Shown here: one piece after another, positions 1 through 64,000 of the stretch
How positions within the stretch are numbered: the stretch's first letter is position 1
Layout: each line of letters begins with the position of its first letter
From: Streptomyces akebiae
Lineage (GTDB): Bacteria; Actinomycetota; Actinomycetes; Streptomycetales; Streptomycetaceae
Direction of reading: 5' to 3'
NCBI RefSeq assembly: GCF_019599145.1
Contig: NZ_CP080647.1
Coordinates: 3,224,001 to 3,288,000, forward strand
Length of the DNA stretch: 64,000 nucleotides
Program-made: the position numbers and the translations under genes
Notes under the pieces: generated by a model
Told to the model about the DNA's origin: nothing
What the model saw: only the letters and a program-made list of their open reading frames with translations
Databases searched by the model: none

Positions 1-1
1 C

Positions 2-1366
2 TGGTTCGCGGGGAAAGGGCGACCGGTCACCGGGTTCAGCCTGGTGGCGGCCACGGAACTGCTGCCGGTGGGCTCCTCCACGGCCGGCGGGTCACAGGGG
101 GCCGGCGGTTCCAAGGCCGGTCTGCTGCATCTCCTCGTCCGCGCCCATCAGCCGCTGGTGCCGTCCCAGGGGGCCGCGACGCACCCCGGCGACTGCTACC
201 AACTGCTGCTCGGCGTACGCGAGGCGCTGCCGCCCCGGCTGGCACCCGCGCTGATCGGGCATGTGGCGGAGGGGCCGCTGGCCGGGCGGACGGTGTACGA
301 GGGGCTGCACGACCCCCGTCTCGCCGACGTCCTCCTGGAGGCGCTGCGGACCCAGGCTCGCGTCGGTGAGCTGCGCTGCGGGCGGGACACGCGCCATGAC
401 ATCCCCGAGGGCCTGGTGCCGCGTCTGGCCACCGCCGAGCAGTCCAACTCGTCCCTCGTCTACGGCGATACGTTCATCCTGAAGCTCTTCCGCCGGGTCG
501 TGCCCGGCGACAACCCCGACCTCGAACTGCCGCTCACCCTGTCCCGCGAGGGCTGCCCCCGGGTACCGGCGCCGGTGGCCTGGATGGTGGCGGACCTGGG
601 CCGCGCGGGCGACCCCGACGGCCATCACGTCCTGGGCGTCCTGCAACCGTTCCTGCACGGCGCGGCGGACGGCTGGGAACTGGCGCTGAGCATGCTGACC
701 AAGGGCGAGGACTTCACCGCCGAGGCACGGGCGCTGGGGCGGGCGACCGCCGAGGTGCACACGGCGCTGACGCGCGCCCTGCCCACGGTCACCCTGGGCC
801 GGCCCCAACTGCAGTCGCTGGTCGAGGGGATGACCGAGCGCCTGGAGGCGGCGGCGCAGTCCGTGCCCGCGCTGCGGCCGTACGCGCCCGGTCTGCACAC
901 GGCGTTCGAGGCGCTGGCCGACCTGGCGGCCGAGGGGCGCACCTGGACGGCCCAGCGCATCCACGGTGACCTGCACCTGGGGCAGTGTCTGCGTTCTCCG
1001 TCCGGGGAGTGGTCGCTCATAGATTTCGAGGGCGAGCCGTCGAAGCCGCTGGCCGAGCGGCGGATGCCGCAGCCCGTCGCCCGTGACATCGCCGGCATGC
1101 TCCGCTCCTTCGACTACGCCGCGCACTCCCTCCAGCCCCCGGCCACGGACTGGGCGACCACCTGCCGGGCCGCGTACTGCTCCGGGTACGCGGAGGTGGC
1201 GGGGGTCGATCCGCGGACCGATCCCGTGCTGCTGCGCGCGTACGAGACCGACAAGGCCGTGTACGAGGTCCTGTACGAGGCCCGCCACCGCCCCGACTGG
1301 CTCCCCGTCCCCCTGGCCGCCGTCCACCGCCTGGCCACGGACCCCTGCACCGACATCACCCCCTGA
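2..1366 (+). CDS. pep2: Maltokinase (Pep2/Mak), 5' end outside the window
   Basis: The frame is open from base 2 and ends at TGA 1364-1366, so the true start lies upstream. It opens with WFAGKGRPV, a typical N-lobe start of actinobacterial maltokinases. The catalytic loop [12 protein letters not shown] and the metal-binding LIDFEGEP motif are both present, so the aminoglycoside-phosphotransferase-like fold looks intact. The family phosphorylates maltose with ATP to maltose-1-phosphate in the cytosol, which GlgE then uses to build alpha-1,4-glucan. The branching enzyme gene follows after 28 bp, as expected for a GlgE-pathway operon (glgE and treS would lie upstream). The GTG at 44 is internal and not a credible start. 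Confidence 0.9.
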
Positions 1367-1394
1367 CACCACCCCTCCCGAGGAGACCGTCCCT

Positions 1395-4300
1395 GTGACT
1401 CCCCGCCCGCCGTCCGACGACAGCACGCAGCCCCCCGACGCCGGGGCCGAGGTACCGGCTCCGGTGAAGAAGACCGCCGCGAAGAAGACGGCCACGACGA
1501 CGAAGAAGAAGACGGCAGCGAAGAAGGCAACGGCAGCGAAGGAGACGGTCGCCAAGAAGGCGACGGCGAAGAAGACAGCGACGAGGAAGACGGCGGCGAA
1601 GAGTACGACCGGAGCTGTCGCCGCCGAGGCGGCCTCGGGCGCACCGGCAGCCACGCGGACGGCCACCGGGGGTGGTGGCGAGGCCGCGCCGAGAAAGACG
1701 GCGCAGAGCGCGGGCACGGCGGCGGAGAAGGCCCCCACAACGCACGCCGTCGCCAAGAAGGCGGCGGCGAAGAAGGCCGCGGCGAAAAAGGTCCCGGCCG
1801 CGAAGAAGACCGTGGCGAAGAAGGCGGTCGGGAAGAGGACCGCGGCCAAGGACACCACGGCCGGGAAGACCACGGCCGGGAAGGTCGTCACCGTTGGTGC
1901 CTCCGCCGATGATGTCACCGCAGGAGCCGTGACCGCCGACGGTGTCGCCGAGAAGGCCGTAGCCAAGAAGGCCGTAGCCAAGAAGGCCGCCGCGAAGAAG
2001 GCCACCGCCCAGAAGACCATCGCGAAGAAGGCGGCCGCCAAGAAGGCCGCCCCCAAGAAAGCGGTCGCGAAGACGGCGGTCGCCGTGCAGCCCGTCGCCA
2101 AGAAGGCGGTGGCCGAATCGGCGGTAGCCAAGACGGCCACCACCAAGAAGACCGTCGCCAGGAAGGCCTCCGCGAAAAGGGCCGTGGCAGCGCCCGAGTC
2201 GGCCGTGTCCGAGCCGTCCGCGGCCGTGTCGGTGCTGGCCGGATCGTCCACCACGCCCCCCGGAGCGACCGTCCCCCACCAGGCCACCTCCGAGCCGGCC
2301 GGCCCCGACCCCGTGGTCCCCAAGCAGGCCACGGCCGAGCCGGTGCTCGACGAAACCACGGTCGCCGCACCGGCCGGCACCCAAGCCCCCGAGTCCCCCC
2401 TCGCCGAGCCGGCCTTCTCCCCCGCGATGGACGGCGGTGACCGGGAGCGGTTGTTGGCCGGTACGCATCATGAGCCGCATGCCGTGCTCGGGGCCCATCC
2501 CGCACCCGGTGGTGTGGTGTTCCGGGCGTTCCGGCCGTACGCGCTCGGGGTGAGCGTGGTGGTGGGGTCACTGCGGGCGGAGCTGCACGACGACGGGGGC
2601 GGCTTCTTCTCGGCGCTGCTGCCGCTGCGGGAGGTTCCGGGGGCGTACCGGCTGCTGGTGTCGTACGAGGGGACGGAGCAGGAGACCGAGGACGCGTACC
2701 GCTTCCTGCCCGCGATCGGTGAGCTGGACCTGTATCTCATCGGTGAGGGGCGGCACGAGCAGCTGTGGCGTGCGCTCGGCGCCGAGCCGATGACCCACCA
2801 GGGCGTCACCGGCACCCGCTTCACGGTGTGGGCCCCGAACGCGCGCGGCGTACGCGTGGCCGGGACCTTCAACTTCTGGGACGGCACGGGCTTCCCGATG
2901 CGTTCGCTGGGCTCCTCGGGCGTGTGGGAGCTGTTCGTGCCCGGGATCGGCGAGGGTGAGCTGTACAAGTTCGAGATCACCCGGCCGGACGGCTCGCGGA
3001 CGCTCCGGGCCGACCCACTGGCCCGCCGCACGGAGGTCCCGCCCGCCACGTCGTCCGTCGTGCACGCCTCGCACTACGAGTGGGGCGACGAGGAGTGGCT
3101 GGCGAGTCGGGCCGAGACCCCCGCGCACGAGGCGCCGTTCTCGGTCTACGAGGTCCATCTGCCGTCCTGGCGACCGGGACTGACCTACCGACAACTCGCG
3201 GAGCAACTGCCGGCGTACGTCTCCGACCTCGGCTTCACGCACGTCGAGCTGCTGCCGGTCGCCGAGCATCCCTTCGGTGGATCCTGGGGCTACCAGGTCA
3301 CCGGGTTCTACGCCCCGACCGCCCGCCTCGGCACCCCGGACGACTTCAAGTACCTGGTCGACGCCCTGCACCGGGCGGGGATCGGGGTGCTGATGGACTG
3401 GGTGCCGGCCCACTTCCCGCGTGACGACTGGGCGTTGGCGGAGTTCGACGGGCGCCCGCTGTACGAGCACGCGGACCCGGCGCGGGCGTCGCACCCCGAC
3501 TGGGGCACGCTGGAGTTCGACTACGGGCGCCGCGAGGTGCGCAACTTCCTGGTGGCCAACGCCGTCCACTGGTGCGAGGAGTACCACATCGACGGGCTGC
3601 GGGTGGATGCCGTCGCGTCGATGCTGTACCTCGACTACTCGCGCGAGCCGGGCCAGTGGACACCGAACGAGCACGGCGGCCGGGAGAACCTGGACGCGGT
3701 CGCCTTCCTCCAGGAGATGAACGCCACCGTGTACCGGCGGGTGCCGGGCGTCGTGACGATCGCGGAGGAGTCCACGGCCTGGGACGGGGTCACGCGCGCC
3801 ACCCACCACACCGGTCCGGGCGGCTTCGGAGGGCTCGGCTTCGGCCTGAAGTGGAACATGGGCTGGATGCACGACTCGCTGGACTACATGGCCAAGGACC
3901 CCGTCCATCGCAAGCACCACCACCACGAGATGACCTTCTCGATGGTGTACGCGTACAGCGAGAACTACGTCCTGCCCATCTCGCACGACGAGGTCGTGCA
4001 CGGCAAGGGCTCACTGGTGTCGAAGATGCCGGGCGACTGGTGGCAGCAGCGCGCCAACCACCGCGCCTACCTCGGCTTCATGTGGGCCCATCCGGGCAAG
4101 CAACTGCTCTTCATGGGGCAGGAGTTCGCGCAGGGCGCGGAGTGGTCGGAGGCGCACGGGCCGGACTGGTGGCTGCTCGATCCGGCGTACGGCGCGGAGG
4201 CGGACCACCGGGGGGTACGGGACCTCGTCCGTGACCTCAACACGGTGTACCGCCGCACTCCCGCCCTCTGGGAGCAGGACACCCGGCCGGCGGGGTTCTC

Positions 4301-4604
4301 GTGGATCACGGGGGACTCGGCGGACGACAACGTCCTCGCGTTCCTGCGGTTCGCCGAGGACGGCAGTCCGCTGCTGGCGGTCTCCAACTTCTCGCCGGTG
4401 GTGCGGCAGGACTACCGTCTGGGTGTCCCCGAGGACGTCCCTGCGTGGCGTGAGGTGCTCAACACGGACGCCGGTGTCTATGGGGGGACGGATCTGACCA
4501 CGGCCCACCCGGTGAAGCCGGAGCCCCACCCCTGGCACGCCCAGCCCGCCAGCATCCGGGTGACCCTCCCGCCCTTGACCACCCTCTGGCTCCGCCCGGC
4601 CTGA
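1395..4604 (+). CDS. glgB: 1,4-alpha-glucan branching enzyme GlgB with long K/A-rich N-terminal extension
   Basis: GTG 1395 follows AGGAG at 1381-1385; the product is 1069 aa. Residues about 345-1069 form a full-length GH13 branching enzyme: an N-terminal carbohydrate-binding part, then the catalytic barrel with RVDAVASM (nucleophile Asp, about 737), TIAEEST (acid Glu, about 790) and SHDEVVHG (about 864). It makes alpha-1,6 branches in glycogen or the GlgE-derived glucan. Residues about 24-265 are a low-complexity tail of AAKK, VAKKA and KKTAAKK repeats like histone H1 or HupS tails, followed by a Pro/Ala/Glu linker to about 340. Most branching enzymes are 700-750 aa and lack this tail, so residues 1-344 are an addition. 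Alternative starts inside the tail lack a comparable Shine-Dalgarno sequence. Confidence 0.92.
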
Positions 4605-4614
4605 CCGGGTGTGC

Positions 4615-4711
4615 TGTCGGGTGCGGGTCCGGTGAGGGCTGGTCGCGCAGCCCCTGCTTCTCAGGGGCGCGGGGAACTGCGCGAGAAGCCCCACCGGACC
4701 CGCACCCGACA
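4615..4711. terminator. Long inverted repeat between convergent glgB and P450 genes
   Basis: Perfect 20-bp arms at 4615-4634 (TGTCGGGTGCGGGTCCGGTG) and 4692-4711 enclose a 57-nt centre. The centre holds the dispersed repeat TCAGGGGCGCGGGGAACTGCGCGA and a second, bulged hairpin (CGCGCAGCCCCTG with CAGGGGCGCG). It fills the gap between the glgB stop (4604) and the P450 stop (4717), so it is probably a bidirectional terminator. There is no clear T-tract, as is common for Streptomyces terminators. Confidence 0.7.
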
Positions 4712-4716
4712 ACGCG

Positions 4717-6165
4717 TCAGCCGCTTCTCCTCCTGCCCGACATCATCCGCCGCAGCAACCCCAACAACCCACTGCTCTCCTCTTGCCGCACCCCCGGCTC
4801 AACACCCGCGACCCCCGCCTCGGCCGACGCAGCCGACGCTCCCGCCCCGTCCACCCACCGCTCCCCCACCCCACGCACCGAACTGTGCCCGGCGAGTTCG
4901 TAACGCACCGGCAGCAGCTTCAACCCCCGCACCACAGGCCCCGACCGCCACGGCAACTGATCCGGCGGCAGAGTCAGCTCCGCCCGGCCGAAGTGCTCGA
5001 AGATCCGCCCCACCGCGGTCGTGACGATCGTCCCCGCCAGCTCCCGTGCGGCGCTGGGACACTGATGCGGCCCCGCCCCCCACGCCAGATGCGCCCGCGT
5101 ACTGACGGCTGAGTCGACGAGGTGCGAGGACCCGATCTTCAGCAGATCCTGATGCGCGGCGGCGACGGACGGCGACACGATGTCCCCGGCCCGGATCAGG
5201 AAGTTCCCGAGCCGCACGTCACGCGCCGCGAAGCGGAAGCACAGATTGGCCGTCGGCGGATTCGCCAGCGCGGCCCGGTTCACGGTCTCCCCGAGCTGCC
5301 CGTTCGACAGGCTCCGCCGCACGGTCGCGTTCCCCCGCAGCACCTCCAGCAGCGTGTTGCAGACCATGTTGCCGGTGATGTCGTTGAGATAGACCGCGTT
5401 CATGAACAGCTCACGGCCCAACTGCTCGTCGCTCAACGACGGGTCGGCCAGCAGCATGTAGGAGGTGAGGTCCTCCCCGGGGCGGGACCGCCGATGCGCG
5501 GCGAGCCGTGTCATAGCCCCCAGCGCCCGCCCGGTCGCCGGCCCCGCGTCCGGTCCGCCGTCCAGCATCCGCCACAGGTCCATGACCATCTCGTCGCCGA
5601 GTTCGACGGGACACCCGAAGAGCTTGGTCGTCACCATGAGCAGCAGCGGCCGGGTGTACTGCGCCGCGAGGTCGGCGAACCCGGTGGTCCCCGACTCGGC
5701 GGCGAGCATGGCGATCAGTTCGTCGGCGTAGTGCGCGACGGCCGCCCGCAGCTCCCAGCCCTCGGGCGAGTGCCCGTCCTGGAAGGGCCGCATCGCCGAG
5801 TGGTAGCTCAGCCGTGCGTGGCGGTGCTCCTCGTCGTCGAAGAACATGGTCTGCCGGACCTCGTACCCGGCGAGCAGGGGCCAGTCCTGGGGCAGCCGCC
5901 CCTCCGCCCGCGCCCGCCAGTGCCGTACGTCGCGCCGCCACACGCTCTCGTTGCGCAGGACCTCCAGCACCTCGCGGTAGTCGAGAACCAGCCACGCCGG
6001 CACCCCCATCAGCCCCACGGGTGCCACGGGGCCGTACGTACTCCGCAGTCGCTCGTAGACGCTGCCCGGGTCCCCGTCGAACTCCGAGGTCAGCAACGGC
6101 TCCACGGGGAGCGATTCCAGGCCGGGGCCGCCGGTCGGTGCGGCCGCGAACGGATGTGTTTCCAT
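4717..6165 (-). CDS. Atypical cytochrome P450 (conservon/CYP157-like features)
   Basis: The product is 482 aa from ATG 6165 (METHPFAAAP). Other in-frame starts at 6177 and 6216 are possible; none has a convincing ribosome-binding site. The haem-ligand loop is AWGAGPHQCPSA with Cys369, differing from the usual F-G-x-G-x-H-x-C-x-G by Trp for Phe and Ser for the last Gly. The K-helix reads ETVNR (293-297), so Thr294 occupies the position of the ExxR glutamate. The I-helix has NDITGN instead of A-G-x-(E/D)-T-T. Loss of ExxR is known from the Streptomyces CYP157 family, so assignment near CYP156/157 is an inference. The substrate is unknown and no ferredoxin gene lies nearby. The C-terminal about 50 residues are an Ala/Gly/Arg-rich tail. 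Confidence 0.85.
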   Translation of the reverse strand: METHPFAAAPTGGPGLESLPVEPLLTSEFDGDPGSVYERLRSTYGPVAPVGLMGVPAWLVLDYREVLEVLRNESVWRRDVRHWRARAEGRLPQDWPLLAGYEVRQTMFFDDEEHRHARLSYHSAMRPFQDGHSPEGWELRAAVAHYADELIAMLAAESGTTGFADLAAQYTRPLLLMVTTKLFGCPVELGDEMVMDLWRMLDGGPDAGPATGRALGAMTRLAAHRRSRPGEDLTSYMLLADPSLSDEQLGRELFMNAVYLNDITGNMVCNTLLEVLRGNATVRRSLSNGQLGETVNRAALANPPTANLCFRFAARDVRLGNFLIRAGDIVSPSVAAAHQDLLKIGSSHLVDSAVSTRAHLAWGAGPHQCPSAARELAGTIVTTAVGRIFEHFGRAELTLPPDQLPWRSGPVVRGLKLLPVRYELAGHSSVRGVGERWVDGAGASAASAEAGVAGVEPGVRQEESSGLLGLLRRMMSGRRRSG

Positions 6166-6309
6166 GCCGACACGCATACCGCATGAAGCGTGTACGAGCA
6201 GTGACGATGACGCCAACCGTTACAGGTTGGTGATCCCTGATGCACCTGTGGTGACGGTGGCGGGGGTGCCGGCTGCCGGGCACCCGGCAGTCGGCCACCC
6301 CGGCCCACT

Positions 6310-8598
6310 TCAAGCCAGGGCCGGCAACTCCTCCAGCGCCTTCGGCAGTTCCTCGGCGTGCACGACACCGAGCGTCTGCGTCGCTCGCGTCAGGGCGACG
6401 TACAGATCGCTCGTGCCGAAGCGCCCCGGCTCGACGACGAGCACGGAGTCGAACTCCAGGCCCTTGGCCTGCCGGGGGTCGAGGAGGACGACGGTGCGGG
6501 TCAGGTCGGGCTCCGCGCCCGCCGTGACGCCGTCCAGCCGGGCCGCCAGCGCCCGGTGCAGCTCGCGCGGCGCGATCACCGCGAGGCGGCCCTCGGCGGG
6601 GGTGAGTTCGGCGACCACCCCGGCCACCGCGGCGGGCAGTTCCCTCGTCGCCGCGCGGCGCGCCCAGGGCCGTACGCCGGTGGACCGTACGGAGCTCGGC
6701 GGTTCGAAGTCCGGCCGCTCGGCGCGGACGACACCGGCCGCGACCGCCATGATCTCGGCGGGGGTGCGGTAGTTGACGCCCAGCCGGGTGTGCTCCCAGC
6801 GGTCCTGGACGTACGGGGCGAGGATGTCGGCCCAGGAGCCGACGCCCGCGGCCTCGGCCGTCTGGGCCGGGTCGCCGACCAGCGTCATGGAGCGGGTCGG
6901 CGAGCGGCGCATCAGCAGACGCCAGGCCATCGGCGACAGCTCCTGCGCCTCGTCGACGATGATGTGCCCGAACGCCCAGGTGCGGTCGGCCGCCGCCCGC
7001 TCGGCCGCGCTGCGGTGGTCGTCCTCCTCGTGCCGCTCGGCGAACCGTTCGGCGTCGATGATGTCGTGGGCGGACAGCACCTCCGAGCCGTCGGGGTCGC
7101 TGTCCTCCTTGTCCTCGAACTCGTAGGTCCGGGACGCGTAGGACACCTCCAGCACGCCCTGCGCGTAGGCGATCTGGGTCTCCCGCTCGCGCTCGGCACG
7201 GGCCCGCGCCGGCCGGTCGTCCTCCCCGAGCAGTTCCGCGGCCTCGTCGAGCAGCGGCACGTCGGCGACCGTCCACGCGCGCGTGACCGGACGGCGTACG
7301 GCGTCGGCGTCCTCCTTCGGCAGATACGCGTCCGGCTCGGCCAGGAAGTCGGCGATCAGCCGGCGCGGGGTGATCCGGGGCCACAACTGGCCGATGGCGG
7401 ACCAGACCTCGGGGTTCTCGGCCAACTCGTCGCGGATCTGGGTGATGTCACTGGCGTCGAGGAGGTTGCTGCCGTCGTACGGGTCGGTGCCGATGCGTTC
7501 GGCGACCATCTCGGTGAGGGTGTTGAGGATGTAGCCCTCGAAGTACTCGCGGGCCGCGTTGTGCGGGAGTTTCGCCTCGCGGGTGCGCTCGCGGGCGACC
7601 CGTACGAGGTCGTCGTCGAGCATGAGGATCTCCCGGTCGTGCTCGATGGCGATCACGGGGTCGGGCAGCGACTGCCGGTCCCGCACGACGGCCGCGAGGA
7701 CGTCGGCCATGACGGCGCTCCCCTTCACCCGGGCGGCCGCCGGGGTGTCGGTGGCGGTGGCCCGTACGCCGGGGAACAGTTCGCCGACCGTGGCCAGCAG
7801 CACCCCCGTCTCGCCCAGCGACGGCAGCACCTCGCCGATGTAGCCGAGGAAGGCCGGGTTGGGCCCGACGACGAGGACGGCGCGCTTGGCGAGCAGGTCC
7901 CGCTGCTCGTAGAGGAGGTAGGCGGCCCGGTGCAGGGCGACGGCGGTCTTGCCCGTGCCGGGGCCGCCCTCCACGACCATCACCCCCTGGTGCGGGGCGC
8001 GGATGACGCGGTCCTGCTCGGCCTGGATGGTCTGCACGATGTCGCCCATGCGCCCGGTGCGGGCGGAGTTGAGGGCGGCCAGCAGGACGGCGTCGCCGGT
8101 CGGGTCCTCGTACCCGGTACGGGTCGCGTCGCCGAGGTCGAGGATCTCGTCGTGCAGGGCGGTGACCCGGCGGCCCTCGGTGGTGAGGTGCCGGCGGCGG
8201 CGCAGCCCCATCGGGGTGTGGCCGGTGGCGAGGTAGAAGGGTCGGGCGACGTCGGCGCGCCAGTCGATGAGGATCGGGGTCCGCTCGGCGTCGTCCTCGC
8301 GCAGCCCGATGCGGCCGATGTGGTGGACGGCCCCGTCGGCGAGGTCGAGCCGGCCGAAGCAGAGCGAGCCGTCGACGGCGTTCAGCGCGGCCAGCAGTCC
8401 CGAGCGCTCGGCGACCAGGATGTCCCGCTCCAGACGGGCCTGCATGGGCGTGTTGCCCTGGGCGAGCGCGTCCGTGACGGACCCCTCGGTCTCACCGCGC
8501 AGGGCGTCCACGCGGGCATACAGCCCGTCGATGAATTCCTGCTCGCGCCGCAATTCATCGTGTGAATCATGCGAAAAGCCGGTGTTTGACAATTCCAC
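6310..8598 (-). CDS. helD: HelD-like helicase / RNA polymerase recycling ATPase (UvrD superfamily)
   Basis: The product is 762 aa from GTG 8598. The N-terminus (about 10-80) looks like the coiled-coil arm that enters the RNA polymerase secondary channel. Walker A GGPGTGKT is at 211-218, the Walker B-like IIVDEAQEL near 555, and a C-terminal UvrD helicase block carries VALTRATQTLGVVH. Actinobacterial HelD proteins release stalled RNA polymerase and some (HelR) protect it from rifamycins. I found no sequence like the inverted repeat of the rifamycin-associated element upstream, so rifamycin control is not supported here. GGGCGGGA lies very close to the GTG; a TATATC hexamer 14 nt upstream of it on the minus strand could be a -10. 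Confidence 0.9.
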   Translation of the reverse strand: MELSNTGFSHDSHDELRREQEFIDGLYARVDALRGETEGSVTDALAQGNTPMQARLERDILVAERSGLLAALNAVDGSLCFGRLDLADGAVHHIGRIGLREDDAERTPILIDWRADVARPFYLATGHTPMGLRRRRHLTTEGRRVTALHDEILDLGDATRTGYEDPTGDAVLLAALNSARTGRMGDIVQTIQAEQDRVIRAPHQGVMVVEGGPGTGKTAVALHRAAYLLYEQRDLLAKRAVLVVGPNPAFLGYIGEVLPSLGETGVLLATVGELFPGVRATATDTPAAARVKGSAVMADVLAAVVRDRQSLPDPVIAIEHDREILMLDDDLVRVARERTREAKLPHNAAREYFEGYILNTLTEMVAERIGTDPYDGSNLLDASDITQIRDELAENPEVWSAIGQLWPRITPRRLIADFLAEPDAYLPKEDADAVRRPVTRAWTVADVPLLDEAAELLGEDDRPARARAERERETQIAYAQGVLEVSYASRTYEFEDKEDSDPDGSEVLSAHDIIDAERFAERHEEDDHRSAAERAAADRTWAFGHIIVDEAQELSPMAWRLLMRRSPTRSMTLVGDPAQTAEAAGVGSWADILAPYVQDRWEHTRLGVNYRTPAEIMAVAAGVVRAERPDFEPPSSVRSTGVRPWARRAATRELPAAVAGVVAELTPAEGRLAVIAPRELHRALAARLDGVTAGAEPDLTRTVVLLDPRQAKGLEFDSVLVVEPGRFGTSDLYVALTRATQTLGVVHAEELPKALEELPALA

Positions 8599-8680
8599 TC
8601 CCGCCCGGATATACTCTGCTCACTGAACTTCTTTGCGACCCATCCTTTTGAAGTCGCGAACCATTCAATATACGCAGAAA

Positions 8681-8710
8681 AAGCCCCCGAGCACAATTGC
8701 TCGGGGGCTT
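8681..8710. terminator. Bidirectional intrinsic terminator downstream of trx
   Basis: Perfect 13-bp arms AAGCCCCCGAGCA and TGCTCGGGGGCTT flank a CAAT loop. On the minus strand the hairpin runs into TTTTT, ending the MerR-thioredoxin transcript before helD. A short T-run also follows on the plus strand. Confidence 0.9.
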
Positions 8711-8741
8711 TTCTCGTCCCTGAGGTCGGAGCCGTCGTCCG

Positions 8742-9074
8742 TCAGAGCACGTCGTCCAGTTCCGCCAGCAGCCGCCGCTTCGGCCGCGCGCCGACCATGG
8801 CCTTCAGCGGCTCACCGCCCTTGAACACCATGAACGTCGGCATCGAGAGCACCCGGTACGCGCGGGTGGTCTCCGGATTGGTGTCCACGTCCAGCTGCAC
8901 CACCTTCAGCCGCTCGCCCTCCTCCGCCGCGAGCGCGCTCAGCACCGGCCCCATCTGCCGGCACGGCGGACACCAGTCGGCGGTGAACTCCACCAACACC
9001 GGCAACGCGGCCCCGATCACCTCCGCCTCGAAGTCCGCGTCTGTCACCTCGGCCACACCAGCCGCTCTGATCAC
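8742..9074 (-). CDS. Thioredoxin with WCPPC active site
   Basis: The 110-aa product is a complete single-domain thioredoxin: VLVEFTADWCPPCRQM holds the redox pair and the cis-Pro loop is SMPTFMVF. The active site is WCPPC, not the classical WCGPC; Pro in that position usually raises the redox potential, so a role other than general reductase is possible (inference). Its ATG overlaps the TGA of the upstream merR gene by 4 bp (9071-9074), so the two are co-transcribed and translationally coupled. This suggests the regulator senses a redox or chemical stress that the thioredoxin helps relieve. Confidence 0.92.
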   Translation of the reverse strand: MIRAAGVAEVTDADFEAEVIGAALPVLVEFTADWCPPCRQMGPVLSALAAEEGERLKVVQLDVDTNPETTRAYRVLSMPTFMVFKGGEPLKAMVGARPKRRLLAELDDVL

Positions 9075-9505
9075 AGCTCCCCGCCTCCCGCTCCCAGTTC
9101 ACACTCCGGCTCCGGACCGCCCGGAACCCCCGCCTCGTCCGCCAGCCGCTGCCGCGCCCGCTCGGCCCGCGCCAGCTGCTCGCCGACCGACGCCCGCACC
9201 GCCGCCAACTCGCCGATCAGCGCGTCGAGTTCGTCCAGCTTCCGCCGGTACACCGCCAGCGACGCCGGGCACGAGTCGCCCTCCGGATGGCCCGCCCGCA
9301 GGCACTCCACGAAGGGCCGTGTCTCCTCCAGGTCGAACCCGAAGTCCTGCAAGGTCCGGATCTGCCGCAGCAGCCTCAGATCCGCCTCGTCGTACGTCCG
9401 GTACCCGTTCCCCGCCCGCCGCGCGGGCAACAGCCCCCGCGCCTCGTAGTACCGCAACGCCCGTGTCGTCGTCCCGGCCCGTGCCGCCAGCTCCCCGATG
9501 CGCAT
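9071..9505 (-). CDS. MerR-family transcriptional regulator
   Basis: The 144-aa protein starts MRIGELAARAGTTTRALRYYEARGLL, the canonical MerR winged HTH, followed by NGYRTYDEADLRLLRQI and a coiled-coil dimerisation helix. The effector end holds Cys in FVECLRAGH, GDSCPAS and PECEL, but the SoxR CX2CXCX5C iron-sulphur signature is absent, so it is not SoxR. A perfect palindrome at 9520-9539 lies 14 bp upstream of the ATG and is probably its own operator. No Shine-Dalgarno is seen, so a very short or absent leader is likely. The ligand is unknown; cysteine-based sensing is an inference. Confidence 0.9.
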   Translation of the reverse strand: MRIGELAARAGTTTRALRYYEARGLLPARRAGNGYRTYDEADLRLLRQIRTLQDFGFDLEETRPFVECLRAGHPEGDSCPASLAVYRRKLDELDALIGELAAVRASVGEQLARAERARQRLADEAGVPGGPEPECELGAGGGEL

Positions 9506-9519
9506 ACGAGGACGGTATT

Positions 9520-9539
9520 CCTTGACGCCGACGTCAAGG
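9520..9539 (-). promoter_or_regulatory. Palindromic operator for the MerR regulator
   Basis: CCTTGACG-CCGA-CGTCAAGG is a perfect inverted repeat (8-bp arms, 4-bp centre). On the minus strand it contains a TTGACG -35-like hexamer, so regulator binding would sit directly on the merR-trx promoter. Confidence 0.6.
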
Positions 9540-9614
9540 CCAACGCGCCCCGTCCGGGACGCGAGGAATGCGCGAGAAGCCCCGTCGGCGGGGGCGGATC
9601 GAGACGCGAAAAAA

Positions 9615-9655
9615 CCGAGTGACCAGGTCTATAGGGGGAGGACCTGGCCACTCGG
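9615..9655 (-). terminator. Stem-loop 1 downstream of dctA with T-tract on the minus strand
   Basis: Arms 9615-9629 and 9641-9655 (15 bp, one mismatch) surround an 11-nt loop (TATAGGGGGAG on the plus strand). On the minus strand the hairpin is followed by GGTTTTTTCGCG, the expected intrinsic terminator form for the dctA transcript. Confidence 0.8.
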
Positions 9656-9680
9656 GGTTCTGGGACTCTTCAGTTGGTTT

Positions 9681-9721
9681 CCGTACGGCCGGGTCTACGG
9701 GGGGAGGACCCGGCCGTACGG
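9681..9721 (-). terminator. Stem-loop 2 downstream of dctA, same architecture as stem-loop 1
   Basis: Perfect 15-bp arms (CCGTACGGCCGGGTC and its complement, 9681-9695 and 9707-9721) surround an 11-nt loop (TACGGGGGGAG on the plus strand). The loop is nearly identical to that of the neighbouring hairpin while the stem sequence differs. It lies 19 bp after the dctA stop codon (9740) and is the first of two tandem hairpins on that transcript. Confidence 0.6.
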
Positions 9722-9739
9722 AGTCGTGGAGGCGGAGCC

Positions 9740-11122
9740 TCAGGCCTTGGCGAGTTCCTTCTCGCCCTCCGGCTCGGCGGCGGCAGCCGCCGGGGCGGAC
9801 CCGTGACCGTCGTCCAGCAGCGTCGCCTCGTCGAACGGCGCCTGCCCGGCGAGGACCTGGTTCACCCGCTCCTTGTCGATCTCCTTGGTCCAGGTACCGA
9901 TGAGGACCGTGGCGACCGCGTTGCCCGCGAAGTTCGTCAGGGCGCGGGCCTCGCTCATGAAGCGGTCGATGCCGACGATGAGGCCGATGCCGTCCACCAG
10001 GGCCGGCTTGTGCGACTGCAGACCACCCGCGAGGGTCGCGAGACCGGCGCCGGTGACACCCGCCGCGCCCTTGGAGGCGACCAGGAGGAAGAGCAGCAGC
10101 GCGATCTGCTCACCGACGGCCATCGGCGTGCCCATGGCGTCGGCGATGAACAGGGACGCCATGGTCATGTAGATCATGGTGCCGTCGAGGTTGAAGGAGT
10201 AGCCGGTCGGGACGGTGATGCCGACGACGGGCTTGCTGACACCCAGGTGCTCCATCTTCGCGATGAGCCGCGGCAGCGCGGACTCGGAGGAGGAGGTGGA
10301 CAGGATCAGCAGGAACTCACGGCCCAGGTACTTGAAGAGCGTGAAGATGTTCAGCCCCGCGACGATCTTCAGCAGCGCGCCGAGGACGATGAAGACGAAG
10401 AGGAAGCAGGTGACGTAGAAGCCGATCATCAGCACGGCGAGGCTCTTGAGGGCGTCGAGGCCCGCGGAACCGGTCACGGCCGCGATGGCACCGAAGGCAC
10501 CGATCGGGGCGACCCACATCACCATCGCGAGGATGCGGAAGACCAGGCGCTGGATGTGCTCGATACCGCGCAGGATCGGCTGGCCGGCGTCGCCCATGGC
10601 CTGGAGCGCGAAGCCCGCGAGGAGGGCGACGAGCAGGGTCTGGAGGACCTCGCCGCCGGTGAACGCGGAGACGATCGTGGTCGGGATGATGCCGAGCAGG
10701 AACTCGGTGGTGTCCTTCGCCTCGGCCGAGACCTGTGCCTGACCGGTCTCCTTGATCGCGTCGGTGACCGCGAGACCCGTGCCGGGCTCGACGATGTTGC
10801 CGACGACCAGACCGATGGCGAGGGCCACCAGCGACATGATCAGGAAGTAGACCAGGGCGATACCGCCCACGGCGCCGACCTTCGCGGCCTTCCGTACGGA
10901 GCCGATGCCCAGCACGATCGTGCAGAAGATGATCGGCGAGATCATCATCTTGATCAGGTTCACGAAGCCGGTACCGATGGGCTTCAGCTCGACGGCGAAG
11001 TCGGGGGCGATGAGACCCACGGCGATGCCGAGGGCCACAGCCACGATCACGGCGATGTACAGGTAGTGGGTGCGGTCCCGCTTGGCGGGTGCGGTAGGTG
11101 CCGTATGGGTGGTGCTGGCCAC
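9740..11122 (-). CDS. dctA: C4-dicarboxylate:cation symporter, DctA/GltP (DAACS) family
   Basis: The 460-aa protein has about eight membrane segments and the family signatures: the serine-rich re-entrant loop STSSSESALPR, the substrate/sodium motif PTGYSFNLDGT, and a second hairpin near ASKGAAGVTGAG. GTG 11122 has GAGGAGG 7 nt upstream. DctA proteins import succinate, fumarate and malate; glutamate uptake (GltP) is the alternative. A CitA/CitB-type two-component system is divergently encoded next door, a common arrangement for dicarboxylate or citrate transporters, which favours DctA and suggests control by that system. The C-terminal about 35 residues are a hydrophilic Ala/Glu-rich tail. Confidence 0.88.
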   Translation of the reverse strand: MASTTHTAPTAPAKRDRTHYLYIAVIVAVALGIAVGLIAPDFAVELKPIGTGFVNLIKMMISPIIFCTIVLGIGSVRKAAKVGAVGGIALVYFLIMSLVALAIGLVVGNIVEPGTGLAVTDAIKETGQAQVSAEAKDTTEFLLGIIPTTIVSAFTGGEVLQTLLVALLAGFALQAMGDAGQPILRGIEHIQRLVFRILAMVMWVAPIGAFGAIAAVTGSAGLDALKSLAVLMIGFYVTCFLFVFIVLGALLKIVAGLNIFTLFKYLGREFLLILSTSSSESALPRLIAKMEHLGVSKPVVGITVPTGYSFNLDGTMIYMTMASLFIADAMGTPMAVGEQIALLLFLLVASKGAAGVTGAGLATLAGGLQSHKPALVDGIGLIVGIDRFMSEARALTNFAGNAVATVLIGTWTKEIDKERVNQVLAGQAPFDEATLLDDGHGSAPAAAAAEPEGEKELAKA

Positions 11123-11627
11123 GGCTGCCCTCCTCGTCGACGACGTCGTCGGCTCGCTGTTCCGGCGTGCGGCTCACGTCCGGGGGAATGCGGGAGACGG
11201 TCTCCCTGGTGGGAACCGGCGGGTTCCCGGGTGGGAGACCGGCTCCCGGGGTCGGGAGCCGGCGGGCTCCCGGAGCCGGTAGCTGGGGGACTGCCGGCGG
11301 TGGGAGCAGGGCTCCCGGGGGGTGTGGGAGCCGGGGCTCCCGGCGGTGGAAGCCGGCGGGCTTCCGGGGCCGGAGGCCGAGGCCTCCGGTGGGAGCTGGG
11401 GGCTCCCGGGGCGGGGAGACGGGCTCCCGATGGTGGGAGAGATGTCTCCCGGGGGTGGGGGACGGGCTCCCGGCGGCTCGGGTTGTGGGGTCCCGGGGCG
11501 GGAGTCGTACTCCCTGTCGGTGTCCATGTGCTGGACGGGTCGATGCAGTGACTATCTCCCTCCCTGTGAGGGCGGTCACCCTTCCGTTCATTTAGTTCAC
11601 GCCAACCCGTGGATGCAGACTGTTGCC
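11123..11627. other. 505-bp divergent intergenic region between dctA and the sensor kinase gene
   Basis: No gene is supported here. The left 70 bp carry the dctA Shine-Dalgarno and probably its promoter; the middle (11192-11514) is an array of small palindromes described separately; the right end (about 11540-11627) should hold the kinase promoter, though no strong hexamers were recognised. Long open frames across the palindromes are low-complexity Pro/Ser/Arg or Gly/Arg translations and not genes. Confidence 0.7.
11192..11514. repeat. Array of about a dozen short palindromes of the form GGGAGNN-loop-NNCTCCC
   Basis: Successive inverted repeats with 5-9 bp arms were read at 11192-11206 (GGGAGAC/GTCTCCC), 11211-11228 (GGGAACC/GGTTCCC), 11233-11247, 11254-11271 (GGGAGCC/GGCTCCC), 11302-11316, 11326-11341, 11348-11365 (GGAAGCC/GGCTTCC), 11370-11389 (CCGGAGGCC/GGCCTCCGG), 11391-11407, 11414-11428, 11435-11450 (GGGAGA/TCTCCC) and 11500-11514 (GGGAGT/ACTCCC). 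Three of them share a GGCG loop. Changes in one arm are matched in the other, so pairing and not sequence seems conserved. Function is unknown. Confidence 0.85.
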
Positions 11628-13364
11628 ATGCGCGTCCCTCCCCGCCTCCGTCCCCGCAGCCTGGCCGGTCAGCTCTTCGCCGTGCAGGCGGTGCTGATCG
11701 CGGCCGTCGTGGCCGGATACGCGCTGTTCACGTACATCAGCGACCGCTCCCAGGCGGAGGAGGCGGGGCGTCGTCAGGCCCTGGCCGTGGCGGCCACGGT
11801 GGCCGACTCCCCGTCGGTCCGGGCGGCGATCCACACGTCCGATCCGACCGAGCGGCTCCAGCCGTACGCCACGGAGGTGCAGCGGCACGCCGGCGTCGAC
11901 TTCGTCACGATCATGACCCGTGACGGCATCCGTTGGACGCACCCCGACCGCGACCGGATAGGGGAGCACTTCCTCGGCCACATCGAGAAGGCGCAGAACG
12001 GCGAGTCCTTCACCGAGACCTACACCGGCACCCTCGGCCCGTCGGTGCGCGCGGTCACCCCGATCATGGAGGACGGCGAGGTCATCGGCCTGGTCAGCGC
12101 CGGCATCCGGGTCCAGGCGATCAGCGACCGCGTCGAGGACCAGCTCACGGCCCTGGTCGGAGTGGCCGTCGGCGCCCTCGCCCTCGGCGGCATCGGCACC
12201 TACATCGTCAACGCCCGGCTGCGCCGCCACACCCACAACATGAACGCCGCCGAGCTGAGCAACATGCACGACTACCACCAGGCCGCCCTGCACGCCGTGC
12301 GCGAGGGCCTGCTGATGCTCGACGGCCAGTACCGGGTGGCCCTCATCAACGACGGGGCGCGGGAGCTGCTGGGGGTGACGGACGACGTGGTCGGCCGTTC
12401 GGTGGCGGAGCTGGGGCTGCCCGCCCCTCTGACGGGCGCCCTGCTCTCCTCGGAGCCCCGGGTGGACGAAGTGCTCCTGACCGCCGAACGGGTGCTGGTC
12501 GTGAACACCTCTCCGGTGTCGGGCGGCCAGCGCAGGGGCGCGGTGGTCACCCTGCGCGACGTGACCGAACTCCAGTCCCTCACGGGCGAGCTGGACTCCG
12601 AGCGGGGCTTCACCCAGGCGCTGCGTTCCCAGGCGCACGAGGCCGCCAACCGCCTCCACACGGTCGTCTCGCTCATCGAGCTGGGCCGCTCGGACGAGGC
12701 GATCGACTTCGCGACGGCGGAACTGGAGCTGGCGCAGGCGCTGACGGACCAGGTCGTGGCGGCGGTCAGTGAACCGGTGCTCGCCGCCCTGCTGCTGGGC
12801 AAGGCCGCCCAGGCGAACGAACGGGGCGTCGAACTGGTGGTCTCCGAGGACAGCCGCATCGACGACGGCCTCCTCCCGGAGTCCCTCCCGGCCCGTGACC
12901 TGGTCACGGTCCTGGGCAACCTGATCGACAACGCGGTGGACGCGGCGCAGGGGTCGGTGGGGGCGAGGGTTACGGTGACGGCGTACACGGACGAGACGGG
13001 CGCGCCCGGGGACATCGGGGCGGGCGGGCCGTTGGACGATCCCGTGCTGGTGCTGAGGGTGTCGGACACGGGGGCGGGCGTGGACCCGGCCCTCGCGGAG
13101 GCCGTCTTCGAACGCGGCTTCTCGACGAAGCCCGCCGGACCCGGCGGCCGCGGCCTCGGTCTGGCCCTCGTACGGCAGACGGCGCGCCGGCACGAGGGCA
13201 CGCTGACCGTGTCGGAGGCGGCCGGGGGCGGGGCGGAGTTCGAGGTACGACTGCCGCTGGGCAGGAGCGGTACGAACAGGACGGGGCAAGCTGTACAGGC
13301 TGCACCGACCGCACATGCTGTCCAGGCCCCTCGGGCCACTGTGGCTGGAGGCGACGACGCATGA
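11628..13364 (+). CDS. Sensor histidine kinase, CitA/DcuS type
   Basis: The 578-aa protein (ATG 11628; an in-frame ATG at 11613 is also possible) has TM1 at about 16-36, an extracytoplasmic PAS-like sensor (about 40-165; FVTIMTRDGIRWTHPD is typical of CitA/DcuS), TM2 at about 165-188, a cytoplasmic PAS domain, a SpoOB-type dimerisation helix with QAHEAANRLHTVVSLIELG carrying the phospho-accepting His, and a HATPase end (NLIDNAVDAA, GRGLGLALV). This class senses citrate or C4-dicarboxylates. Its stop overlaps the response regulator start by 4 bp. The divergent neighbour is a DctA transporter, so control of dicarboxylate uptake is the simplest role. Confidence 0.9.
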   Translation: MRVPPRLRPRSLAGQLFAVQAVLIAAVVAGYALFTYISDRSQAEEAGRRQALAVAATVADSPSVRAAIHTSDPTERLQPYATEVQRHAGVDFVTIMTRDGIRWTHPDRDRIGEHFLGHIEKAQNGESFTETYTGTLGPSVRAVTPIMEDGEVIGLVSAGIRVQAISDRVEDQLTALVGVAVGALALGGIGTYIVNARLRRHTHNMNAAELSNMHDYHQAALHAVREGLLMLDGQYRVALINDGARELLGVTDDVVGRSVAELGLPAPLTGALLSSEPRVDEVLLTAERVLVVNTSPVSGGQRRGAVVTLRDVTELQSLTGELDSERGFTQALRSQAHEAANRLHTVVSLIELGRSDEAIDFATAELELAQALTDQVVAAVSEPVLAALLLGKAAQANERGVELVVSEDSRIDDGLLPESLPARDLVTVLGNLIDNAVDAAQGSVGARVTVTAYTDETGAPGDIGAGGPLDDPVLVLRVSDTGAGVDPALAEAVFERGFSTKPAGPGGRGLGLALVRQTARRHEGTLTVSEAAGGGAEFEVRLPLGRSGTNRTGQAVQAAPTAHAVQAPRATVAGGDDA

Positions 13365-14053
13365 CGAAGGCCGGGTCCGACCCCATCAGAGTGCTGGTCG
13401 TCGAGGACGACCCCGTGGCCGCCGACGCGCACATGATGTACGTCGGCCGCGTCCCCGGCTTCACGGCGGTGGGCAAGGCCCACACGGGCGCGGAGGCGCG
13501 GCGCGCGCTGGACCGTACGCCGGTGGACCTGCTGCTGCTGGACCTCCACCTGCCGGACGTGCACGGCCTGCAACTGGCGCGTTCCCTCCGCGCGGCCGGC
13601 TACCACGCGGACGTGATAGCGGTGACGTCGGCGAGGGACCTGACGGTGGTCCGGGAGGGCGTCTCGCTGGGCGTGGTGCAGTACGTCCTGAAGCCGTTCA
13701 CGTTCGCGACGTTGCGGGACCGGCTGGTGCGGTACGCCGAGTTCCACGCGGCGGCGGGCGAGGCGAGCGGCCAGGACGAGGTGGACCGGGCGTTGGCGAC
13801 CCTGCGGGCGCCGGGCCCGGCGGCACTGCCGAAGGGGCTCAGCGCCCCGACGCTGGAACGGGTGACGGTGGCCCTGCGGGACGCGGGCGAGGGCCTGACG
13901 GCGGCGGGCGTCGCCGAGGCGGTCGGCATCTCACGGATCACGGCCCGGCGCTATCTGGAGCACCTGGTGGACGCGGGCCGGGCGGCGCGGAGTCCGCAGT
14001 ACGGGCAGGTGGGGCGGCCGGAGTTGCAGTATCGGTGGGTGAAGGGGCAGTAG
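13361..14053 (+). CDS. Response regulator, CitB/DcuR type
   Basis: The 230-aa protein has a receiver domain (VLVVEDDPVAADAH; phospho-acceptor Asp61 in LLLLDLHLPD; Lys of LKPFTF) and a C-terminal HTH (GLTAAGVAEAVGISRITARRYLEHL) of the CitB/DcuR group. The ATGA overlap with the kinase gene indicates co-translation. It would activate dctA or its own operon in response to the kinase ligand (inference). The convergent region downstream contains a minisatellite and no clear terminator. Confidence 0.92.
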   Translation: MTKAGSDPIRVLVVEDDPVAADAHMMYVGRVPGFTAVGKAHTGAEARRALDRTPVDLLLLDLHLPDVHGLQLARSLRAAGYHADVIAVTSARDLTVVREGVSLGVVQYVLKPFTFATLRDRLVRYAEFHAAAGEASGQDEVDRALATLRAPGPAALPKGLSAPTLERVTVALRDAGEGLTAAGVAEAVGISRITARRYLEHLVDAGRAARSPQYGQVGRPELQYRWVKGQ

Positions 14054-14163
14054 GGGGCGGCGGGGCCGGCCCAGGGGCGAGGGCGGCGGCCGACAGGCCG
14101 GGGCGGGCCGACGGGCGGGGGCCGGCCGACGGGCCAGACCAGCCGACCGACAGGACCAGCCGA

Positions 14164-14282
14164 CAGGCGAGACCGGACGACAGGCGGAACCAGCCAACAG
14201 GCAAGACCGGCCTACAGGCGGAACCAGCCAACAGGCAAGACCGGCCTACAGGCGGAACCGGCCGACAGGCAGGACCAGCCTG
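14164..14282. repeat. 17-bp minisatellite, seven in-register units plus degenerate flanks
   Basis: Seven consecutive 17-bp units begin at 14164, 14181, 14198, 14215, 14232, 14249 and 14266. Two unit types alternate: CAGGCGGAACCAGCCAA and CAGGCAAGACCGGCCTA. Degenerate copies extend from about 14090 to 14325. The array fills the space between the convergent response regulator and membrane-protein genes. The 17-bp period gives repeated peptides in all frames but no start or codon bias supports a gene. Confidence 0.85.
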
Positions 14283-14325
14283 CCGACAGGACCAACCAAC
14301 CAGCGACGCCAGCCGACCGACAGGG

Positions 14326-14880
14326 TCAGCCGGAGGGGTTCGGCGCCCGGAACGGTGCGGCGTAGACGACGACCTGTGCACCGAGCCCGAGGATCGTGAG
14401 GGCCTCGGCGGCCGAGAGCGCGACGAGTCCGGGGCTGGTCCTCCCGCTCACCCAGTACACCAGCAGCCCGGCGAGCGGGACGACGCAGAAGGCCAGCAGA
14501 TCGATCCCGCACTGGATGGCCTTGCGGGACCGCCTGCGCGCATCGGCCCGATGCGCGACTTCCCAGTCGAAAACCTTCTCCGCACCGGCGAGCTGGGCGA
14601 GCCGCGGTCCGAGATCGTCCCGCACGTACGCCCCGATCGCGGAGATCTTCTCGTCGTTGACGAGGTAGGTCCATCCCAGCACGACACACACGGGCGGCAG
14701 CGCGAGCAGCATCGCCGGCTGTTTCGCCTGCGCCGAGGCGGCGATGACGGCGGCGAGCACGGTGAGGGTGACGTAGAGCAGGTTGTCCCGGAACCCGATC
14801 CGCGTCTTCTGCTCGTCCTTGACGGTCTGGTACTCGACGAGCAGCAACTGCCCGACGGTGACGTCGTCCCGTTCCGACAC
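14326..14880 (-). CDS. Membrane protein of unknown function with four predicted TM segments
   Basis: The product is 184 aa from GTG 14880, preceded by AGGGGGCAAG. It begins with a hydrophilic helix (LLLVEYQTVKDEQKTRI), then two hydrophobic segments at about 30-75, a soluble loop (about 78-120) rich in charged residues, and two more segments at about 125-175. Cytosolic charged flanks suggest an inner-membrane protein. The family is not recognised beyond being a typical Streptomyces integral membrane protein. It stands alone between the minisatellite and the divergent sugar ABC operon. Confidence 0.75.
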   Translation of the reverse strand: MSERDDVTVGQLLLVEYQTVKDEQKTRIGFRDNLLYVTLTVLAAVIAASAQAKQPAMLLALPPVCVVLGWTYLVNDEKISAIGAYVRDDLGPRLAQLAGAEKVFDWEVAHRADARRRSRKAIQCGIDLLAFCVVPLAGLLVYWVSGRTSPGLVALSAAEALTILGLGAQVVVYAAPFRAPNPSG

Positions 14881-14948
14881 CCTTGCCCCCTACCCGGCGC
14901 CAACGAAGCCTCTGCTCAAGCACCTTAAGGGGAAGCGGTGCAGACTCA

Positions 14949-14978
14949 TTGACCTGACTAGACCACTCCCCTTACCGT
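14949..14978 (+). promoter_or_regulatory. Promoter of the sugar ABC operon with a DasR-like half-site in its spacer
   Basis: TTGACC (14949-14954) and TACCGT (14973-14978) are 18 bp apart. The spacer contains CTAGACCACT (14958-14967), which equals the right half of the DasR consensus AGTGGTCTAGACCACT; the left half matches poorly (12 of 16 overall). A GntR-type repressor at this site would block the promoter. Predicted start about 14985. Confidence 0.45.
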
Positions 14979-15030
14979 CACCGGGCACCACCCAAGGCCA
15001 CAGCGACGTAGCCAGCAGGAGGTCGTGCCC

Positions 15031-16446
15031 GTGCGCCCCACCGCACCCAGCTCCCGCCGATCCCCCCTCCGCCTCCTCCTCACCGCCGCCCTGGCGGTCA
15101 CCGCGCCGGGCGCGCTCGCCGCCTGCGGCAGCGGCTCCGGCAGCGACCCGGACACGGTGGAGGTCTCCTACAAACAGTCCACGGACAACCAGGTCCGCGT
15201 GATGGACACCTTCCTCGCCGACGTCAAGAAGCAGTTCGAGAAGGCGAATCCGGGCAAGAAGGTGAAACTGGTCCCGATCAAGGCCCCGGACTCGGAGTAC
15301 TACACCAAGGTGCAGCAGATGCTGCGCTCACCGAAGACGGCACCGGACTTGGTCTACGAGGACACGTTCCTCATCAACTCGGACATCACGAGCGGCTATC
15401 TGAAGCCCCTGGACGATTACCTGGCCGACTGGAAGGACTGGGACCAGTTCATCGACACGGCCAAGACGGCGGCGAAGGCCGAGGACGGAAAGACGTACGG
15501 CATTCCGGACGGCACGGACACGCGCGGTCTGTGGTTCGACAAAGCCATCTTCGAGAAGGCGGGCCTGCCGTCGGACTGGCAGCCGAAGAGCTGGGCCGAC
15601 CTTCTCACCGCCGCCCGCACGATCAAGGCCAAGGTGCCCGATGTCATCCCACTGAACGTCTACACGGGGAAACCGGCAGGCGAGGCCGCGACCATGCAGG
15701 GCTTCGAAATGCTCCTCTACGGCACGGAGGGCGCGACCGCGGCCGGCGCGACCGACCCCCTGTACGACGAGAAGTCGAAGAAATGGAAGGCGGGAACCCA
15801 GGGGTTCAAGGACGCCCTCGCCTTCGTGGAGACGGTCTACAAGGAGAAACTGGGCCCGGAGGTGTCCGACGCCCTCGACCCCAACATCAGCACCCGAGTA
15901 CGCGGCGAACTCCTCCCCGAGGGGAAACTGGGCATCAACCTCGACGGCTCCTGGCTCCCCCAGGACTGGTTGCCCGGCAGCGGTCATGAATGGCCGGAGT
16001 GGTCGGAGAAGCTGGGCCTCGCCCATATGCCGACGCAGAACGGCCAGTCCCCCGGCAAGGTGAGCATGTCCGGCGGCTGGACCTGGGCCATTCCCGACAA
16101 GGCCGGTAATCCCGACCTCGCCTTCGAGTTCATCGAGACGATGCAGTCGAAGGCGAACGCGCAGAAGTGGTACATCGCCAATTCCGGGATCGCCGTCCGC
16201 AAGGACGTGGCCGCCGACCCCGCCTACGTGGAGGCCCAGCCCGGCATCAAGTTCTTCACCGACCTGGTGTCCAGCACGCATTACCGCCCGGCGTACCCCG
16301 CGTATCCGAAGGTCTCCACGGCCATCCAGGAAGCGATGGAGTCCGTGACGACGGGAGACGCGTCGGTGGCGGAGGCGGCGAAGAACTACGACGAGGAGTT
16401 GAAGGCGGCGACGGACGACCAGGTGATCGAGGGGACGGAAGAATGA
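15031..16446 (+). CDS. Sugar ABC transporter substrate-binding lipoprotein
   Basis: GTG 15031 lies 8 nt after AGGAGG (15017-15022); GTG 15025 is too close to it. The product of 471 aa has a signal peptide (RRSPLRLLLTAALAVTAPG) with lipobox LAAC, so it is lipid-anchored outside the membrane. The rest is a class-1 extracellular solute-binding protein (WFDKAIFEKAGLP, GWTWAIPDKAGNPDLAFEFI). It delivers a sugar or oligosaccharide to the two permeases encoded directly downstream. The substrate is not readable; the DasR-like site upstream hints at an amino-sugar or chitooligosaccharide, a weak inference. No ATPase gene is linked; such systems often use a shared MsiK ATPase. Confidence 0.9.
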   Translation: MRPTAPSSRRSPLRLLLTAALAVTAPGALAACGSGSGSDPDTVEVSYKQSTDNQVRVMDTFLADVKKQFEKANPGKKVKLVPIKAPDSEYYTKVQQMLRSPKTAPDLVYEDTFLINSDITSGYLKPLDDYLADWKDWDQFIDTAKTAAKAEDGKTYGIPDGTDTRGLWFDKAIFEKAGLPSDWQPKSWADLLTAARTIKAKVPDVIPLNVYTGKPAGEAATMQGFEMLLYGTEGATAAGATDPLYDEKSKKWKAGTQGFKDALAFVETVYKEKLGPEVSDALDPNISTRVRGELLPEGKLGINLDGSWLPQDWLPGSGHEWPEWSEKLGLAHMPTQNGQSPGKVSMSGGWTWAIPDKAGNPDLAFEFIETMQSKANAQKWYIANSGIAVRKDVAADPAYVEAQPGIKFFTDLVSSTHYRPAYPAYPKVSTAIQEAMESVTTGDASVAEAAKNYDEELKAATDDQVIEGTEE

Positions 16447-16456
16447 GCCCTCGCGC

Positions 16457-17347
16457 ATGAAGAGGCAGGCATCGGGGCCTCCTCACCCCGCCTTCCGGGC
16501 GTTCACCCGAGCCCTCCCCCTCACCCCCGCCTCGGTCCTCCTGCTCCTGTTCCTGGCCGGCCCGATCGCCTACTGCGCCTACATCGCCTTCACCGACCTC
16601 CAGCTCACCGGCCAGGCCGAGGACTCCTTCATCGGCTTCGACAACTTCCGTACGGCGTTCGGGGACGAGGCCTTCCTCAACGCGGTCTGGCTGACCCTGG
16701 TCTTCACGGTGGTCTCGGCGCTGCTCGGCCAGAACACGCTGGGCCTGGCGCTGGCGGCGCTGATGCAACGCGCCTCGAAACCGGTTCGCACGCTGGTGGG
16801 AGGAATCGTCGTCACCGCGTGGGTCCTGCCCGAGGTGGTGGCGGGGTTCCTCCTGTACGCCTTCTTCCGCCGGGAAGGCACCCTGAACGCCGTCCTGGAC
16901 TGGCTCCAACTCCCCACCCAGAACTGGCTGTACACGCTTCCGATCCTGGCGGTGTCGTTCGCGAACGTCTGGCGGGGAACGGCGTTCTCGATGCTGGTCT
17001 ACTCGGCGGCCCTGAACGAGATCCCGAAGGAGATCACGGAGGCGGCGGAGGTCGACGGCGCGGGCGGCTGGCGCCGCATGTGGCACATCACGCTCCCGAT
17101 GATCCGCCGCTCGATCGGCACGAACCTGATGCTCATCACGCTGCAGACGTTGTCGGTCTTCGGCCTGATCTGGGTGATGACGAGGGGTGGCCCGGGCGGC
17201 AGGAGCCAGACCCTCCCCCTGTTCATGTACGAGGAGGCGTTCCAGAAGAGCATGATCGGCTACGGCACGGCGGTGGCGCTGTTGTTGCTGGTGGTGGGTT
17301 CGCTGTTCTCGGTGATCTATCTGCGGCTGCTGCGGACGGAGGTGTAG
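16457..17347 (+). CDS. Sugar ABC transporter permease (MalF-like)
   Basis: The 296-aa protein has six hydrophobic segments and the EAA loop EITEAAEVDGAGGWRRMWHI that contacts the ATPase. ATG 16457 lies 10 bp after the stop of the binding-protein gene. It forms the membrane channel with the next permease. Codon use and spacing match an operon of binding protein and two permeases. Confidence 0.9.
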   Translation: MKRQASGPPHPAFRAFTRALPLTPASVLLLLFLAGPIAYCAYIAFTDLQLTGQAEDSFIGFDNFRTAFGDEAFLNAVWLTLVFTVVSALLGQNTLGLALAALMQRASKPVRTLVGGIVVTAWVLPEVVAGFLLYAFFRREGTLNAVLDWLQLPTQNWLYTLPILAVSFANVWRGTAFSMLVYSAALNEIPKEITEAAEVDGAGGWRRMWHITLPMIRRSIGTNLMLITLQTLSVFGLIWVMTRGGPGGRSQTLPLFMYEEAFQKSMIGYGTAVALLLLVVGSLFSVIYLRLLRTEV

Positions 17348-17352
17348 GTGCC

Positions 17353-18177
17353 GTGACCTCCCCGAACACCCGTCGGCTCGCGGCCGACGCGGGGCTGCTC
17401 GCCATCGCCGCGGCGTTCGTCCTCCCGCTGGCCTGGGTGATCCTCTCGTCGGTGGACCCGCGGGCGGACCTGACGGTGAAAGTCCCGGACGGCGTGACCC
17501 TGGACAACTTCGACGCGGTCCTGACCCCGGAGATCACCTTCACGCCGATGCTGAACAGTCTGCTGCTGTGTGGCGGGGGGACTGTGCTGACGGTGATATG
17601 CGCGGCCCTGGCGGCCTACCCGTTGTCGAGATTCCGCTCCCGCCTGAACCGCCCCTTCCTCCTCACCATCCTCTTCGCGACGAGCCTCCCGATCACGGCG
17701 ATCATGGTGCCGGTGTACGCGCTCTTCGTCCAGGTGAACCTGATCGACACCATGCAGGGCACGATCTTCTTCTTCGCCGCGTCCCAATTGCCGTTCGCGA
17801 TCTGGCTGATGAAGAACTTCATGGACGGGGTGCCGAAGGAACTGGAGGAGGCGGCGTGGACGGACGGCGCGTCGTCGCTCCAGTCGCTGGTGCGGGTGGT
17901 GCTGCCGCTGATGGGGCCGGGCGTCGCGGTGGTGACCGTCTTCTCGTTCGTGATGATGTGGGGGAACTTCTTCGTTCCGTTCATGCTGCTGCTCACGCCT
18001 GAGCAGATGCCGGCTGCCGTGAGCATCAATGAATTCTTCGGGAATCGGGGGACGGTGATCTACGGGCAGCTGGCGGCGTTCTCGGTGATCTATTCGACGC
18101 CGGTGGTTTTGTTGTATGTGGGGGTGGCGAGGCGGTTGGGTGGGGGGTTTGCTCTGGGTGGGGCGGTCAAGGGGTGA
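17353..18177 (+). CDS. Sugar ABC transporter permease (MalG-like)
   Basis: GTG 17353 has GGAGG at about 17338-17342, and the gene starts 5 bp after the first permease stop. The 274-aa protein has six membrane segments and the EAA loop ELEEAAWTDGASSLQSLVRV. It is the second subunit of the heterodimeric channel. Its last codons overlap, on the other strand, the end of a degraded TPR gene (18172-18386). Confidence 0.9.
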   Translation: MTSPNTRRLAADAGLLAIAAAFVLPLAWVILSSVDPRADLTVKVPDGVTLDNFDAVLTPEITFTPMLNSLLLCGGGTVLTVICAALAAYPLSRFRSRLNRPFLLTILFATSLPITAIMVPVYALFVQVNLIDTMQGTIFFFAASQLPFAIWLMKNFMDGVPKELEEAAWTDGASSLQSLVRVVLPLMGPGVAVVTVFSFVMMWGNFFVPFMLLLTPEQMPAAVSINEFFGNRGTVIYGQLAAFSVIYSTPVVLLYVGVARRLGGGFALGGAVKG

Positions 18178-18386
18178 GGAGTTGCTCGAGGGCTGCGGCT
18201 CGGGTGCGGGCTTCCGCGGTTTCAGCGGGCTGGTCGGCTCGGACGTAGGCGTCTACGGCCTGGAACCAGTGGGCACGGCTTCAGCAGGACGTCGGGCGGC
18301 CGCATGGGCCAGGGCCAGGTTCTGCAGCGTGGCGGCTGCCCAGAACCAGTCCCGCGAGCCGGTACCCATCTCGCGCCCCTCGACCA
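18172..18386 (-). pseudogene. Degraded C-terminal fragment of a TPR-type protein
   Basis: The minus strand encodes EMGTGSRDWFWAAATLQN then LALAHAAARRPAEA, and after a one-base shift near 18275-18285 continues as AHWFQAVDAYVRADQPAET and ARTRAAALEQLLTP before a TGA inside the permease end. The helical repeat pattern resembles the last TPRs of HTH- or STAND-type regulators. An in-frame stop lies just upstream and no N-terminal part is present, so it is a remnant truncated and frameshifted. Its position beside an intact TPR-containing conflict gene suggests this is an insertion hot spot for such genes. Confidence 0.55.
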
Positions 18387-18431
18387 GTCAACACCCGCAC
18401 CGGGCGAACCTCTTGGCAGTACCTTGAAACC

Positions 18432-19310
18432 GTGCCGGAGACTCACCCCACCGTCCTCGTCCTGACCGCGCTCGCGCTGGAGTACGCCGCTGTGCGTCCC
18501 CACATCGAGGACCGGGAGGAGCTCGTCCACCCTGACAACGCCGGAGCCCGAGTGGAGCGGGGCAGGCTCTCCGGCACCGACTGGTACCTCGCCCTCGCCG
18601 AACTGGGCGAGGGCAACAGCAACGCGGCCGCGCTCACCACGCAGATCATCGGCTGGCTGAAGCCGGAGGCGGTGCTGTTCGTAGGCGTCGCGGGCAGCCT
18701 CAAGGCCGACATCGGCATCGGGGACGTCGTGGTCGGCACGAGGGTGTACGGCATCCACGGTGGCAAGCAGACGGAGAACGGCTTCCAGGTCCGTCCCGAG
18801 GCCTGGCCGGTCTCGTACGCGCTGGAGAGCGCGGCGCGTTCCGCGGTGCGGGACATGGACGGCGTACGGGCGCACTTCAAGCCGATCGCCTCCGGTGACG
18901 TGGTCCTGGCCGATGCCGAGTCGAAGATCGCCCAGCATCTGCGCGAGAACTACAACGACGCCGCGGCGATCGAGATGGAGGGTGCGGGCACGTTGCGCGC
19001 CGCCCACCTGAACGGCCAGCTGCACGCGCTGGTGCTCCGGGGCATCAGCGACCACGCCGACGCCGCCAAGCACGAGGCCGACGCGACGGGTTCGCAGGAG
19101 CGGGCCGCCGCCCAGGCGGCCTCGGTGGCGGTGGCGACGCTTCGGAAGCACCGGCCGCGCGGGGGCCGCGACGGCTCCTCCGACACCGAGGAGGGACCCC
19201 AACGGGTCGACGGGGACGGCGGAGCCTCGTACGGAGGCGACCACATCGACCTCCGGGGCGGCCCCTTCCACGGACCCGTCATCGGCAAACAGCTCGGACA
19301 CCGGCCGTAG
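18432..19310 (+). CDS. PNP_UDP-type nucleosidase, N-terminal part of a split nucleosidase-STAND-TPR protein
   Basis: GTG 18432 lies 6 nt after TACCTT, a probable leaderless start. The first about 230 aa form a 5'-methylthioadenosine/S-adenosylhomocysteine nucleosidase-like domain: VLTALALEYAAV, the ligand loop VGVAGSLKADIGIGDVVV, and AIEMEGAGTLRAA plus GISDHAD near the active site. Residues about 265-285 are GDHIDLRGGPFHGPVIGK, a linker of a type I recall from actinobacterial STAND conflict proteins. The frame then stops at TAG 19308-19310, whereas the +1 frame continues without interruption into an NB-ARC-TPR protein that has no usable start of its own. The two were probably one protein; the domain would be the nucleotide- or nucleoside-cleaving effector. 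Confidence 0.8.
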   Translation: MPETHPTVLVLTALALEYAAVRPHIEDREELVHPDNAGARVERGRLSGTDWYLALAELGEGNSNAAALTTQIIGWLKPEAVLFVGVAGSLKADIGIGDVVVGTRVYGIHGGKQTENGFQVRPEAWPVSYALESAARSAVRDMDGVRAHFKPIASGDVVLADAESKIAQHLRENYNDAAAIEMEGAGTLRAAHLNGQLHALVLRGISDHADAAKHEADATGSQERAAAQAASVAVATLRKHRPRGGRDGSSDTEEGPQRVDGDGGASYGGDHIDLRGGPFHGPVIGKQLGHRP

Positions 19311-21384
19311 CGGCACGCTCCACGGTCCGGTCCCGGTCGCGACCACCACCCTCCCGCCCCGCCCTCCCGGCTTCACCGGCCGCACGGCGGATCTGGACCG
19401 CCTGCTCCCCCATCTGGCCCCCACCTCGGACGAGAGCGCCCCGCTGCTCTTGGCCGTCACCGGCATGGGCGGCGTCGGCAAGACGGCCCTCGCGTTGGAG
19501 TCGGCGCACCGGGCACGGGCCGAGGGTTGGTTCCCCGGCGGGTTCCTCTTCGTCGACCTGCGCGGCTACGACGACGACCCGGCCACCGCCGACCAGGCCG
19601 TCGTGGCCCTGCTCGACGCGCTGGGCGTACGCGGCTCTGATCTGCCACCGACGACGGCACGCCAGTACGACACCTTCCGCACGCTCCTCGCCCAGCGGCA
19701 CGACCGCACGCTGCTGATCCTGGACAACGCCTCGGACCCGTCCCAGTACCTCCCCCTGCTCCCCGGCACGGATCACCACCGGGTGCTGATCACGTCCCGG
19801 GAGCGCCCGGACGCGCTCCCGGTACGCGTCATCGCACTCGAAGCGCTCGACCCCGACGAGTCCGCCGCGCTGATCACCCGCGCCCTGCACTACGCCGACG
19901 AACGCGACGACCGCCCGACTCGTGAACCGGACGCCCTCCACGAACTCACCGCCCTCTGCGGCCACTTGCCCCTCGCACTCCAGATCGCGGCGGCGACGCT
20001 ACGCCGACGCCGCCACCGACACGAGGGAATCGCGTCGCTGGTGGAGGAGATCAGGGCTGCCGGGGACCCGACGACCGCACTCGACAACGGCAGTCCCGGG
20101 ACGGACCTGTACGGGCGCTCGCTGGTCCTGCGGCCGGTGCTGGAGACCTCGTACCACCGACTGCGGGAGGACCGGGCCCGGTTGCTGCGCCTGTTGTCCC
20201 TCGCTCCCGACTCGGAGACGACCACGGAGGCGGTGGCCGCGCTGGCCGACGCGGACACGACCTCCGTGCTCGCCCCGTTGGAGTACCTGGCCGCCGCCCA
20301 CCTGGTCACACCGGTCCGGGACGACCGGGCGCAGGGCTCGATGCCGCGGTGGCGGTTGCACGACCTGGTGCGGGCGTACGGCATGAGTGTGGTGGCGGGG
20401 GACGCGGGGTTGCGGAGGGAGGGGGAGGCCGCGCGGCAGCGGGTGCTCGCGTTATACGTGCGGTGGGCTGACGCGGCGACTCACCGGCTGCGCCGGGTTG
20501 CCGGCGGGCAGGACTCGCAGGGCCGGTTCGTGACCCGGCAGAAAGCGCTGGAATGGCTGGACCGCGAGCGCGCGGGGCTGGTGGCGGCAGTGCGGTGGGC
20601 GGCAGAGGAACCTTTCACGGCGGCAGCGGTGGAACTGGCCTCCCACCTGGCGATGTACCTGGAGTGGCGGCGCTTCTTCGACGACTGGATCACCGTGGCC
20701 GGTATCGCGCGGAGTGCCGCCCACCGGTCCGGTGACCGCATCGCTGAGGCCCGCGCGTGGGACCACCTGGGTATCGCCATGCGGGACACGGGTCGGGCGA
20801 AGGAGGCGGTTGACGCCCACACCCGTGCCCTCGCCCTGTTCAGGACCAGCGGTGGCCACGCCGGTGAGGCCCGCTCCTGGAACAACCTCGGCCTCGCCCT
20901 GCTGTCGGCACGTCGGCTCAAGGAGGCCGCCTCCGCCCACACTCAGGCCCTCGAACTGTTCCGGGCCGTCGGCGACCGTCTCGGCGAAGCCGACGCGTGG
21001 GGCAGCCTCGGTATCTCTCTGGGGGCGGCGGGGCGGCCGGAGGAGGCGCTCACCGCCCTCGCCCGCGCCCGCGACCTGTACCAGGCCGTCGGGGACCGTC
21101 TCGGCGAAGCCAACGCGTGGGCCAACCTCGCCTTCGCCCAGAGGGACGCGCGCCGGATGAACGAGGCGATCGAGGCATACGGCAGATCCCTGGAGATTTT
21201 CGAGGAGTTCGAGAACTGGTACGGGGCCGGTCAGACCCTCGAACACCTGGCCATGATCCACGAGGCGGTCGGCGCGCGGGACCAGGCCCGCGCCCACTAC
21301 CTCCGAGCCTGCGACGCCTTCACCCTCGCCGACGCACCCGATCGGGCCACCCGCGCCCGAGCCGCCGCGGCAGCCCTGGCGTAG
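19309..21384 (+). CDS. STAND (NB-ARC) ATPase with C-terminal TPRs, read only through a +1 frameshift
   Basis: The frame is open from upstream of the nucleosidase stop and continues as SGTLHGPVPVATTTLPP, then PPGFTGRTADLDRLL, the usual lead-in to a STAND NTPase. Walker A is GMGGVGKTALALE, Walker B LLILDNASD, sensor LITSRERPD and GLPL-like GHLPLALQIAA; a winged-helix region follows, then about six TPRs from about 20730 to 21330 (for example ARSWNNLGLALLSARRLKEAA). There is no ATG or GTG in frame before the P-loop; TTG 19450 sits inside the first beta strand without a ribosome-binding site. Slippage at CCG-TAG-C (19305-19311) would give a 983-aa fusion. Codon 20452-20454 is TTA, so translation should need the bldA tRNA. 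The family senses invasion by repeats and activates an effector. Confidence 0.75.
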   Translation, partial: SGTLHGPVPVATTTLPPRPPGFTGRTADLDRLLPHLAPTSDESAPLLLAVTGMGGVGKTALALESAHRARAEGWFPGGFLFVDLRGYDDDPATADQAVVALLDALGVRGSDLPPTTARQYDTFRTLLAQRHDRTLLILDNASDPSQYLPLLPGTDHHRVLITSRERPDALPVRVIALEALDPDESAALITRALHYADERDDRPTREPDALHELTALCGHLPLALQIAAATLRRRRHRHEGIASLVEEIRAAGDPTTALDNGSPGTDLYGRSLVLRPVLETSYHRLREDRARLLRLLSLAPDSETTTEAVAALADADTTSVLAPLEYLAAAHLVTPVRDDRAQGSMPRWRLHDLVRAYGMSVVAGDAGLRREGEAARQRVLALYVRWADAATHRLRRVAGGQDSQGRFVTRQKALEWLDRERAGLVAAVRWAAEEPFTAAAVELASHLAMYLEWRRFFDDWITVAGIARSAAHRSGDRIAEARAWDHLGIAMRDTGRAKEAVDAHTRALALFRTSGGHAGEARSWNNLGLALLSARRLKEAASAHTQALELFRAVGDRLGEADAWGSLGISLGAAGRPEEALTALARARDLYQAVGDRLGEANAWANLAFAQRDARRMNEAIEAYGRSLEIFEEFENWYGAGQTLEHLAMIHEAVGARDQARAHYLRACDAFTLADAPDRATRARAAAAALA

Positions 21385-21390
21385 CCGCCG

Positions 21391-21852
21391 TCACGCCTCC
21401 TGCTCCGGCCCACCCAACTTCCCAGCCCGGAACGGCTCCACCCCCACCACCCGCCGCACCCGCACCGCCTCGATCAGGATCATCAGGCGCCGCTCCCCGG
21501 GCAGGAGCCATGGATACCGCTCCTCCCCGATGTACTTCCGCGTGAGCCGGTCCATGGCCCGTTCCGCCTCCTCCCCCTCCACGAAGCGCACCACCCGTCC
21601 CCGGATCTCCGCCCGGTCGTAGGGGTTCTCGGTATCGATGTGGGACAGGGAGACGCTCGGGTTGCGCCGCAGGTTCTCCTCCTTCACCCGCCCCACAGAG
21701 GTGTTGACCATGACGTACTCGACCCCCGCGTCCTCCTCGATGTCCACCCACATGGGGGACACCTGAGGCGCCCCGTCCGGCCCGACCGTCGCCAAGTGCC
21801 AGAAATTCGGCGCCAGTAGGCGCTCACGTATGTGCCCGTCCAGCTTCGTCAT
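21391..21852 (-). CDS. PPOX-class (pyridoxamine-phosphate-oxidase-like) F420- or flavin-dependent protein
   Basis: ATG 21852 has AGGGA about 6 nt upstream; the product is 153 aa. It shows the split-barrel pattern NFWHLATVGPDGAPQVSPMWVD, VMVNTSVGRVKEENLRRNP and VSLSHIDTENPYDRAEIRGRV typical of small PPOX proteins, many of which bind F420 and reduce unsaturated substrates. An upstream in-frame GTG (21879) is possible. The gene converges on the STAND gene with a 6-bp gap and no terminator. The physiological substrate is unknown. Confidence 0.85.
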   Translation of the reverse strand: MTKLDGHIRERLLAPNFWHLATVGPDGAPQVSPMWVDIEEDAGVEYVMVNTSVGRVKEENLRRNPSVSLSHIDTENPYDRAEIRGRVVRFVEGEEAERAMDRLTRKYIGEERYPWLLPGERRLMILIEAVRVRRVVGVEPFRAGKLGGPEQEA

Positions 21853-21974
21853 GCCGTCATCCCTACCCAGGCCGTCCACGCATCCGCACCCGGGCCCCAG
21901 GCTCCCAGGGCCGCCCCTCGATCCCCAGGAGTCACAGGCTTCTCACCACCCGTAGCTTCCTACAATCCGTGTTT

Positions 21975-22820
21975 GTGGCCGAACAGCCCGTAGTCACCGC
22001 AGCCCCGCGCCCCTACGTTGTGCGCGTGCACCGACGCTCAGCCCACGAACGGCAGCCCCAGCACCCCTACCCGCACCCGCACTCGAACCCGCGGCCATAC
22101 GCGCACGCGGACACGGACCCCCAAGCCGCCGCCCCCGCCCCGCCCTTCAACGCCCCGGCCGCCCGCCAACTACGCGTGGCGCTGGGCATGGGGCCCGAAC
22201 ACGTCGCCTACGGAATGCGGTCCTCGTACGGCCTCCCGTACGTCACCCCGGACCTGGTCGCCGCCTGGGAAGGCGGCGCCGTCTCCCCCACCGGCCCCGA
22301 ACTCAGCGCGCTCGCGGGGGTGTTGTGGTGCTCGGTCGGTGAACTCGTCACCGCTCCCAGGACCCTGCGCGAGCACCGCACGGCGCAGGGGATCGCCGCC
22401 GAGGACGTCGCCCGCGCGGTCGGCCTCGAACTCTCCTCGTACCTGGGGATGGAGGAGACCGGGGAATGGCGCGGCACCGACCGTCAGTCCGCCGCCCTCG
22501 CCACCGTGCTCGACCTTTCGCTGCCCGAACTCACCACCGTGACGGGGCGCGAGACGAAACTCAGGGAGCTGCTCCACAGCGCGGTCACCACCCGCTGGCA
22601 GGCACACGTCCGACCGATCACCAAGATGCTCGCCCTCGACCGGCATCTCCTGGAAGACGTCCTCCAGGAGATGCACACCGACTACCAGGGCCTGATGACC
22701 GCCACCCTCACCTGGGCCAACGGCACCGCCGCGACCGACTCGGGCGACGCCGGCCGCGACTACCTCGACCGGATCACCGACCACTTCTGGTCACTGGTCC
22801 GGCGAACGGCCCCCTACTGA
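21975..22820 (+). CDS. HTH (XRE-like) DNA-binding protein
   Basis: GTG 21975 lies 8 nt after TACAAT (21961-21966), suggesting a leaderless or near-leaderless mRNA; GTG 21969 and 22020 are alternatives. The 281-aa protein has a disordered His/Pro/Ala-rich N-terminus (to about 50) and two HTH-like helical units: AARQLRVALGMGPEHVAYGM and LREHRTAQGIAAEDVARAVG. The C-terminal about 85 aa are helical and unassigned. Two tandem XRE domains suggest a specific regulator; its target may include the convergent pfkA gene or a distant locus (no evidence for either). Confidence 0.75.
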   Translation: MAEQPVVTAAPRPYVVRVHRRSAHERQPQHPYPHPHSNPRPYAHADTDPQAAAPAPPFNAPAARQLRVALGMGPEHVAYGMRSSYGLPYVTPDLVAAWEGGAVSPTGPELSALAGVLWCSVGELVTAPRTLREHRTAQGIAAEDVARAVGLELSSYLGMEETGEWRGTDRQSAALATVLDLSLPELTTVTGRETKLRELLHSAVTTRWQAHVRPITKMLALDRHLLEDVLQEMHTDYQGLMTATLTWANGTAATDSGDAGRDYLDRITDHFWSLVRRTAPY

Positions 22821-22885
22821 CCCCGGCCCGCCACACCCGCCGCACCGCAAGTGGAAAGACCTGGCGCCGCGGCCCCGGGGGACCC

Positions 22886-23911
22886 CTAGAACACCGACTC
22901 CGCCTCGTCCATCCGGTCCTTCGGCACCGTCTTCAGTTCGGTCACCGCCTCCGCCAGCGGCACCATCAGCACCTCGGTGCCGCGCAGGGCGGTCATGCGG
23001 CCGTAGTCGGACCGGTGCGCGGCCTCGACCGCGTGCCAGCCGAAGCGCGTGGCGAGCACCCTGTCGTACGCGGTCGGGGTGCCGCCGCGCTGGACATGAC
23101 CGAGGATGACCGGCTTGGCCTCCTTGCCGAGGCGGCGCTCCAGCTCGTACGCGAGCGCCGTGCCGATGCCCTGGAAGCGCTCGTGGCCGAACTGGTCGAT
23201 CTCGCCGTGGCCGTAGTCCATGGAACCCTCAACCGGGTGCGCGCCCTCGGCGACGCAGATGACCGCGAACTTCTTGCCCCGCGAGAAGCGCTCCTCCACC
23301 ATCTTCACCAGGCCGGCGGGGTCGAAGGCCCGCTCGGGCAGACAGATGCCGTGCGCGCCCGCCGCCATCCCCGACTCCAGGGCGATCCAGCCCGCGTGCC
23401 TGCCCATGACCTCGACCACCATCACCCGCTGATGGGACTCGGCGGTGGTCTTCAGGCGGTCCATCGCCTCGGTGGCGACACCGACGGCCGTGTCGAAACC
23501 GAACGTGCGATCGGTCGACGAGATGTCGTTGTCGATGGTCTTCGGGACACCGACCACCGGAAGGCCCGCGTCGCTGAGCATCCGCGCCGCCGTCAGCGTG
23601 CCCTCGCCGCCGATCGGGATCAGTACGTCGATACCGAACCGGTGGGCCATGTCCTGGGCGTTCTCGCAGGCCTCGCGCAGACGGTCGCGCTGGAGGCGGG
23701 AGGAGCCGAGAATCGTGCCGCCACGGGCCAGGATGCCGCTGACGGACTCCAGGTCGAGGGTGCGGTAGCGGCCGTCGAGGAGACCCGCGTAGCCGTCCTC
23801 GAAGCCGATGACCTCGTCGCCGTAGTGGGCGACCGCTCGGTGCACGACCGACCGGATCACTGCGTTCAGGCCCGGACAGTCGCCGCCTGCGGTGAGAACT
23901 CCGATACGCAT
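22886..23911 (-). CDS. pfkA: 6-phosphofructokinase
   Basis: The 341-aa protein has the PFK signatures GGDCPGLNAVIR (9-20), GGEGT (101-105), PKTIDND (123-129) and MGRHAGWIA. It catalyses ATP-dependent phosphorylation of fructose-6-phosphate in glycolysis. Residue 104 is Gly, as in ATP enzymes, whereas 124 is Lys, as in PPi enzymes; this mixed set is known for ATP-dependent actinobacterial PFKs. Residue 103 is Glu where most have Asp. The ATG follows AGGAG at a 10-nt gap, and three more AGGAC motifs occur upstream at 9-nt intervals. Its neighbours pta, ackA and pyk make a central-carbon cluster. Confidence 0.93.
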   Translation of the reverse strand: MRIGVLTAGGDCPGLNAVIRSVVHRAVAHYGDEVIGFEDGYAGLLDGRYRTLDLESVSGILARGGTILGSSRLQRDRLREACENAQDMAHRFGIDVLIPIGGEGTLTAARMLSDAGLPVVGVPKTIDNDISSTDRTFGFDTAVGVATEAMDRLKTTAESHQRVMVVEVMGRHAGWIALESGMAAGAHGICLPERAFDPAGLVKMVEERFSRGKKFAVICVAEGAHPVEGSMDYGHGEIDQFGHERFQGIGTALAYELERRLGKEAKPVILGHVQRGGTPTAYDRVLATRFGWHAVEAAHRSDYGRMTALRGTEVLMVPLAEAVTELKTVPKDRMDEAESVF

Positions 23912-23930
23912 CGTGCTGTGTCTCCTGCTC

Positions 23931-24159
23931 GTCCTGATCGTCCTGAGCGTCCTGAGTGTCCGGCTCGGTGCCGGTACTTATGAGCCAGTCCGATTGTTTC
24001 ACGGCCGACCGGGGGTCGCCGCGCCCCTCCCGCCCCACCCGGCACCCCTCCCCGTTGATGGGCGCCTTATCCATGGCCAGAGGTATTGTCAAGAGGGTTT
24101 CCGTCCGCCGCGACGGTGATTTCCGCCCCTCCCCTGCCGAACCTGCCGAACCTGCCGAA
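23931..24159. repeat. Two sets of 9-bp triplicate repeats in the pfkA-pta divergent region
   Basis: GTCCTGATC, GTCCTGAGC and GTCCTGAGT repeat every 9 bp from 23931 to 23957 next to pfkA; on the minus strand they give a series of AGGAC motifs leading to the pfkA ribosome-binding site. CCTGCCGAA is repeated three times exactly at 24133-24159, 32 bp before pta. The two repeats are unrelated in sequence. Their role is unknown. Confidence 0.75.
24064..24092 (-). promoter_or_regulatory. Candidate HrdB-type promoter for pfkA
   Basis: On the minus strand TTGACA (24092-24087) and TAAGGC (24069-24064) are separated by 17 bp. The -35 is perfect and the -10 is moderate. It would give a leader of about 145 nt including the AGGAC repeats. 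Confidence 0.35.
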
Positions 24160-24190
24160 ACAGTCGAACCACATGAAACGGAGAGCACAC

Positions 24191-26329
24191 GTGACGCGCA
24201 GCGTGTACGTGACCGGGATCGATCGCGGCGATGGCCGCCAGGTCGTCGAGCTGGGGGTGATGGAGCTCCTGACCCGCCAGGTCGACCGGGTGGGGGTGTT
24301 CCGGCCGCTGCTGCACCACGGACCGGACCGGCTCTTCGACCTGCTGCGCGCCCGCTACCGGCTCACCCAGGACCCGGCGACCGTGTACGGCATGGACTAC
24401 CACGAGGCGTCCACGCTCCAGGCCGAGCACGGCACGGACGAGCTGGTCTCCACCCTCGTCGACCGGTTCCACGCCGCCGCCCGCGACTACGACGTCGTCC
24501 TCGTCCTGGGCACCGACTTCGCGGACACGCAGTTCCCGGACGAGCTGTCGCTCAACGCCCGGCTCGCCAACGAGTTCGGAGCGTCCGTCATCCCGGTGGT
24601 CGGCGGGCGGAAGCAGACCGCCGAGTCGGTCGTGGCCGAGACGCACAACGCGTACCGCGCGTACGAGGGCCTCGGCTGCGACGTGCTCGCCATGGTCGTC
24701 AACCGGGTCACGCCCGCCGACCGCGGCGAGATAGCCGAGCGGCTCGGGGACTCGCGGCTGCCGCTGCCCGTGCCCTGCTACGTCCTGCCCGACGAGCCCG
24801 CGCTCTCCGCGCCGACCGTCGCCCAGATCACCCACGCCCTCGGCGGCAAGGTCCTCCTCGGTGACGACTCGGGCCTCGCCCGCGACGCGCTGAACTTCGT
24901 CTTCGGCGGTGCCATGCTGCCGAACTTCCTCAACGCCCTGACCCCGGGCTGTCTGGTCGTCACCCCCGGCGACCGCGCGGACCTCGTCGTCGGCGCCCTC
25001 GCCGCGCACAGCGCCGGCACCCCGCCGATCGCCGGTGTGGTGCTCACCCTGAACGAGCGGCCCAGCGACGAGATCCTCACGCTCGCCGCCCGCCTCGCCC
25101 CGGGCACCCCGGTCGTCGCCGTCGAGTCGGGCTCCTTCCTCACCGCCTCCGAACTGTTCTCCATGGAGGGCAAGTTGAGCGCGGTGACACCGCGCAAGGC
25201 GGAGACCGCGCTCGGGCTCTTCGAGCGGTACGTCGACACCGCCGAGCTGCGGGGCCGGGTCTCGGCGCCGAGCAGCGACCGGATCACTCCGATGATGTTC
25301 GAGCACACGCTCCTCGAACAGGCCCGCTCCGAGCGGCGCCGGGTGGTCCTGCCCGAGGGCACGGAGGACCGCGTCCTGCAAGCGGCCGAGGTCATCCTCC
25401 GCCGGAACGTCTGCGACCTGACCCTCCTCGGCCCCGTCGAGCAGATCCGCAAGAAGGCCGCCGACCTCGGCATCGACCTCGGCGACAGCATGCTGGTGGA
25501 CCCGGCGACCTCCGAGTGGCGGGACTCCTTCGCCGAGAAGTACGCCGAGTTCCGCGCCCACAAGAACGTCAGCCTGGAACTGGCGTACGACGTCGTCTCC
25601 GATGTGAACTACTTCGGCACGCTGATGGTCCAGGAGGGCCTCGCCGACGGCATGGTGTCGGGATCGGTGCACTCCACGGCCGCCACCATCCGGCCCGCCT
25701 TCGAGATCATCAAGACCAAGCCGGACGCGGGCATCGTCTCGTCCGTGTTCTTCATGTGCCTCGCCGACAGGGTGCTGGTGTACGGGGACTGCGCGGTGAA
25801 CCCGGACCCGAACGCCGAGCAGCTCGCCGACATCGCGATCCAGTCGGCCGCCACCGCACGGCGGTTCGGGGTGGAGCCGAGGATCGCGATGCTGTCGTAC
25901 TCCACGGGGACGTCCGGGTCGGGCGCCGACGTCGACAAGGTGCGCGAGGCCACCGGGATCGTGCGCTCCCGACGGCCCGACCTGCTGATCGAGGGGCCGA
26001 TCCAGTACGACGCCGCCGTGGAGCCGAGTGTCGCGGCGACCAAGCTGCCGGACTCCGAAGTCGCGGGCCAGGCAACGGTGTTGATCTTCCCGGACCTCAA
26101 CACCGGCAACAACACCTACAAGGCCGTACAGCGGTCGGCGGGCGCGCTCGCGGTCGGGCCGGTCCTCCAGGGGCTGCGCAAGCCGGTCAACGACCTGTCC
26201 CGGGGCGCGCTCGTGCAGGACATCGTCACCACGGTCGCCATCACGGCGATCCAGGCCCAGACGCCGGCGGCCGGGACCGCCGTGCCCCCGGCCCCGGCCA
26301 CCGCCGGCGCGACCGCCACCGCCCCGTGA
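24191..26329 (+). CDS. pta: Phosphate acetyltransferase, long form
   Basis: GTG 24191 is preceded by GGAGAG; the product is 712 aa. It has the long three-part layout: an N-terminal CobQ/DRTGG-like P-loop-derived region (VYVTGIDRGDGRQVVELG), a central DRTGG domain and the C-terminal PTA_PTB catalytic domain (RRVVLPEGTEDRVLQAAE, VVSDVNYFGTLMV, YSTGTSGSGADVDKV, FPDLNTGNNTYKAVQR). It interconverts acetyl-CoA and acetyl phosphate. The first P-loop is not canonical (DRGDGRQVV in place of GxxxxGKT). ackA follows directly, completing acetate overflow/assimilation. The C-terminal about 25 aa are a Pro/Ala-rich tail. Confidence 0.93.
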   Translation: MTRSVYVTGIDRGDGRQVVELGVMELLTRQVDRVGVFRPLLHHGPDRLFDLLRARYRLTQDPATVYGMDYHEASTLQAEHGTDELVSTLVDRFHAAARDYDVVLVLGTDFADTQFPDELSLNARLANEFGASVIPVVGGRKQTAESVVAETHNAYRAYEGLGCDVLAMVVNRVTPADRGEIAERLGDSRLPLPVPCYVLPDEPALSAPTVAQITHALGGKVLLGDDSGLARDALNFVFGGAMLPNFLNALTPGCLVVTPGDRADLVVGALAAHSAGTPPIAGVVLTLNERPSDEILTLAARLAPGTPVVAVESGSFLTASELFSMEGKLSAVTPRKAETALGLFERYVDTAELRGRVSAPSSDRITPMMFEHTLLEQARSERRRVVLPEGTEDRVLQAAEVILRRNVCDLTLLGPVEQIRKKAADLGIDLGDSMLVDPATSEWRDSFAEKYAEFRAHKNVSLELAYDVVSDVNYFGTLMVQEGLADGMVSGSVHSTAATIRPAFEIIKTKPDAGIVSSVFFMCLADRVLVYGDCAVNPDPNAEQLADIAIQSAATARRFGVEPRIAMLSYSTGTSGSGADVDKVREATGIVRSRRPDLLIEGPIQYDAAVEPSVAATKLPDSEVAGQATVLIFPDLNTGNNTYKAVQRSAGALAVGPVLQGLRKPVNDLSRGALVQDIVTTVAITAIQAQTPAAGTAVPPAPATAGATATAP

Positions 26330-26361
26330 CTCCCACCGACGACAGAAGGCACCCGACCACC

Positions 26362-27573
26362 GTGACCGCCACCCGCGTCCTCGTCCTCAACTCCGGTTCC
26401 TCCTCGGTCAAGTACCAGCTGCTCGACATGCGCGACAGCGGCCGGCTGGCCGTGGGCCTGGTCGAGCGGATCGGCGAGGAGAACTCCCGGCTGAAGCACA
26501 CCCCGCTCACCACCGGCGGCGCCTCCCGCGAGCGCACCGGGCCGATCGCCGACCACGAGGCCGCTCTGAAGGCCGTCGCGGAGGAACTGGCCGCGGACGG
26601 GCTGGGCCTCGACTCCGCCGAACTGGCCGCCATCGGGCACCGGGTGGTCCACGGCGGACAGAGTTTCACCGAGCCGACCGTGATCGACGACACCGTGCTC
26701 GCGGAGATCGAGCGCCTCATCCCGGTGGCGCCGCTGCACAACCCGGCCAACCTCACCGGGATCCGTACGGCTCGGGCGCTGCGCCCGGACCTGCCGCAGG
26801 TGGCGGTGTTCGACACGGCGTTCCACACCACCATGCCGGAGTCGGCCGCCCGCTACGCCATCGACGTCGAGACGGCCGACGCGTACCGCATCCGCCGCTA
26901 CGGCTTCCACGGCACCTCGCACGCGTACGTGTCCCGGGCGACGGCCGAACTGCTGGGCAAGGACCCCTCGGAGGTGAACGTCATCGTGCTGCACCTCGGC
27001 AACGGGGCGTCGGCCTCGGCGGTCGAGGGCGGCCGGTGCGTGGACACCTCCATGGGGCTGACGCCTTTGGAGGGGCTCGTGATGGGTACGCGGTCCGGAG
27101 ACATGGACCCGGCCGTCATCTTTCATTTGATGCGCGTTGGCGGAATGTCCACGGACGAGATCGACACTCTCCTCAACAAGAAGAGCGGTCTGATCGGGCT
27201 GTGCGGCGACAACGACATGCGGGAAATCCGCCGGCGAATCGACGGGGGCGACGAGCGGGCGAAGCTGGCCTTCGACATCTACATTCACCGGTTGAAGAAG
27301 TACATCGGCGCTTACTACGCGGTGCTCGGCCGGGTGGACGCGGTCGCGTTCACGGCCGGGGTGGGCGAGAACGCGGCGCCGGTGCGGGAGGCCGCCCTCG
27401 CGGGCCTGGCGGGCCTGGGCCTCGCCGTGGACGGCGACCTCAACGCCGTACGGAGCGACGAGCCGCGGCTGATCTCGCCGGCCGGTGCGCGGGTCGCCGT
27501 CGCGGTGGTCCCGACGGACGAGGAACTGGAGATCGCGACACAGACCTACACCCTGGTCGGAAAGAACATCTGA
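26362..27573 (+). CDS. ackA: Acetate kinase
   Basis: The 403-aa protein starts VTATRVLVLNSGSSSVKYQ, the canonical acetate kinase N-terminus, and carries GHRVVHGG, FDTAFHTTMP, YGFHGTSHAYV and the adenosine-site FTAGVGENAAPVR. It makes acetyl phosphate from acetate and ATP (reversible), partner of Pta. GTG 26362 gives the family-standard start; an in-frame GTG at 26326 overlaps the pta stop and could be used through coupling, adding 12 residues. No terminator is seen before pyk. Confidence 0.94.
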   Translation: MTATRVLVLNSGSSSVKYQLLDMRDSGRLAVGLVERIGEENSRLKHTPLTTGGASRERTGPIADHEAALKAVAEELAADGLGLDSAELAAIGHRVVHGGQSFTEPTVIDDTVLAEIERLIPVAPLHNPANLTGIRTARALRPDLPQVAVFDTAFHTTMPESAARYAIDVETADAYRIRRYGFHGTSHAYVSRATAELLGKDPSEVNVIVLHLGNGASASAVEGGRCVDTSMGLTPLEGLVMGTRSGDMDPAVIFHLMRVGGMSTDEIDTLLNKKSGLIGLCGDNDMREIRRRIDGGDERAKLAFDIYIHRLKKYIGAYYAVLGRVDAVAFTAGVGENAAPVREAALAGLAGLGLAVDGDLNAVRSDEPRLISPAGARVAVAVVPTDEELEIATQTYTLVGKNI

Positions 27574-27649
27574 GCTTCGAAAAGAACAACTGAGCACCAC
27601 CGGGCAATACACGTCGGTAACACGACTGAGCGCATAGCCGCCCATATGC

Positions 27650-27672
27650 ATTCCGCCAGACGGAATATTCCG
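27650..27672 (+). promoter_or_regulatory. Overlapping palindromes upstream of pyk
   Basis: ATTCCG (27650-27655) pairs with CGGAAT (27661-27666), and CGGAATATTCCG (27661-27672) is itself a perfect 12-bp palindrome. They cover the -50 to -29 region of the predicted pyk promoter, a suitable place for a regulator. Which protein binds is unknown. Confidence 0.4.
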
Positions 27673-27688
27673 CAGCGAAACAAACCGA

Positions 27689-27694
27689 TAGGAT
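27689..27694 (+). promoter_or_regulatory. pyk: -10 hexamer TAGGAT of a leaderless pyk promoter
   Basis: TAGGAT lies 6 nt before the ATG, exactly -12 to -7 if transcription starts on the A of the start codon. No Shine-Dalgarno sequence is present, in agreement with a leaderless mRNA. The -35 is weak. Confidence 0.55.
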
Positions 27695-27700
27695 CGTCCC

Positions 27701-29131
27701 ATGCGCCGTTCGAAAATCGTCTGTACTCTCGGCCCCGCGGTCGACTCCCACGAGCAACTGGTCGCCCTCATCGAGGCCGGCATGAACGTGGCCCGTTTCA
27801 ATTTCAGCCACGGCAGCCACGCAGAGCACCAGGGCCGCTACGACCGGGTCCGGGCCGCCGCCGCCGAGACCGGCAAGGCCATCGGTGTCCTCGCCGACCT
27901 CCAGGGCCCGAAGATCCGTCTGGAGACCTTCGCCGAGGGCCCCGTGGAGCTGGTGCGCGGTGACGAGTTCACCATCACAGCCGAGGACGTGCCGGGCGAC
28001 AAGCAGATCTGCGGTACGACGTACAAGGGGCTGCCCGGGGACGTCTCCCCAGGCGACCAGGTCCTCATCAACGACGGCAACGTCGAGCTGAAGGTCATCG
28101 AGGTCGACGGGCCGCGGGTGCGGACCGAGGTCATCGAGGGCGGTGTCATCTCCGACCACAAGGGCATCAACCTGCCCGGCGCGGCCGTCAACGTGCCCGC
28201 CCTGTCCGAGAAGGACGTCGAGGACCTGCGGTTCGCGCTGCGCATGGGCTGCGACCTGGTGGCGCTGTCCTTCGTGCGGGACGCGAACGACGTGCGGGAC
28301 GTCCACAAGGTGATGGACGAGGTGGGCCGCCGGGTCCCCGTCATCGCCAAGGTGGAGAAGCCGCAGGCGGTGGAGAACATGGAGGACGTCGTGATGGCGT
28401 TCGACGGCGTGATGGTCGCCCGTGGCGACCTGGCCGTCGAGTACCCGCTCGAGAAGGTCCCCATGGTGCAGAAGCGGCTCATCGAGCTGTGCCGCCGCAA
28501 CGCCAAGCCGGTGATCGTGGCGACCCAGATGATGGAGTCGATGATCACCAACTCCCGCCCCACGCGCGCCGAGGCCTCCGACGTGGCCAACGCGATCCTG
28601 GACGGCGCGGACGCGGTCATGCTGTCGGCGGAGTCCAGCGTGGGCGCGTACCCGCTGGAGACGGTCCGGACGATGTCGAAGATCGTCACCGCGGCCGAGG
28701 AGGAGCTGCTCTCCAAGGGTCTGCAGCCGCTCGTGCCGGGCAAGAAGCCGCGCACGCAGGGTGGTTCGATCGCCCGTGCCGCCTGCGAGATCGCCGACTT
28801 CCTCGGTGGACGGGCCCTGGTGGCGTTCACGCAGTCCGGTGACACCGCCCGCCGGCTCTCGCGCTATCGCGCGCAGCAGCCGATCATCGCGTACACCACC
28901 GACGAGTCCACCCGGAACCAGCTGGCGCTCAGCTGGGGCGTCGAGTCGCACGTCGTGCCGTTCGTGAACAGCACCGACGAGATGGTCGACCTGGTCGACC
29001 ACGAGATGGTCAAGCTCAACCGCTTCAACGAGGGCGACATCGCGGTCATCACCGCCGGCTCGCCCCCCGGTGTCCCGGGCACCACCAACATGGTCCGGGT
29101 GCACCACCTGGGCGGCGGCGCCCGCGACTGA
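27701..29131 (+). CDS. pyk: Pyruvate kinase
   Basis: The 476-aa protein is full length: RRSKIVCTLGPAV, NVARFNFSHG, the K/Mg site VIAKVEKPQAVEN, MVARGDLAVE and the C-terminal allosteric domain (VAFTQSGDTARRLSRYR, TAGSPPGVPGTTNMVRV). It converts phosphoenolpyruvate and ADP to pyruvate and ATP. It follows pta-ackA in the same direction but has its own probable leaderless promoter. A strong terminator (29177-29216) follows. Confidence 0.95.
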   Translation: MRRSKIVCTLGPAVDSHEQLVALIEAGMNVARFNFSHGSHAEHQGRYDRVRAAAAETGKAIGVLADLQGPKIRLETFAEGPVELVRGDEFTITAEDVPGDKQICGTTYKGLPGDVSPGDQVLINDGNVELKVIEVDGPRVRTEVIEGGVISDHKGINLPGAAVNVPALSEKDVEDLRFALRMGCDLVALSFVRDANDVRDVHKVMDEVGRRVPVIAKVEKPQAVENMEDVVMAFDGVMVARGDLAVEYPLEKVPMVQKRLIELCRRNAKPVIVATQMMESMITNSRPTRAEASDVANAILDGADAVMLSAESSVGAYPLETVRTMSKIVTAAEEELLSKGLQPLVPGKKPRTQGGSIARAACEIADFLGGRALVAFTQSGDTARRLSRYRAQQPIIAYTTDESTRNQLALSWGVESHVVPFVNSTDEMVDLVDHEMVKLNRFNEGDIAVITAGSPPGVPGTTNMVRVHHLGGGARD

Positions 29132-29176
29132 CCCCGCGCCGACCGCTCGTCGGCGCAGGAGCACCACGCAGGACAG

Positions 29177-29216
29177 CACCGAGGGCGCCCCCTGGAGACA
29201 GGGGGCGCCCTCGGTG
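29177..29216. terminator. Strong bidirectional terminator after pyk
   Basis: Perfect 17-bp arms (CACCGAGGGCGCCCCCT and complement) flank a GGAGAC loop, followed by TTGTG. It separates convergent pyk and the envelope operon ending at 29279. Confidence 0.9.
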
Positions 29217-29278
29217 TTGTGCGGCTCCCGGACGGGTCCTGGGGGCCCGGTTGCCCGGGCCCTGGAGTGACCGGCTGC

Positions 29279-30691
29279 TCAGTCGGTCATGAACTGGTGC
29301 ATGCCCGGAACGGTGAGGGTTCCACCGAACTGGCCCGCCTGGACGACCTTCACCTTGGTGAAGTAGATCAGCGGGATGTTCAGCGGCGGCGGGTGCTTCG
29401 GGTCGAAGGTCACCGGGATCAGACCGAGCAGGTTGCCGGAGATGCTCTCGGTGTACATGACCGTCTTGCCTTCACGGATCGTGGACGTCGTGCCCTTGCC
29501 GGCCTGCACGTGGTAGGTCACGCCGGCCTGCTTGTCCTCGACCGTCTGGTGGAGGTCGCCGATGTCGGTGCCGTCGGAGATGACGTACTTCAGCACCTCC
29601 TTGACCGAGCCGTCGGCGGTCTTCACCTTGACGACGCCCTTGTAGTCGGCGCCCTTCAGCAGCAGCGAGCTGGCGTCCAGGTACCAGGGGTCGTTCGGCA
29701 GCGGCGGTATGCCCTTCTCGACGCCGCTCTCGTCGTCCGTGGCGACCGGGCAGCCCTCCGCGTCCGTGCTCTCGCTCGGCGAGGGGCTCGGCGTGGCGGT
29801 GGCGTCGTCCGTGGCGTCGTCGGTGGCGTCCTCGGCCGCCTTCTCGGTGTCCTCGGCGGTGCCGGTGACGTCCTTCGCGGCGTCCTGGACCTTGTCGGAG
29901 GCGTTGTCGGCGGTGTCCTGCGCGTCCTTGCCGGCGTCCGAGCCCGCGTCCTCGTCCTTGTCCGAGCCGGAGGCGTCCTCCGAGCCGGAGGGCGACGGGG
30001 ACGGGCTGGTGGACGTGGACGGCGTGGTGGTCTCCGTCTCCTCGTCGTCCGGCGTGAACAGGTCCTCGATGGCGGTGCCGATGTCCTCCAGCACGTTGCC
30101 GCCGCTGTCGGTGCCGGAGGTGTCGGCCGACGAGGTGTCACCGGAGTCGGCCGCGGACTCGTCGGTGCCGCCCGTCGTCGACGACTCGTCCGAGGTCGAG
30201 CTGTCCTTGTCGTCGGAACCTGAATCCGACGACGCGGAGTCGTCCGTGGTCGTGTCGTCGGTGGCCGAGTCGCCGGAGGAGTTGCTGTCGTCGGCGGAGT
30301 CGTCGCCCGCGGACGTGTCCTTGTCCTCGTCCGTGGACGTGTCCTCGTCCGTGGGGTCGGCGCTCTCCGAGGCCTCGGCGGACGGGGTCGGGGTCGGCGA
30401 GGCGGAGGTGTCGGTGCCCTCCTCGGCGGCCTCCAGGGCCTCCACGCAGTCCTTGTACTCGTCGGCCGTCAGGCTCAGCTTCGTCGGGTCGTCGGCGCGG
30501 GCGAGCGTCAGCGTGGGCGTGAAGCCCATGCCCATGAGGACCGCCGTCGGCATCGCCGCCAGGGCTATCGCTTTGCCCGCCGGCATGTTCAGCCGGGTGA
30601 GAAGGGGCTTCTTGGGCGCCGCGTGCCGCGGTCCGGATCTCGCACGGGACTCTCCCACCGAAGTCCCGTGGGTCACCTCGTCAGCCGGCAC
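29279..30691 (-). CDS. Secreted/anchored protein with Asp/Ser/Thr-rich linker and C-terminal beta domain
   Basis: The 470-aa product starts at GTG 30691, overlapping the end of the upstream gene by 11 bp. A hydrophobic segment (IALAAMPTAVLMGMGFTPTL, about 42-61) ending near LARAD is a signal or anchor. Residues about 90-320 are an acidic low-complexity linker of Asp, Ser, Thr, Glu and Ala. Residues about 330-470 look folded (DPWYLDASSLLLKGADYKG, TYHVQAGKGTTS, LIYFTKVKVVQAGQFGGTLT). The family is not recognised. The long linker suggests a surface protein projecting through the cell wall. It is the last gene of an operon with DUF6114- and DUF6230-type proteins. Confidence 0.8.
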   Translation of the reverse strand: MPADEVTHGTSVGESRARSGPRHAAPKKPLLTRLNMPAGKAIALAAMPTAVLMGMGFTPTLTLARADDPTKLSLTADEYKDCVEALEAAEEGTDTSASPTPTPSAEASESADPTDEDTSTDEDKDTSAGDDSADDSNSSGDSATDDTTTDDSASSDSGSDDKDSSTSDESSTTGGTDESAADSGDTSSADTSGTDSGGNVLEDIGTAIEDLFTPDDEETETTTPSTSTSPSPSPSGSEDASGSDKDEDAGSDAGKDAQDTADNASDKVQDAAKDVTGTAEDTEKAAEDATDDATDDATATPSPSPSESTDAEGCPVATDDESGVEKGIPPLPNDPWYLDASSLLLKGADYKGVVKVKTADGSVKEVLKYVISDGTDIGDLHQTVEDKQAGVTYHVQAGKGTTSTIREGKTVMYTESISGNLLGLIPVTFDPKHPPPLNIPLIYFTKVKVVQAGQFGGTLTVPGMHQFMTD

Positions 30692-31304
30692 TGTGCCTCC
30701 CGTTCGTCCCGTTCGTGGGGGTGGTACCTGTCAGGTCGTCGCCCTCGTCGTTCGCCGCCCCGCTCACCGAGCCCGCTCCCGCGGACTCCGGGGCGTCGCC
30801 CTTGTGCAGGGGGACCGCACCTTGCTGTGCCGTGTTCTCGGGAGCCGTGTCCTGCGCGACCGGCTTCCGCGACGGGGTCTTGTAGGTGGACGGCACCGCC
30901 GCCTCCTCGTGACCGGGCGCCCAGGCGATGGCCAGCGCACCGCCGATCAGGGAGAGCAGGAAGCCGACACCGAAGCCACCGAGGTTGGAGACCGGGATGG
31001 ACACGAGCGCCAGGAGGATCGCCGCCGTACCGGCGAAGGTGCGTACGTGCCGCTGGAACCAGAGGCTGACCCCGAGCACCACCAGCAGCACGCCGATGAT
31101 GAGGGATCCCGCGCCGCCCGTCGTCGACATGGCGAGCGTGAGGTGACCGATCTGGAGGTTCGCGTACGGCAGATACATGATCGGGAAACCGCCGAGCAGG
31201 ACCAACAGGCCCGCCCAGAAGGGACGTGAGCCCCTCCAGTCGCTAAAGCGCCGCCGAAAGGCGCGGAGATAGTCTTCGTTCTGCCCCGTTGACTCGGCGC
31301 TCAT
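30681..31304 (-). CDS. DUF6114-type membrane protein
   Basis: ATG 31304 follows AGGGAG with 9-nt spacing; the product is 207 aa. After a charged N-terminus (RAFRRRFSDWRGSRPFW) come four hydrophobic segments at about 27-115 and a long hydrophilic Ala/Thr/Gly-rich tail. The pattern FWAGLLVLLGGFPIMYLPYA matches what I recall of DUF6114. It is the middle gene of a three-gene operon; no enzymatic motif is visible. The membrane protein may anchor or export the flanking secreted proteins (inference). Confidence 0.8.
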   Translation of the reverse strand: MSAESTGQNEDYLRAFRRRFSDWRGSRPFWAGLLVLLGGFPIMYLPYANLQIGHLTLAMSTTGGAGSLIIGVLLVVLGVSLWFQRHVRTFAGTAAILLALVSIPVSNLGGFGVGFLLSLIGGALAIAWAPGHEEAAVPSTYKTPSRKPVAQDTAPENTAQQGAVPLHKGDAPESAGAGSVSGAANDEGDDLTGTTPTNGTNGRHSAG

Positions 31305-31469
31305 GGACAACAGCTCCCTGGAACGGTGTTGCTGTGAGAAGTTCACGTACGACACGTACGAAGCGGGCGTACGGAATTCAGGTACGGAGGTCGCGTGCGC
31401 GGTGGAGCGCACGACGGGAGGGACGGGCGGGCGAAGAAGCGGACGCCTCCTCACCCGCCCAGGGAGTGC

Positions 31470-32105
31470 CTAGTAGCACTCCACGACGCCCTTGTGGAGC
31501 GACATCTTCAAGTTGCTCAGCTTGAAGGTTCCGGCGGTGGTCGCCCACGCCGTCTGCTTCACGCCGGTCAGCGAGGCCGAGTCGGCCTGCTGAGCGAACC
31601 CGTAGGGGTTGGCCTGCTCCGAGCCACCCTTCATGCCCGGACCCTTGTTGGCGTCCTTGGCCGCCACACCGATGTCGATGCCCTTGAAGACGGCATCCGC
31701 CTCAAGGTCCTCGACGTCGATGTAGAGGTTCTCGGCCTCGACCTTCTTGCCACCGGTACCGGCGGTCAGCTTGAGGCTGACGCTACCGAGCAGCGGGACA
31801 CCGGGGGTGACGACCGACTGGCACATGTTGGTGATCGACGCGGTCTTGAACGCCGAAACGGCGACGGGGTGAACCGTCTTCTCGCCCTTGAGGGTGTAAC
31901 CCTCGTCGAGCGCTCCGTACTGCGAGAAGCCCGTGCCGTCGAGCTGACCCGCCGTCACCTTGAACGACTGGCCCGACACGCTGAACGACGCGGCGAGAGC
32001 ACCCTGCGCGAGGGCGACACCTATCGCTGCCGTGGCGGCGACGCTGGGCACCATGACCACAGCGAACCGCTTCCATCTGGTCCCGCCACGCACCTGGGAC
32101 TCCAT
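31470..32105 (-). CDS. DUF6230-type secreted/envelope protein
   Basis: ATG 32105 has an excellent AAGGAGG 5 nt upstream. The 211-aa protein has a signal-like N-terminal hydrophobic segment (FAVVMVPSVAATAAIGVALA) followed by a beta-rich domain (ASFSVSGQSFKVTAGQLDG, EAENLYIDVEDLEADAVFKG, LSNLKMSLHKGVVECY). Two Cys (NMCQSVV and VECY) could form a disulphide outside the cell. It heads the three-gene envelope operon. Function of the family is unknown. Confidence 0.82.
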   Translation of the reverse strand: MESQVRGGTRWKRFAVVMVPSVAATAAIGVALAQGALAASFSVSGQSFKVTAGQLDGTGFSQYGALDEGYTLKGEKTVHPVAVSAFKTASITNMCQSVVTPGVPLLGSVSLKLTAGTGGKKVEAENLYIDVEDLEADAVFKGIDIGVAAKDANKGPGMKGGSEQANPYGFAQQADSASLTGVKQTAWATTAGTFKLSNLKMSLHKGVVECY

Positions 32106-32480
32106 ATTTCCTCCTTCTCGGACGTACATCTCCTGATACCGGCTCGCCCCTTGACGGCGGCTCGGCCGGACAGGGATGGGAGAAGTGCTACGTCCTCGGG
32201 AAGGAGAGCGCCCGCGCTCGGTGGCGCGAAAAGCGCCCGAACTCACCGGCGATCACCCCCGAGCGACAACCACTGGTCGCGCCTGACACGCATCACGCAC
32301 AACCTGCTGGACAGGCTCCGCGGTTGGCGGAGACCCCCCTGCCCAAGAGCCGGCGCCACTGTCGCCCGCTCTACTCGGTGGGGACCCAGAAAACCCGTTG
32401 ACCCGACTGGCTGGCGGGGTACGGGACAGGACCGAGCGTCGCCGATCGTGGTGCATTCTCGCCGCCCCCGCAAGGGGGGT

Positions 32481-32498
32481 CGTTACTGGCTAGTAACG
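32481..32498. promoter_or_regulatory. Palindrome CGTTACT-GGCT-AGTAACG
   Basis: Perfect 7-bp arms with a 4-bp centre. The half-site TTACT/AGTAA recurs at 32613-32625, suggesting two operators of one TetR- or GntR-like protein. Confidence 0.5.
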
Positions 32499-32612
32499 GA
32501 CGGATAACCGAACAACGACCCATCGGCATCGGCCAGCGACCCTGGGTGGCGCCGAGTGAGGCGACACATGGGTGAACAGTCGGACAGAGTCCGACAACTC
32601 GACGGCATTCTC

Positions 32613-32625
32613 TTACTGCCAGTAA
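32613..32625. promoter_or_regulatory. Palindrome TTACT-GCC-AGTAA
   Basis: Shares both half-sites with the palindrome at 32481-32498, with a 3-bp centre. The two centres are about 130 bp apart, so looping between them is possible. Confidence 0.45.
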
Positions 32626-32627
32626 CA

Positions 32628-32665
32628 GCGGCCGCGATTACCAAGATTTGGTAAAGCGCGGCCGC
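32628..32665. promoter_or_regulatory. 38-bp nested inverted repeat
   Basis: Outer arms GCGGCCGCG (32628-32636) and CGCGGCCGC (32657-32665) enclose inner arms TTACCAA (32638-32644) and TTGGTAA (32648-32654) around GAT. As RNA it would form a stable stem-loop; as DNA the inner part could be another operator. It lacks a T-tract on either side, so it is not a typical terminator of the thioredoxin gene ending at 32801. Confidence 0.5.
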
Positions 32666-32800
32666 AGGTGTCGTTGTGTCGCCAAATCGCTCACTCGCGC
32701 ACCACGCGTCCCGACAGTGCGGGACGCGGTGGTCGCGTCCTCCCCCGGATCCCCGCCCGTCACAGCCGGCACTCAGCCGGGGCACGGGTTCACGGACAGG

Positions 32801-33778
32801 TCAGAACAGGGCCCTCGCCAGCGACCGACGCGCCGCGGCCACCCGCGGGTCGTCGCCGCCGACCACCTCGAAGAGCTCCAGCAGCCGCAGCCGTACGGCG
32901 TCCCGGTCGTCACCGGCCGTGCGCCGCACCGTGTCGATGAGTCGCCCGAACGCGTCCTCCACATGTCCGCCGACGAGGTCGAGGTCCGCCGCGGCGATCT
33001 GCGCCTGCGCGTCGCCCGGGTTCTCGGCGGCCGCCTTGCGCACGTCCTGCGGATCGGCACCCTGCACGCGCTGGAGCAACTCGGCCTGCGCGAGGCCCAG
33101 TTTGGCCTCGGTGTTGCCCGGGTCGTCGCTCAGCACGTTCTTGTACGCCTGCACCGCGCCGCCGAAGTCGCCCGCGTCCAGGGCCCGTACGGCGGCTTCG
33201 AGCAGGTGGTCGTAGGGGCCGGCCGGGATCTGCGGGGCCACCTCGACGGGGGCGCCGGACTCGGCGTCCGGGTCCACCACCAGGCCGGTGAGCCCGAAGC
33301 GCTGCTCGGCGACCTGCACGAGCTGGTCAAGGGTGGCGCGGATCTGCTGCTCGGGGGCGGCGCCCTGGAAGAGGGGCAGGGCCTGCCCGGCCACCACCGC
33401 GAACACCGCCGGGATCCCCTGGATCCCGAACTGCTGCATCAACATCTGGTTGGCGTCGACATCGATCTTCGCGAGGACGAACTTGCCGTTGTACTCGACG
33501 GCGAGGCGCTCCAGCACCGGGCTGAGCTGCTTGCAGGGCTGGCACCACTCGGCCCAGAAGTCGATGACGACGGGGACTTCGGTGGACCGCTGCAGAACCT
33601 CGCTCTCGAACCCGGCCTCATCGACGTCGATGACCAGGTCCGCCGGGGAGACCGCTCCTCCCCCGCCCTGCCGGGCCGCTTCGGCGCGCGCCTGCTCCGC
33701 CTTCGCCTTGGCCTCCTGGGCCGCCTTCACCGCGGCGAGGTCGACGACTCCGCTCATGGACATGTTCCGTGGCTGCAT
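32801..33778 (-). CDS. Thioredoxin-domain protein with TPR-like C-terminus (YbbN/CnoX type)
   Basis: ATG 33778 follows GGAGG with 8-nt spacing; the product is 325 aa. After a charged coiled N-terminus (about 10-40) comes a thioredoxin domain (about 48-155) with VPVVIDFWAEWCQPCKQLS and the cis-Pro loop GIQGIPAVFAV, then a TPR-like helical region (about 180-325; GDFGGAVQAYKNVLSDDPGN). This layout matches the co-chaperone CnoX/YbbN family, which protects substrates from oxidative aggregation. The active site is WCQPC. A palindrome at 33851-33867 lies between it and the divergent tetR gene. Confidence 0.88.
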   Translation of the reverse strand: MQPRNMSMSGVVDLAAVKAAQEAKAKAEQARAEAARQGGGGAVSPADLVIDVDEAGFESEVLQRSTEVPVVIDFWAEWCQPCKQLSPVLERLAVEYNGKFVLAKIDVDANQMLMQQFGIQGIPAVFAVVAGQALPLFQGAAPEQQIRATLDQLVQVAEQRFGLTGLVVDPDAESGAPVEVAPQIPAGPYDHLLEAAVRALDAGDFGGAVQAYKNVLSDDPGNTEAKLGLAQAELLQRVQGADPQDVRKAAAENPGDAQAQIAAADLDLVGGHVEDAFGRLIDTVRRTAGDDRDAVRLRLLELFEVVGGDDPRVAAARRSLARALF

Positions 33779-33850
33779 GAGTACATCCTCCCCCTTCCGA
33801 GCACGCAGGTGAAAAAGCGTCCTGAAAGCCGGTCGTCCACCCCGGTCTTT

Positions 33851-33867
33851 CGCTACGACTCGTAGCG
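33851..33867. promoter_or_regulatory. Palindrome CGCTACGA-C-TCGTAGCG between divergent trx-TPR and tetR genes
   Basis: Perfect 8-bp arms with a 1-bp centre, 73 bp from the thioredoxin start and 103 bp from the tetR start. It is a good candidate operator for the adjacent TetR protein acting on one or both genes. Confidence 0.45.
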
Positions 33868-33970
33868 TAACCGGGTCGGCGCCTCTCCTGTACCCCTCAG
33901 TACCCACTCCCCGGTGATCTGTCTCACGACGGCGGGGAGGACTTCGACAACGGCCGGATATGGTCGGCGG

Positions 33971-34693
33971 ATGCAGAGCCGCACCCCCGCCTCCCGCGCC
34001 ACGGGCGGCCGTCCGCGCAGCGCCGCCGCGGACGCCGCGATCCTGGCCGCGACCCGGGAGGCACTGGTCGAGCTGGGGTGGTCGAAGCTGACCCTGGGCG
34101 ACGTGGCCACCCGGGCCGGTGTCGCGAAGACGACCCTCTACCGCCGCTGGGCGGGGAAGAACGAGCTGGTCGTGGACGCGGTGGCTGAACTCTTCGACGA
34201 GCTCCGCCTCCCCGACCGGGGCAGTCTGGCGGCGGACATCGAGGGGGTGGTGCTCCAGTTCGCGGCGATCCTGGCCCGTCCGGAGGCCAAGAGCGGTCTC
34301 ATGGCCGTCGTCGCCGAGGCGACCCGCGACGACGCCCTGCGCGAACGCATCCGAGCGTCCATCGTCGACCGCCAGAAACGGCTGGTCCTGGAGGGCCGCG
34401 CCCGGGCCCAGACCCGCGGCGAACTCCCTCCGGAACCGGAGCCCGTCACCGGCACCGCCGGCGCCACCGTCGACCTCATCTTCGACGTCGTCGCGGGTGC
34501 GGTGGTCCACCGCACCCTGGTCAGCGCGGAACCGGCGGACGAGGCCTGGGCCCGGGCCTTCACGGCCCTGTTGCTCCGGGGGTTGAGCGGAAGCGCGGTG
34601 GCCGGAACGGGCGAAGCCCCTCCGCCCACGGGCGCGGAGAACCGCGCGACCGGCCCCCACGCATCCGCACCCGACGACGCGCCCCCGAGGTAA
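33971..34693 (+). CDS. TetR-family transcriptional regulator
   Basis: The 240-aa protein has the TetR HTH at about 25-70: ILAATREALVELGWSKLTLG then VATRAGVAKTTLYRRWAGK. The ligand domain follows and the last about 40 aa are disordered. ATG 33971 lies 6 nt after TATGGT, suggesting a leaderless message; an upstream ATG at 33914 adds 19 unlikely residues. A MITE-like element begins 7 bp after the stop. Target genes are unknown; the palindrome at 33851-33867 is the nearest candidate. Confidence 0.88.
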   Translation: MQSRTPASRATGGRPRSAAADAAILAATREALVELGWSKLTLGDVATRAGVAKTTLYRRWAGKNELVVDAVAELFDELRLPDRGSLAADIEGVVLQFAAILARPEAKSGLMAVVAEATRDDALRERIRASIVDRQKRLVLEGRARAQTRGELPPEPEPVTGTAGATVDLIFDVVAGAVVHRTLVSAEPADEAWARAFTALLLRGLSGSAVAGTGEAPPPTGAENRATGPHASAPDDAPPR

Positions 34694-34700
34694 TGGCCTC

Positions 34701-34905
34701 CTAGGGGGTGTTTCGAAAGTCCCGCACAGCACCCACGGCGCCCGGCACGCTCCCCCACTCTCGGCTCCGCTCGAGCGGGAGGGACCCCCACCGCCGCACC
34801 GGCCGAAACCCCAAGTACGTCCAGTACGAGGGCTTTCGTCCGGCACGCCGAGAGCACGCACCGGACACCGCGGGCACCGCACAGGACTTTCGAAACACCC
34901 CCTAG
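34701..34905. mobile_element. MITE-like element, 205 bp with 22-bp perfect terminal inverted repeats
   Basis: Left end CTAGGGGGTGTTTCGAAAGT (34701 onward) is repeated in reverse complement at 34884-34905 for 22 bp. CTAG at both ends suggests insertion at a TA or CTAG target, as for IS5- or IS630-type elements. It encodes no transposase; both strands give 65-aa frames starting MFRKS only because the element is nearly palindromic. An inner motif (about 34750-34785; CTCGGCTCCGCTCGAGCGGG) resembles a dispersed Streptomyces repeat. The right end supplies the stop codon of icmA. Confidence 0.85.
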
Positions 34906-36602
34906 AACCCCGGCGGCTCCGTGTACACCCCCCACTCCTCGCGCAGCACCCCGCAGATCTCCCCCAACGTCGCCTCGGCCCGCACCGCGTCCAGCATCGG
35001 CCCGATCATGTTCACCCCACCCCGCGCCGCCGCGAGCATCGCGTCGAGCGCGGACCGCACCGCCGCCTCGTCCCGCGCCGTCTTCCGCCCCGCGAGCACC
35101 CGTACCTGCTCCCGCTCCACCTCATGGCTGACCCGCAGGATCTCCAGGTCCCCGGTCACGGACCCATGGTGGACATTGACCCCGACGACCCGCTTCTCCC
35201 CCTTCTCCAGCGCCTGTTGGTACCGGAAGGCGGACTCCGCGATCTCGCCGGTGAACCATCCGTCCTCGATCCCCCGCAGAATCCCGGACGTGATCGGCCC
35301 GATCGGATGCGTACCGTCCGGATGCGCCCGCAGCCCCCGCTCCTTGATCTGGTCGAAGATCTTCTCCGCGTCCGCCTCGATACGATCCGTCAGCTGCTCG
35401 ACGTACCACGAACCACCCAGCGGATCGGCCACGTTGGCGACCCCGGTCTCCTCCATGAGCACCTGCTGCGTCCGCAGCGCGATCTCCGCGGCCTGCTCGG
35501 AGGGCAGCGCCAACGTCTCGTCCAGCGCGTTGGTGTGCAGCGAGTTGGTCCCGCCGAGCACCGCCGACAGCGCCTCCACCGCCGTGCGCACCACGTTGTT
35601 GTACGGCTGCTGCGCGGTCAGCGAGACCCCGGCGGTCTGGGTGTGGAACCGCAGCCACTGGGCCTTCTCCGTCCGGGCCCCGTAGACGTCCCGCATCCAC
35701 CGCGCCCAGATCCGGCGCGCCGCGCGGAACTTGGCGATCTCCTCGAAGAAGTCGACGTGCGCGTCGAAGAAGAAGGACAGGCCGGGCGCGAACACGTCGA
35801 CGTCCAGCCCCCGGCTGAGCCCCAGCTCCACGTACCCGAAGCCGTCCGCGAGCGTGTACGCCAGCTCCTGCGCGGCCGTGGCCCCGGCCTCGCGGATGTG
35901 GTAGCCGGAGACGGAGAGCGGCTTGTACGCGGGGATCTCCGCCGCGCAGTGCTCCATGAGGTCACCGATGAGGCGCAGGTGCGGCTCGGGCTGGAAGAGC
36001 CACTCCTTCTGCGCGATGTACTCCTTGAAGATGTCGGTCTGGAGGGTGCCGTTGAGCACCCCCGGGTCGACGCCCTGCCGCTCGGCGGCGACGAGGTACA
36101 TGCAGAAGACGGGGACGGCGGGACCGCTGATCGTCATGGAGGTGGTGACGTCGCCCAGCGGGATGTCCTCGAACAGGACCTCCATGTCGGCGGCGGAGTC
36201 GACGGCGACCCCGCAGTGCCCCACCTCACCGAGCGAGCGCGGATCGTCGGAGTCCCGCCCCATCAGTGTCGGCATGTCGAACGCGACGGACAGCCCTCCG
36301 CCCCCGTTGGCGAGGATCGTCTTGTAGCGCTCGTTCGTCTGGCGCGCGTTGCCGAATCCCGCGAACTGGCGGATCGTCCAGGTCCGCCCCCGGTAGCCGG
36401 TCGGATACAGCCCGCGGGTGAAGGGGTACTCCCCCGGCCAGCCGATCCGCTCGAACCCCTCGTACACGTCCCCCGGCCGGGGTCCGTACACGGGCTCCAC
36501 CGGATCCCCCGAGAGCGTCGTGAAGTCGGCCTCCCGCTTACGCGCGGAGTCGTAACGGTGCTGCCAGCGGCGGCGGCCCTCTTCGATGGCGTCAGCGTCC
36601 AT
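34902..36602 (-). CDS. icmA: Isobutyryl-CoA mutase large subunit
   Basis: The 566-aa protein belongs to the adenosylcobalamin-dependent methylmalonyl-CoA mutase family, alpha-type without the B12 domain. The substrate-selecting residues are Phe80 (TIRQFAGFGN) and Gln198 (YIAQKEW), which distinguish isobutyryl-CoA mutase from methylmalonyl-CoA mutase (Tyr and Arg). It interconverts isobutyryl- and n-butyryl-CoA with the small B12-binding subunit IcmB, not encoded here. The message seems leaderless: TAAATT is 6 nt before the ATG, overlapping a 22-bp palindrome. The stop TAG (34904-34902) is formed by the MITE end. It links valine catabolism with polyketide precursor supply. Confidence 0.93.
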   Translation of the reverse strand: MDADAIEEGRRRWQHRYDSARKREADFTTLSGDPVEPVYGPRPGDVYEGFERIGWPGEYPFTRGLYPTGYRGRTWTIRQFAGFGNARQTNERYKTILANGGGGLSVAFDMPTLMGRDSDDPRSLGEVGHCGVAVDSAADMEVLFEDIPLGDVTTSMTISGPAVPVFCMYLVAAERQGVDPGVLNGTLQTDIFKEYIAQKEWLFQPEPHLRLIGDLMEHCAAEIPAYKPLSVSGYHIREAGATAAQELAYTLADGFGYVELGLSRGLDVDVFAPGLSFFFDAHVDFFEEIAKFRAARRIWARWMRDVYGARTEKAQWLRFHTQTAGVSLTAQQPYNNVVRTAVEALSAVLGGTNSLHTNALDETLALPSEQAAEIALRTQQVLMEETGVANVADPLGGSWYVEQLTDRIEADAEKIFDQIKERGLRAHPDGTHPIGPITSGILRGIEDGWFTGEIAESAFRYQQALEKGEKRVVGVNVHHGSVTGDLEILRVSHEVEREQVRVLAGRKTARDEAAVRSALDAMLAAARGGVNMIGPMLDAVRAEATLGEICGVLREEWGVYTEPPGF

Positions 36603-36610
36603 GAGACCAA

Positions 36611-36632
36611 TTTACTAGGACGTCCTAGTAAA
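36611..36632. promoter_or_regulatory. 22-bp perfect palindrome between icmA and the DUF3817 gene
   Basis: The half-site TTTACTAGGAC is followed directly by its complement with no spacer. It begins 9 bp from the icmA start codon and overlaps the predicted -10 (TAAATT), so bound protein should repress icmA; it is 64 bp from the divergent DUF3817 start. The MarR regulator at 37049-37558 is the nearest candidate binder. Confidence 0.65.
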
Positions 36633-36696
36633 CGACAGCGACGCAGGCCAGGACGCGCGCGCGGGGCGCCGAGAAGCACCCGTTACGCTCGACGCC

Positions 36697-37038
36697 ATGA
36701 AGAAGAGCGTCTTGACCCGCTACCGGGTGATGGCCTACGTCACCGCCGTACTGCTGATCCTGCTGACGGTGGGCGTGATCGGGAAGCGTCTGCTGGGCCT
36801 CGACGGCTTCGACGGCTTCGTCACCGTGGTCGGCTTCGCCCACGGCTGGCTGTACGTGCTGTACCTGGTCTTCGCCTTCGACCTCGGCAGCAAGGCGAAG
36901 ATGCCGCTGGGCCGTCTCGCCTGGGTGCTGCTCGCCGGCACCGTGCCCACGGCCGCCTTCTTCGTGGAACGCAAGGTCAGCCGCGAGGTCGAGCCGCTGA
37001 TCATCAAGGAGACGGCCCCGAACCCGGCCGCCGCCTGA
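36697..37038 (+). CDS. DUF3817 small membrane protein
   Basis: The 113-aa protein has three hydrophobic segments (about 12-30, 41-62, 74-90) and the DUF3817 pattern GFAHGWLYVLYLVFAFDL and GTVPTAAFFVERKV. ATG 36697 lies 7 nt after TACGCT, so the mRNA is probably leaderless. Family function is unknown. A paralogue occurs at 40241-40585. It is convergent with a MarR gene, 10 bp apart. Confidence 0.85.
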   Translation: MKKSVLTRYRVMAYVTAVLLILLTVGVIGKRLLGLDGFDGFVTVVGFAHGWLYVLYLVFAFDLGSKAKMPLGRLAWVLLAGTVPTAAFFVERKVSREVEPLIIKETAPNPAAA

Positions 37039-37048
37039 CCGTCTCCGG

Positions 37049-37558
37049 TCAGCTCTCCTCGAAGTCCCCCGCCGCCACCCGCAGGGGCCTGAGCATCGCG
37101 AAGATCTCCGCGCACTCCTCGGCGTCGTAGGCGCCGAGGCCGAAGTCCATGGCCATGAGGTCACGGGTGGCGGCGTCGCATACCTCGCGGCCCTTGTCGG
37201 TGATGGAGGCGAGGGTGCCCCGGCCGTCGTTGGGGTTCGGGCGCTTGTCGACCAGGCCGGACCTGACCAGGCGGTCGACGGTGTTCGTCACGGACGTGGG
37301 GTGCACCATGAGGCGCTCGCCGATCTTGGACATCGGCAGCTCGCCCTTCTGCGAGAAGGTGAGCAGCACGAGGGCCTCGTAGCGCGCGAACGTCAGCCCG
37401 TACGGCTTGACCACCGCGTCGACCTCCGCCAGCAGGATCTGCTGGGCACGCATGATCGACGTGATCGCGGCCATGGAAGGGACGTTTCCCCAGCGCTGCT
37501 TCCAGTGCTCGTCGGCGCGCGAGATGGGGTCGAAGGAGAGGCTGAGCGGCTTCGGCAC
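37049..37558 (-). CDS. MarR-family transcriptional regulator
   Basis: The 169-aa protein has a MarR winged HTH: GLTFARYEALVLLTFSQKGE, MSKIGERLMVHPTSVTNTVD and the wing KRPNPNDGRGTLASITDKG. GTG 37558 is 7 nt from TAAGGT (37571-37566), again a leaderless pattern. It lies beside DUF3817 and icmA and may bind the 22-bp palindrome there (inference from proximity). MarR proteins usually repress and respond to small carboxylic or CoA-linked ligands. Confidence 0.9.
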   Translation of the reverse strand: MPKPLSLSFDPISRADEHWKQRWGNVPSMAAITSIMRAQQILLAEVDAVVKPYGLTFARYEALVLLTFSQKGELPMSKIGERLMVHPTSVTNTVDRLVRSGLVDKRPNPNDGRGTLASITDKGREVCDAATRDLMAMDFGLGAYDAEECAEIFAMLRPLRVAAGDFEES

Positions 37559-37646
37559 GGCATCGACCTTACCGGCCGGTCATATGCTGGTCAGCCCCGT
37601 CTCGCCTTTCGGTCGCCCCACGCTCCCTCGAAACGGCCCCGGCGCC

Positions 37647-38279
37647 TCAACGGCCAACGGCCTTCCGCAGTTGGTGCCTGACCGCCCGCTGCGCCACGGG
37701 CCCGAGGCCGTCGAGTGCGGCGGCGAGCGCCGCGAGCTGCTCCAGCGCCCCCAACGCCTCTCCCGCCCCCTCCGGATCGACCCCCTCGTACAGCTCCAGC
37801 CCCACGAACGACGCCGCCACCGCCCGTGCCAGCCCTCCCGCGTCGGCGAACTCCCCGAGTGGCGAGGCCGCGAGCACCCGTCGCAGCACCCCCTCGACCT
37901 CCGCGATCCACAGGTCCAGCCCGGCGGCCGTCGCCGGCGCCAGCCGCGGATGGGTCTGCGCCCCCGCGAGGAGCTGCCCCAGCACGGCCACATGTCCCGC
38001 CGCGCGCTCCTCCACATGCATCTCCCGCCCGAAGGCCAGCAGTTCGGAGAGCGAGCCGATCGCCGCCATCCGTTCCCGGTGGCGGGCGACCCGCTGCTCC
38101 GCCCCGTACCGGCAGGCCGCCGCGAGGAGTTCGTCCACGGACCCGAAGTGGTAGAAGACGAGCGCCTGGTTCACCCCGGCGGTCGCGGCGATCGTACGGG
38201 CGGACGTCTTGGCGATCCCCTGCTCGACGAGCGTGCGCAGCGCGCCCTCCAGCAGCTTCGTCCGGGTCGCCGCGCTCAC
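37647..38279 (-). CDS. TetR-family regulator, third gene of the DUF4166 operon
   Basis: The 210-aa protein has the HTH TSARTIAATAGVNQALVFYHFG near the N-terminus and a helical ligand domain. Its GTG overlaps the TGA of the DUF4166 gene (38276-38279), so it is translated with it. Two matching palindromes, TTGAGC-GACT-GCTCAA and a longer version, lie on the operon promoter at 39787-39846 and are its likely autoregulatory operators. Confidence 0.9.
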   Translation of the reverse strand: MSAATRTKLLEGALRTLVEQGIAKTSARTIAATAGVNQALVFYHFGSVDELLAAACRYGAEQRVARHRERMAAIGSLSELLAFGREMHVEERAAGHVAVLGQLLAGAQTHPRLAPATAAGLDLWIAEVEGVLRRVLAASPLGEFADAGGLARAVAASFVGLELYEGVDPEGAGEALGALEQLAALAAALDGLGPVAQRAVRHQLRKAVGR

Positions 38280-39016
38280 GCGCGCGCCTCCTCACGGACC
38301 GGCCGCAACCCGGGCCGGACCCCGCACACCCGGACGTCCTGGTAGGTAGCGGCGAAAGAGCCCTCGTAGCCGAAGAGCGGCCCGAAGTGCCGGTTCACCA
38401 CCCGCACCCGGATGCGGAAACGTCCCGTCCGCTCGTCGAACCGCTCCCGCACCTCCGCCTCACCGCCGATGAGTTCGGGGACGCGGACGTCGACCGGCCC
38501 CTCCCGGAAGCGGTGCTCTCCTGAGCGGATCAGCAGTGACCCGTCGGGCTCCGCACGGAAGTGCGGGTCGCTGGCGAGGTGCTGGTGGGTGCCGAGGTAG
38601 TCGAGGACCCGGTCGCCCTCGGGACCCAGCACCATCTGGGCGTCGAACCGGCGGGACCGGCCGGGCAGGTCGAAGGTACGCACGAAAGTCACCGTCTCAC
38701 GGCCGAAACCGTCGGCGTACGGCACGTTCTCGATGGTGAAGGGCACGTGCCGCCCCTCGCGCGGGACGAGGATGTTCCGGGTGCCTCCGAGGGCGAGGAA
38801 CGGTTTCACCAGGCCCCGCCCGTGCCAGATGCGGTCCATCACACCCCGGCCCGTGCACGACTGCCCGCTCGCCAGTCCGACCGAGAAGCGGCGCCGCAAC
38901 TCGGGATGCAGCCGGTCGAAGTCCGCGCCCATGGCCGTACGGAAGATCGAGGCGTGGGCCGGCGAAGTGGCGGGGGACGGGGCGCTCCCCGGAGTCGTGG
39001 CGTCCATGCCGCTCAT
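38276..39016 (-). CDS. DUF4166 domain protein
   Basis: The 246-aa protein (ATG 39016, overlapping the previous TGA in an ATGA) matches DUF4166: FDRLHPELRRRFSVG, GRGLVKPFLALGGTRNILVP, FDAQMVLGPEGDRVLDYLGT and the C-terminal RVRVVNRHFGPLFGYEGSF. DUF4166 domains often accompany SDR-type or saccharopine-dehydrogenase-like enzymes, but here it is alone. Function unknown; no catalytic motif is evident. Middle gene of the operon with an SRPBCC-like membrane protein and TetR. Confidence 0.85.
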   Translation of the reverse strand: MSGMDATTPGSAPSPATSPAHASIFRTAMGADFDRLHPELRRRFSVGLASGQSCTGRGVMDRIWHGRGLVKPFLALGGTRNILVPREGRHVPFTIENVPYADGFGRETVTFVRTFDLPGRSRRFDAQMVLGPEGDRVLDYLGTHQHLASDPHFRAEPDGSLLIRSGEHRFREGPVDVRVPELIGGEAEVRERFDERTGRFRIRVRVVNRHFGPLFGYEGSFAATYQDVRVCGVRPGLRPVREEARA

Positions 39017-39759
39017 CCCTCCAGGGTCGCGAGCAGCCGGGGCGCACGCGCGCGTGCGGGTGCGGTCCGCACGCAGCGGCGGGCGGACGGGGTGCCGGGC
39101 AGGGGCGGTACCAGCAGGGCGGCCAGGACCGCCGACACGGCCAGGACCGGAGTCGCGAACAGCGCGAGCGGCGCCAGGACGCCCGCCGGGTCCCCCAGCG
39201 CCCCGTACGCGAGCCCGGCGCAGGCGGCCGCGATCGTGAGCACTCGGACGACCGCCTCGGCGAGCCAGCGCCGCAGGGCCCGTTCGGGAGTGATGTCCCG
39301 CTCCAGCCACAGGCGGAGGCGGTCGAAGGACCAGGCGGTGGCCCAGCCCATGAGCGGGCGGAACAGCACCCGGTCGGCGAGGGCGCCCGGGCGGCCCCAG
39401 CGGGGCCGGTAGTCGTAGCCCGTGAGGAAGCGGACGCCCTCACCGTCCGGGACGTAGCGCCAGTAGCCGCTGCCCTCGGCGATCAGGGAGAGCGGGTGCG
39501 GCGAGGCGAACCGCAGCGCGGAGGTCCGGGTGCCGTCCGGCCGCTCCCTCTCCCCGGCCGAGACCCCGGTCCCGGCGACCGTCACACCGGGGAGCACGCG
39601 GGTGGCGTACCGGAAGCGCTGCGGCTCGCCCGCCGCCCGTGGGAGGTGGTCGATCTCCGTGAAGCGGAGGTCCCACCGCTGGTGGAGGGCCGGGTCCTGG
39701 GTGCGGGCCCACACCTCCCCCAGGTCCGCCCGTACTCGTGCCTCGATGTAGAGCCCCAT
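39013..39759 (-). CDS. SRPBCC-like protein with C-terminal membrane segments
   Basis: The 248-aa product starts MGLYIEARVRADLGEVWART with an SRPBCC/polyketide-cyclase-like lipid-binding fold to about 155 (RWDLRFTEIDHLP, GSGYWRYVPDGEGVRFLTGYDY), then two hydrophobic segments at about 168-215 and a basic tail. It is the first gene of the three-gene operon. A lipid- or ligand-handling role at the membrane is an inference from the fold. It is transcribed from a promoter covered by TetR operators. Confidence 0.75.
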   Translation of the reverse strand: MGLYIEARVRADLGEVWARTQDPALHQRWDLRFTEIDHLPRAAGEPQRFRYATRVLPGVTVAGTGVSAGERERPDGTRTSALRFASPHPLSLIAEGSGYWRYVPDGEGVRFLTGYDYRPRWGRPGALADRVLFRPLMGWATAWSFDRLRLWLERDITPERALRRWLAEAVVRVLTIAAACAGLAYGALGDPAGVLAPLALFATPVLAVSAVLAALLVPPLPGTPSARRCVRTAPARARAPRLLATLEG

Positions 39760-39786
39760 CCGTGTTCCCCCGGGCCGGTGAAGTTT

Positions 39787-39846
39787 TTGAGCGACTGCTC
39801 AATGTGGTGGGCACGACCGTACCCCGGTTTGAGCGATCGCTCAAAC
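39787..39846 (-). promoter_or_regulatory. Operon promoter with two TetR operators
   Basis: Operator 1, TTGAGC-GACT-GCTCAA, is at 39787-39802; operator 2, GTTTGAGCGATCGCTCAAAC, a perfect 20-bp palindrome, is at 39827-39846. On the minus strand a promoter TTGAGC (39844-39839), 17-bp spacer and TACGGT (39821-39816) is embedded: operator 2 covers the -35, operator 1 the early transcribed region. This is a strong autorepression layout for the TetR gene of the operon. Confidence 0.7.
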
Positions 39847-39953
39847 GGCGGGACATGAGAGAACCCCGATCCGGAGGGATCGGGGTTCCCGGGAGCCGCG
39901 ACAACGTGCCCGCGGCCGGCCACGACACCTTCGCGCCTGTGCGCCTGCGCGCG

Positions 39954-40244
39954 CTACGACAGGTGGCGTTCCACCGTCTCCACCTTGGAGGTGAGGCCGT
40001 CCGTGACGCCGGGGCGGATGTCGGCCTTGAGGACGAGGGAGACGCGGGGCGCGCGCTCCTCGACGGCGGCGACGGCTCGGCGCACGACGTCCATGACCTC
40101 GTCCCAGTCACCCTCTATCGAGGTGAACATGGCGTCGGTCCGGTTCGGCAGACCCGATGCACGGACGACCCGTACGGCCTCGGCGACGTACTCCCCCACG
40201 TCCTCGCCGACGCCGAGAGGGGTCACGGAGAAGGCGACGATCAC
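39954..40244 (-). CDS. MTH1187/UPF0045-family (thiamine-binding-like) protein
   Basis: The 96-aa protein begins [20 protein letters not shown] and contains [20 protein letters not shown] and [11 protein letters not shown], the ferredoxin-like fold of MTH1187/YkoF relatives that bind thiamine or related pyrimidines. Its GTG overlaps the stop of the DUF3817 gene by 4 bp, so the two are coupled. Exact role unknown. Confidence 0.85.
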
Positions 40245-40585
40245 GCGTTCACGACCCCTTCCTTGCGGGCCCGGGTCGCGATCACCGCGTCCTCGGCCTC
40301 GCGCCGCAGCTTGCGGTCGGCGAAGAAGCCGCCGGTGGGCAGGACGGAGAGGGCGAAGTAGAGCGCGGCGGTCTTCAGCGACCACTTCGTACGGTTCCAG
40401 GCGTCGGCCCAGAAGATCAGGTACAGGATGAAGAGGATGGCGTGGACCCAGCCCATCACGGGCACCGCGTTGAACTCCGTGGTCCGCTTCAGCACCGAGC
40501 AGACGAGCAGCAGCAGGAAGGAGACGGCCTCGGGGGCGGAGACGAGGCGCAGGCGGCGGAGGGCGGAGACGGTCTTTATGTCCAC
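40241..40585 (-). CDS. DUF3817 small membrane protein
   Basis: The 114-aa protein has hydrophobic segments at about 18-35, 43-62 and 72-90 and the family pattern [19 protein letters not shown] and [18 protein letters not shown]. It is a distant paralogue of the protein encoded at 36697-37038. It is coupled to the downstream MTH1187-type gene. Function unknown. Confidence 0.85.
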
Positions 40586-40734
40586 GGGTCACCTTCGGTC
40601 TTTGTGAACGGAAGCACAAGCTCGGGCCCATTCTGACATCCGGCGTTCCCGGGAGGTCCCCTAGGGTCCTTTCAGGGTCGAGATCCCCCTCTGGGCCCTG
40701 TCCTGTCCGGCCATCGGCCGGTTAACGTCACCCC

Positions 40735-41373
40735 GTGGCAATGTTCCGACTTCAAGGCAGCAAAGTGCTGGCCGTCGACATGACCGGGGACGCCGTGAAG
40801 GCGAAGAACGGATCGATGGTCGCCTACGACGGCCAGATGACGTTCAAGAAGCTCAGCGGCGGCGGTGAGGGTCTGCGCGGGATGGTGACGCGCCGCCTCA
40901 CGGGCGAACAGATGACGTTGATGGAGGTGACCGGGCAAGGGACCTGCTGGTTCGCGGACCGGGCCTCCGAGATCAACCTCGTGAATCTTCAGGGGGACAA
41001 GCTGTACGTGGAGTCGAGCAATCTGCTCGCGACGGACTCCGGGCTGCGGACGGGCACGAGCTTCACGGGGCTGCGCGGCGCCTCGCAGGGCAACGGCCTG
41101 TTCACCACGACAATCGAGGGCCACGGCCAGGCGGCGATCATGTCCGACGGCCCGGCGGTGGTGCTGCGGGTGAGTCACCAGTACCCGCTGACGGTGGACC
41201 CGGGGGCGTACATCGCGCACCAGGGCAACCTCCAGCAGTCCTTCCAGTCCGGTGTGACGTTCCGCACGTTCATGGGCGAGGGCGGCGGCGAGGCCTTCCA
41301 GATCCGCTTCGAGGGCGACGGGCTCGTCTACGTCCAGCCCAGCGAGCGCAACACGGTGGCGGGGGACGTCTGA
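40735..41373 (+). CDS. AIM24-family protein, copy 1
   Basis: The 212-aa protein starts at GTG 40735, 6 nt after TAACGT, a leaderless pattern. It shows the AIM24 beta-helix repeats KNGSMVAYDGQMTFKK, ADRASEINLVNLQGDKLYVE and NGLFTTTIEGHGQAAIM. Bacterial AIM24 proteins are of uncertain function; the related TerD neighbourhood and mitochondrial AIM24 suggest a structural or membrane-linked role. Copies 2 and 3 follow immediately. Confidence 0.88.
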   Translation: MAMFRLQGSKVLAVDMTGDAVKAKNGSMVAYDGQMTFKKLSGGGEGLRGMVTRRLTGEQMTLMEVTGQGTCWFADRASEINLVNLQGDKLYVESSNLLATDSGLRTGTSFTGLRGASQGNGLFTTTIEGHGQAAIMSDGPAVVLRVSHQYPLTVDPGAYIAHQGNLQQSFQSGVTFRTFMGEGGGEAFQIRFEGDGLVYVQPSERNTVAGDV

Positions 41374-41374
41374 C

Positions 41375-42025
41375 ATGGCCTTCCGTGAGATCAACTCGAA
41401 GATGATCGAGGCGACCGTGATGCCGGGCCAGCGGCTGTTCAGCCAGCGCGGCGCGATGCTCGCCTACAAGGGCGAGGTCTCGTTCACGCCCAACATGCAG
41501 GGCGGGCAGGGCGGTATCGCGTCGATGATCGGCCGCCGGGTGGCGGGGGAGGCGACCCCGCTGATGACCGTCGAGGGCAGCGGCACGGTCCTGTTCGGAC
41601 ACGGCGGTCACCACATCCAGGTGATCAACCTGACCGGCGAGACCCTCTACGTCGAGGCCGACCGGCTGCTGGCCTTCGACGGCACCCTCCAGCAGGGCAC
41701 GATGTTCATGGGCTCGCAGGGCGGCGTCATGGGCATGGTGCGGGGCCAGGTGACGGGCCAGGGCCTGTTCACCACGACCCTCAAGGGCCACGGCGCCGTC
41801 GCCGTCATGGCGCACGGCGGGGTGATCGAGGTCCCGATCACCCCCCAGCGCCCGGTCCATGTCGACCCGCAGGCGTACGTGGCGCACCACGGCGACGTAC
41901 GCAACAAGCTGTCCACCGCTCTCGGCTGGCGCGACATGGTGGGCCGGGGCTCCGGCGAGGCGTTCCAGCTGGAGCTGAGCGGCAGTGGTGCGGTGTACGT
42001 CCAGGCCTCGGAGGAGAAGCTGTGA
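41375..42025 (+). CDS. AIM24-family protein, copy 2
   Basis: The 216-aa protein begins 1 bp after the first copy ends (ATG 41375) and carries QRGAMLAYKGEVSFTPN, GHHIQVINLTGETLYVEADR and QGLFTTTLKGHGAVAVM, clearly paralogous to its neighbours. It contains a Gly/Met-rich insert (about 105-125, GSQGGVMGMVRGQ). Its stop overlaps the start of copy 3. The three probably form a hetero-oligomer (inference). Confidence 0.88.
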   Translation: MAFREINSKMIEATVMPGQRLFSQRGAMLAYKGEVSFTPNMQGGQGGIASMIGRRVAGEATPLMTVEGSGTVLFGHGGHHIQVINLTGETLYVEADRLLAFDGTLQQGTMFMGSQGGVMGMVRGQVTGQGLFTTTLKGHGAVAVMAHGGVIEVPITPQRPVHVDPQAYVAHHGDVRNKLSTALGWRDMVGRGSGEAFQLELSGSGAVYVQASEEKL

Positions 42026-42825
42026 GCATGTACGGGGCCCCGGTCGCCGGCCCGACCGTCTTCGACCCGATGACGCTGCCGTCGGACGACAACGTCAACA
42101 ACTACACCTTCTGCGTGGAGCTCAAGGGGAGCCAGTGGTTCCTGCAGAAGGGCAAGATGATCGCCTACTACGGCCAGATGGAGTTCAACGGCATCGGGCA
42201 CGGCGGACTCGATCGCCTCGTCCGCTCCTCGTTCCATTCGCCTCTGCACGCGAGCGACTGGGTCGTGGCCCAGGGATCCGGCAAGATGCTCCTCGCCGAC
42301 CGGGCCTTCGACGTCAATTCGTATGACTTGGAGGACGGCAACCTGACCATTCGCTCGGGCAACCTCCTCGCTTTTCAGCCAAGTCTCGCGATGAAGCAGT
42401 CGATCGTCCCGGGCTTCCTGACCCTCATCGGCACGGGCAAGTTCGTGGCGGCCTCCAACGGCCCGGTGGTGTTCATGGAACCCCCCATCCGGGTCGACCC
42501 GCAGGCCCTGGTCGGGTGGGCCGACTGCCCCTCGCCGTGCCACCACTACGACCACGGCTACATGACAGGTGTCATGGGCGGTCTACGTGCGATGACGGGG
42601 ATCGGCGGGGCGTCCGGCGAGGAGCACCAGTTCGAGTTCGTCGGGGCGGGCACGGTGTTGCTCCAGTCCTCCGAGACCCTCATGGCCGAGCAGGCCACGG
42701 GCATGGTCCCGCACGAGCCGGGCGTACCCGGCGGCGGCGGGGTACCCGGGCATCACGGACAGCCGGCGGGGGCACCGCGCCTTCCCGGACAGCTGGGGGA
42801 CCTCCAGCGTCGCTTCGGGCTGTGA
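42022..42825 (+). CDS. AIM24-family protein, copy 3
   Basis: The 267-aa protein (GTG 42022, 4-bp overlap with copy 2) is the most divergent copy: KGKMIAYYGQMEFNG, ADRAFDVNSYDLEDGNLTIR and SPCHHYDHGY with clustered His and Cys that could bind a metal. A Pro/Gly-rich C-terminal tail (about 235-267) is unique to it. It ends the operon. Confidence 0.87.
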   Translation: MSMYGAPVAGPTVFDPMTLPSDDNVNNYTFCVELKGSQWFLQKGKMIAYYGQMEFNGIGHGGLDRLVRSSFHSPLHASDWVVAQGSGKMLLADRAFDVNSYDLEDGNLTIRSGNLLAFQPSLAMKQSIVPGFLTLIGTGKFVAASNGPVVFMEPPIRVDPQALVGWADCPSPCHHYDHGYMTGVMGGLRAMTGIGGASGEEHQFEFVGAGTVLLQSSETLMAEQATGMVPHEPGVPGGGGVPGHHGQPAGAPRLPGQLGDLQRRFGL

Positions 42826-42842
42826 GCGGTAGTCTGCGGAGT

Positions 42843-42884
42843 GTGACATCGAACGTGTGCGCGTCGTCATGCCTCAACCCGTAA
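42843..42884 (+). CDS. Possible leaderless 13-aa Cys-containing ORF upstream of marR
   Basis: GTG 42843 lies 7 nt after TAGTCT (42830-42835) and encodes MTSNVCASSCLNP before TAA. Short leaderless peptides with Cys or other limiting residues are known regulatory leaders in actinobacteria. It would sit at the head of a transcript into marR, which however has its own TAGACT element at 42949. No homologue check was possible. Confidence 0.35.
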   Translation: MTSNVCASSCLNP

Positions 42885-42960
42885 GACCCGACCTGTCCGC
42901 ACGAGTGACACACCGAACCCTCACTAGTTCGCCTTTCAACCTTTTAGGTAGACTTCATTC

Positions 42961-43437
42961 ATGGAGACCGAAACGGCCACGCGCTGGCTGACCGATGCGG
43001 AGCAGTGCGCCTGGCGCACCCATCTGGACGTCAACAGGCTGCTGACGCACCAGCTCGAAAGGGATCTGCAGCCGTTCGGCCTGACAATGAACGACTACGA
43101 GATCCTGGTGAACCTCTCCGAGTCGGAGGGGCGGCGGATGCGGATGAGCGACCTCGCCGCCGCCACGCTCCAGTCCAAGAGCCGCCTCTCGCACCAGATC
43201 ACCCGGATGGAGAACGCCGACCTGGTGCGCCGGGAGAACTGCGAGTCCGACCGGCGCGGGCTGTTCGCCGTGCTCACGGAGCACGGCATGGAGACGATGC
43301 AGCGGGTGGCGCCGCATCATGTCGCCTCCGTGCGGCGGCACTTCATCGATCTCCTGCCGGAGGAGGCGCTGGAGGAGCTGCACAAGTCGCTGGTGCCGAT
43401 CGCGGAGCACCTCCGAAGCCACCGCGGTAAGCCGTAG
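42961..43437 (+). CDS. MarR-family transcriptional regulator
   Basis: The 158-aa protein has HTH residues MRMSDLAAATLQSKSRLSHQ then ITRMENADLVRR and the wing CESDRRGLFAVLTEHG. ATG 42961 is 6 nt after TAGACT (42949-42954), matching a leaderless start, and there is no Shine-Dalgarno. Targets unknown. Confidence 0.9.
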   Translation: METETATRWLTDAEQCAWRTHLDVNRLLTHQLERDLQPFGLTMNDYEILVNLSESEGRRMRMSDLAAATLQSKSRLSHQITRMENADLVRRENCESDRRGLFAVLTEHGMETMQRVAPHHVASVRRHFIDLLPEEALEELHKSLVPIAEHLRSHRGKP

Positions 43438-43505
43438 CGCTCCGCTCGGGGGCCGGTTCGGCGCCGGGGGACTGCGGATCGAGTGTCGGCTGCGGGTTCC
43501 TCGTG

Positions 43506-43534
43506 GCCGGTCGCGCAGTTCCCCGCGCCTCTCA
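43506..43534 (-). repeat. Dispersed repeat TCAGGGGCGCGGGGAAC-type, copy 2 (reverse orientation)
   Basis: The minus strand reads CCTGAGAGGCGCGGGGAACT then GCGCGACCG. It matches copies inside the inverted repeat at 4660-4689 and at 48178-48203. It lies in the gap between convergent marR and the histidine kinase gene. Confidence 0.7.
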
Positions 43535-44968
43535 GGTGCCCGGGGGCCTGAGCGGCACCCTCAGTTCGAAGAGGGCTCCGCCGCCCGGGGCGTCGCCGAC
43601 CGTCAGGGTGCCTCCATGGCGTACGGCGATGTCCCTGGCGATGGCCAGTCCCAGGCCCGCGCCGCCGTCGTCCCGCGCCCGGGACTCGTCGAGGCGGACG
43701 AAGCGTTCGAAGATGCGGTCGCGGTCGGCCGGCGGGACGCCCGCGCCGTCATCCACCACCTGGAGGATCGCCTGGTCCGGCGTGGTGCGCAGCGTGACGG
43801 CGACGCGGTCGCGGGCGTGGCGGCCGGCGTTGTCCAGGAGGTTGCCGAGGACGCGGCAGATCTGGTTGCGCGAGCCGCGCACCTCCACCGAGTCCACGCC
43901 GTCCAGCGTCACGCCCTCCCGGGACGCCACCTCCTCCCGTACGACCTTCGCCAGGTCGAACCGCGCGTCCGGCGGCGGCCGCTCCCCCGCGTCCAGACGG
44001 GCGAGCAGCAGCAGGTCGGCGGCGAGGCTCTGCAGCCGCACGGTGTCCTCGACCGCCCCGTCCAGGTCCAGCAACTCCGGGTGCGCGGCGCCCACTTCCA
44101 GCTGGGTGCGCAACGAGGCGATGGGGCTGCGCAGTTCGTGCGAGGCGTCCGCGACGAACGCGCGCTGCCGCTCCACCGAGGCCTCCAGGGCGGCCAGCGT
44201 CTCGTTCGTGGTGCGCGCGAGCCGGGCGACCTCGTCGTGCGTGTCCGGCTCGGGGACGCGCCGGGAGAGGTCCTCGGAGGCCGTGATCGCCGCCATCTCC
44301 GCACGGATGCCCTCGACGGGGCGCAGCGCCCGCCCGGTGACGACGTACGTCACCCCGCTCACGGTCAGCAGCAGCAGCGGCAGCCCGATGAGCATCGTCG
44401 TCAGCGCGGTGCCGACGGCCTCCTCCTCGGTGGAGAGCGGGGCGCCCGCGTAGACGGTGAGCGGCACTCCGGCCGGCGTGACCACGTCGACCCCGGCGAA
44501 CCGGTAGTCCGCCGTGACCCCTTCGACGGTCGCGGTGCCCTCGCCGTACCAGGTCTCGTCGGCGACATCGCCCGCTTTCAGGCTGCCCTCGTCCTCGGCG
44601 TCCTTGTCGCCCTCCGCGCGGTCGTCGGCGTCGTCGTTGGTCTCGGAGTTCAGCCGGTCCGAGTCGATGGCGGTCACGTCCATGCCCTCGACGTCCTCGC
44701 CGACCGCGACGGGCTTCTCGTCGCGGTCCAGGACCTCGACCGGGTTCTCGTCGCCGTCGGGCAGCCGCAGTTCGGCGTAGGCGAAGCCGTTGGCCAGCGC
44801 CGAGGCCGCGTTGCGGGCCACGGAGTCGGCCTCCGCGTCCGCCTTGTCGGTGAGGGTGAACCGCAGCGACAGCAGGACGGCGGCGCCCGCGGCCACCAGG
44901 GCCACGGCGACGACGACGGTCGCGGCGAGGGTCGCGCGGGCCCGTACCGAGCCGAGACGGCGTTTCAC
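43532..44968 (-). CDS. Sensor histidine kinase (HAMP, HisKA type)
   Basis: The 478-aa protein has TM1 at about 12-36, an extracytoplasmic sensor with an acidic insert (about 108-128), TM2 at about 188-211, HAMP at 212-265, phospho-accepting His277 in FVADASHELRSPIASLRTQL, and ATPase motifs NLLDNAGRHA, VVDDGAGVPP and GGAGLGLAIARDIAVRHGG. Its GTG overlaps the end of the response regulator gene by 4 bp. It probably senses an envelope condition; the divergent PepSY protein may report on it. Confidence 0.93.
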   Translation of the reverse strand: MKRRLGSVRARATLAATVVVAVALVAAGAAVLLSLRFTLTDKADAEADSVARNAASALANGFAYAELRLPDGDENPVEVLDRDEKPVAVGEDVEGMDVTAIDSDRLNSETNDDADDRAEGDKDAEDEGSLKAGDVADETWYGEGTATVEGVTADYRFAGVDVVTPAGVPLTVYAGAPLSTEEEAVGTALTTMLIGLPLLLLTVSGVTYVVTGRALRPVEGIRAEMAAITASEDLSRRVPEPDTHDEVARLARTTNETLAALEASVERQRAFVADASHELRSPIASLRTQLEVGAAHPELLDLDGAVEDTVRLQSLAADLLLLARLDAGERPPPDARFDLAKVVREEVASREGVTLDGVDSVEVRGSRNQICRVLGNLLDNAGRHARDRVAVTLRTTPDQAILQVVDDGAGVPPADRDRIFERFVRLDESRARDDGGAGLGLAIARDIAVRHGGTLTVGDAPGGGALFELRVPLRPPGT

Positions 44969-45633
44969 GAGCGGCCCTCCAGTCTGTATCCGGCCCCTCG
45001 TACGGTCTTGATGAGGGTGGAGCCGAGCTTGCGGCGCAGCGCGCTGACGTAGACCTCGACGATGTTCGGGTCGCCGTCGTAGGCGAAGTCCCAGACGTGC
45101 TCCAGGATGTCGGCCTTCGAGACGACCTCACCGGCTCTCAGGACGAGTTGCTCCAGGACGGAGAACTCCTTGGTGGTGAGCGTGATCTCGTCCTCGGCGA
45201 GGAACACGCGCCGGGCGGCGGTGTCGACCTTCAGATCGCCGACCTCGTGCACGGGCGAGGCGCCGCCCGAGGGGCCGCGCCGCCGCAGCAGCGCCTTCAC
45301 CCGGGCCACGAGGACGACGTACGAGAACGGCTTGGTCAGATAGTCGTCGGCGCCCGTGTCGAGCCCCTCGGCCTCGTCGTACTCGCCGTCCTTGGCCGTG
45401 AGCATCAGGATCGGCACGTCGTGGCCGGCGGCGCGCAGGGCGGCGCAGACGCGGTAGCCGTTCATGCCGGGCAGCATGATGTCGAGGATCACGAGGTCGT
45501 ACGACCCCTCGCTCGCCCGGTGCAGTCCGTCGATCCCGTCGTGGACGACGTCCACGGCGTACCCCTCGGCCGTCAGGCCCTTGGCCAGCGACACCGCGAG
45601 CCGCTTCTCATCTTCCACGATCAACAGGCGCAT
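44965..45633 (-). CDS. OmpR-type response regulator
   Basis: The 222-aa protein has receiver Asp51 (LVILDIMLPGMNG), Lys101 (TKPFSY) and a C-terminal winged HTH (EITLTTKEFSVLEQLVLRAG, VEVYVSALRRKLG). It is first in the operon with the kinase. Direct repeats CTTCAG at 45667, 45677 and 45688 lie 34-60 bp upstream of its start and are its likely binding sites, controlling itself and the divergent PepSY gene. Confidence 0.94.
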   Translation of the reverse strand: MRLLIVEDEKRLAVSLAKGLTAEGYAVDVVHDGIDGLHRASEGSYDLVILDIMLPGMNGYRVCAALRAAGHDVPILMLTAKDGEYDEAEGLDTGADDYLTKPFSYVVLVARVKALLRRRGPSGGASPVHEVGDLKVDTAARRVFLAEDEITLTTKEFSVLEQLVLRAGEVVSKADILEHVWDFAYDGDPNIVEVYVSALRRKLGSTLIKTVRGAGYRLEGRS

Positions 45634-45656
45634 GCGTTCAGCTTGGCAAACCGAAC

Positions 45657-45693
45657 CTGAAGCGGTCTTCAGGGGGCTTCAGGTCCGCTTCAG
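45657..45693. promoter_or_regulatory. Phased CTTCAG repeats in the RR/PepSY divergent region
   Basis: CTGAAG (inverted, 45657-45662) and CTTCAG at 45667-45672, 45677-45682 and 45688-45693 are spaced 10-11 bp, one helical turn, as for OmpR-family binding. They lie between the response regulator start (45633) and the PepSY gene (45815). Confidence 0.6.
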
Positions 45694-45814
45694 CGTCGGT
45701 CGGCCAGATTGGTTCCCGTCGAAAGCAGACGAGGCGGATAAGCCAGACAAGCCATCTGCAACCGGCTACATCATCCGTTACTGGTTGCAGCCAGTCGCAT
45801 CCTGGAGGAACCTC

Positions 45815-46522
45815 ATGAAGCGCAACATCGTCATCGCCACCATCACGGCCGTCGCCCTGATCGGCGGCGGCACCGCGACCGCCATCGCGGTCTCGGGTGA
45901 CGACGAGGCGCCGGCGAAGAAGACCGTGTCGGTGTCGAACGGCGACCACGACCGCGACGACGTGAACGACGACTCCGACGGCACGGCCGAGGACAAGGCG
46001 GACGACAAGGCCGAGGACCGGGCCGCCCGCGACACCGACCAGGACGCCGAGGACAAGGCCGAGAACGCGGCCGAGGCGAAGGCCGGTCAGGTCACGGCCG
46101 CCGAGGCGATCAGGACGGCGCTGCAGCACAAGGACGGTACGGCGGTCTCCGCCGACCTCGACGACGAGGGCACGAACCTGATCTGGGACGTCGACGTGCT
46201 GACCGGCGGCGGCAAGTGGTTCAGCGTCCAGGTCGACCCCGGCACCGGCAAGGTCCTCGGCTCGCACGCCGACCGCGACGACGACGGTGACGACGCCGCC
46301 GAGACCCAGCAGATCCGGGCCGCACTGAAGGGCAGCTCCGTGACCGCCGCCGAGGCCGCCGAAGCCGCCGCGGACAAGGGCACGGTGACCTCCGTCGACC
46401 TCGACGAGGAGAGCGCGGACCAGGCCTGGGAGGTCGACACCACCGCCGCCGACGGCACCGGCAGCGACTGGAGGGTGAACCCCGACTCCGGCAAGCTCAC
46501 CGCCGACCGCTCGGAGGACTGA
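45815..46522 (+). CDS. Secreted protein with two PepSY domains
   Basis: ATG 45815 follows GGAGG. The 235-aa protein has a signal segment (NIVIATITAVALIGGGTATA), an acidic Asp/Ala/Lys linker and two PepSY domains: AAEAIRTALQHKDGTAVSAD with FSVQVDPGTGKVLG, and VTAAEAAEAAADKGTVTSVD with WRVNPDSGKLTA. PepSY proteins inhibit or buffer extracellular enzymes. It is divergent from the two-component system, whose binding sites it shares; an 8-bp inverted repeat (CTGCAACC at 45756, GGTTGCAG at 45783) lies just upstream of the ribosome-binding site. Confidence 0.87.
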   Translation: MKRNIVIATITAVALIGGGTATAIAVSGDDEAPAKKTVSVSNGDHDRDDVNDDSDGTAEDKADDKAEDRAARDTDQDAEDKAENAAEAKAGQVTAAEAIRTALQHKDGTAVSADLDDEGTNLIWDVDVLTGGGKWFSVQVDPGTGKVLGSHADRDDDGDDAAETQQIRAALKGSSVTAAEAAEAAADKGTVTSVDLDEESADQAWEVDTTAADGTGSDWRVNPDSGKLTADRSED

Positions 46523-46698
46523 TCTCGCGGTCCCGTTGAACCACCGGGAGGACCGACCCCGCCGACCCCCCTCGGCCGGACGTCGCCCTCCAGGAGGACC
46601 GGCGCTCTCCCCCCACACCCCGGGAGCCCCGGCTCCTCCTTCCACGCCGGGAAGCCCGACACCTCGCCCCCCAGAGGTACGCGGCCTTCCTCACCCCA

Positions 46699-46730
46699 GG
46701 TAGGGGCACCCGAGACCGGGTGCCCCTACC
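46699..46730. terminator. Bidirectional terminator between PepSY and MFS genes
   Basis: Perfect 14-bp arms GGTAGGGGCACCCG and complement flank an AGAC loop, in the gap between the convergent genes. No T-tract. Confidence 0.8.
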
Positions 46731-46753
46731 GGCGTTCGCGCGGTCGGCTCACC

Positions 46754-48043
46754 TCACGGCGACTGCGCCGCCCGCGCCTCGGCGCTCACGACCTGCTCCG
46801 TCGTGTGCCCCGCCGCTCCCGCCGCCGGCCCGGCCGCACGGCCCCGCCGGCTCCCCACCCCCACCACGGTCGCCGCGAGCAGGGCCGCGCCGCCCACGAG
46901 GGCGAAGCCGAGGGTGGGCGAGACCTGGGCCACCAGCAGCCCTGAGGCGGCCGCTCCCGCCGAAATGCCCGCGTTGACGGCCGTGTTGACCCAGGCGCCG
47001 GACCGGGTGCGGGCGGCGGCCGGGGCGGAGGCATCGGCGACGAGGTACGCGGTGGTGAGGGCCGGGGCGACGAAGAGCCCGGCGCAGACGACGGCGCCGG
47101 TGAGGACGGCGAGGTCCGGGGCGAGCCCGGCACCCGCGAGGGCGAGGCCAAGACCCGCCACCAGCAGCGACAGCCGTACGCGTGCACCGGAGCGCCACTC
47201 GACCGCGCCGTACAGCAGGCCGCCCACCGCGCTCCCGGCGGACAGCGCGGCGAAGATCCAGGCCACCACGTCGTCCCCGTGGCCCCGCTGCTCGGCGAAG
47301 GCCAGCACCAGCAGGTCGAGCGCGCCGAGCGAGAGCCCGACGCCGCCGGCCGCGACGACCGGCGGCACGATGCCGGTGACGACCCACGACCGGCGTCGGC
47401 CCGTCCGCTGCTCGGACACCGCGCCCCGCACCGGAACGCGCGCCACGGCCGGGGAGGCGACGAAACCGAAGGTCCCCGCCACCACCAGCACGGCGCCCAG
47501 GGCCACGGCGGCGGCCGGAGCGGCGACCTGCACCACGGCGCCCACCACCAACGGCCCCGACACGAACAGCAGTTCCTCCGCGACCCCGTCGAGGCTGTAC
47601 GCGCGCGGCAACAGCCCCCGGTCGGCGGCGAGTTCGCTCCACACCGTGCGCATCGTCGGCCCGAGCGGCGGCGTACAGGCGCCCGCCGCCACCGCGACCG
47701 CGCCCAGCACCGGGCCGGAGACGCCCGGCCGCCAACTCGCCACCGCCAGCAGGCCGAGCAGCACGGCGTACAGCGAGGCCATCGGCGGCAGCGCCCGACG
47801 GGGGCCGTAGCGGTCGACGAGCGCCGCCCTCGCGGGCGACAGGAAGACACTGGTGGCCCCGAACAGGGCCATGACCGTACCGGCGACGGCGTACGACCCC
47901 GTCGCACGGGTCACGGCGAGCAGCACGGCGACCGGCACCATGCCATAGGAGAGCCGGCCGACGAGTACGGCGGCGAAGGTGCGGCGGGCGTACGGGATGC
48001 GGAGCACCGCTGCGTACGACGGCCGCGAGGAGGTCGCGGACAT
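46754..48043 (-). CDS. MFS transporter
   Basis: The 429-aa protein has about 12 hydrophobic segments, the motif A-like sequence LVDRYGPRRALPPM after the second, and Gly/Ala-rich helices typical of drug/proton antiporters. ATG 48043 follows GTGAGGAACC. Export of a small molecule is likely; substrate unknown. Its leader (48047-48143) can fold into nested stems and contains a 15-codon ORF, so translation attenuation is possible. Confidence 0.85.
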   Translation of the reverse strand: MSATSSRPSYAAVLRIPYARRTFAAVLVGRLSYGMVPVAVLLAVTRATGSYAVAGTVMALFGATSVFLSPARAALVDRYGPRRALPPMASLYAVLLGLLAVASWRPGVSGPVLGAVAVAAGACTPPLGPTMRTVWSELAADRGLLPRAYSLDGVAEELLFVSGPLVVGAVVQVAAPAAAVALGAVLVVAGTFGFVASPAVARVPVRGAVSEQRTGRRRSWVVTGIVPPVVAAGGVGLSLGALDLLVLAFAEQRGHGDDVVAWIFAALSAGSAVGGLLYGAVEWRSGARVRLSLLVAGLGLALAGAGLAPDLAVLTGAVVCAGLFVAPALTTAYLVADASAPAAARTRSGAWVNTAVNAGISAGAAASGLLVAQVSPTLGFALVGGAALLAATVVGVGSRRGRAAGPAAGAAGHTTEQVVSAEARAAQSP

Positions 48044-48050
48044 GCGAAAG

Positions 48051-48143
48051 GTTCCTCACCTGAGGGCGTGCAGGGACACCGAGGCCCCGCACGACGACGA
48101 CACGTCGCCTGCGGGGGGGCGTCTCTACGCAAGGTGAAGGAAC
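48051..48143 (-). promoter_or_regulatory. Structured leader of the MFS gene with a short ORF
   Basis: On the minus strand, an outer stem pairs 48132-48143 (GTTCCTTCACCT) with 48051-48061 (AGGTGAGGAAC) with one bulge; an inner stem pairs CCCCGCA with TGCGGGG. A GTG-started ORF at 48103-48056 encodes MSSSCGASVSLHALR and its stop lies within the arm that covers the MFS ribosome-binding site. This layout resembles attenuation leaders of resistance exporters. Confidence 0.4.
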
Positions 48144-48177
48144 ACGCGGCCAAGTTAGCAGCTCGAGACGGGCGTTC

Positions 48178-48300
48178 TTCAGGGGCGCGGGGAACCGCGC
48201 GAACGGGGTCCGGGACGGAGCCCCGGATCTTTGACCGGAGGCCGAAGGGGCGCGCAGCCCCTGGGGGCGGGAAGGGCAAGGGCGGCGGGGGCGAGAAAAC
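48178..48300. repeat. Composite of dispersed Streptomyces repeats downstream of meaB
   Basis: Begins with CTTCAGGGGCGCGGGGAACC (third copy of the repeat at 4660 and 43506) and continues with GGGTCCGGGACGGAGCCCC, GGGGCGCGCAGCCCCT and a G/A-rich stretch before the meaB stop. Several short inverted repeats suggest terminator function for meaB or MFS read-through. Confidence 0.6.
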
Positions 48301-48306
48301 GCGAGG

Positions 48307-49263
48307 TCAGCCCTCCGTCAACCCGGCCACCAACTCGTCCGCCGCCCGATAGGGATCCAGCTCCCCCGCCACGATCCGCTCGGCCAGGGAATCCAGCCGC
48401 CGATCACCGTGCAGGTCCCCGATCCGCTCCCGCAGAGCGGTCACCGCGATGGTCTCCACCTCGCGCGCCGCACGGGACCGCCGCCGCTGCGCGAGGACCC
48501 CCCGCTCCTCCATCCACGCACGGTGCTTCTCCAGCGCCTCCACGACCTCGTCGACGCCCTCGGCCCGCGCGGCGACCGTCTTGACGATCGGCGGCCGCCA
48601 GTCGCCGGGCCCACGGGACTCGCCGAGCCCGAGCATGTGGTTCAGCTCGCGCGCGGTCGCGTCCGCGCCGTCCCGGTCGGCCTTGTTGACGACGTAGACG
48701 TCGCCGATCTCCAGGATCCCGGCCTTGGCCGCCTGGATGCCGTCCCCCATGCCGGGCGCCAGGAGCACCACGGAGGTGTCGGCCTGCGAGGCGATCTCCA
48801 CCTCGGACTGGCCGACACCGACCGTCTCGACGAGGATCACGTCGCAGCCCGCCGCGTCCAGGACCCGGATCGCCTGCGGGGCCGCCCAGGCGAGGCCACC
48901 CAGATGGCCACGGGTCGCCATCGAACGGATGTACACGCCGGGGTCGGAGGCGTGGTCCGACATCCGGACGCGGTCGCCGAGCAGTGCGCCACCGCTGAAG
49001 GGCGAGGACGGATCCACCGCCAGCACCCCGACCCGCTTGCCGGCCCTGCGGTACGCGGTCACCAGCGCCGACGTGGACGTGGACTTGCCCACGCCGGGCG
49101 AGCCGGTGAGGCCCACGACGTACGCCCCGCCCGTGAGCGGTGCCAGCGCCTCCATGACCTCACGCAACTGCGGGGACGCCCCCTCCACCAGGGAGATCAG
49201 CCGGGCGACGGCCCGGGGCCGCCCTTCCCTGGCCTGCGCCACCAGTGTGGGGACGTCCTGCAT
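48307..49263 (-). CDS. meaB: MeaB, GTPase chaperone of B12-dependent acyl-CoA mutases
   Basis: ATG 49263 follows GGAG by 5 nt (GTG 49266 is alternative). The 318-aa G3E-type P-loop GTPase has GLTGSPGVGKSTSTSALV, EIASQADTSVVLLAPGMGD and VVNKADRDGADATA for guanine binding. It guards and reloads adenosylcobalamin mutases such as methylmalonyl- and isobutyryl-CoA mutase. It lies downstream of the thiolase in the same orientation and near mce, all in the propionyl-CoA pathway; icmA is 12 kb away. Confidence 0.93.
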   Translation of the reverse strand: MQDVPTLVAQAREGRPRAVARLISLVEGASPQLREVMEALAPLTGGAYVVGLTGSPGVGKSTSTSALVTAYRRAGKRVGVLAVDPSSPFSGGALLGDRVRMSDHASDPGVYIRSMATRGHLGGLAWAAPQAIRVLDAAGCDVILVETVGVGQSEVEIASQADTSVVLLAPGMGDGIQAAKAGILEIGDVYVVNKADRDGADATARELNHMLGLGESRGPGDWRPPIVKTVAARAEGVDEVVEALEKHRAWMEERGVLAQRRRSRAAREVETIAVTALRERIGDLHGDRRLDSLAERIVAGELDPYRAADELVAGLTEG

Positions 49264-49317
49264 CACAGCTCCGATCCGAGAAGACGACGGGCCACGTACG
49301 CCCGGAACCGACGGGCC

Positions 49318-50520
49318 TCAGGCCTTGGGTACCCGCACGATCAGCGCGTCACCCTGACCGCCGCCACCGCACAGCGCGGCCGCGCCGACACCTCCGCCGC
49401 GCCGCTTCAGCTCCAGGGCGAGATGGAGGACGAGCCGGGCGCCGGACATGCCGATGGGGTGTCCGAGAGCGATAGCACCGCCGTTGACGTTCACCTTTTC
49501 CGGGGAAATCCCGAGGTCCTTCATTGACTGCACGGTCACTGCGGCGAAGGCCTCGTTGATCTCGATGAGGTCGAGGTCGGCGACCGCCAGGCCGTCCTTC
49601 TTCAGAGCGTGCTGGATGGCGTTCGACGGCTGCGACTGCAGCGAGTTGTCCGGTCCCGCCACGTTCCCGTGGGCGCCGATCTCGGCGAGCCACGTCAGGC
49701 CGAGTTCCTCCGCCTTGGCCTTGCTCATGACGACCACGGCGGCCGCGCCGTCGGAGATCTGCGAGGAGGACCCGGCCGTGATCGTGCCGTCCTTGGTGAA
49801 CGCCGGACGCAGCTTGCCCAGCGACTCGGCGGTCGTCTCGGCCCGGATGCCCTCGTCCTGGCTGAAAACGACCGGCTCGCCCTTGCGCTGCGGAATCTCC
49901 ACCGGGGTGATCTCGGCGTCGAAGAGGCCGTTCTTCTGGGCGGCGGCGGCGCGCTGGTGGGACAGGGCGGCGATCTCGTCCTGCTCGGGGCGGAGGAGGC
50001 CGAGGCGGGTGTTGTGCTTCTCGGTGGACTCGCCCATGGCGATGTTCTCGAAGGAGTCCGTGAGCCCGTCGTGCGCCATCGCGTCGAGCATCTGGATCGC
50101 CCCGTACTTGTAGCCCTCACGGGACTTCGGGAGCAGGTGGGGGGCGTTGGTCATGGACTCCTGGCCGCCCGCCACGATCACGTCGAACTCACCGGCGCGG
50201 ATCAGCTGGTCGGCGAGCGCGATGGCGTCGAGGCCCGAAAGACAGACCTTGTTGATGGTGAGCGCGGGCACGTTCATCGGGATGCCGGCCTTGACCGCGG
50301 CCTGGCGCGCCGGGATCTGCCCCGCCCCGGCCTGCAGCACCTGGCCCATGATCACGTACTGGACCTGGTCGCCACCGATCCCCGCACGGTCCAGGGCGGC
50401 CTTGATCGCGAAGCCGCCGAGGTCGGCTCCGGAGAAGGACTTCAGCGAACCGAGCAACCGTCCCATGGGCGTACGGGCGCCCGCGACGATCACCGATGTG
50501 TTGCGGTTCGAACCAGACAT
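49318..50520 (-). CDS. Acetyl-CoA C-acetyltransferase (thiolase)
   Basis: The 400-aa protein has the nucleophilic Cys in [24 protein letters not shown], the His of [16 protein letters not shown] and the final Cys in [10 protein letters not shown]: all thiolase motifs. It condenses or cleaves acetoacetyl-CoA. ATG 50520 follows AAGGGG. A TACATT with ATGACG at 18-bp spacing (50577-50606) is a likely promoter. Next gene meaB is 54 bp downstream. Confidence 0.93.
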
Positions 50521-50576
50521 GAGGTGCGATCCCCTTCCAGCTTGCACAGCCGAGGAGTGAACGAGGGTTTACTTCG

Positions 50577-50606
50577 AATGTACTGAGTGGCACTCCGTGC
50601 CGTCAT
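50577..50606 (-). promoter_or_regulatory. Candidate promoter of the thiolase-meaB operon
   Basis: Minus strand ATGACG (50606-50601), 18-bp spacer, TACATT (50582-50577); predicted start about 50 bp before the thiolase ATG. Confidence 0.4.
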
Positions 50607-50668
50607 CGGGCTGTCAGTGTGATCGCTGGCACGTTGCGTAACCGTCTCGGGAGCGCTGCACTGACATC

Positions 50669-51109
50669 ATGCTGACGCGAATCGACCACATCGGGATCGC
50701 CTGCTTCGACCTCGACGCCACCGTCGAGTTCTACCGGGCCACGTACGGCTTCGAGGTGTACCACTCCGAGGTCAACGAGGAGCAGGGCGTGCGGGAGGCC
50801 ATGCTCAAAATCAACAGCACGGACGACGGCGGCGCCTCCTACCTGCAGCTTCTCGAGCCGACCCGCGAGGACTCGACCGTCGCGAAGTGGCTGGCGAAGA
50901 ACGGCGAGGGGGTCCACCACATCGCCTTCGGTACGGCGGACGTCGACGGCGAGGCGGCCGCGATCAAGGACAAGGGCGTACGCGTCCTGTACGAGGAGCC
51001 GCGAGTCGGTTCCATGGGGTCACGGATCACGTTCCTGCACCCCAAGGATTGTCATGGCGTACTGACAGAACTGGTCACTTCGGCGCCAGTTGAGTCACCT
51101 GAGCACTGA
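50669..51109 (+). CDS. mce: Methylmalonyl-CoA epimerase
   Basis: The 146-aa glyoxalase-fold protein has metal ligands in RIDHIGIAC and VHHIAFGTADVD and a Glu in GVLTELV; LQLLEPTREDSTVAKWLAKN is characteristic. It epimerises methylmalonyl-CoA between the propionyl-CoA carboxylase and mutase steps. It is divergent from the thiolase-meaB operon. Confidence 0.95.
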   Translation: MLTRIDHIGIACFDLDATVEFYRATYGFEVYHSEVNEEQGVREAMLKINSTDDGGASYLQLLEPTREDSTVAKWLAKNGEGVHHIAFGTADVDGEAAAIKDKGVRVLYEEPRVGSMGSRITFLHPKDCHGVLTELVTSAPVESPEH

Positions 51110-51385
51110 CCCCCGTACATATGGGCCGGTAGGGTTGGGGTCGGCCGTCGCCTTCGAGGGGGACGGCCCGGGTCCTGCCGCCTTCCGAGGAGCGGGATCC
51201 AAGGGCACCGCGAAGATCCATCAGCGGTTGTCCGAGGGCCGGGGTCCAGGTTTCGGGGGACGAGGGTGAGGGCGGCAGCCCGTGCTCCGCCGTTGATCTG
51301 ACACCATTCCCCGGGGGCACCGTTCGGCGGTTGGACGGAGCTCGTTTGCCAGAGGTTGCGACCAGGGGACGGATGGGACCGCGCA

Positions 51386-54300
51386 GTGCGGGGCTACGAA
51401 CGCCAGGAGCGAGAGCCGGCGGCTGACGTCGACCACCTCTCTCGGTTCGAGGCCGAGATGGAGCGGCTGAAGACCGAGCGGGAAAAGGCGATCCAGCACG
51501 CCGAGGACCTCGGCTACCAGGTCGAGGTGCTGCGCGCCAAGCTGCACGAGGCGCGCCGCACCCTCATGTCCCGGCCCGCCTACGACAGCGGCGGCGACCT
51601 CGGCTACCAGGCCGAGCAGATGCTCCGCCAGGCCCAGATGCAGGCCGACCAGCTGCGCGCGGACGCCGAGCGGGAGCTGAGTCAGGCCCGGGCGCAGACG
51701 CAGCGGATCCTCCAGGAGCACGCCGAGCAGGCCGCGCGCCTCCAGGCGGAGCTGCACCAGGAGGCGGTCACCCGCCGCCAGCAGCTCGACCAGGAGCTGT
51801 CGGAGCGCCGCCAGACGGTCGAGTCGCACGTCAACGAGAACGTGGCCTGGGCCGAGCAGCTGCGCGCCCGCAGCGAGTCCCAGGCCCGTCGGCTCGTCGA
51901 CGAGTCGCGCGCCGAGGCCGAGCAGGCGCTGGCCGCCGCGCGCGCCGAGGCCGAGCGGCTCGCCACCGAGGCCCGTCAGCGGCTCCAGAGCGACTCGGAA
52001 GCCGCCCGCAGCGAGGCAGACCAGATCCTGCGCCGGGCCCGCGCCGAGGCCGAGCGGCTGCTGAACGCGGCGTCCACCCAGGCCCAGGAGGCCACCGAGC
52101 ACGCCGAGCAGCTGCGGTCCAGCTCCGCCACCGAGTCGGACTCCGCCCGCCGCCAGGCCTCCGAGCTGAGCCGGGCGGCCGAGCAGCGCATGGCGGAGGC
52201 CGAGGCGGCGCTGCGCGAGGCGCGCGCCGAGGCCGAGAAGCTGGTCACGGAGGCGAAGGAGAACGCGGCCAAGGCCGTCACCGCCGCCGAGTCGACCAAC
52301 GAACAGCGCACCCGTACGGCCAAGGAGCAGGTCGCCCGGCTGGTCACCGAGGCCACGAAGGAGGCCGAGGCCACCAAGGCGGCCGCCGAGGAAGCCGTCG
52401 CCGACGCCAGGGCCGAGGCCGAGAAGATCGTCGCCGAGGCCGCCGAGAAGGCCCGCTCGATCACCGCGGAGGAGTCCGCCTCCCAGCTCGCCAAGACGGC
52501 CAAGACCGCCGAGGACGTGCTGAACAAGGCGTCCGAGGAAGCCCGGAAGACCACCAAGGCCGCAGCCGAGGAGGCCGAGCGCATCCGCTCCGAGGCGGAG
52601 GCCGAGGCGGACCGGCTGCGCGCCGAGGCCCACGACCTCGCCGAACAGCTCAAGGGCACGGCGAAGGACGACACCAAGGAGTACCGCGCCAAGACCGTCG
52701 AGCTGCAGGAGGAGGCGCGCCGGCTGCGCGGCGAGGCCGAACAGCTGCGCTCCGACGCGGTCGCCGAGGGCGAGCGGATCCGCTCCGAGGCCCGGCGGGA
52801 GGCCGTCCAGCAGATCGAGGAGGCGGCCAAGACCGCCGAGGAGCTGCTCGCCAAGGCCCGGACGGACGCCGACGAGCTGCGGCAGACCGCCACCACGGAC
52901 AGCGAGAAGGTCCGCACCGAGGCCATCGAACGCGCTTCGACGCTGCGCCGCCAGGCCGAGGAGACGCTGGAGCGCACCCGCAAGGAGGCCGAGCGGCACC
53001 GCGCCGAGGCCGAGGAGCAGTCCGAGGAGCTGAAGGCCGAGGCCGAGCGCGCCGCCCGTGAGCTGCGCGAGGAGACCGAGCGCGGCGTCGAGGCCCGCAA
53101 GGTGGAGGCGGCCGAGGAGCTGACCCGGCTGCAGAGCGAGGCCGAGGCCCGGCTGGCCTCCGCCGAGGAGGCACTCGCCGACGCCCGCGCCGAGGCCGAG
53201 CGGATCCGCCGCGAGGCCGGCGAGGAGAGCGACCGGCTGCGCACCGAGGCCGCCGAACGCATCCGTACGCTGCAGGCACAGGCCGAGGCCGAGGCCGAGC
53301 GGCTGCGCGACGAGGCCGCGTCCGACGCGTCCGCGTCCCGCGCCGAGGGCGAGGCCATCGCCGTACGGCTGCGGTCGGAGGCCGCGGCCGAGGCGGAGCG
53401 GCTGAAGTCCGAGGCGCAGGACACCGCCGACCGGGTACGGGCGGAGGCGCAGGCCGCGGCCGAGCGGCTGGCCACGGAGGCCTCTCAGGCGCTGGCCGCC
53501 GCGCAGGAGGAGGCCGCCCGGCGCCGCCGCGAGGCCGAGGAACTCCTCGGCGCGGCCCGGCAGGAGGCCGACCAGGAGCGGCTGCGGGCGCGCGAGCAGA
53601 GCGAGGAGCTGCTGGCCTCGGCGCGCAAGCGCGTCGAGGAGGCCCAGGCCGAGGCCGTACGGCTGGTCGAGGAGGCCGAGCGGCGCGCCGGCGAGATGGT
53701 GTCGGCGGCCGAGCAGCACGCGCAGCAGGTGCGGGACTCCGTCGCCGGGCTGCACGAGCAGGCCCAGGAGGAGATCGCCGGGCTGCGCAACACGGCCGAG
53801 CACGTGGCGGACCGGATGCGCCGCGAGGCCGAGGAGGAGTCGGACCGGGTCCGCGCCGACGCCTACGCGGAGCGGGAGCGGGCCACCGAGGACGCCAACC
53901 GGGTGCGCCGCGAGGCCCGGGAGGAGTCGGAGGCCGCCAAGTCGCTCGCCGAGCGGACGGTCGCGGAGGCGATCGCCGAGGCGGAGCGGGTGCGTTCGGA
54001 CGCGTCCGAGCACGCCCAGCGGGCGCGTACGGAGGCTTCGGACACCGTCGCGCGGGCCGACCAGGACGCCTCGCGCACCCGCGCGGAGGCCCGCGACGAC
54101 GCCAACCGCATCCGTTCGGACGCGGCGACCCAGGCCGACACCCTGATCACCGAGGTGACGGCCGAGGCGGAGCGTCTGACCCGGGAGACCAACGAGGAGG
54201 CCGAGCGGGTACGGGCCGAGTCCGTCGCCAAGGCCGACCGGCTCATCGGCGAGGCCACCGACGAGGCCGAGCGGCTGCGGGCCGAGGCCGCCGAGACGGT

Positions 54301-55237
54301 GGGCTCCGCGCAGCAGCACGCCGAGCGGGTACGGGCCGACGCCGAGCGGGCGCGGGCCCAGGCGGAGGCGGAGGCCGACCGGCTCATGGCGCACGCCCGC
54401 GAGGAGGCCGACAACACCCTCGACCAGGCCCGCAAGGACGCCAACAAGCGGCGTTCCGAGGCCGCCGAGCAGGTCGACAAGCTCATCTCGGAGACGGCTG
54501 CCGAGGCCGACAAGCTGCTCACCGAGGCGCAGACGCAGGCGCTGCAGACCACCGCGGACGCCGAGGGGCAGGCCGACTCCATGGTCGGCGCGGCCCGCAA
54601 GGAGGCCGAGCGGCTGGTCGCGGAGGCGACCGTCGAGGGCAACTCCACGGTGGAGAAGGCCCGTACCGACGCCGACGAGCTGCTCGTCGGCGCGCGCCGG
54701 GACGCGACCGCCATAAGGGAGCGGGCCGAGGAACTGCGCGACCGCATCACGGCCGAGATCGAGGCACTGCACACGCGGGCCCGCCGTGAGGCCGCCGAGA
54801 CGATGAAATCCACCGGTGACCGCTGTGACGCGCTCATCAAGGCGGCCGAGGAGCAGTTGGAGAAGGCGACGGCGAAGGCCAAGGAGATCGTTTCCGAGGC
54901 GAACTCCGAGGCGGGCAAGGTGCGTATCGCCGCGGTGAAGAAGGCCGAGGGCCTTCTGAAGGAGGCCGAGCAGAAGAAGTCCACGCTCGTCCGTGAGGCC
55001 GAGGAGCTGAAGGCCGAGGCGATCCGCGAGGCCCGCCGCACGGTCGAGGAGGGCAAGCGCGAGCTGGAGGTGCTGGTCCGCCGCCGCGAGGACATCAATG
55101 CGGAGATCTCCCGTGTCCAGGACGTCCTGGTCGCGTTGGAGTCTTTTGAGGCCCCGTCGAGCGGCAAGGACGGTGGAGTCAAGACGGGTGCCGCGGCGGG
55201 TGCGACTCGTTCGGGTGGCAAGTCGTCAGACGGCTAG
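51386..55237 (+). CDS. scy: Scy, polarisome coiled-coil scaffold protein
   Basis: GTG 51386 follows GGATGGGA; the product is 1283 aa, close to S. coelicolor Scy (about 1326 aa as I recall). After a short DivIVA-like coiled start (FEAEMERLKTEREKAIQHA), nearly the whole protein is an uninterrupted coiled coil of EAERLRxEA, RAEAEKL and related units with a long-period (hendecad) register. Scy organises the hyphal-tip polarisome with DivIVA and FilP. The DNA is internally repetitive (GCCGAGGCCGAGCGG), giving long antisense frames. filP follows. Confidence 0.95.
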   Translation: MRGYERQEREPAADVDHLSRFEAEMERLKTEREKAIQHAEDLGYQVEVLRAKLHEARRTLMSRPAYDSGGDLGYQAEQMLRQAQMQADQLRADAERELSQARAQTQRILQEHAEQAARLQAELHQEAVTRRQQLDQELSERRQTVESHVNENVAWAEQLRARSESQARRLVDESRAEAEQALAAARAEAERLATEARQRLQSDSEAARSEADQILRRARAEAERLLNAASTQAQEATEHAEQLRSSSATESDSARRQASELSRAAEQRMAEAEAALREARAEAEKLVTEAKENAAKAVTAAESTNEQRTRTAKEQVARLVTEATKEAEATKAAAEEAVADARAEAEKIVAEAAEKARSITAEESASQLAKTAKTAEDVLNKASEEARKTTKAAAEEAERIRSEAEAEADRLRAEAHDLAEQLKGTAKDDTKEYRAKTVELQEEARRLRGEAEQLRSDAVAEGERIRSEARREAVQQIEEAAKTAEELLAKARTDADELRQTATTDSEKVRTEAIERASTLRRQAEETLERTRKEAERHRAEAEEQSEELKAEAERAARELREETERGVEARKVEAAEELTRLQSEAEARLASAEEALADARAEAERIRREAGEESDRLRTEAAERIRTLQAQAEAEAERLRDEAASDASASRAEGEAIAVRLRSEAAAEAERLKSEAQDTADRVRAEAQAAAERLATEASQALAAAQEEAARRRREAEELLGAARQEADQERLRAREQSEELLASARKRVEEAQAEAVRLVEEAERRAGEMVSAAEQHAQQVRDSVAGLHEQAQEEIAGLRNTAEHVADRMRREAEEESDRVRADAYAERERATEDANRVRREAREESEAAKSLAERTVAEAIAEAERVRSDASEHAQRARTEASDTVARADQDASRTRAEARDDANRIRSDAATQADTLITEVTAEAERLTRETNEEAERVRAESVAKADRLIGEATDEAERLRAEAAETVGSAQQHAERVRADAERARAQAEAEADRLMAHAREEADNTLDQARKDANKRRSEAAEQVDKLISETAAEADKLLTEAQTQALQTTADAEGQADSMVGAARKEAERLVAEATVEGNSTVEKARTDADELLVGARRDATAIRERAEELRDRITAEIEALHTRARREAAETMKSTGDRCDALIKAAEEQLEKATAKAKEIVSEANSEAGKVRIAAVKKAEGLLKEAEQKKSTLVREAEELKAEAIREARRTVEEGKRELEVLVRRREDINAEISRVQDVLVALESFEAPSSGKDGGVKTGAAAGATRSGGKSSDG

Positions 55238-55416
55238 CGGTGCCGGGGTGTTGCGGGTATCTTCCCGCCCCGCCCTGGTACTACAGACACCAATTTGTGC
55301 TCGTTCTGTGCTTGCCATCTGTGCTTTCAGGCCTTTACGCAAAGTTTCTGGCAAGTATTCCGATGGTCGGCCACTCAAAAGGGGTGTCATTCTCCAGATC
55401 AAACGTGCATCTGCTC

Positions 55417-55444
55417 GATGACACGCCGCTTCGCCCCCTAGGAT
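55417..55444 (+). promoter_or_regulatory. filP: Candidate filP promoter
   Basis: GATGAC (55417-55422) and TAGGAT (55439-55444) are 16 bp apart; predicted leader about 35 nt with an AGGAA ribosome-binding site. The 247-bp scy-filP gap is unusually AT-rich for the window and also has repeats of TCTGTGCTT at about 55300-55330. Confidence 0.4.
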
Positions 55445-55484
55445 TCCACCTATCACCTCACCGGTCTCATTCGACAGGAACCCC

Positions 55485-56423
55485 ATGAGCGACACTTCCC
55501 CCTACGGCTTCGAGCTTGTGCGGCGTGGATACGACCGCGCTCAGGTGGACGAACGTATCTCCAAGCTCGTCTCCGACCGTGACTCCGCTCTCGCCCGCAT
55601 CACCGCTCTGGAGAAGCGCATCGAGGAACTCCACCTCGAGACGCAGAACGCCCAGGCGGCGGTGACCGACGCCGAGCCGTCCTACGCCGGTCTCGGCGCG
55701 CGCGTCGAGAAGATCCTCCGCCTCGCCGAGGAGGAGGCGAAGGACCTGCGCGAGGAGGCCCGCCGCGCCGCCGAGCAGCACCGTGAGCTCGCCGAGTCGG
55801 CGGCCCAGCAGGTGCGCAACGACGCGGAGTCCTTCTCCGCGGAGCGCAAGGCCAAGGCGGAGGACGAGGGCGTCCGGATCGTCGAGAAGGCCAAGAGCGA
55901 CGCTTCGCAGCTGCGTGCCGAGGCGCAGAAGGACGCGCAGTCCAAGCGCGAGGAGGCGGACGCCCTCTTCGAGGAGACCCGTGCGAAGGCCGCGCAGGCC
56001 GCCGCCGACTTCGAGACGAACCTCGCCAAGCGTCGCGAGCAGTCCGAGCGGGACCTCGCGTCGCGTCAGCAGAAGGCCGAGAAGCGCCTCGCGGAGATCG
56101 AGCACCGCGCGGAGCAGCTCCGCCTGGAGGCCGAGAAGCTGCGCACCGACGCCGAGCGCCGTGCCCGCCAGACGGTGGAGACCGCGCAGCGTCAGGCCGA
56201 GGACATCGTCGCGGACGCGAACGCCAAGGCCGACCGGATCCGTTCGGAATCCGAGCGCGAGCTGGCGGCGCTCACCAACCGCCGCGACTCGATCAACGCC
56301 CAGCTGACGAACGTGCGCGAGATGCTGGCGACCCTCACGGGTGCGGCGGTCGCCGCCGCGAGCACGCCGGTCACCGACGACGAGCCGATCTCCCGCGGGG
56401 TCCCGGCCCAGCAGTCCCGGTAA
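55485..56423 (+). CDS. filP: FilP, intermediate-filament-like coiled-coil protein
   Basis: The 312-aa protein starts with a DivIVA-like segment (PYGFELVRRGYDRAQVDERI), then a long coiled-coil rod (about 30-290; AAEQHRELAESAAQQVRND, EHRAEQLRLEAEKLRTDAER). It is about the length of S. coelicolor FilP. It forms cytoskeletal meshworks at hyphal tips and interacts with DivIVA and Scy. A hairpin terminator follows at 56461-56493. Confidence 0.95.
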   Translation: MSDTSPYGFELVRRGYDRAQVDERISKLVSDRDSALARITALEKRIEELHLETQNAQAAVTDAEPSYAGLGARVEKILRLAEEEAKDLREEARRAAEQHRELAESAAQQVRNDAESFSAERKAKAEDEGVRIVEKAKSDASQLRAEAQKDAQSKREEADALFEETRAKAAQAAADFETNLAKRREQSERDLASRQQKAEKRLAEIEHRAEQLRLEAEKLRTDAERRARQTVETAQRQAEDIVADANAKADRIRSESERELAALTNRRDSINAQLTNVREMLATLTGAAVAAASTPVTDDEPISRGVPAQQSR

Positions 56424-56460
56424 CACCGTCTCCTGCCGGCCACACCGGACGAGGCACCTG

Positions 56461-56493
56461 GGCCCGCGTCTCCCCTCCGGGGGGGCGCGGGCC
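56461..56493 (+). terminator. Hairpin terminator after filP
   Basis: Arms GGCCCGCG and CGCGGGCC with an inner CCCC/GGGG stem; no T-tract. Confidence 0.7.
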
Positions 56494-56903
56494 TTCGGCA
56501 TCCGGGGGGCCATGGCCGCCCCATCTCACCACCTCCTGCACGGCCCCCGGCCCTGCGGCACGTGGGGCATCCGCCGGGCCGCGCCCATCGCCCGCCCGGC
56601 CTGTCCCCGGCCCGTCTGTCCCCGCCCCAGCTGCGGACCGGCCCTCCCGCGCAGGCCGCCTCCGCCGTGCCACTCACCGGGGCAGACCACTACCCCGCCG
56701 CACCACTCTCCGAGCCGACCCGTCTGTGTCGCTGCCCCACAACCTGAGCCGCCTGTGTCCCGTCGGCCTCAGCCTGAGCCGTCCCTTCCCCGCTCCCCCC
56801 AACCCGGCCGGTTGCGTCCCCGCGTTCTTCGCGCTCCTTTCTGGGGCCGTGACAAGGCGGTACTCCGGTGGCAGGCCCCCGGCCCCCGTTCTAGCGTGGC
56901 CGC
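56494..56903. other. About 410-bp intergenic region between filP and the first ABC ATPase gene
   Basis: Pro/Ser/Arg-rich translations in all frames with no coding bias; no gene supported. At the right end TAGCGT (56892-56897) is 6 nt before the ATG and probably serves a leaderless transcript. Confidence 0.6.
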
Positions 56904-57872
56904 ATGATCGAGCTCGACGGGCTGACCAAGCGGTACGGCGAGAAAGTCGCGGTGAACAACCTGACCTTCGCCGTGCGGCCCGGGATCGTCACCGGTTTTC
57001 TCGGACCCAACGGAGCCGGAAAATCGACGACGATGCGCATGATCCTGGGGCTGGACCGTCCGACGGCGGGAGACGTCCGGATCGACGGCACGCACTACGA
57101 CCGGCTGAGGGACCCGCTGACGTACATCGGCGCGCTGCTGGACGCCAAGGCCATGCACGGCGGCCGCAGCGCCTTCAACCACCTGCTGTGCCTCGCGCAG
57201 AGCAACGGGATCCCCCGGGCCCGGGTGCACGAGGTGCTGGACACGGTCGGACTGACGTCGGTCGCGAGGAAGAAGGCGAAGGGGTTCTCGCTCGGCATGG
57301 GGCAGCGGCTCGGCATCGCCGGCGCGCTGCTCGGCGACCCACGGATCCTGATGTTCGACGAGCCCGTCAACGGCCTCGACCCCGAGGGCATCCACTGGAT
57401 CCGGAACCTGATGAAGTCCCTCGCGGCGCAGGGCCGGACCGTGTTCGTGTCGTCGCATCTGATGAGCGAGATGGCGCTGACCGCGGACCACCTCGTGGTG
57501 ATCGGACAGGGGCGGCTCCTCGCCGACACCTCGATGGCACAGTTCATCCAGCGGAACTCACGGTCGTACGTACGGATCCGCACCCCCCAGCGGGAACAAC
57601 TGCTCGACGTGCTGAACGCGGTCGGTGTGATGGTCGTGGAGACGGGCGACGGGGCGCTGGAGGTGGACGGCGGGAAACCGGAGCAGATCGGCGAGCTGGC
57701 CGCCCAGCACCAGCTCGTGCTGCACGAGCTGAGCCCCCGACAGGCTTCGCTGGAGGAGGCGTTCATGCGGCTGACCGCCGAGTCGGTGGAGTACCACGCG
57801 CACGACGGCACCCCGGTGGCGAGCCCGCCCACCGCCCCCGCCTGGGGCGTCGGCTGGAAGCGGGAGGGCTGA
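56904..57872 (+). CDS. ABC transporter ATP-binding protein (pair 1)
   Basis: The 322-aa protein has Walker A GPNGAGKSTTMRM, the signature FSLGMGQRLGIA and Walker B ILMFDEPVNGLDPEG, and a C-terminal region typical of exporter ATPases with separate permease. ATG 56904 seems leaderless. It energises the permease gene 2 bp downstream. It is 60-70% similar by eye to the ATPase at 58816, suggesting tandem duplication. Confidence 0.92.
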   Translation: MIELDGLTKRYGEKVAVNNLTFAVRPGIVTGFLGPNGAGKSTTMRMILGLDRPTAGDVRIDGTHYDRLRDPLTYIGALLDAKAMHGGRSAFNHLLCLAQSNGIPRARVHEVLDTVGLTSVARKKAKGFSLGMGQRLGIAGALLGDPRILMFDEPVNGLDPEGIHWIRNLMKSLAAQGRTVFVSSHLMSEMALTADHLVVIGQGRLLADTSMAQFIQRNSRSYVRIRTPQREQLLDVLNAVGVMVVETGDGALEVDGGKPEQIGELAAQHQLVLHELSPRQASLEEAFMRLTAESVEYHAHDGTPVASPPTAPAWGVGWKREG

Positions 57873-57874
57873 CG

Positions 57875-58645
57875 GTGACCACGGCCCAGGTCGTCCGCTC
57901 GGAGTGGACCAAGATCCGTTCGGTGGCTTCCACGGTGTGGACGCTGTCGCTGGCCGGGATCGTCACGATCGCGCTCGGCGTGCTGATCTCCCTGCTGTCG
58001 AAGCACGAGTTCGACAATCTGAGCCGCGACGACCGGCTCTCGTTCGACCCGACCTTCATCAGCTTCGCGGGAATGACGCTCGGGCAGCTGGCGATGATCG
58101 TGTTCGGGGTGCTGGTGGTGTCGAACGAGTACAGCACCGGCATGATCCGGACCTCGCTGGCCGCCGTGCCCCAGCGCGGCACCTTTCTCTTCAGCAAGAT
58201 CGCGGTGGCCACCGCCCTCTCCTTCGCCGTGGGACTCGCGACCAGCTTCGTCACGTTCTTCCTCGGACAGGCGATGCTCGGCTCGCACCGGGCCGAGATC
58301 GGCGATCCGGGCGTCCTGCGCGCGGTCTTCGGCGGTGGGCTCTACATGACCCTGATCGCGATGTTCTCGATGGGCGTCGCGGCGATGCTGCGCAGCCCGA
58401 TGCTGTCGCTCGGCATCCTGATGCCGTTCTTCTTCCTGATCTCCAACATCCTGGGCAACGTCGGCGCCACCGAGAAGGTCGGCCGCTACCTCCCCGACCA
58501 GGCCGGCAGCAAGATCATGCAGGTGGTCACCCCGGTCGACGACGACACACCGTACGGACCGTGGGGCGGCCTCGCCATCATGGCGCTGTGGGTGGCGGCG
58601 GCCCTGCTCGGCGGGTTTCTGACGCTGAAGCGGCGCGACGCGTGA
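57875..58645 (+). CDS. ABC transporter permease (pair 1)
   Basis: The 256-aa protein (GTG 57875) has six hydrophobic segments of the ABC-2 type, beginning VVRSEWTKIRSVASTVWTLS and including EYSTGMIRTSLAAVPQRG. It exports an unknown compound (lipid, peptide or drug) with the upstream ATPase. The conserved E-W-T-K-I-R/K start is shared with the pair 2 permease. Confidence 0.9.
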   Translation: MTTAQVVRSEWTKIRSVASTVWTLSLAGIVTIALGVLISLLSKHEFDNLSRDDRLSFDPTFISFAGMTLGQLAMIVFGVLVVSNEYSTGMIRTSLAAVPQRGTFLFSKIAVATALSFAVGLATSFVTFFLGQAMLGSHRAEIGDPGVLRAVFGGGLYMTLIAMFSMGVAAMLRSPMLSLGILMPFFFLISNILGNVGATEKVGRYLPDQAGSKIMQVVTPVDDDTPYGPWGGLAIMALWVAAALLGGFLTLKRRDA

Positions 58646-58815
58646 GCGGGGGTTTGACCAGCGATTACGTACATGCCAAAACAACCGGCCCGTGACCTGC
58701 GCGGTTTTACTTCCTCTTGGGCGGAACCGTCAGCGCCCCGATAAGCTCCTAATCCTTACGGGGGCGTGTGCCCCGACGTCCTGAGACGTCCTGAACCGTT
58801 CGATGGGTGCGGAGC

Positions 58816-60084
58816 ATGATCGAGGCAGTCGGCCTGACGAAGCGCTATGGCGCCAAGACGGCCGTGTACAACCTTTCCTTCCAGGTGCGGCCGGGGGCCG
58901 TCACCGGCTTCCTGGGCCCCAACGGCTCGGGCAAGTCGACGACGATGCGCATGATCCTCGGCCTGGACAATCCCACCTCCGGGCAGGTGACGATCGGCGG
59001 CTATCCGTACCGCAAGCTGCCGAACGCGGCCCGTCAGGTCGGTGCGCTCCTCGACGCCAAGGCCGTGCACGGCGGCCGGCACGCCCGCAGCCACCTGCTG
59101 TCCCTGGCCCAGCTGTCGGGCATCCCGGCCCGCCGGGTGGACGAGGTGCTCGGTGTCGTCGGCCTCCAGGACGTCGCCAGGAAGCGTTCCAAGGGCTTCT
59201 CCCTCGGCATGGGCCAGCGGCTCGGCATCGCCGCCGCCCTGCTCGGCGACCCCCAGGTCCTGCTCTTCGACGAGCCGGTCAACGGCCTCGACCCCGAAGG
59301 CATCCTCTGGGTCCGCAACCTGATGAAGGCGCTCGCCGCCGAGGGCCGTACGGTCTTCGTCTCCTCGCACCTGATGAGCGAGATGGCGCTGACCGCCGAC
59401 CACCTCATCGTGATCGGGCGCGGGCAGTTGCTCTCCGACATGAGCATCAAGGACTTCATCTCGGCGAACTCCGCCGACTTCGCGCGCGTACGGACGCCGG
59501 ACACCGAGCCGCAGCAGCGCGAGAAGCTGACGGCGGCGCTGACCGAGGCGGGGGGCCAGGTGCTGCCCGAGCAGGACGGGGCACTGCGTGTCATGGGTCT
59601 GCCGCTCCCCCGGATCAGCGACCTCGCGCACGGCGCCGACGTACGGCTGTGGGAACTGTCGCCGCACCAGGCCTCGCTGGAGGAGGCGTACATGCGGATG
59701 ACGCAGGGCGCCGTCGACTACCGCTCGACGACCGACCAGAAGGCCGGTCTCCAGCAACCCCTGCCGCCCGGCGCACAGCCGCCGATGCCGGTGCCCGGGC
59801 AGGGCCAGCCGGGCTGGTACGCCCCGCCCGCACCGCAGCAGGGCGGCACGCCGTACGCGCCGCAGGGCCACCCCGCACCGCAGGGTCAGCCGCCGGCCGG
59901 TCCCTACGGCGCCCCGGCGCCCACAGCGCCCGCTCCGGCGCCCGCGCAGCCCCAGCCGAACCCGTACGCCCAGTCCGCGCCCCCGGCCGCGCCCCCGGCC
60001 CCCGCGGCTGCGCCGACCCCGTCCCCCGCACCCGCGGCCCCCGCGCCCGCCGCCGACCTGACGAAGTCCGAGGACGCCCGATGA
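58816..60084 (+). CDS. ABC transporter ATP-binding protein with Pro/Gln/Ala-rich tail (pair 2)
   Basis: ATG 58816 is preferred; GTG 58807 is possible. The 422-aa protein has Walker A GPNGSGKSTTMRM, signature FSLGMGQRLGIA and Walker B VLLFDEPVNGLDPEG. Residues about 310-422 are an intrinsically disordered Pro/Ala/Gln tail (QQGGTPYAPQGHPAPQGQPP) absent from pair 1. Its end overlaps the permease start by 4 bp. Confidence 0.9.
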   Translation: MIEAVGLTKRYGAKTAVYNLSFQVRPGAVTGFLGPNGSGKSTTMRMILGLDNPTSGQVTIGGYPYRKLPNAARQVGALLDAKAVHGGRHARSHLLSLAQLSGIPARRVDEVLGVVGLQDVARKRSKGFSLGMGQRLGIAAALLGDPQVLLFDEPVNGLDPEGILWVRNLMKALAAEGRTVFVSSHLMSEMALTADHLIVIGRGQLLSDMSIKDFISANSADFARVRTPDTEPQQREKLTAALTEAGGQVLPEQDGALRVMGLPLPRISDLAHGADVRLWELSPHQASLEEAYMRMTQGAVDYRSTTDQKAGLQQPLPPGAQPPMPVPGQGQPGWYAPPAPQQGGTPYAPQGHPAPQGQPPAGPYGAPAPTAPAPAPAQPQPNPYAQSAPPAAPPAPAAAPTPSPAPAAPAPAADLTKSEDAR

Positions 60085-60947
60085 GCACGCCCCAGCCGCC
60101 CCTCACCCAGCAGCCGCCCGCCCCCAACTGGCAGGGCGCGCCGGGCACTTCGTACACCTCGCCGATCCCGATCGTGCGCACCCACCTCGGGCACGCGATC
60201 TCCTCCGAGTGGACGAAGATCAAGTCGGTCCGCTCGACGGTGTGGACGCTGGGCGTCTTCGTCGTCCTGGTGATCGGCCTCGGCCTGCTCTTCGCCCTGA
60301 TCGCCGCCTCCACGGACATGAACCTGGAGGGCGAGTCCCCGCTGGGCCTCGGTCTGTTCGGGCTGATGATCGGCAGCGTCTGCATCATCACGCTCGGGGT
60401 GCTGACCACGGCCTCCGAGTACGGCACGGGCATGATCCGGACCACGATGACGGCCTGCCCGAGCCGCGGCCGGGTACTGCTCGCGAAGGCCATCGTGTTC
60501 TTCGCGCTCACCTTCACGGTCACCCTGGTCACCGCCGCGTTCGTCGGCTTCGCCCAGGTGGCGATCCTGGAGGACAACGGTGTGGTGAGCCCCGACGGCG
60601 AGGAGTGGTTCAAGGCCACCGTCGGCGTGAGCCTGTTCCTCGCGCTCTTCGGGCTGCTGTCGCTGCTGATGGGCTCGCTGATCCGGCACTCCGCCGGCGC
60701 GATCACCATCATGCTCGGCGTCTTCCTCGCGCCCCTGGTCATCGCGATCTTCATGTTCTCCGAGTCGCTGAAGGACGTGCAGGAGTTCCTGCTGGAGTAC
60801 TCGATCCCGAGCCAGCTCAGCGTCTTCTACGGTGCGGAGATCAGCCAGTCCGGCCCGTCGGGCTGGGATCCGCTGTGGATCATGCTCGCCCTGGTGGTCG
60901 CCGGGTTCGTCGGCGCGTACGCCCTGCTGGAGAAGCGGGACGTCTGA
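60081..60947 (+). CDS. ABC transporter permease (pair 2)
   Basis: The 288-aa protein (ATG 60081) has a Pro/Gln-rich cytoplasmic N-terminus (about 1-35) then SSEWTKIKSVRSTVWTLGVF and six membrane segments, with EYGTGMIRTTMTACPSRG matching pair 1. Both paired proteins carry proline-rich extensions on the cytosolic side, so they may interact or bind a common partner (inference). Confidence 0.9.
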   Translation: MSTPQPPLTQQPPAPNWQGAPGTSYTSPIPIVRTHLGHAISSEWTKIKSVRSTVWTLGVFVVLVIGLGLLFALIAASTDMNLEGESPLGLGLFGLMIGSVCIITLGVLTTASEYGTGMIRTTMTACPSRGRVLLAKAIVFFALTFTVTLVTAAFVGFAQVAILEDNGVVSPDGEEWFKATVGVSLFLALFGLLSLLMGSLIRHSAGAITIMLGVFLAPLVIAIFMFSESLKDVQEFLLEYSIPSQLSVFYGAEISQSGPSGWDPLWIMLALVVAGFVGAYALLEKRDV

Positions 60948-60977
60948 CCGAGGGCCACGACCGGAGTCCGCGAGGTG

Positions 60978-61325
60978 TCAGAACCTCGGCGCGTTACGGG
61001 ACCGCTGCACCCGGGAGGTGCGGCGGTCCTTCGCGTTCCAGCAGGCCTTGTGCCAGTGCCGGCGCTCGTCGACGCCCGAGTGCTCGGGCCAGGCGACGAC
61101 GTGCGGCACCCCGGAGGGGATCATCTGGTCACAGCCGGGGCAGCGGTAGGTCTTGCCGGCCGCGCTCGCGCCCGCCACATGGCGCACGCTCCACTCCTCG
61201 CCCCGCCACGGCTCGCTGGTCTGCCAGCCGCCGTACCGGTCCGAACGGTCCTCGTCCGCACTGCGGCCTGACGGACCCGGACCCGAGGAGCCATGGTCCT
61301 TGGGGCGGTTGCGACGCGGGGACAC
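60978..61325 (-). CDS. Small Cys/His zinc-finger-like protein
   Basis: GTG 61325 follows GAGG by 6 nt (GTG 61337 is alternative). The 115-aa protein has a disordered charged N-terminus and a C-terminal metal site: YRCPGCDQMI, HVVAWPEH and RRHWHKACW (CxxC and HxxxC). It is conserved in streptomycetes as I recall and sometimes called ATP/GTP-binding, but no P-loop is seen. Function unknown. Confidence 0.75.
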   Translation of the reverse strand: MSPRRNRPKDHGSSGPGPSGRSADEDRSDRYGGWQTSEPWRGEEWSVRHVAGASAAGKTYRCPGCDQMIPSGVPHVVAWPEHSGVDERRHWHKACWNAKDRRTSRVQRSRNAPRF

Positions 61326-61546
61326 GGGACACCTCACGGGGCTATACAGGGAGCAGGGTTGGCGTCCAGCCTACGCGGGCCCGGTGGGGGTATGCGTACG
61401 TCACCAATCCCCTCAGAACGCCCTCCGCCCGGCGCATTCTGCAGACAATCCGCAAATCTCGTCGCCAGGCCGTGTCTTCGGCACGTGTCACGGGGTTATG
61501 CCGGTGGGGGAGCTCCCGAGTCGGAGCCGAGGAAGCAGGAAGAGCG

Positions 61547-62575
61547 ATGCACGTAGGAACATTTGTACTGGGCGCCCAATTCCCCGGCCAGGGCCAGGGG
61601 GAGGCGCTCCACCGGGCGGTACGGACCGCCGAAGTGGCCGACGAGGCCGGGCTGGACGCGGTCTGGCTGGCCGAGCACCACTTCGTGCCGTACGGCACCT
61701 GCCCGTCGGCGATCACCCTCGCCGCGTTACTGCTGGGGCGCACCCGGCGCATCCGGGTCGGCACGGCGGTCAGTGTGCTGCCCACCGTCCACCCCGTGGC
61801 CCTGGGCGAACAGGCCGCGCTGCTGCATGTGACCTCCGGCGGACGCTTCTCCCTGGGCGTCGGGCGCGGTGGGCCGTGGGTCGATCTGGAGGTCTTCGGC
61901 TCCGGGCTGGAGGCGTACGAGAGCGGCTTCCCGGAATCACTCGATCTGCTCATGCGCTGGCTGCGTGAGCCGTCGGTGTCGGCGTCGGGGGAACGATTCA
62001 GCTTTCGTGAGGTGCCCGTCGTCCCGAGGCCCGCGGAGGACCTGGACGAGACACCGGGCCCGGAGGTCGTCGTCGCCTGCACCTCGCCGTCGAGTGTGAA
62101 GCTGGCCGCCGAACGGGGGCTGTCGATGCTCCTCGGCATGCACGTCGGGGACGAGGAGAAGGCCGAGATGGTCGCGCTGTGGCGCACCTGCGCCCGGGCG
62201 GCGGGCCGTTCGCCGGAGGAGATCTCCGGCGCGGCCCATGTCTCGGCCGGCGTCTGCCAGATCGCGGACCGGCGCACCGACGCCGTGGAGTCGCTCACCA
62301 AGGCGATGCCGGGCTGGCTGAAGCAGGGCCTCGACGCGCATGTGACCGTCGACGGCCGCGCTCGCGCCATGCGCGACCCGCTGGCCTACACCGAACTCCT
62401 CTGCGGGCTGCACCCGGTGGGCACCCCGCGGCTGTGCGCCGACCGGCTCGCGGCGACCAGCGAACGGACGGGCATCTCCCGCTTCGCCCTGCTCGTCGAG
62501 GGCTCCGGCGATCTGGCCGCGACGGAGGAGAACGTACGGCGACTCGGTGCCGAGGTGCTGCCTCACCTCGGCTGA
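61547..62575 (+). CDS. Luciferase-like monooxygenase (LLM) family oxidoreductase
   Basis: ATG 61547 follows AGGAAG. The 342-aa protein has the LLM barrel: AEVADEAGLDAVWLAEHHF, RTRRIRVGTAVSVLPTVHPV and SGGRFSLGVGRGGP. It uses FMN or F420. The CDS has a TTA codon at 61727-61729 (LAALLLGR), so expression should depend on bldA. Substrate unknown. Confidence 0.9.
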   Translation: MHVGTFVLGAQFPGQGQGEALHRAVRTAEVADEAGLDAVWLAEHHFVPYGTCPSAITLAALLLGRTRRIRVGTAVSVLPTVHPVALGEQAALLHVTSGGRFSLGVGRGGPWVDLEVFGSGLEAYESGFPESLDLLMRWLREPSVSASGERFSFREVPVVPRPAEDLDETPGPEVVVACTSPSSVKLAAERGLSMLLGMHVGDEEKAEMVALWRTCARAAGRSPEEISGAAHVSAGVCQIADRRTDAVESLTKAMPGWLKQGLDAHVTVDGRARAMRDPLAYTELLCGLHPVGTPRLCADRLAATSERTGISRFALLVEGSGDLAATEENVRRLGAEVLPHLG

Positions 62576-62654
62576 GCCACTGCGGGGAGCTTGCCGCCCC
62601 GGTTACCGATGCACCTCCCGCGATGGGAGCGGCAAGCTGTGGCGCGTCATGCCC

Positions 62655-63047
62655 TCAGCAGTCCCGGAGTTCCGGGGACTGGTTGAGGAGTTGACCGCGG
62701 ATCGAGGTGAAGCGGGCCAGCCTGTCGTCCACGGACGGGTCCAGCGGGAACACCGCCACCCGGTGGCAGTTCTGGAAGGCGAGCCGTACACCGAAGTGCC
62801 GCTGAAGCGCGCCGCGAATCGCGTCACTGGCGAGCGCGCGCAGCAGCTGCCCGCGCGCCTGCTCGTCCGGCGGGGGCGTCTGGTTGTCGGCGAACTCTCC
62901 GCCGTCGACCTTCAGCTGGGCCACCAGAGAGCTGATCATCTCCCACGCGTAAGGCAGGGAGGTCCGGACGCAGTCGACGAAGGCGGCTTCGTCGACCTCG
63001 CCTCGCTCGGCCTGTTCGAGTAGGGCCGGTGAGACGTCGAGCGACAT
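62655..63047 (-). CDS. SCO5389-family protein
   Basis: ATG 63047 follows AGAGGAGAA. The 130-aa mainly helical protein (LLEQAERGEVDEAAFVDCVR, LPYAWEMISSLVAQLK) ends with FGVRLAFQNCHRVAVFPL. I recall this as a conserved actinomycete family named after SCO5389, always near nucS. Function unknown; an N-terminal extension seen upstream is untranslated. Confidence 0.85.
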   Translation of the reverse strand: MSLDVSPALLEQAERGEVDEAAFVDCVRTSLPYAWEMISSLVAQLKVDGGEFADNQTPPPDEQARGQLLRALASDAIRGALQRHFGVRLAFQNCHRVAVFPLDPSVDDRLARFTSIRGQLLNQSPELRDC

Positions 63048-63441
63048 GGGTTCTCCTCTCGCACCCCCGCAACAACAGGGGTTGACGGACAGGGGCGGAG
63101 ATCGGTCGGCGAACACGCAGAGTGCACGCTCCGCGACCTCCAGTTTCTACGGTAAGCAACCGAAGGTGACCGCACCAGGAGATTGCGCGCACCGACAGGG
63201 CGTGTGACGCACACAATCAGCCAATGCCGAACAGGAGTTGACAGCGGCACATGCCGGGGGACGCCGAAGGTCCACATGAGGGGCGGGAGGACGTGACGGA
63301 GGGCGACAGTGGCCGGGCTGAAGCGACGGATTCGTCGAACGCCGTCCGGCGGGGTGCGAGGGCACAGGAGCGGAGTCCTGCGACGGCCGTTCCGGCAGCC
63401 GAATCGCGCGCACCCGTCGGCGTCGAGTAGCGTTGCCGACC
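63048..63441. other. 394-bp divergent region between the SCO5389-family gene and nucS
   Basis: Holds the ribosome-binding site of the minus-strand gene, TTGACA at about 63237 on the plus strand without a matching -10, and TAGCGT (63428-63433), 8 nt before the nucS ATG, as a probable near-leaderless -10. A weak 59-codon frame at 63251-63430 is described separately. Confidence 0.6.
63251..63430 (+). CDS. Doubtful 59-aa ORF upstream of nucS
   Basis: ATG 63251 to TAG 63430 encodes a charged, disordered peptide ([20 protein letters not shown]). AGGAG lies 14 nt upstream. Third-position GC (about 75%) is lower than that of neighbouring genes, so it may not be real. It ends on the nucS -10. Confidence 0.2.
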
Positions 63442-64000
63442 ATGCGTCTCGTCATTGCCCGCTGCTCCGTCGACTACGCGGGCCGGCTCACCGCCCATCT
63501 TCCCTCGGCCCCTCGCCTGATCCTGGTGAAGGCTGACGGCAGCGTCTCGATCCACGCGGACGACCGGGCCTACAAGCCCCTCAACTGGATGTCGCCGCCC
63601 TGCACGCTGAAGGAGGGCTCCGGGGACGAGGAGGGCGTCTGGACCGTCGTCAACAAGGCGGGCGAGAAGCTCATCATCACGATGGAGGAGGTCCTCCACG
63701 ACTCCTCGCACGAGCTGGGCGTCGACCCCGGGCTGATCAAGGACGGCGTCGAGGCGCATCTGCAGGAACTCCTCGCCGACCGTATCGAGACCCTGGGCGA
63801 GGGCTACACCCTCATCCGTCGCGAGTACATGACCGCCATCGGCCCTGTCGACATCCTGTGCCGGGACGCCGACGGCGCGACCGTCGCGGTGGAGATCAAG
63901 CGGCGGGGTGAGATCGACGGCGTCGAGCAACTCACGCGGTACCTGGAGCTGTTGAACCGCGACCCCCATCTCGCGCCGGTCCGCGGCATCTTCGCCGCCC
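63442..64000 (+). CDS. nucS: Mismatch-specific endonuclease NucS/EndoMS, 3' end outside the window
   Basis: ATG 63442 opens [20 protein letters not shown], the NucS N-terminal DNA-binding domain; the nuclease core begins with [20 protein letters not shown] and [17 protein letters not shown], holding the catalytic D-x(n)-E-x-K residues. The 186 codons present reach the middle of the protein. NucS performs non-canonical mismatch repair in actinobacteria lacking MutS/MutL. Confidence 0.95.

Follow-up and report, generated by a model that had tools for sequence, protein, structure and literature searches.

A conserved +1 break between a nucleosidase and a STAND-TPR frame in Streptomyces, a probable case of programmed recoding at a stop codon

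Layout of the locus

The window, a stretch of 64,000 nucleotides from Streptomyces akebiae (NZ_CP080647.1, positions 3,224,001 to 3,288,000), contains a nucleosidase ORF (ORF 1) which is followed in the +1 frame by a STAND-TPR coding region (ORF 2). Coordinates and frames were confirmed, and the split lies where the initial annotation had placed it. Its arithmetic for the predicted trans-frame product, 983 aa (292 + 691), is also correct. The features are listed in Table 1.

Table 1. Features of the split gene and its surroundings in the window
Feature	Position	Strand	Remark
Possible relic, C-terminal end of a divergent STAND-TPR gene	18110..18280	-	tblastn, weak
ORF 1, 0 frame, MTA/SAH-nucleosidase-like effector	18432..19310	+	GTG 18432, TAG 19308-19310, 292 aa
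+1-frame stretch without ATG, GTG, TTG, CTG, ATC, ATT, ATA	19012..19392	+	codon scan
C-terminal motif GDHIDLRGGPFHGPVIGK of the nucleosidase	19236..19289	+	kept in outline across split relatives
Presumed recoding site CCG_TAG_C	19305..19311	+	commonest form in the family CGG_TAG
+1-frame linker GTLHGPVPVATTTLPPRPPG into STAND	19312..19371	+	recognisable in relatives, whole-codon length changes
ORF 2, +1 frame: FTGR box, NB-ARC NTPase, TPR array	19372..21384	+	stop TAG 21382-21384
Walker A (P-loop) GMGGVGKT	19462..19485	+	M encoded by ATG 19465, the frame's first ATG

The three protein parts named in the initial annotation were all recovered. ORF 1 matches the PNP_UDP nucleosidase profile PF01048 over residues 8-237 with 116.2 bits (gathering cut-off 25.1) and the PADLOC model "Effector, PN-superfamily" with 82.7 bits. 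It resembles solved MTA/SAH nucleosidases (E 1.9e-14) and shares their fold family; the stretches around the catalytic active-site acids of MTAN align with ORF 1. With 85 of 169 and 64.6 of 73.8 bits, ORF 1 does not reach the NCBIfam MTAN equivalog thresholds and is by this measure not a housekeeping MTAN. Its C-terminal part, GDHIDLRGGPFHGPVIGK, has the pattern GDHIDL...FHGPVIGK and probably acts as a signalling or assembly motif.

ORF 2 carries an NB-ARC NTPase with P-loop (PF00931, 46.4 bits, cut-off 23.5) and a C-terminal repeat sensor (TPR_12, PF13424, 95.9 bits), the arrangement of STAND/NLR proteins. The closest solved relative of this half by sequence is AfsR, a Streptomyces STAND-TPR regulator (8k60, E 3e-47), and the alignment begins just ahead of the FTGR box, by a few residues. 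AfsR belongs to the SARP family of transcription regulators and has the SARP part at its N-terminus, whereas the partner domain in the split gene is a nucleosidase.

The +1 frame is open from 19012, directly after a TGA at 19009-19011, to the final TAG. The absence of ATG and GTG before the P-loop, as initially annotated, holds for 19012-19392, and ORF 2 has no evident start of its own. Among the first codons of the scanned kinds after this gap are CTG 19393, TTG 19450 and ATG 19465. Scanned in 150-nt segments, third-position GC passes from the 0 to the +1 frame in those that start at 19122-19302. Upstream of ORF 1 lies a possible relic of a divergent STAND gene, a gene that some relatives have upstream of the split gene; the relic matches the divergent STAND of locus L004 in tblastn with 47% identity over 57 residues (E 0.001) and other divergent STANDs with E 0.017-0.2. 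It overlaps the end of an upstream plus-strand ORF (to 18177).

Occurrence of the split and related gene forms

Forty-six non-redundant Streptomyces loci have the same +1 split, and their nucleosidases share 54-77% identity with that of the window. The split is genuine and conserved across Streptomyces relatives beyond chance. For these counts the window's own copy (L043) was taken out and near-copies with fewer than 6 differences over 600 nt were merged, while 42 "other" loci were left unmerged and include repeats (e.g., L022/L088, L013/L065). A search of the family added two split loci (L145, L146); two more of its loci, L144 and L148, are copies of L011 and L021. L051 was omitted from the counts of third-position GC and start codons because its STAND is broken within the box itself, so that these refer to 45 loci.

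Because the 46 loci came from a pattern search confined to the +1 frame, the search was repeated in all three frames as a control. Among 64 loci with a motif-bearing short nucleosidase (near-copies included), the STAND box lies in the +1 frame in 50 and in frame 0 in two, L013/L065, which come from copies of one genome, represent one broken locus and still have the HGP linker in +1. The remaining 12 show no box: four have the HGP linker in +1, six have no STAND, and two are two-gene forms, L079 (+1) and L042 (+2). Motif-bearing loci not counted as split comprise those with the linker in +1 and a broken STAND (L006, L013/L065, L054, L070), one at which the contig ends (L078), the two-gene forms, and those in which the STAND was not found (L009, L059, L060, L071, L074, L075). 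In the +1 set, the stop and the FTGR box lie 55 to 103 nt apart, with 13 different spacings. The frame relation is kept across all of them, and in the split clade no locus was seen in another frame except the broken one. The frame transition thus occurs at one place and in one direction, as expected for a programmed +1 shift.

Both frames are under purifying selection in the 18 hand-chosen pairs tested, another property of programmed frameshifts. Uncorrected pN/pS was 0.16-0.58 for ORF 1 and 0.25-0.58 for ORF 2, and 0.81-1.69 when ORF 2 was read in the wrong frame (9 pairs). The STAND of the window gives 0.58 against L001 and 0.53 against L004, compared with 0.41 between L001 and L004, so this allele may be relaxing. 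Third-position GC across 45 loci points to the 0 frame in the interval between 60 and 16 nt ahead of the stop, and to the +1 frame once 15 nt past it; further upstream, between 120 and 76 nt, it favours neither.

Beyond these loci, a nucleosidase match at 1e-40 was obtained in 19 of 200 genomes of the family, 10 of them from two other genera, and the 10 loci from these non-Streptomyces genera have no STAND linker 3' of the stop. Nine plasmid records had a match, none covering more than 80% of the query. By inspection rather than count, 14 of 20 further STAND loci were checked for a close upstream ORF end, and none of the 14 showed this junction; they have other N-termini, some with a motif. 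Among the best matches in titles and abstract openings of the open-licence literature, a set without preprints and subscription papers, no frameshifted STAND or nucleosidase gene appeared.

Intact fusions, which the initial annotation had suggested looking for, do exist among relatives. P0003, P0016 and the L090/L093 group have the same domains and the same joint as the split genes, but are read in a single frame and lack the motif. In the tree, which was built with 41 split rows of at least 250 aa each and in which P0118 is labelled fused though its entry is truncated on the nucleosidase side, these fusions are nested within the split clade. L087 is an in-frame fusion outside this clade, with the motif present. 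The two-gene relatives L079 and L042 have a second copy of the motif before the STAND, in L079 together with an ATG of its own. Divergent neighbouring STANDs were surveyed in 18 hand-chosen loci. All eight found carry a related motif before the STAND, in four cases following an N-terminal extension; the other 10 loci show no such neighbour, and the window has a relic at best. The +1 ORF of the split loci lacks the motif which the two-gene and divergent STANDs have.

Junction signals and alternative explanations

Of the 46 split loci, 40 end ORF 1 with TAG, compared with 8 of 90 other ORFs; this background leaves out the ORFs of the locus itself, and a set including them has 18 TAG in 111. The preceding codon is CGG in 28 of 46 split loci and in 3 of 90 background ORFs. 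When only 27 dissimilar loci are taken, TAG occurs in 23 and CGG in 15. Termination in these organisms is mostly at UGA. TAG is also the stop in 3 of 6 related nucleosidases without STAND, and the excess of CGG_TAG could partly reflect coding in the +1 frame (Gly-Arg). The initial annotation had named CCG-UAG-C as a possible slip site, which does not hold for the family: 13 different codons precede the stop, CCG occurs in 1 of 46 loci, and the following base is G in 20, C in 16, A in 5 and T in 5.

Slippage of the prfB type was considered and rejected, as the preceding codons (CGG in 28 of 46 loci, CCG in one, and 11 other codons) are of the wrong kind. The tRNAs for CGG and CCG would be expected to re-pair poorly in the +1 frame, and this, together with the variety of codons before the stop, makes a classical P-site slippage unlikely. 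No Shine-Dalgarno stimulator was detected before the stop, where the affinity to the anti-Shine-Dalgarno sequence is weaker than in 200 of 200 shuffles by duplex energy (mean -5.8 kcal/mol observed, -6.7 kcal/mol shuffled). Some split members contain GGAGG despite this weak average. No signal of RNA structure was seen either downstream of the stop, where the mean z over 46 loci is +0.36, or upstream of it.

The STAND half could be translated as a separate protein by re-initiation after the TAG (translational coupling), using a +1 start that is non-standard or little conserved and giving a nucleosidase and a STAND partner. Translational coupling is one cause of conserved frame transitions described in PMC3711429, genes for NLRs and effectors with BASS motifs are described as adjacent or overlapping in PMC7889193, and L079 is a two-gene relative whose STAND has a real ATG. 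A +1-frame GTG or TTG that might in principle act as start lies in the zone from 30 nt ahead of the stop to LPPRP in 17 of 45 loci, although these codons are not shared between loci. Against re-initiation, ATG is absent from this zone in all 45 loci and none of ATG, GTG and TTG is present in 28, so that in these and in the window ORF 2 shows no start of its own. Over the whole open +1 stretch up to FTGR, none of the three occurs in 13 of 45 loci, the window included. Among the best 120 of 1042 homologous proteins, 99 start only past the FTGR box or with the methionine of the P-loop itself, and these starts cut into a segment that can be aligned with AfsR and also, from nearly the same residues on, with Apaf-1. 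In addition, the frame relation is constant at 13 spacings with the other frame only in one broken locus, and the +1 ORF lacks the motif borne by STANDs with genes of their own. We regard re-initiation as unlikely. Close relatives with the same stop and independent downstream starts, the counter-case named in the initial annotation, were not clearly found; what was seen are the unshared GTG or TTG codons and the ATG of L079.

The same data bear on a recent frameshift mutation, a pseudogene or a sequencing error in the strain of the window. Such breaks are frequent in raw genomes, 6 of the 46 split relatives (L008, L011, L015, L019, L051, L057) have a further early break in the +1 ORF, and the STAND pN/pS of the window allele is raised. 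The break of L015 sits near a contig end. However, relatives with nucleosidases of 54-77% identity keep a stop, the +1 relation and, in 28 of 45, the lack of an ATG, GTG or TTG nearby, which rules out a recent frameshift or sequencing error, the second option of the initial annotation, and supports its first, a programmed slip. With the same break in 46 non-redundant loci and purifying selection in the tested pairs, an accident in this one strain is extremely improbable, and for the family as a whole it is already refuted. A change of frame without ribosomal slip, by transcriptional slippage or by a tRNA reading four bases, would be attractive in that no classical slippery codon explains the shift. 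We consider it very improbable: the site in the window has no long homopolymer, and the only tRNA gene found by ARAGORN in the window is an ordinary tRNA-Gly(CCC), 41 kb away. Runs of four to six G occur in some split relatives.

Proposed recoding and its relation to known systems

Since the break is common to many relatives, often without a usable later start, the ribosome probably changes frame on purpose. A programmed +1 recoding at the stop, yielding a short nucleosidase and a nucleosidase-motif-STAND-TPR fusion, is in our judgement the probable explanation, and the frame change would take place in translation, at the stop itself. The locus would then be a single STAND/NLR gene of immune type that is decoded in two frames. 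The majority of ribosomes would terminate at the TAG at 19308 and release the 292-aa nucleosidase ending in the GDHIDL...FHGPVIGK motif, and some would advance by one base and produce the 983-aa fusion, with no other route to the STAND half.

The TPR part may detect an infection-related signal, upon which the STAND domain would oligomerise. The fusion could then switch on its own nucleosidase and recruit the commoner short form via the shared motif, and destruction of a nucleoside or cofactor pool would lead to growth arrest or death of the cell. The shift would fix the ratio of sensor to effector and allow one motif to be encoded once, which two-gene relatives encode twice. Product ratio, recruitment by the motif and a role in defence are all inferred. 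The initial annotation had suggested that a slip limits a toxic effector. This direction is probably wrong: the 0-frame product already holds the entire nucleosidase, and the shift would therefore ration the sensor-bearing fusion.

The proposed shift is similar to that of prfB, the release factor 2 gene, in being a +1 shift at an in-frame stop that is conserved across species. The prfB frameshift described in PMC12421855 uses CTT_TGA with a Shine-Dalgarno-like AGGGGG, was absent from all 2,658 Actinomycetota of that survey, and its motif worked poorly in this phylum (about 6% in M. smegmatis). The split gene differs by a stop that is mostly TAG, a preceding codon that is mostly CGG, the lack of Shine-Dalgarno enrichment and an immune-type product. 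A second, possible parallel is with BASS/PUASM pairs, in which the effector C-terminus and the NLR N-terminus carry a short motif and the genes lie side by side; for the fungal PUASM motif, PNP_UDP is among the known effectors (PMC9815663). This possible amyloid-type likeness is one of motif arrangement in the sequence. In contrast to these pairs, the proposed frame change would place a single motif copy in both products of the same gene. Tentatively, the family might represent a novel +1 recoding associated with UAG (release factor 1) in bacterial NLR-like genes, operating without slippery codon, Shine-Dalgarno element or RNA structure. One motif would serve two products, the ratio of sensor-bearing to free effector would be fixed, and in-frame fusions would arise repeatedly upon loss of the motif.

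If the proposed recoding is true, the annotation of a Streptomyces immune-type gene family is divided into two pieces, and the NTPase half frequently starts inside its P-loop. There would be a conserved +1 recoding in a phylum without the classic one, and its site, lacking the classic elements, would give a handle on other ways in which ribosomes change frame. An NLR system would set the ratio of sensor to effector from a single mRNA, and templating between bacterial NLRs and their effectors would become testable through one short motif in both products.

The split locus and its occurrence in relatives

The initial annotation described a nucleosidase reading frame that ends in a stop codon, followed by a STAND-TPR frame that continues in +1 without an ATG or GTG start or a ribosome-binding site before the P-loop (GMGGVGKT). 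Reading of the frames and codons of the window confirmed this description. The open stretch of the +1 frame starts at 19012 and contains no ATG, GTG, TTG, CTG, ATC, ATT or ATA before 19393. Its first ATG in the window is the P-loop methionine. The assembly of 10.5 Mb also contains a second nucleosidase (L044, G000:C1:5855085-5855792), which is 43% identical and consists of a single open frame of 387 codons.

Features of the split locus in the window
Feature	Position	Strand	Remark
Nucleosidase-like protein, 292 aa	18432-19307, stop TAG 19308	+	PF01048
NB-ARC (STAND) NTPase with TPR repeats	+1 frame, end 21384	+	
Possible relic, C-terminus of a divergent STAND-TPR gene	18110-18280	-	just upstream of the nucleosidase

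A scan with one genome per species yielded 42 loci. Within the genus Streptomyces, a nucleosidase match was found in 84 of 392 genomes, and 20 further stretches were added. Once near-copies were merged, 46 loci remained in which the STAND N-terminal box lies in +1 behind the nucleosidase stop; their nucleosidases share 54-77% identity with that of the window. As the same split is found in 46 loci, a sequencing error or recent mutation is excluded for the family. Two additional split loci (L145 and L146) were identified by a family search. Six of the 46 loci have an early break in the +1 ORF.

Since the pattern had been sought in the +1 frame, the search was redone in three frames for all 64 short nucleosidase loci, near-copies included, that carry the C-terminal motif (GDHIDL...FHGPVIGK type). 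The STAND box was located in +1 in 50 of these, in frame 0 in 2, and was absent from 12. Both frame-0 loci are copies of one genome in which the HGP linker leading to the STAND is still in +1, and the frame-0 state is therefore a later break. The 12 loci without box comprise 4 with the linker in +1 but a broken or cut STAND, 6 without STAND and 2 two-gene forms, L079 (+1) and L042 of Nocardiopsis (+2). The 6 without STAND are L009, L059, L060, L071, L074 and L075; with no STAND recognisable immediately behind the motif-bearing nucleosidase, it looks as if the effector could persist alone or serve another sensor. Protein P0009, listed as Streptomyces xylophagus, carries the first motif half (GGTHIDF) in its N-terminus in the STAND frame, as if the frame change had been moved by a small indel.

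Coding frames and codons around the stop

In 18 chosen pairs, uncorrected pN/pS of the nucleosidase was 0.16-0.58 and that of the +1 ORF 0.25-0.58, compared to 0.81-1.69 in a wrong-frame control of the +1 ORF (9 pairs). For the +1 ORF the window gave 0.58 against L001 and 0.53 against L004, versus 0.41 between these two relatives, so the allele of the window may be under weaker selection. Third-position GC, averaged over 45 loci (the 46 without L051), favours neither frame 120-76 nt before the stop and reaches 0.91-0.95 for the 0 frame versus 0.53-0.67 at 60-16 nt. It is level between the frames in the final 15 nt and higher for the +1 frame from 15 nt past the stop.

The stop is TAG in 40, TAA in 4 and TGA in 2 of the 46 loci and is preceded by CGG in 28, counts which are not independent; among 27 mutually dissimilar loci, TAG occurs in 23 and CGG in 15. 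For comparison, among 90 high-GC3 ORFs elsewhere in the same DNA, 8 end in TAG and 3 have CGG before the stop. CGG makes up 28 of 34 last-place arginine codons, versus 44% in gene bodies. The TAG stop is the best-conserved element of the site; however, it is also present in 3 of 6 related nucleosidases without STAND.

Recoding or re-initiation

The split is best explained by +1 recoding at the stop, giving two products. Termination would yield a short nucleosidase-motif protein and recoding a long fusion. Re-initiation after the stop without a standard start is the serious rival. Between 30 nt before the stop and the LPPRP box, the +1 frame has no ATG in any of the 45 loci and no ATG, GTG or TTG in 28; GTG or TTG is present at varying places in the other 17. 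In 13 of the 45, window included, these three codons are missing from the whole open stretch up to the FTGR box. The distance from the stop to FTGR takes 13 values (55-103 nt, +1 set). Many indels beside the stop thus left the relation between the frames intact, which is what +1 translation already under way at the stop would predict. Transcriptional slippage or four-base decoding has no positive support.

Among the best 120 of 1042 homologous proteins, taken without sorting by split-locus origin, 64 have their start between FTGR and the P-loop and 35 at the methionine of the P-loop; 17 start earlier, and the remaining 4 are PF01048 fusions. The segment skipped by such starts aligns with AfsR, and the Apaf-1 alignment begins at about the same residues; judged by these alignments, it is part of the domain.

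The proposed recoding site is not classical: the tRNAs for CGG and CCG are poorly suited to re-pairing after a one-base advance, as a Shine-Dalgarno stimulator the region upstream of the stop is weaker than its shuffles, and no RNA structure stands out near the stop. The tRNAs reading CGG and CCG carry m1G37, a modification which guards against +1 slips; this is only a lead. A possible slow step is the wait of the TAG for release factor 1. Actinomycetota are described as having high TGA usage and lacking the prfB frameshift, whose efficiency in M. smegmatis is ~6% (PMC12421855).

Fusions, shared motif and possible function

In some relatives the fusion is encoded without a frame change: P0003 (...PPQVHGPVPVATTTLPPRPPGFTGR), P0016 and the group containing L090, L093, P0087 and P0089 have the joint of the split loci within one in-frame protein, and all of them lack the motif. 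A tree of 60 STAND domains, with weak support for some forks, places these in-frame fusions inside the split clade at three positions. L087, a motif-bearing in-frame fusion, groups with the divergent STANDs. L079, which falls beside a split subclade, has two separate genes. The downstream one has an ATG of its own and carries another copy of the motif (MTTAYSGDHADFGGGTFNDSVIGK) ahead of the same HGPVPIATASLP box. Translation continuing past the stop in +1 would give a STAND with the same motif-linker-HGPVP order.

An upstream divergent STAND-TPR gene is present in 8 of 18 relatives inspected, each with a related motif before the STAND; in the window it is at best a relic. The motif is located at the very start in some, such as L011 (MSDHVDFQGGKFTGPVIGK) and L008 (SDHIDFRGGQFHGPVIGK), and is more diverged and behind an N-terminal extension in L001, L002, L007 and L013. 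In other Streptomyces STAND genes (L124, L125, L134, L135, L136, L141) the motif at the start is either related (GDHVEFRGNVFLGPVTG) or different (NTINGGVFFHAVIQGRDITVQLPP), and L135 has, upstream and in a different frame, an ORF whose end lies close to a similar motif (NTISGGTQNGPVLQGRDF). The motif may link effector and sensor in an arrangement that resembles the amyloid-type BASS pairs, in which the C-terminal effector motif is repeated N-terminally in an NLR from an adjacent or overlapping gene (PMC7889193). At the level of sequence it also resembles the PUASM motif that PNP_UDP effectors carry in fungi (PMC9815663).

Domain families and PADLOC matches are the basis for proposing a sensor-triggered nucleosidase, probably acting in abortive phage defence. 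The component parts are of known kinds. The open-licence papers listed by literature searches included no account of a STAND or nucleosidase gene with recoding, and there is a fair chance that the proposed recoding site represents a new type. Starts at the Walker A methionine, a recurrent annotation oddity of STAND proteins, could serve to find further members.
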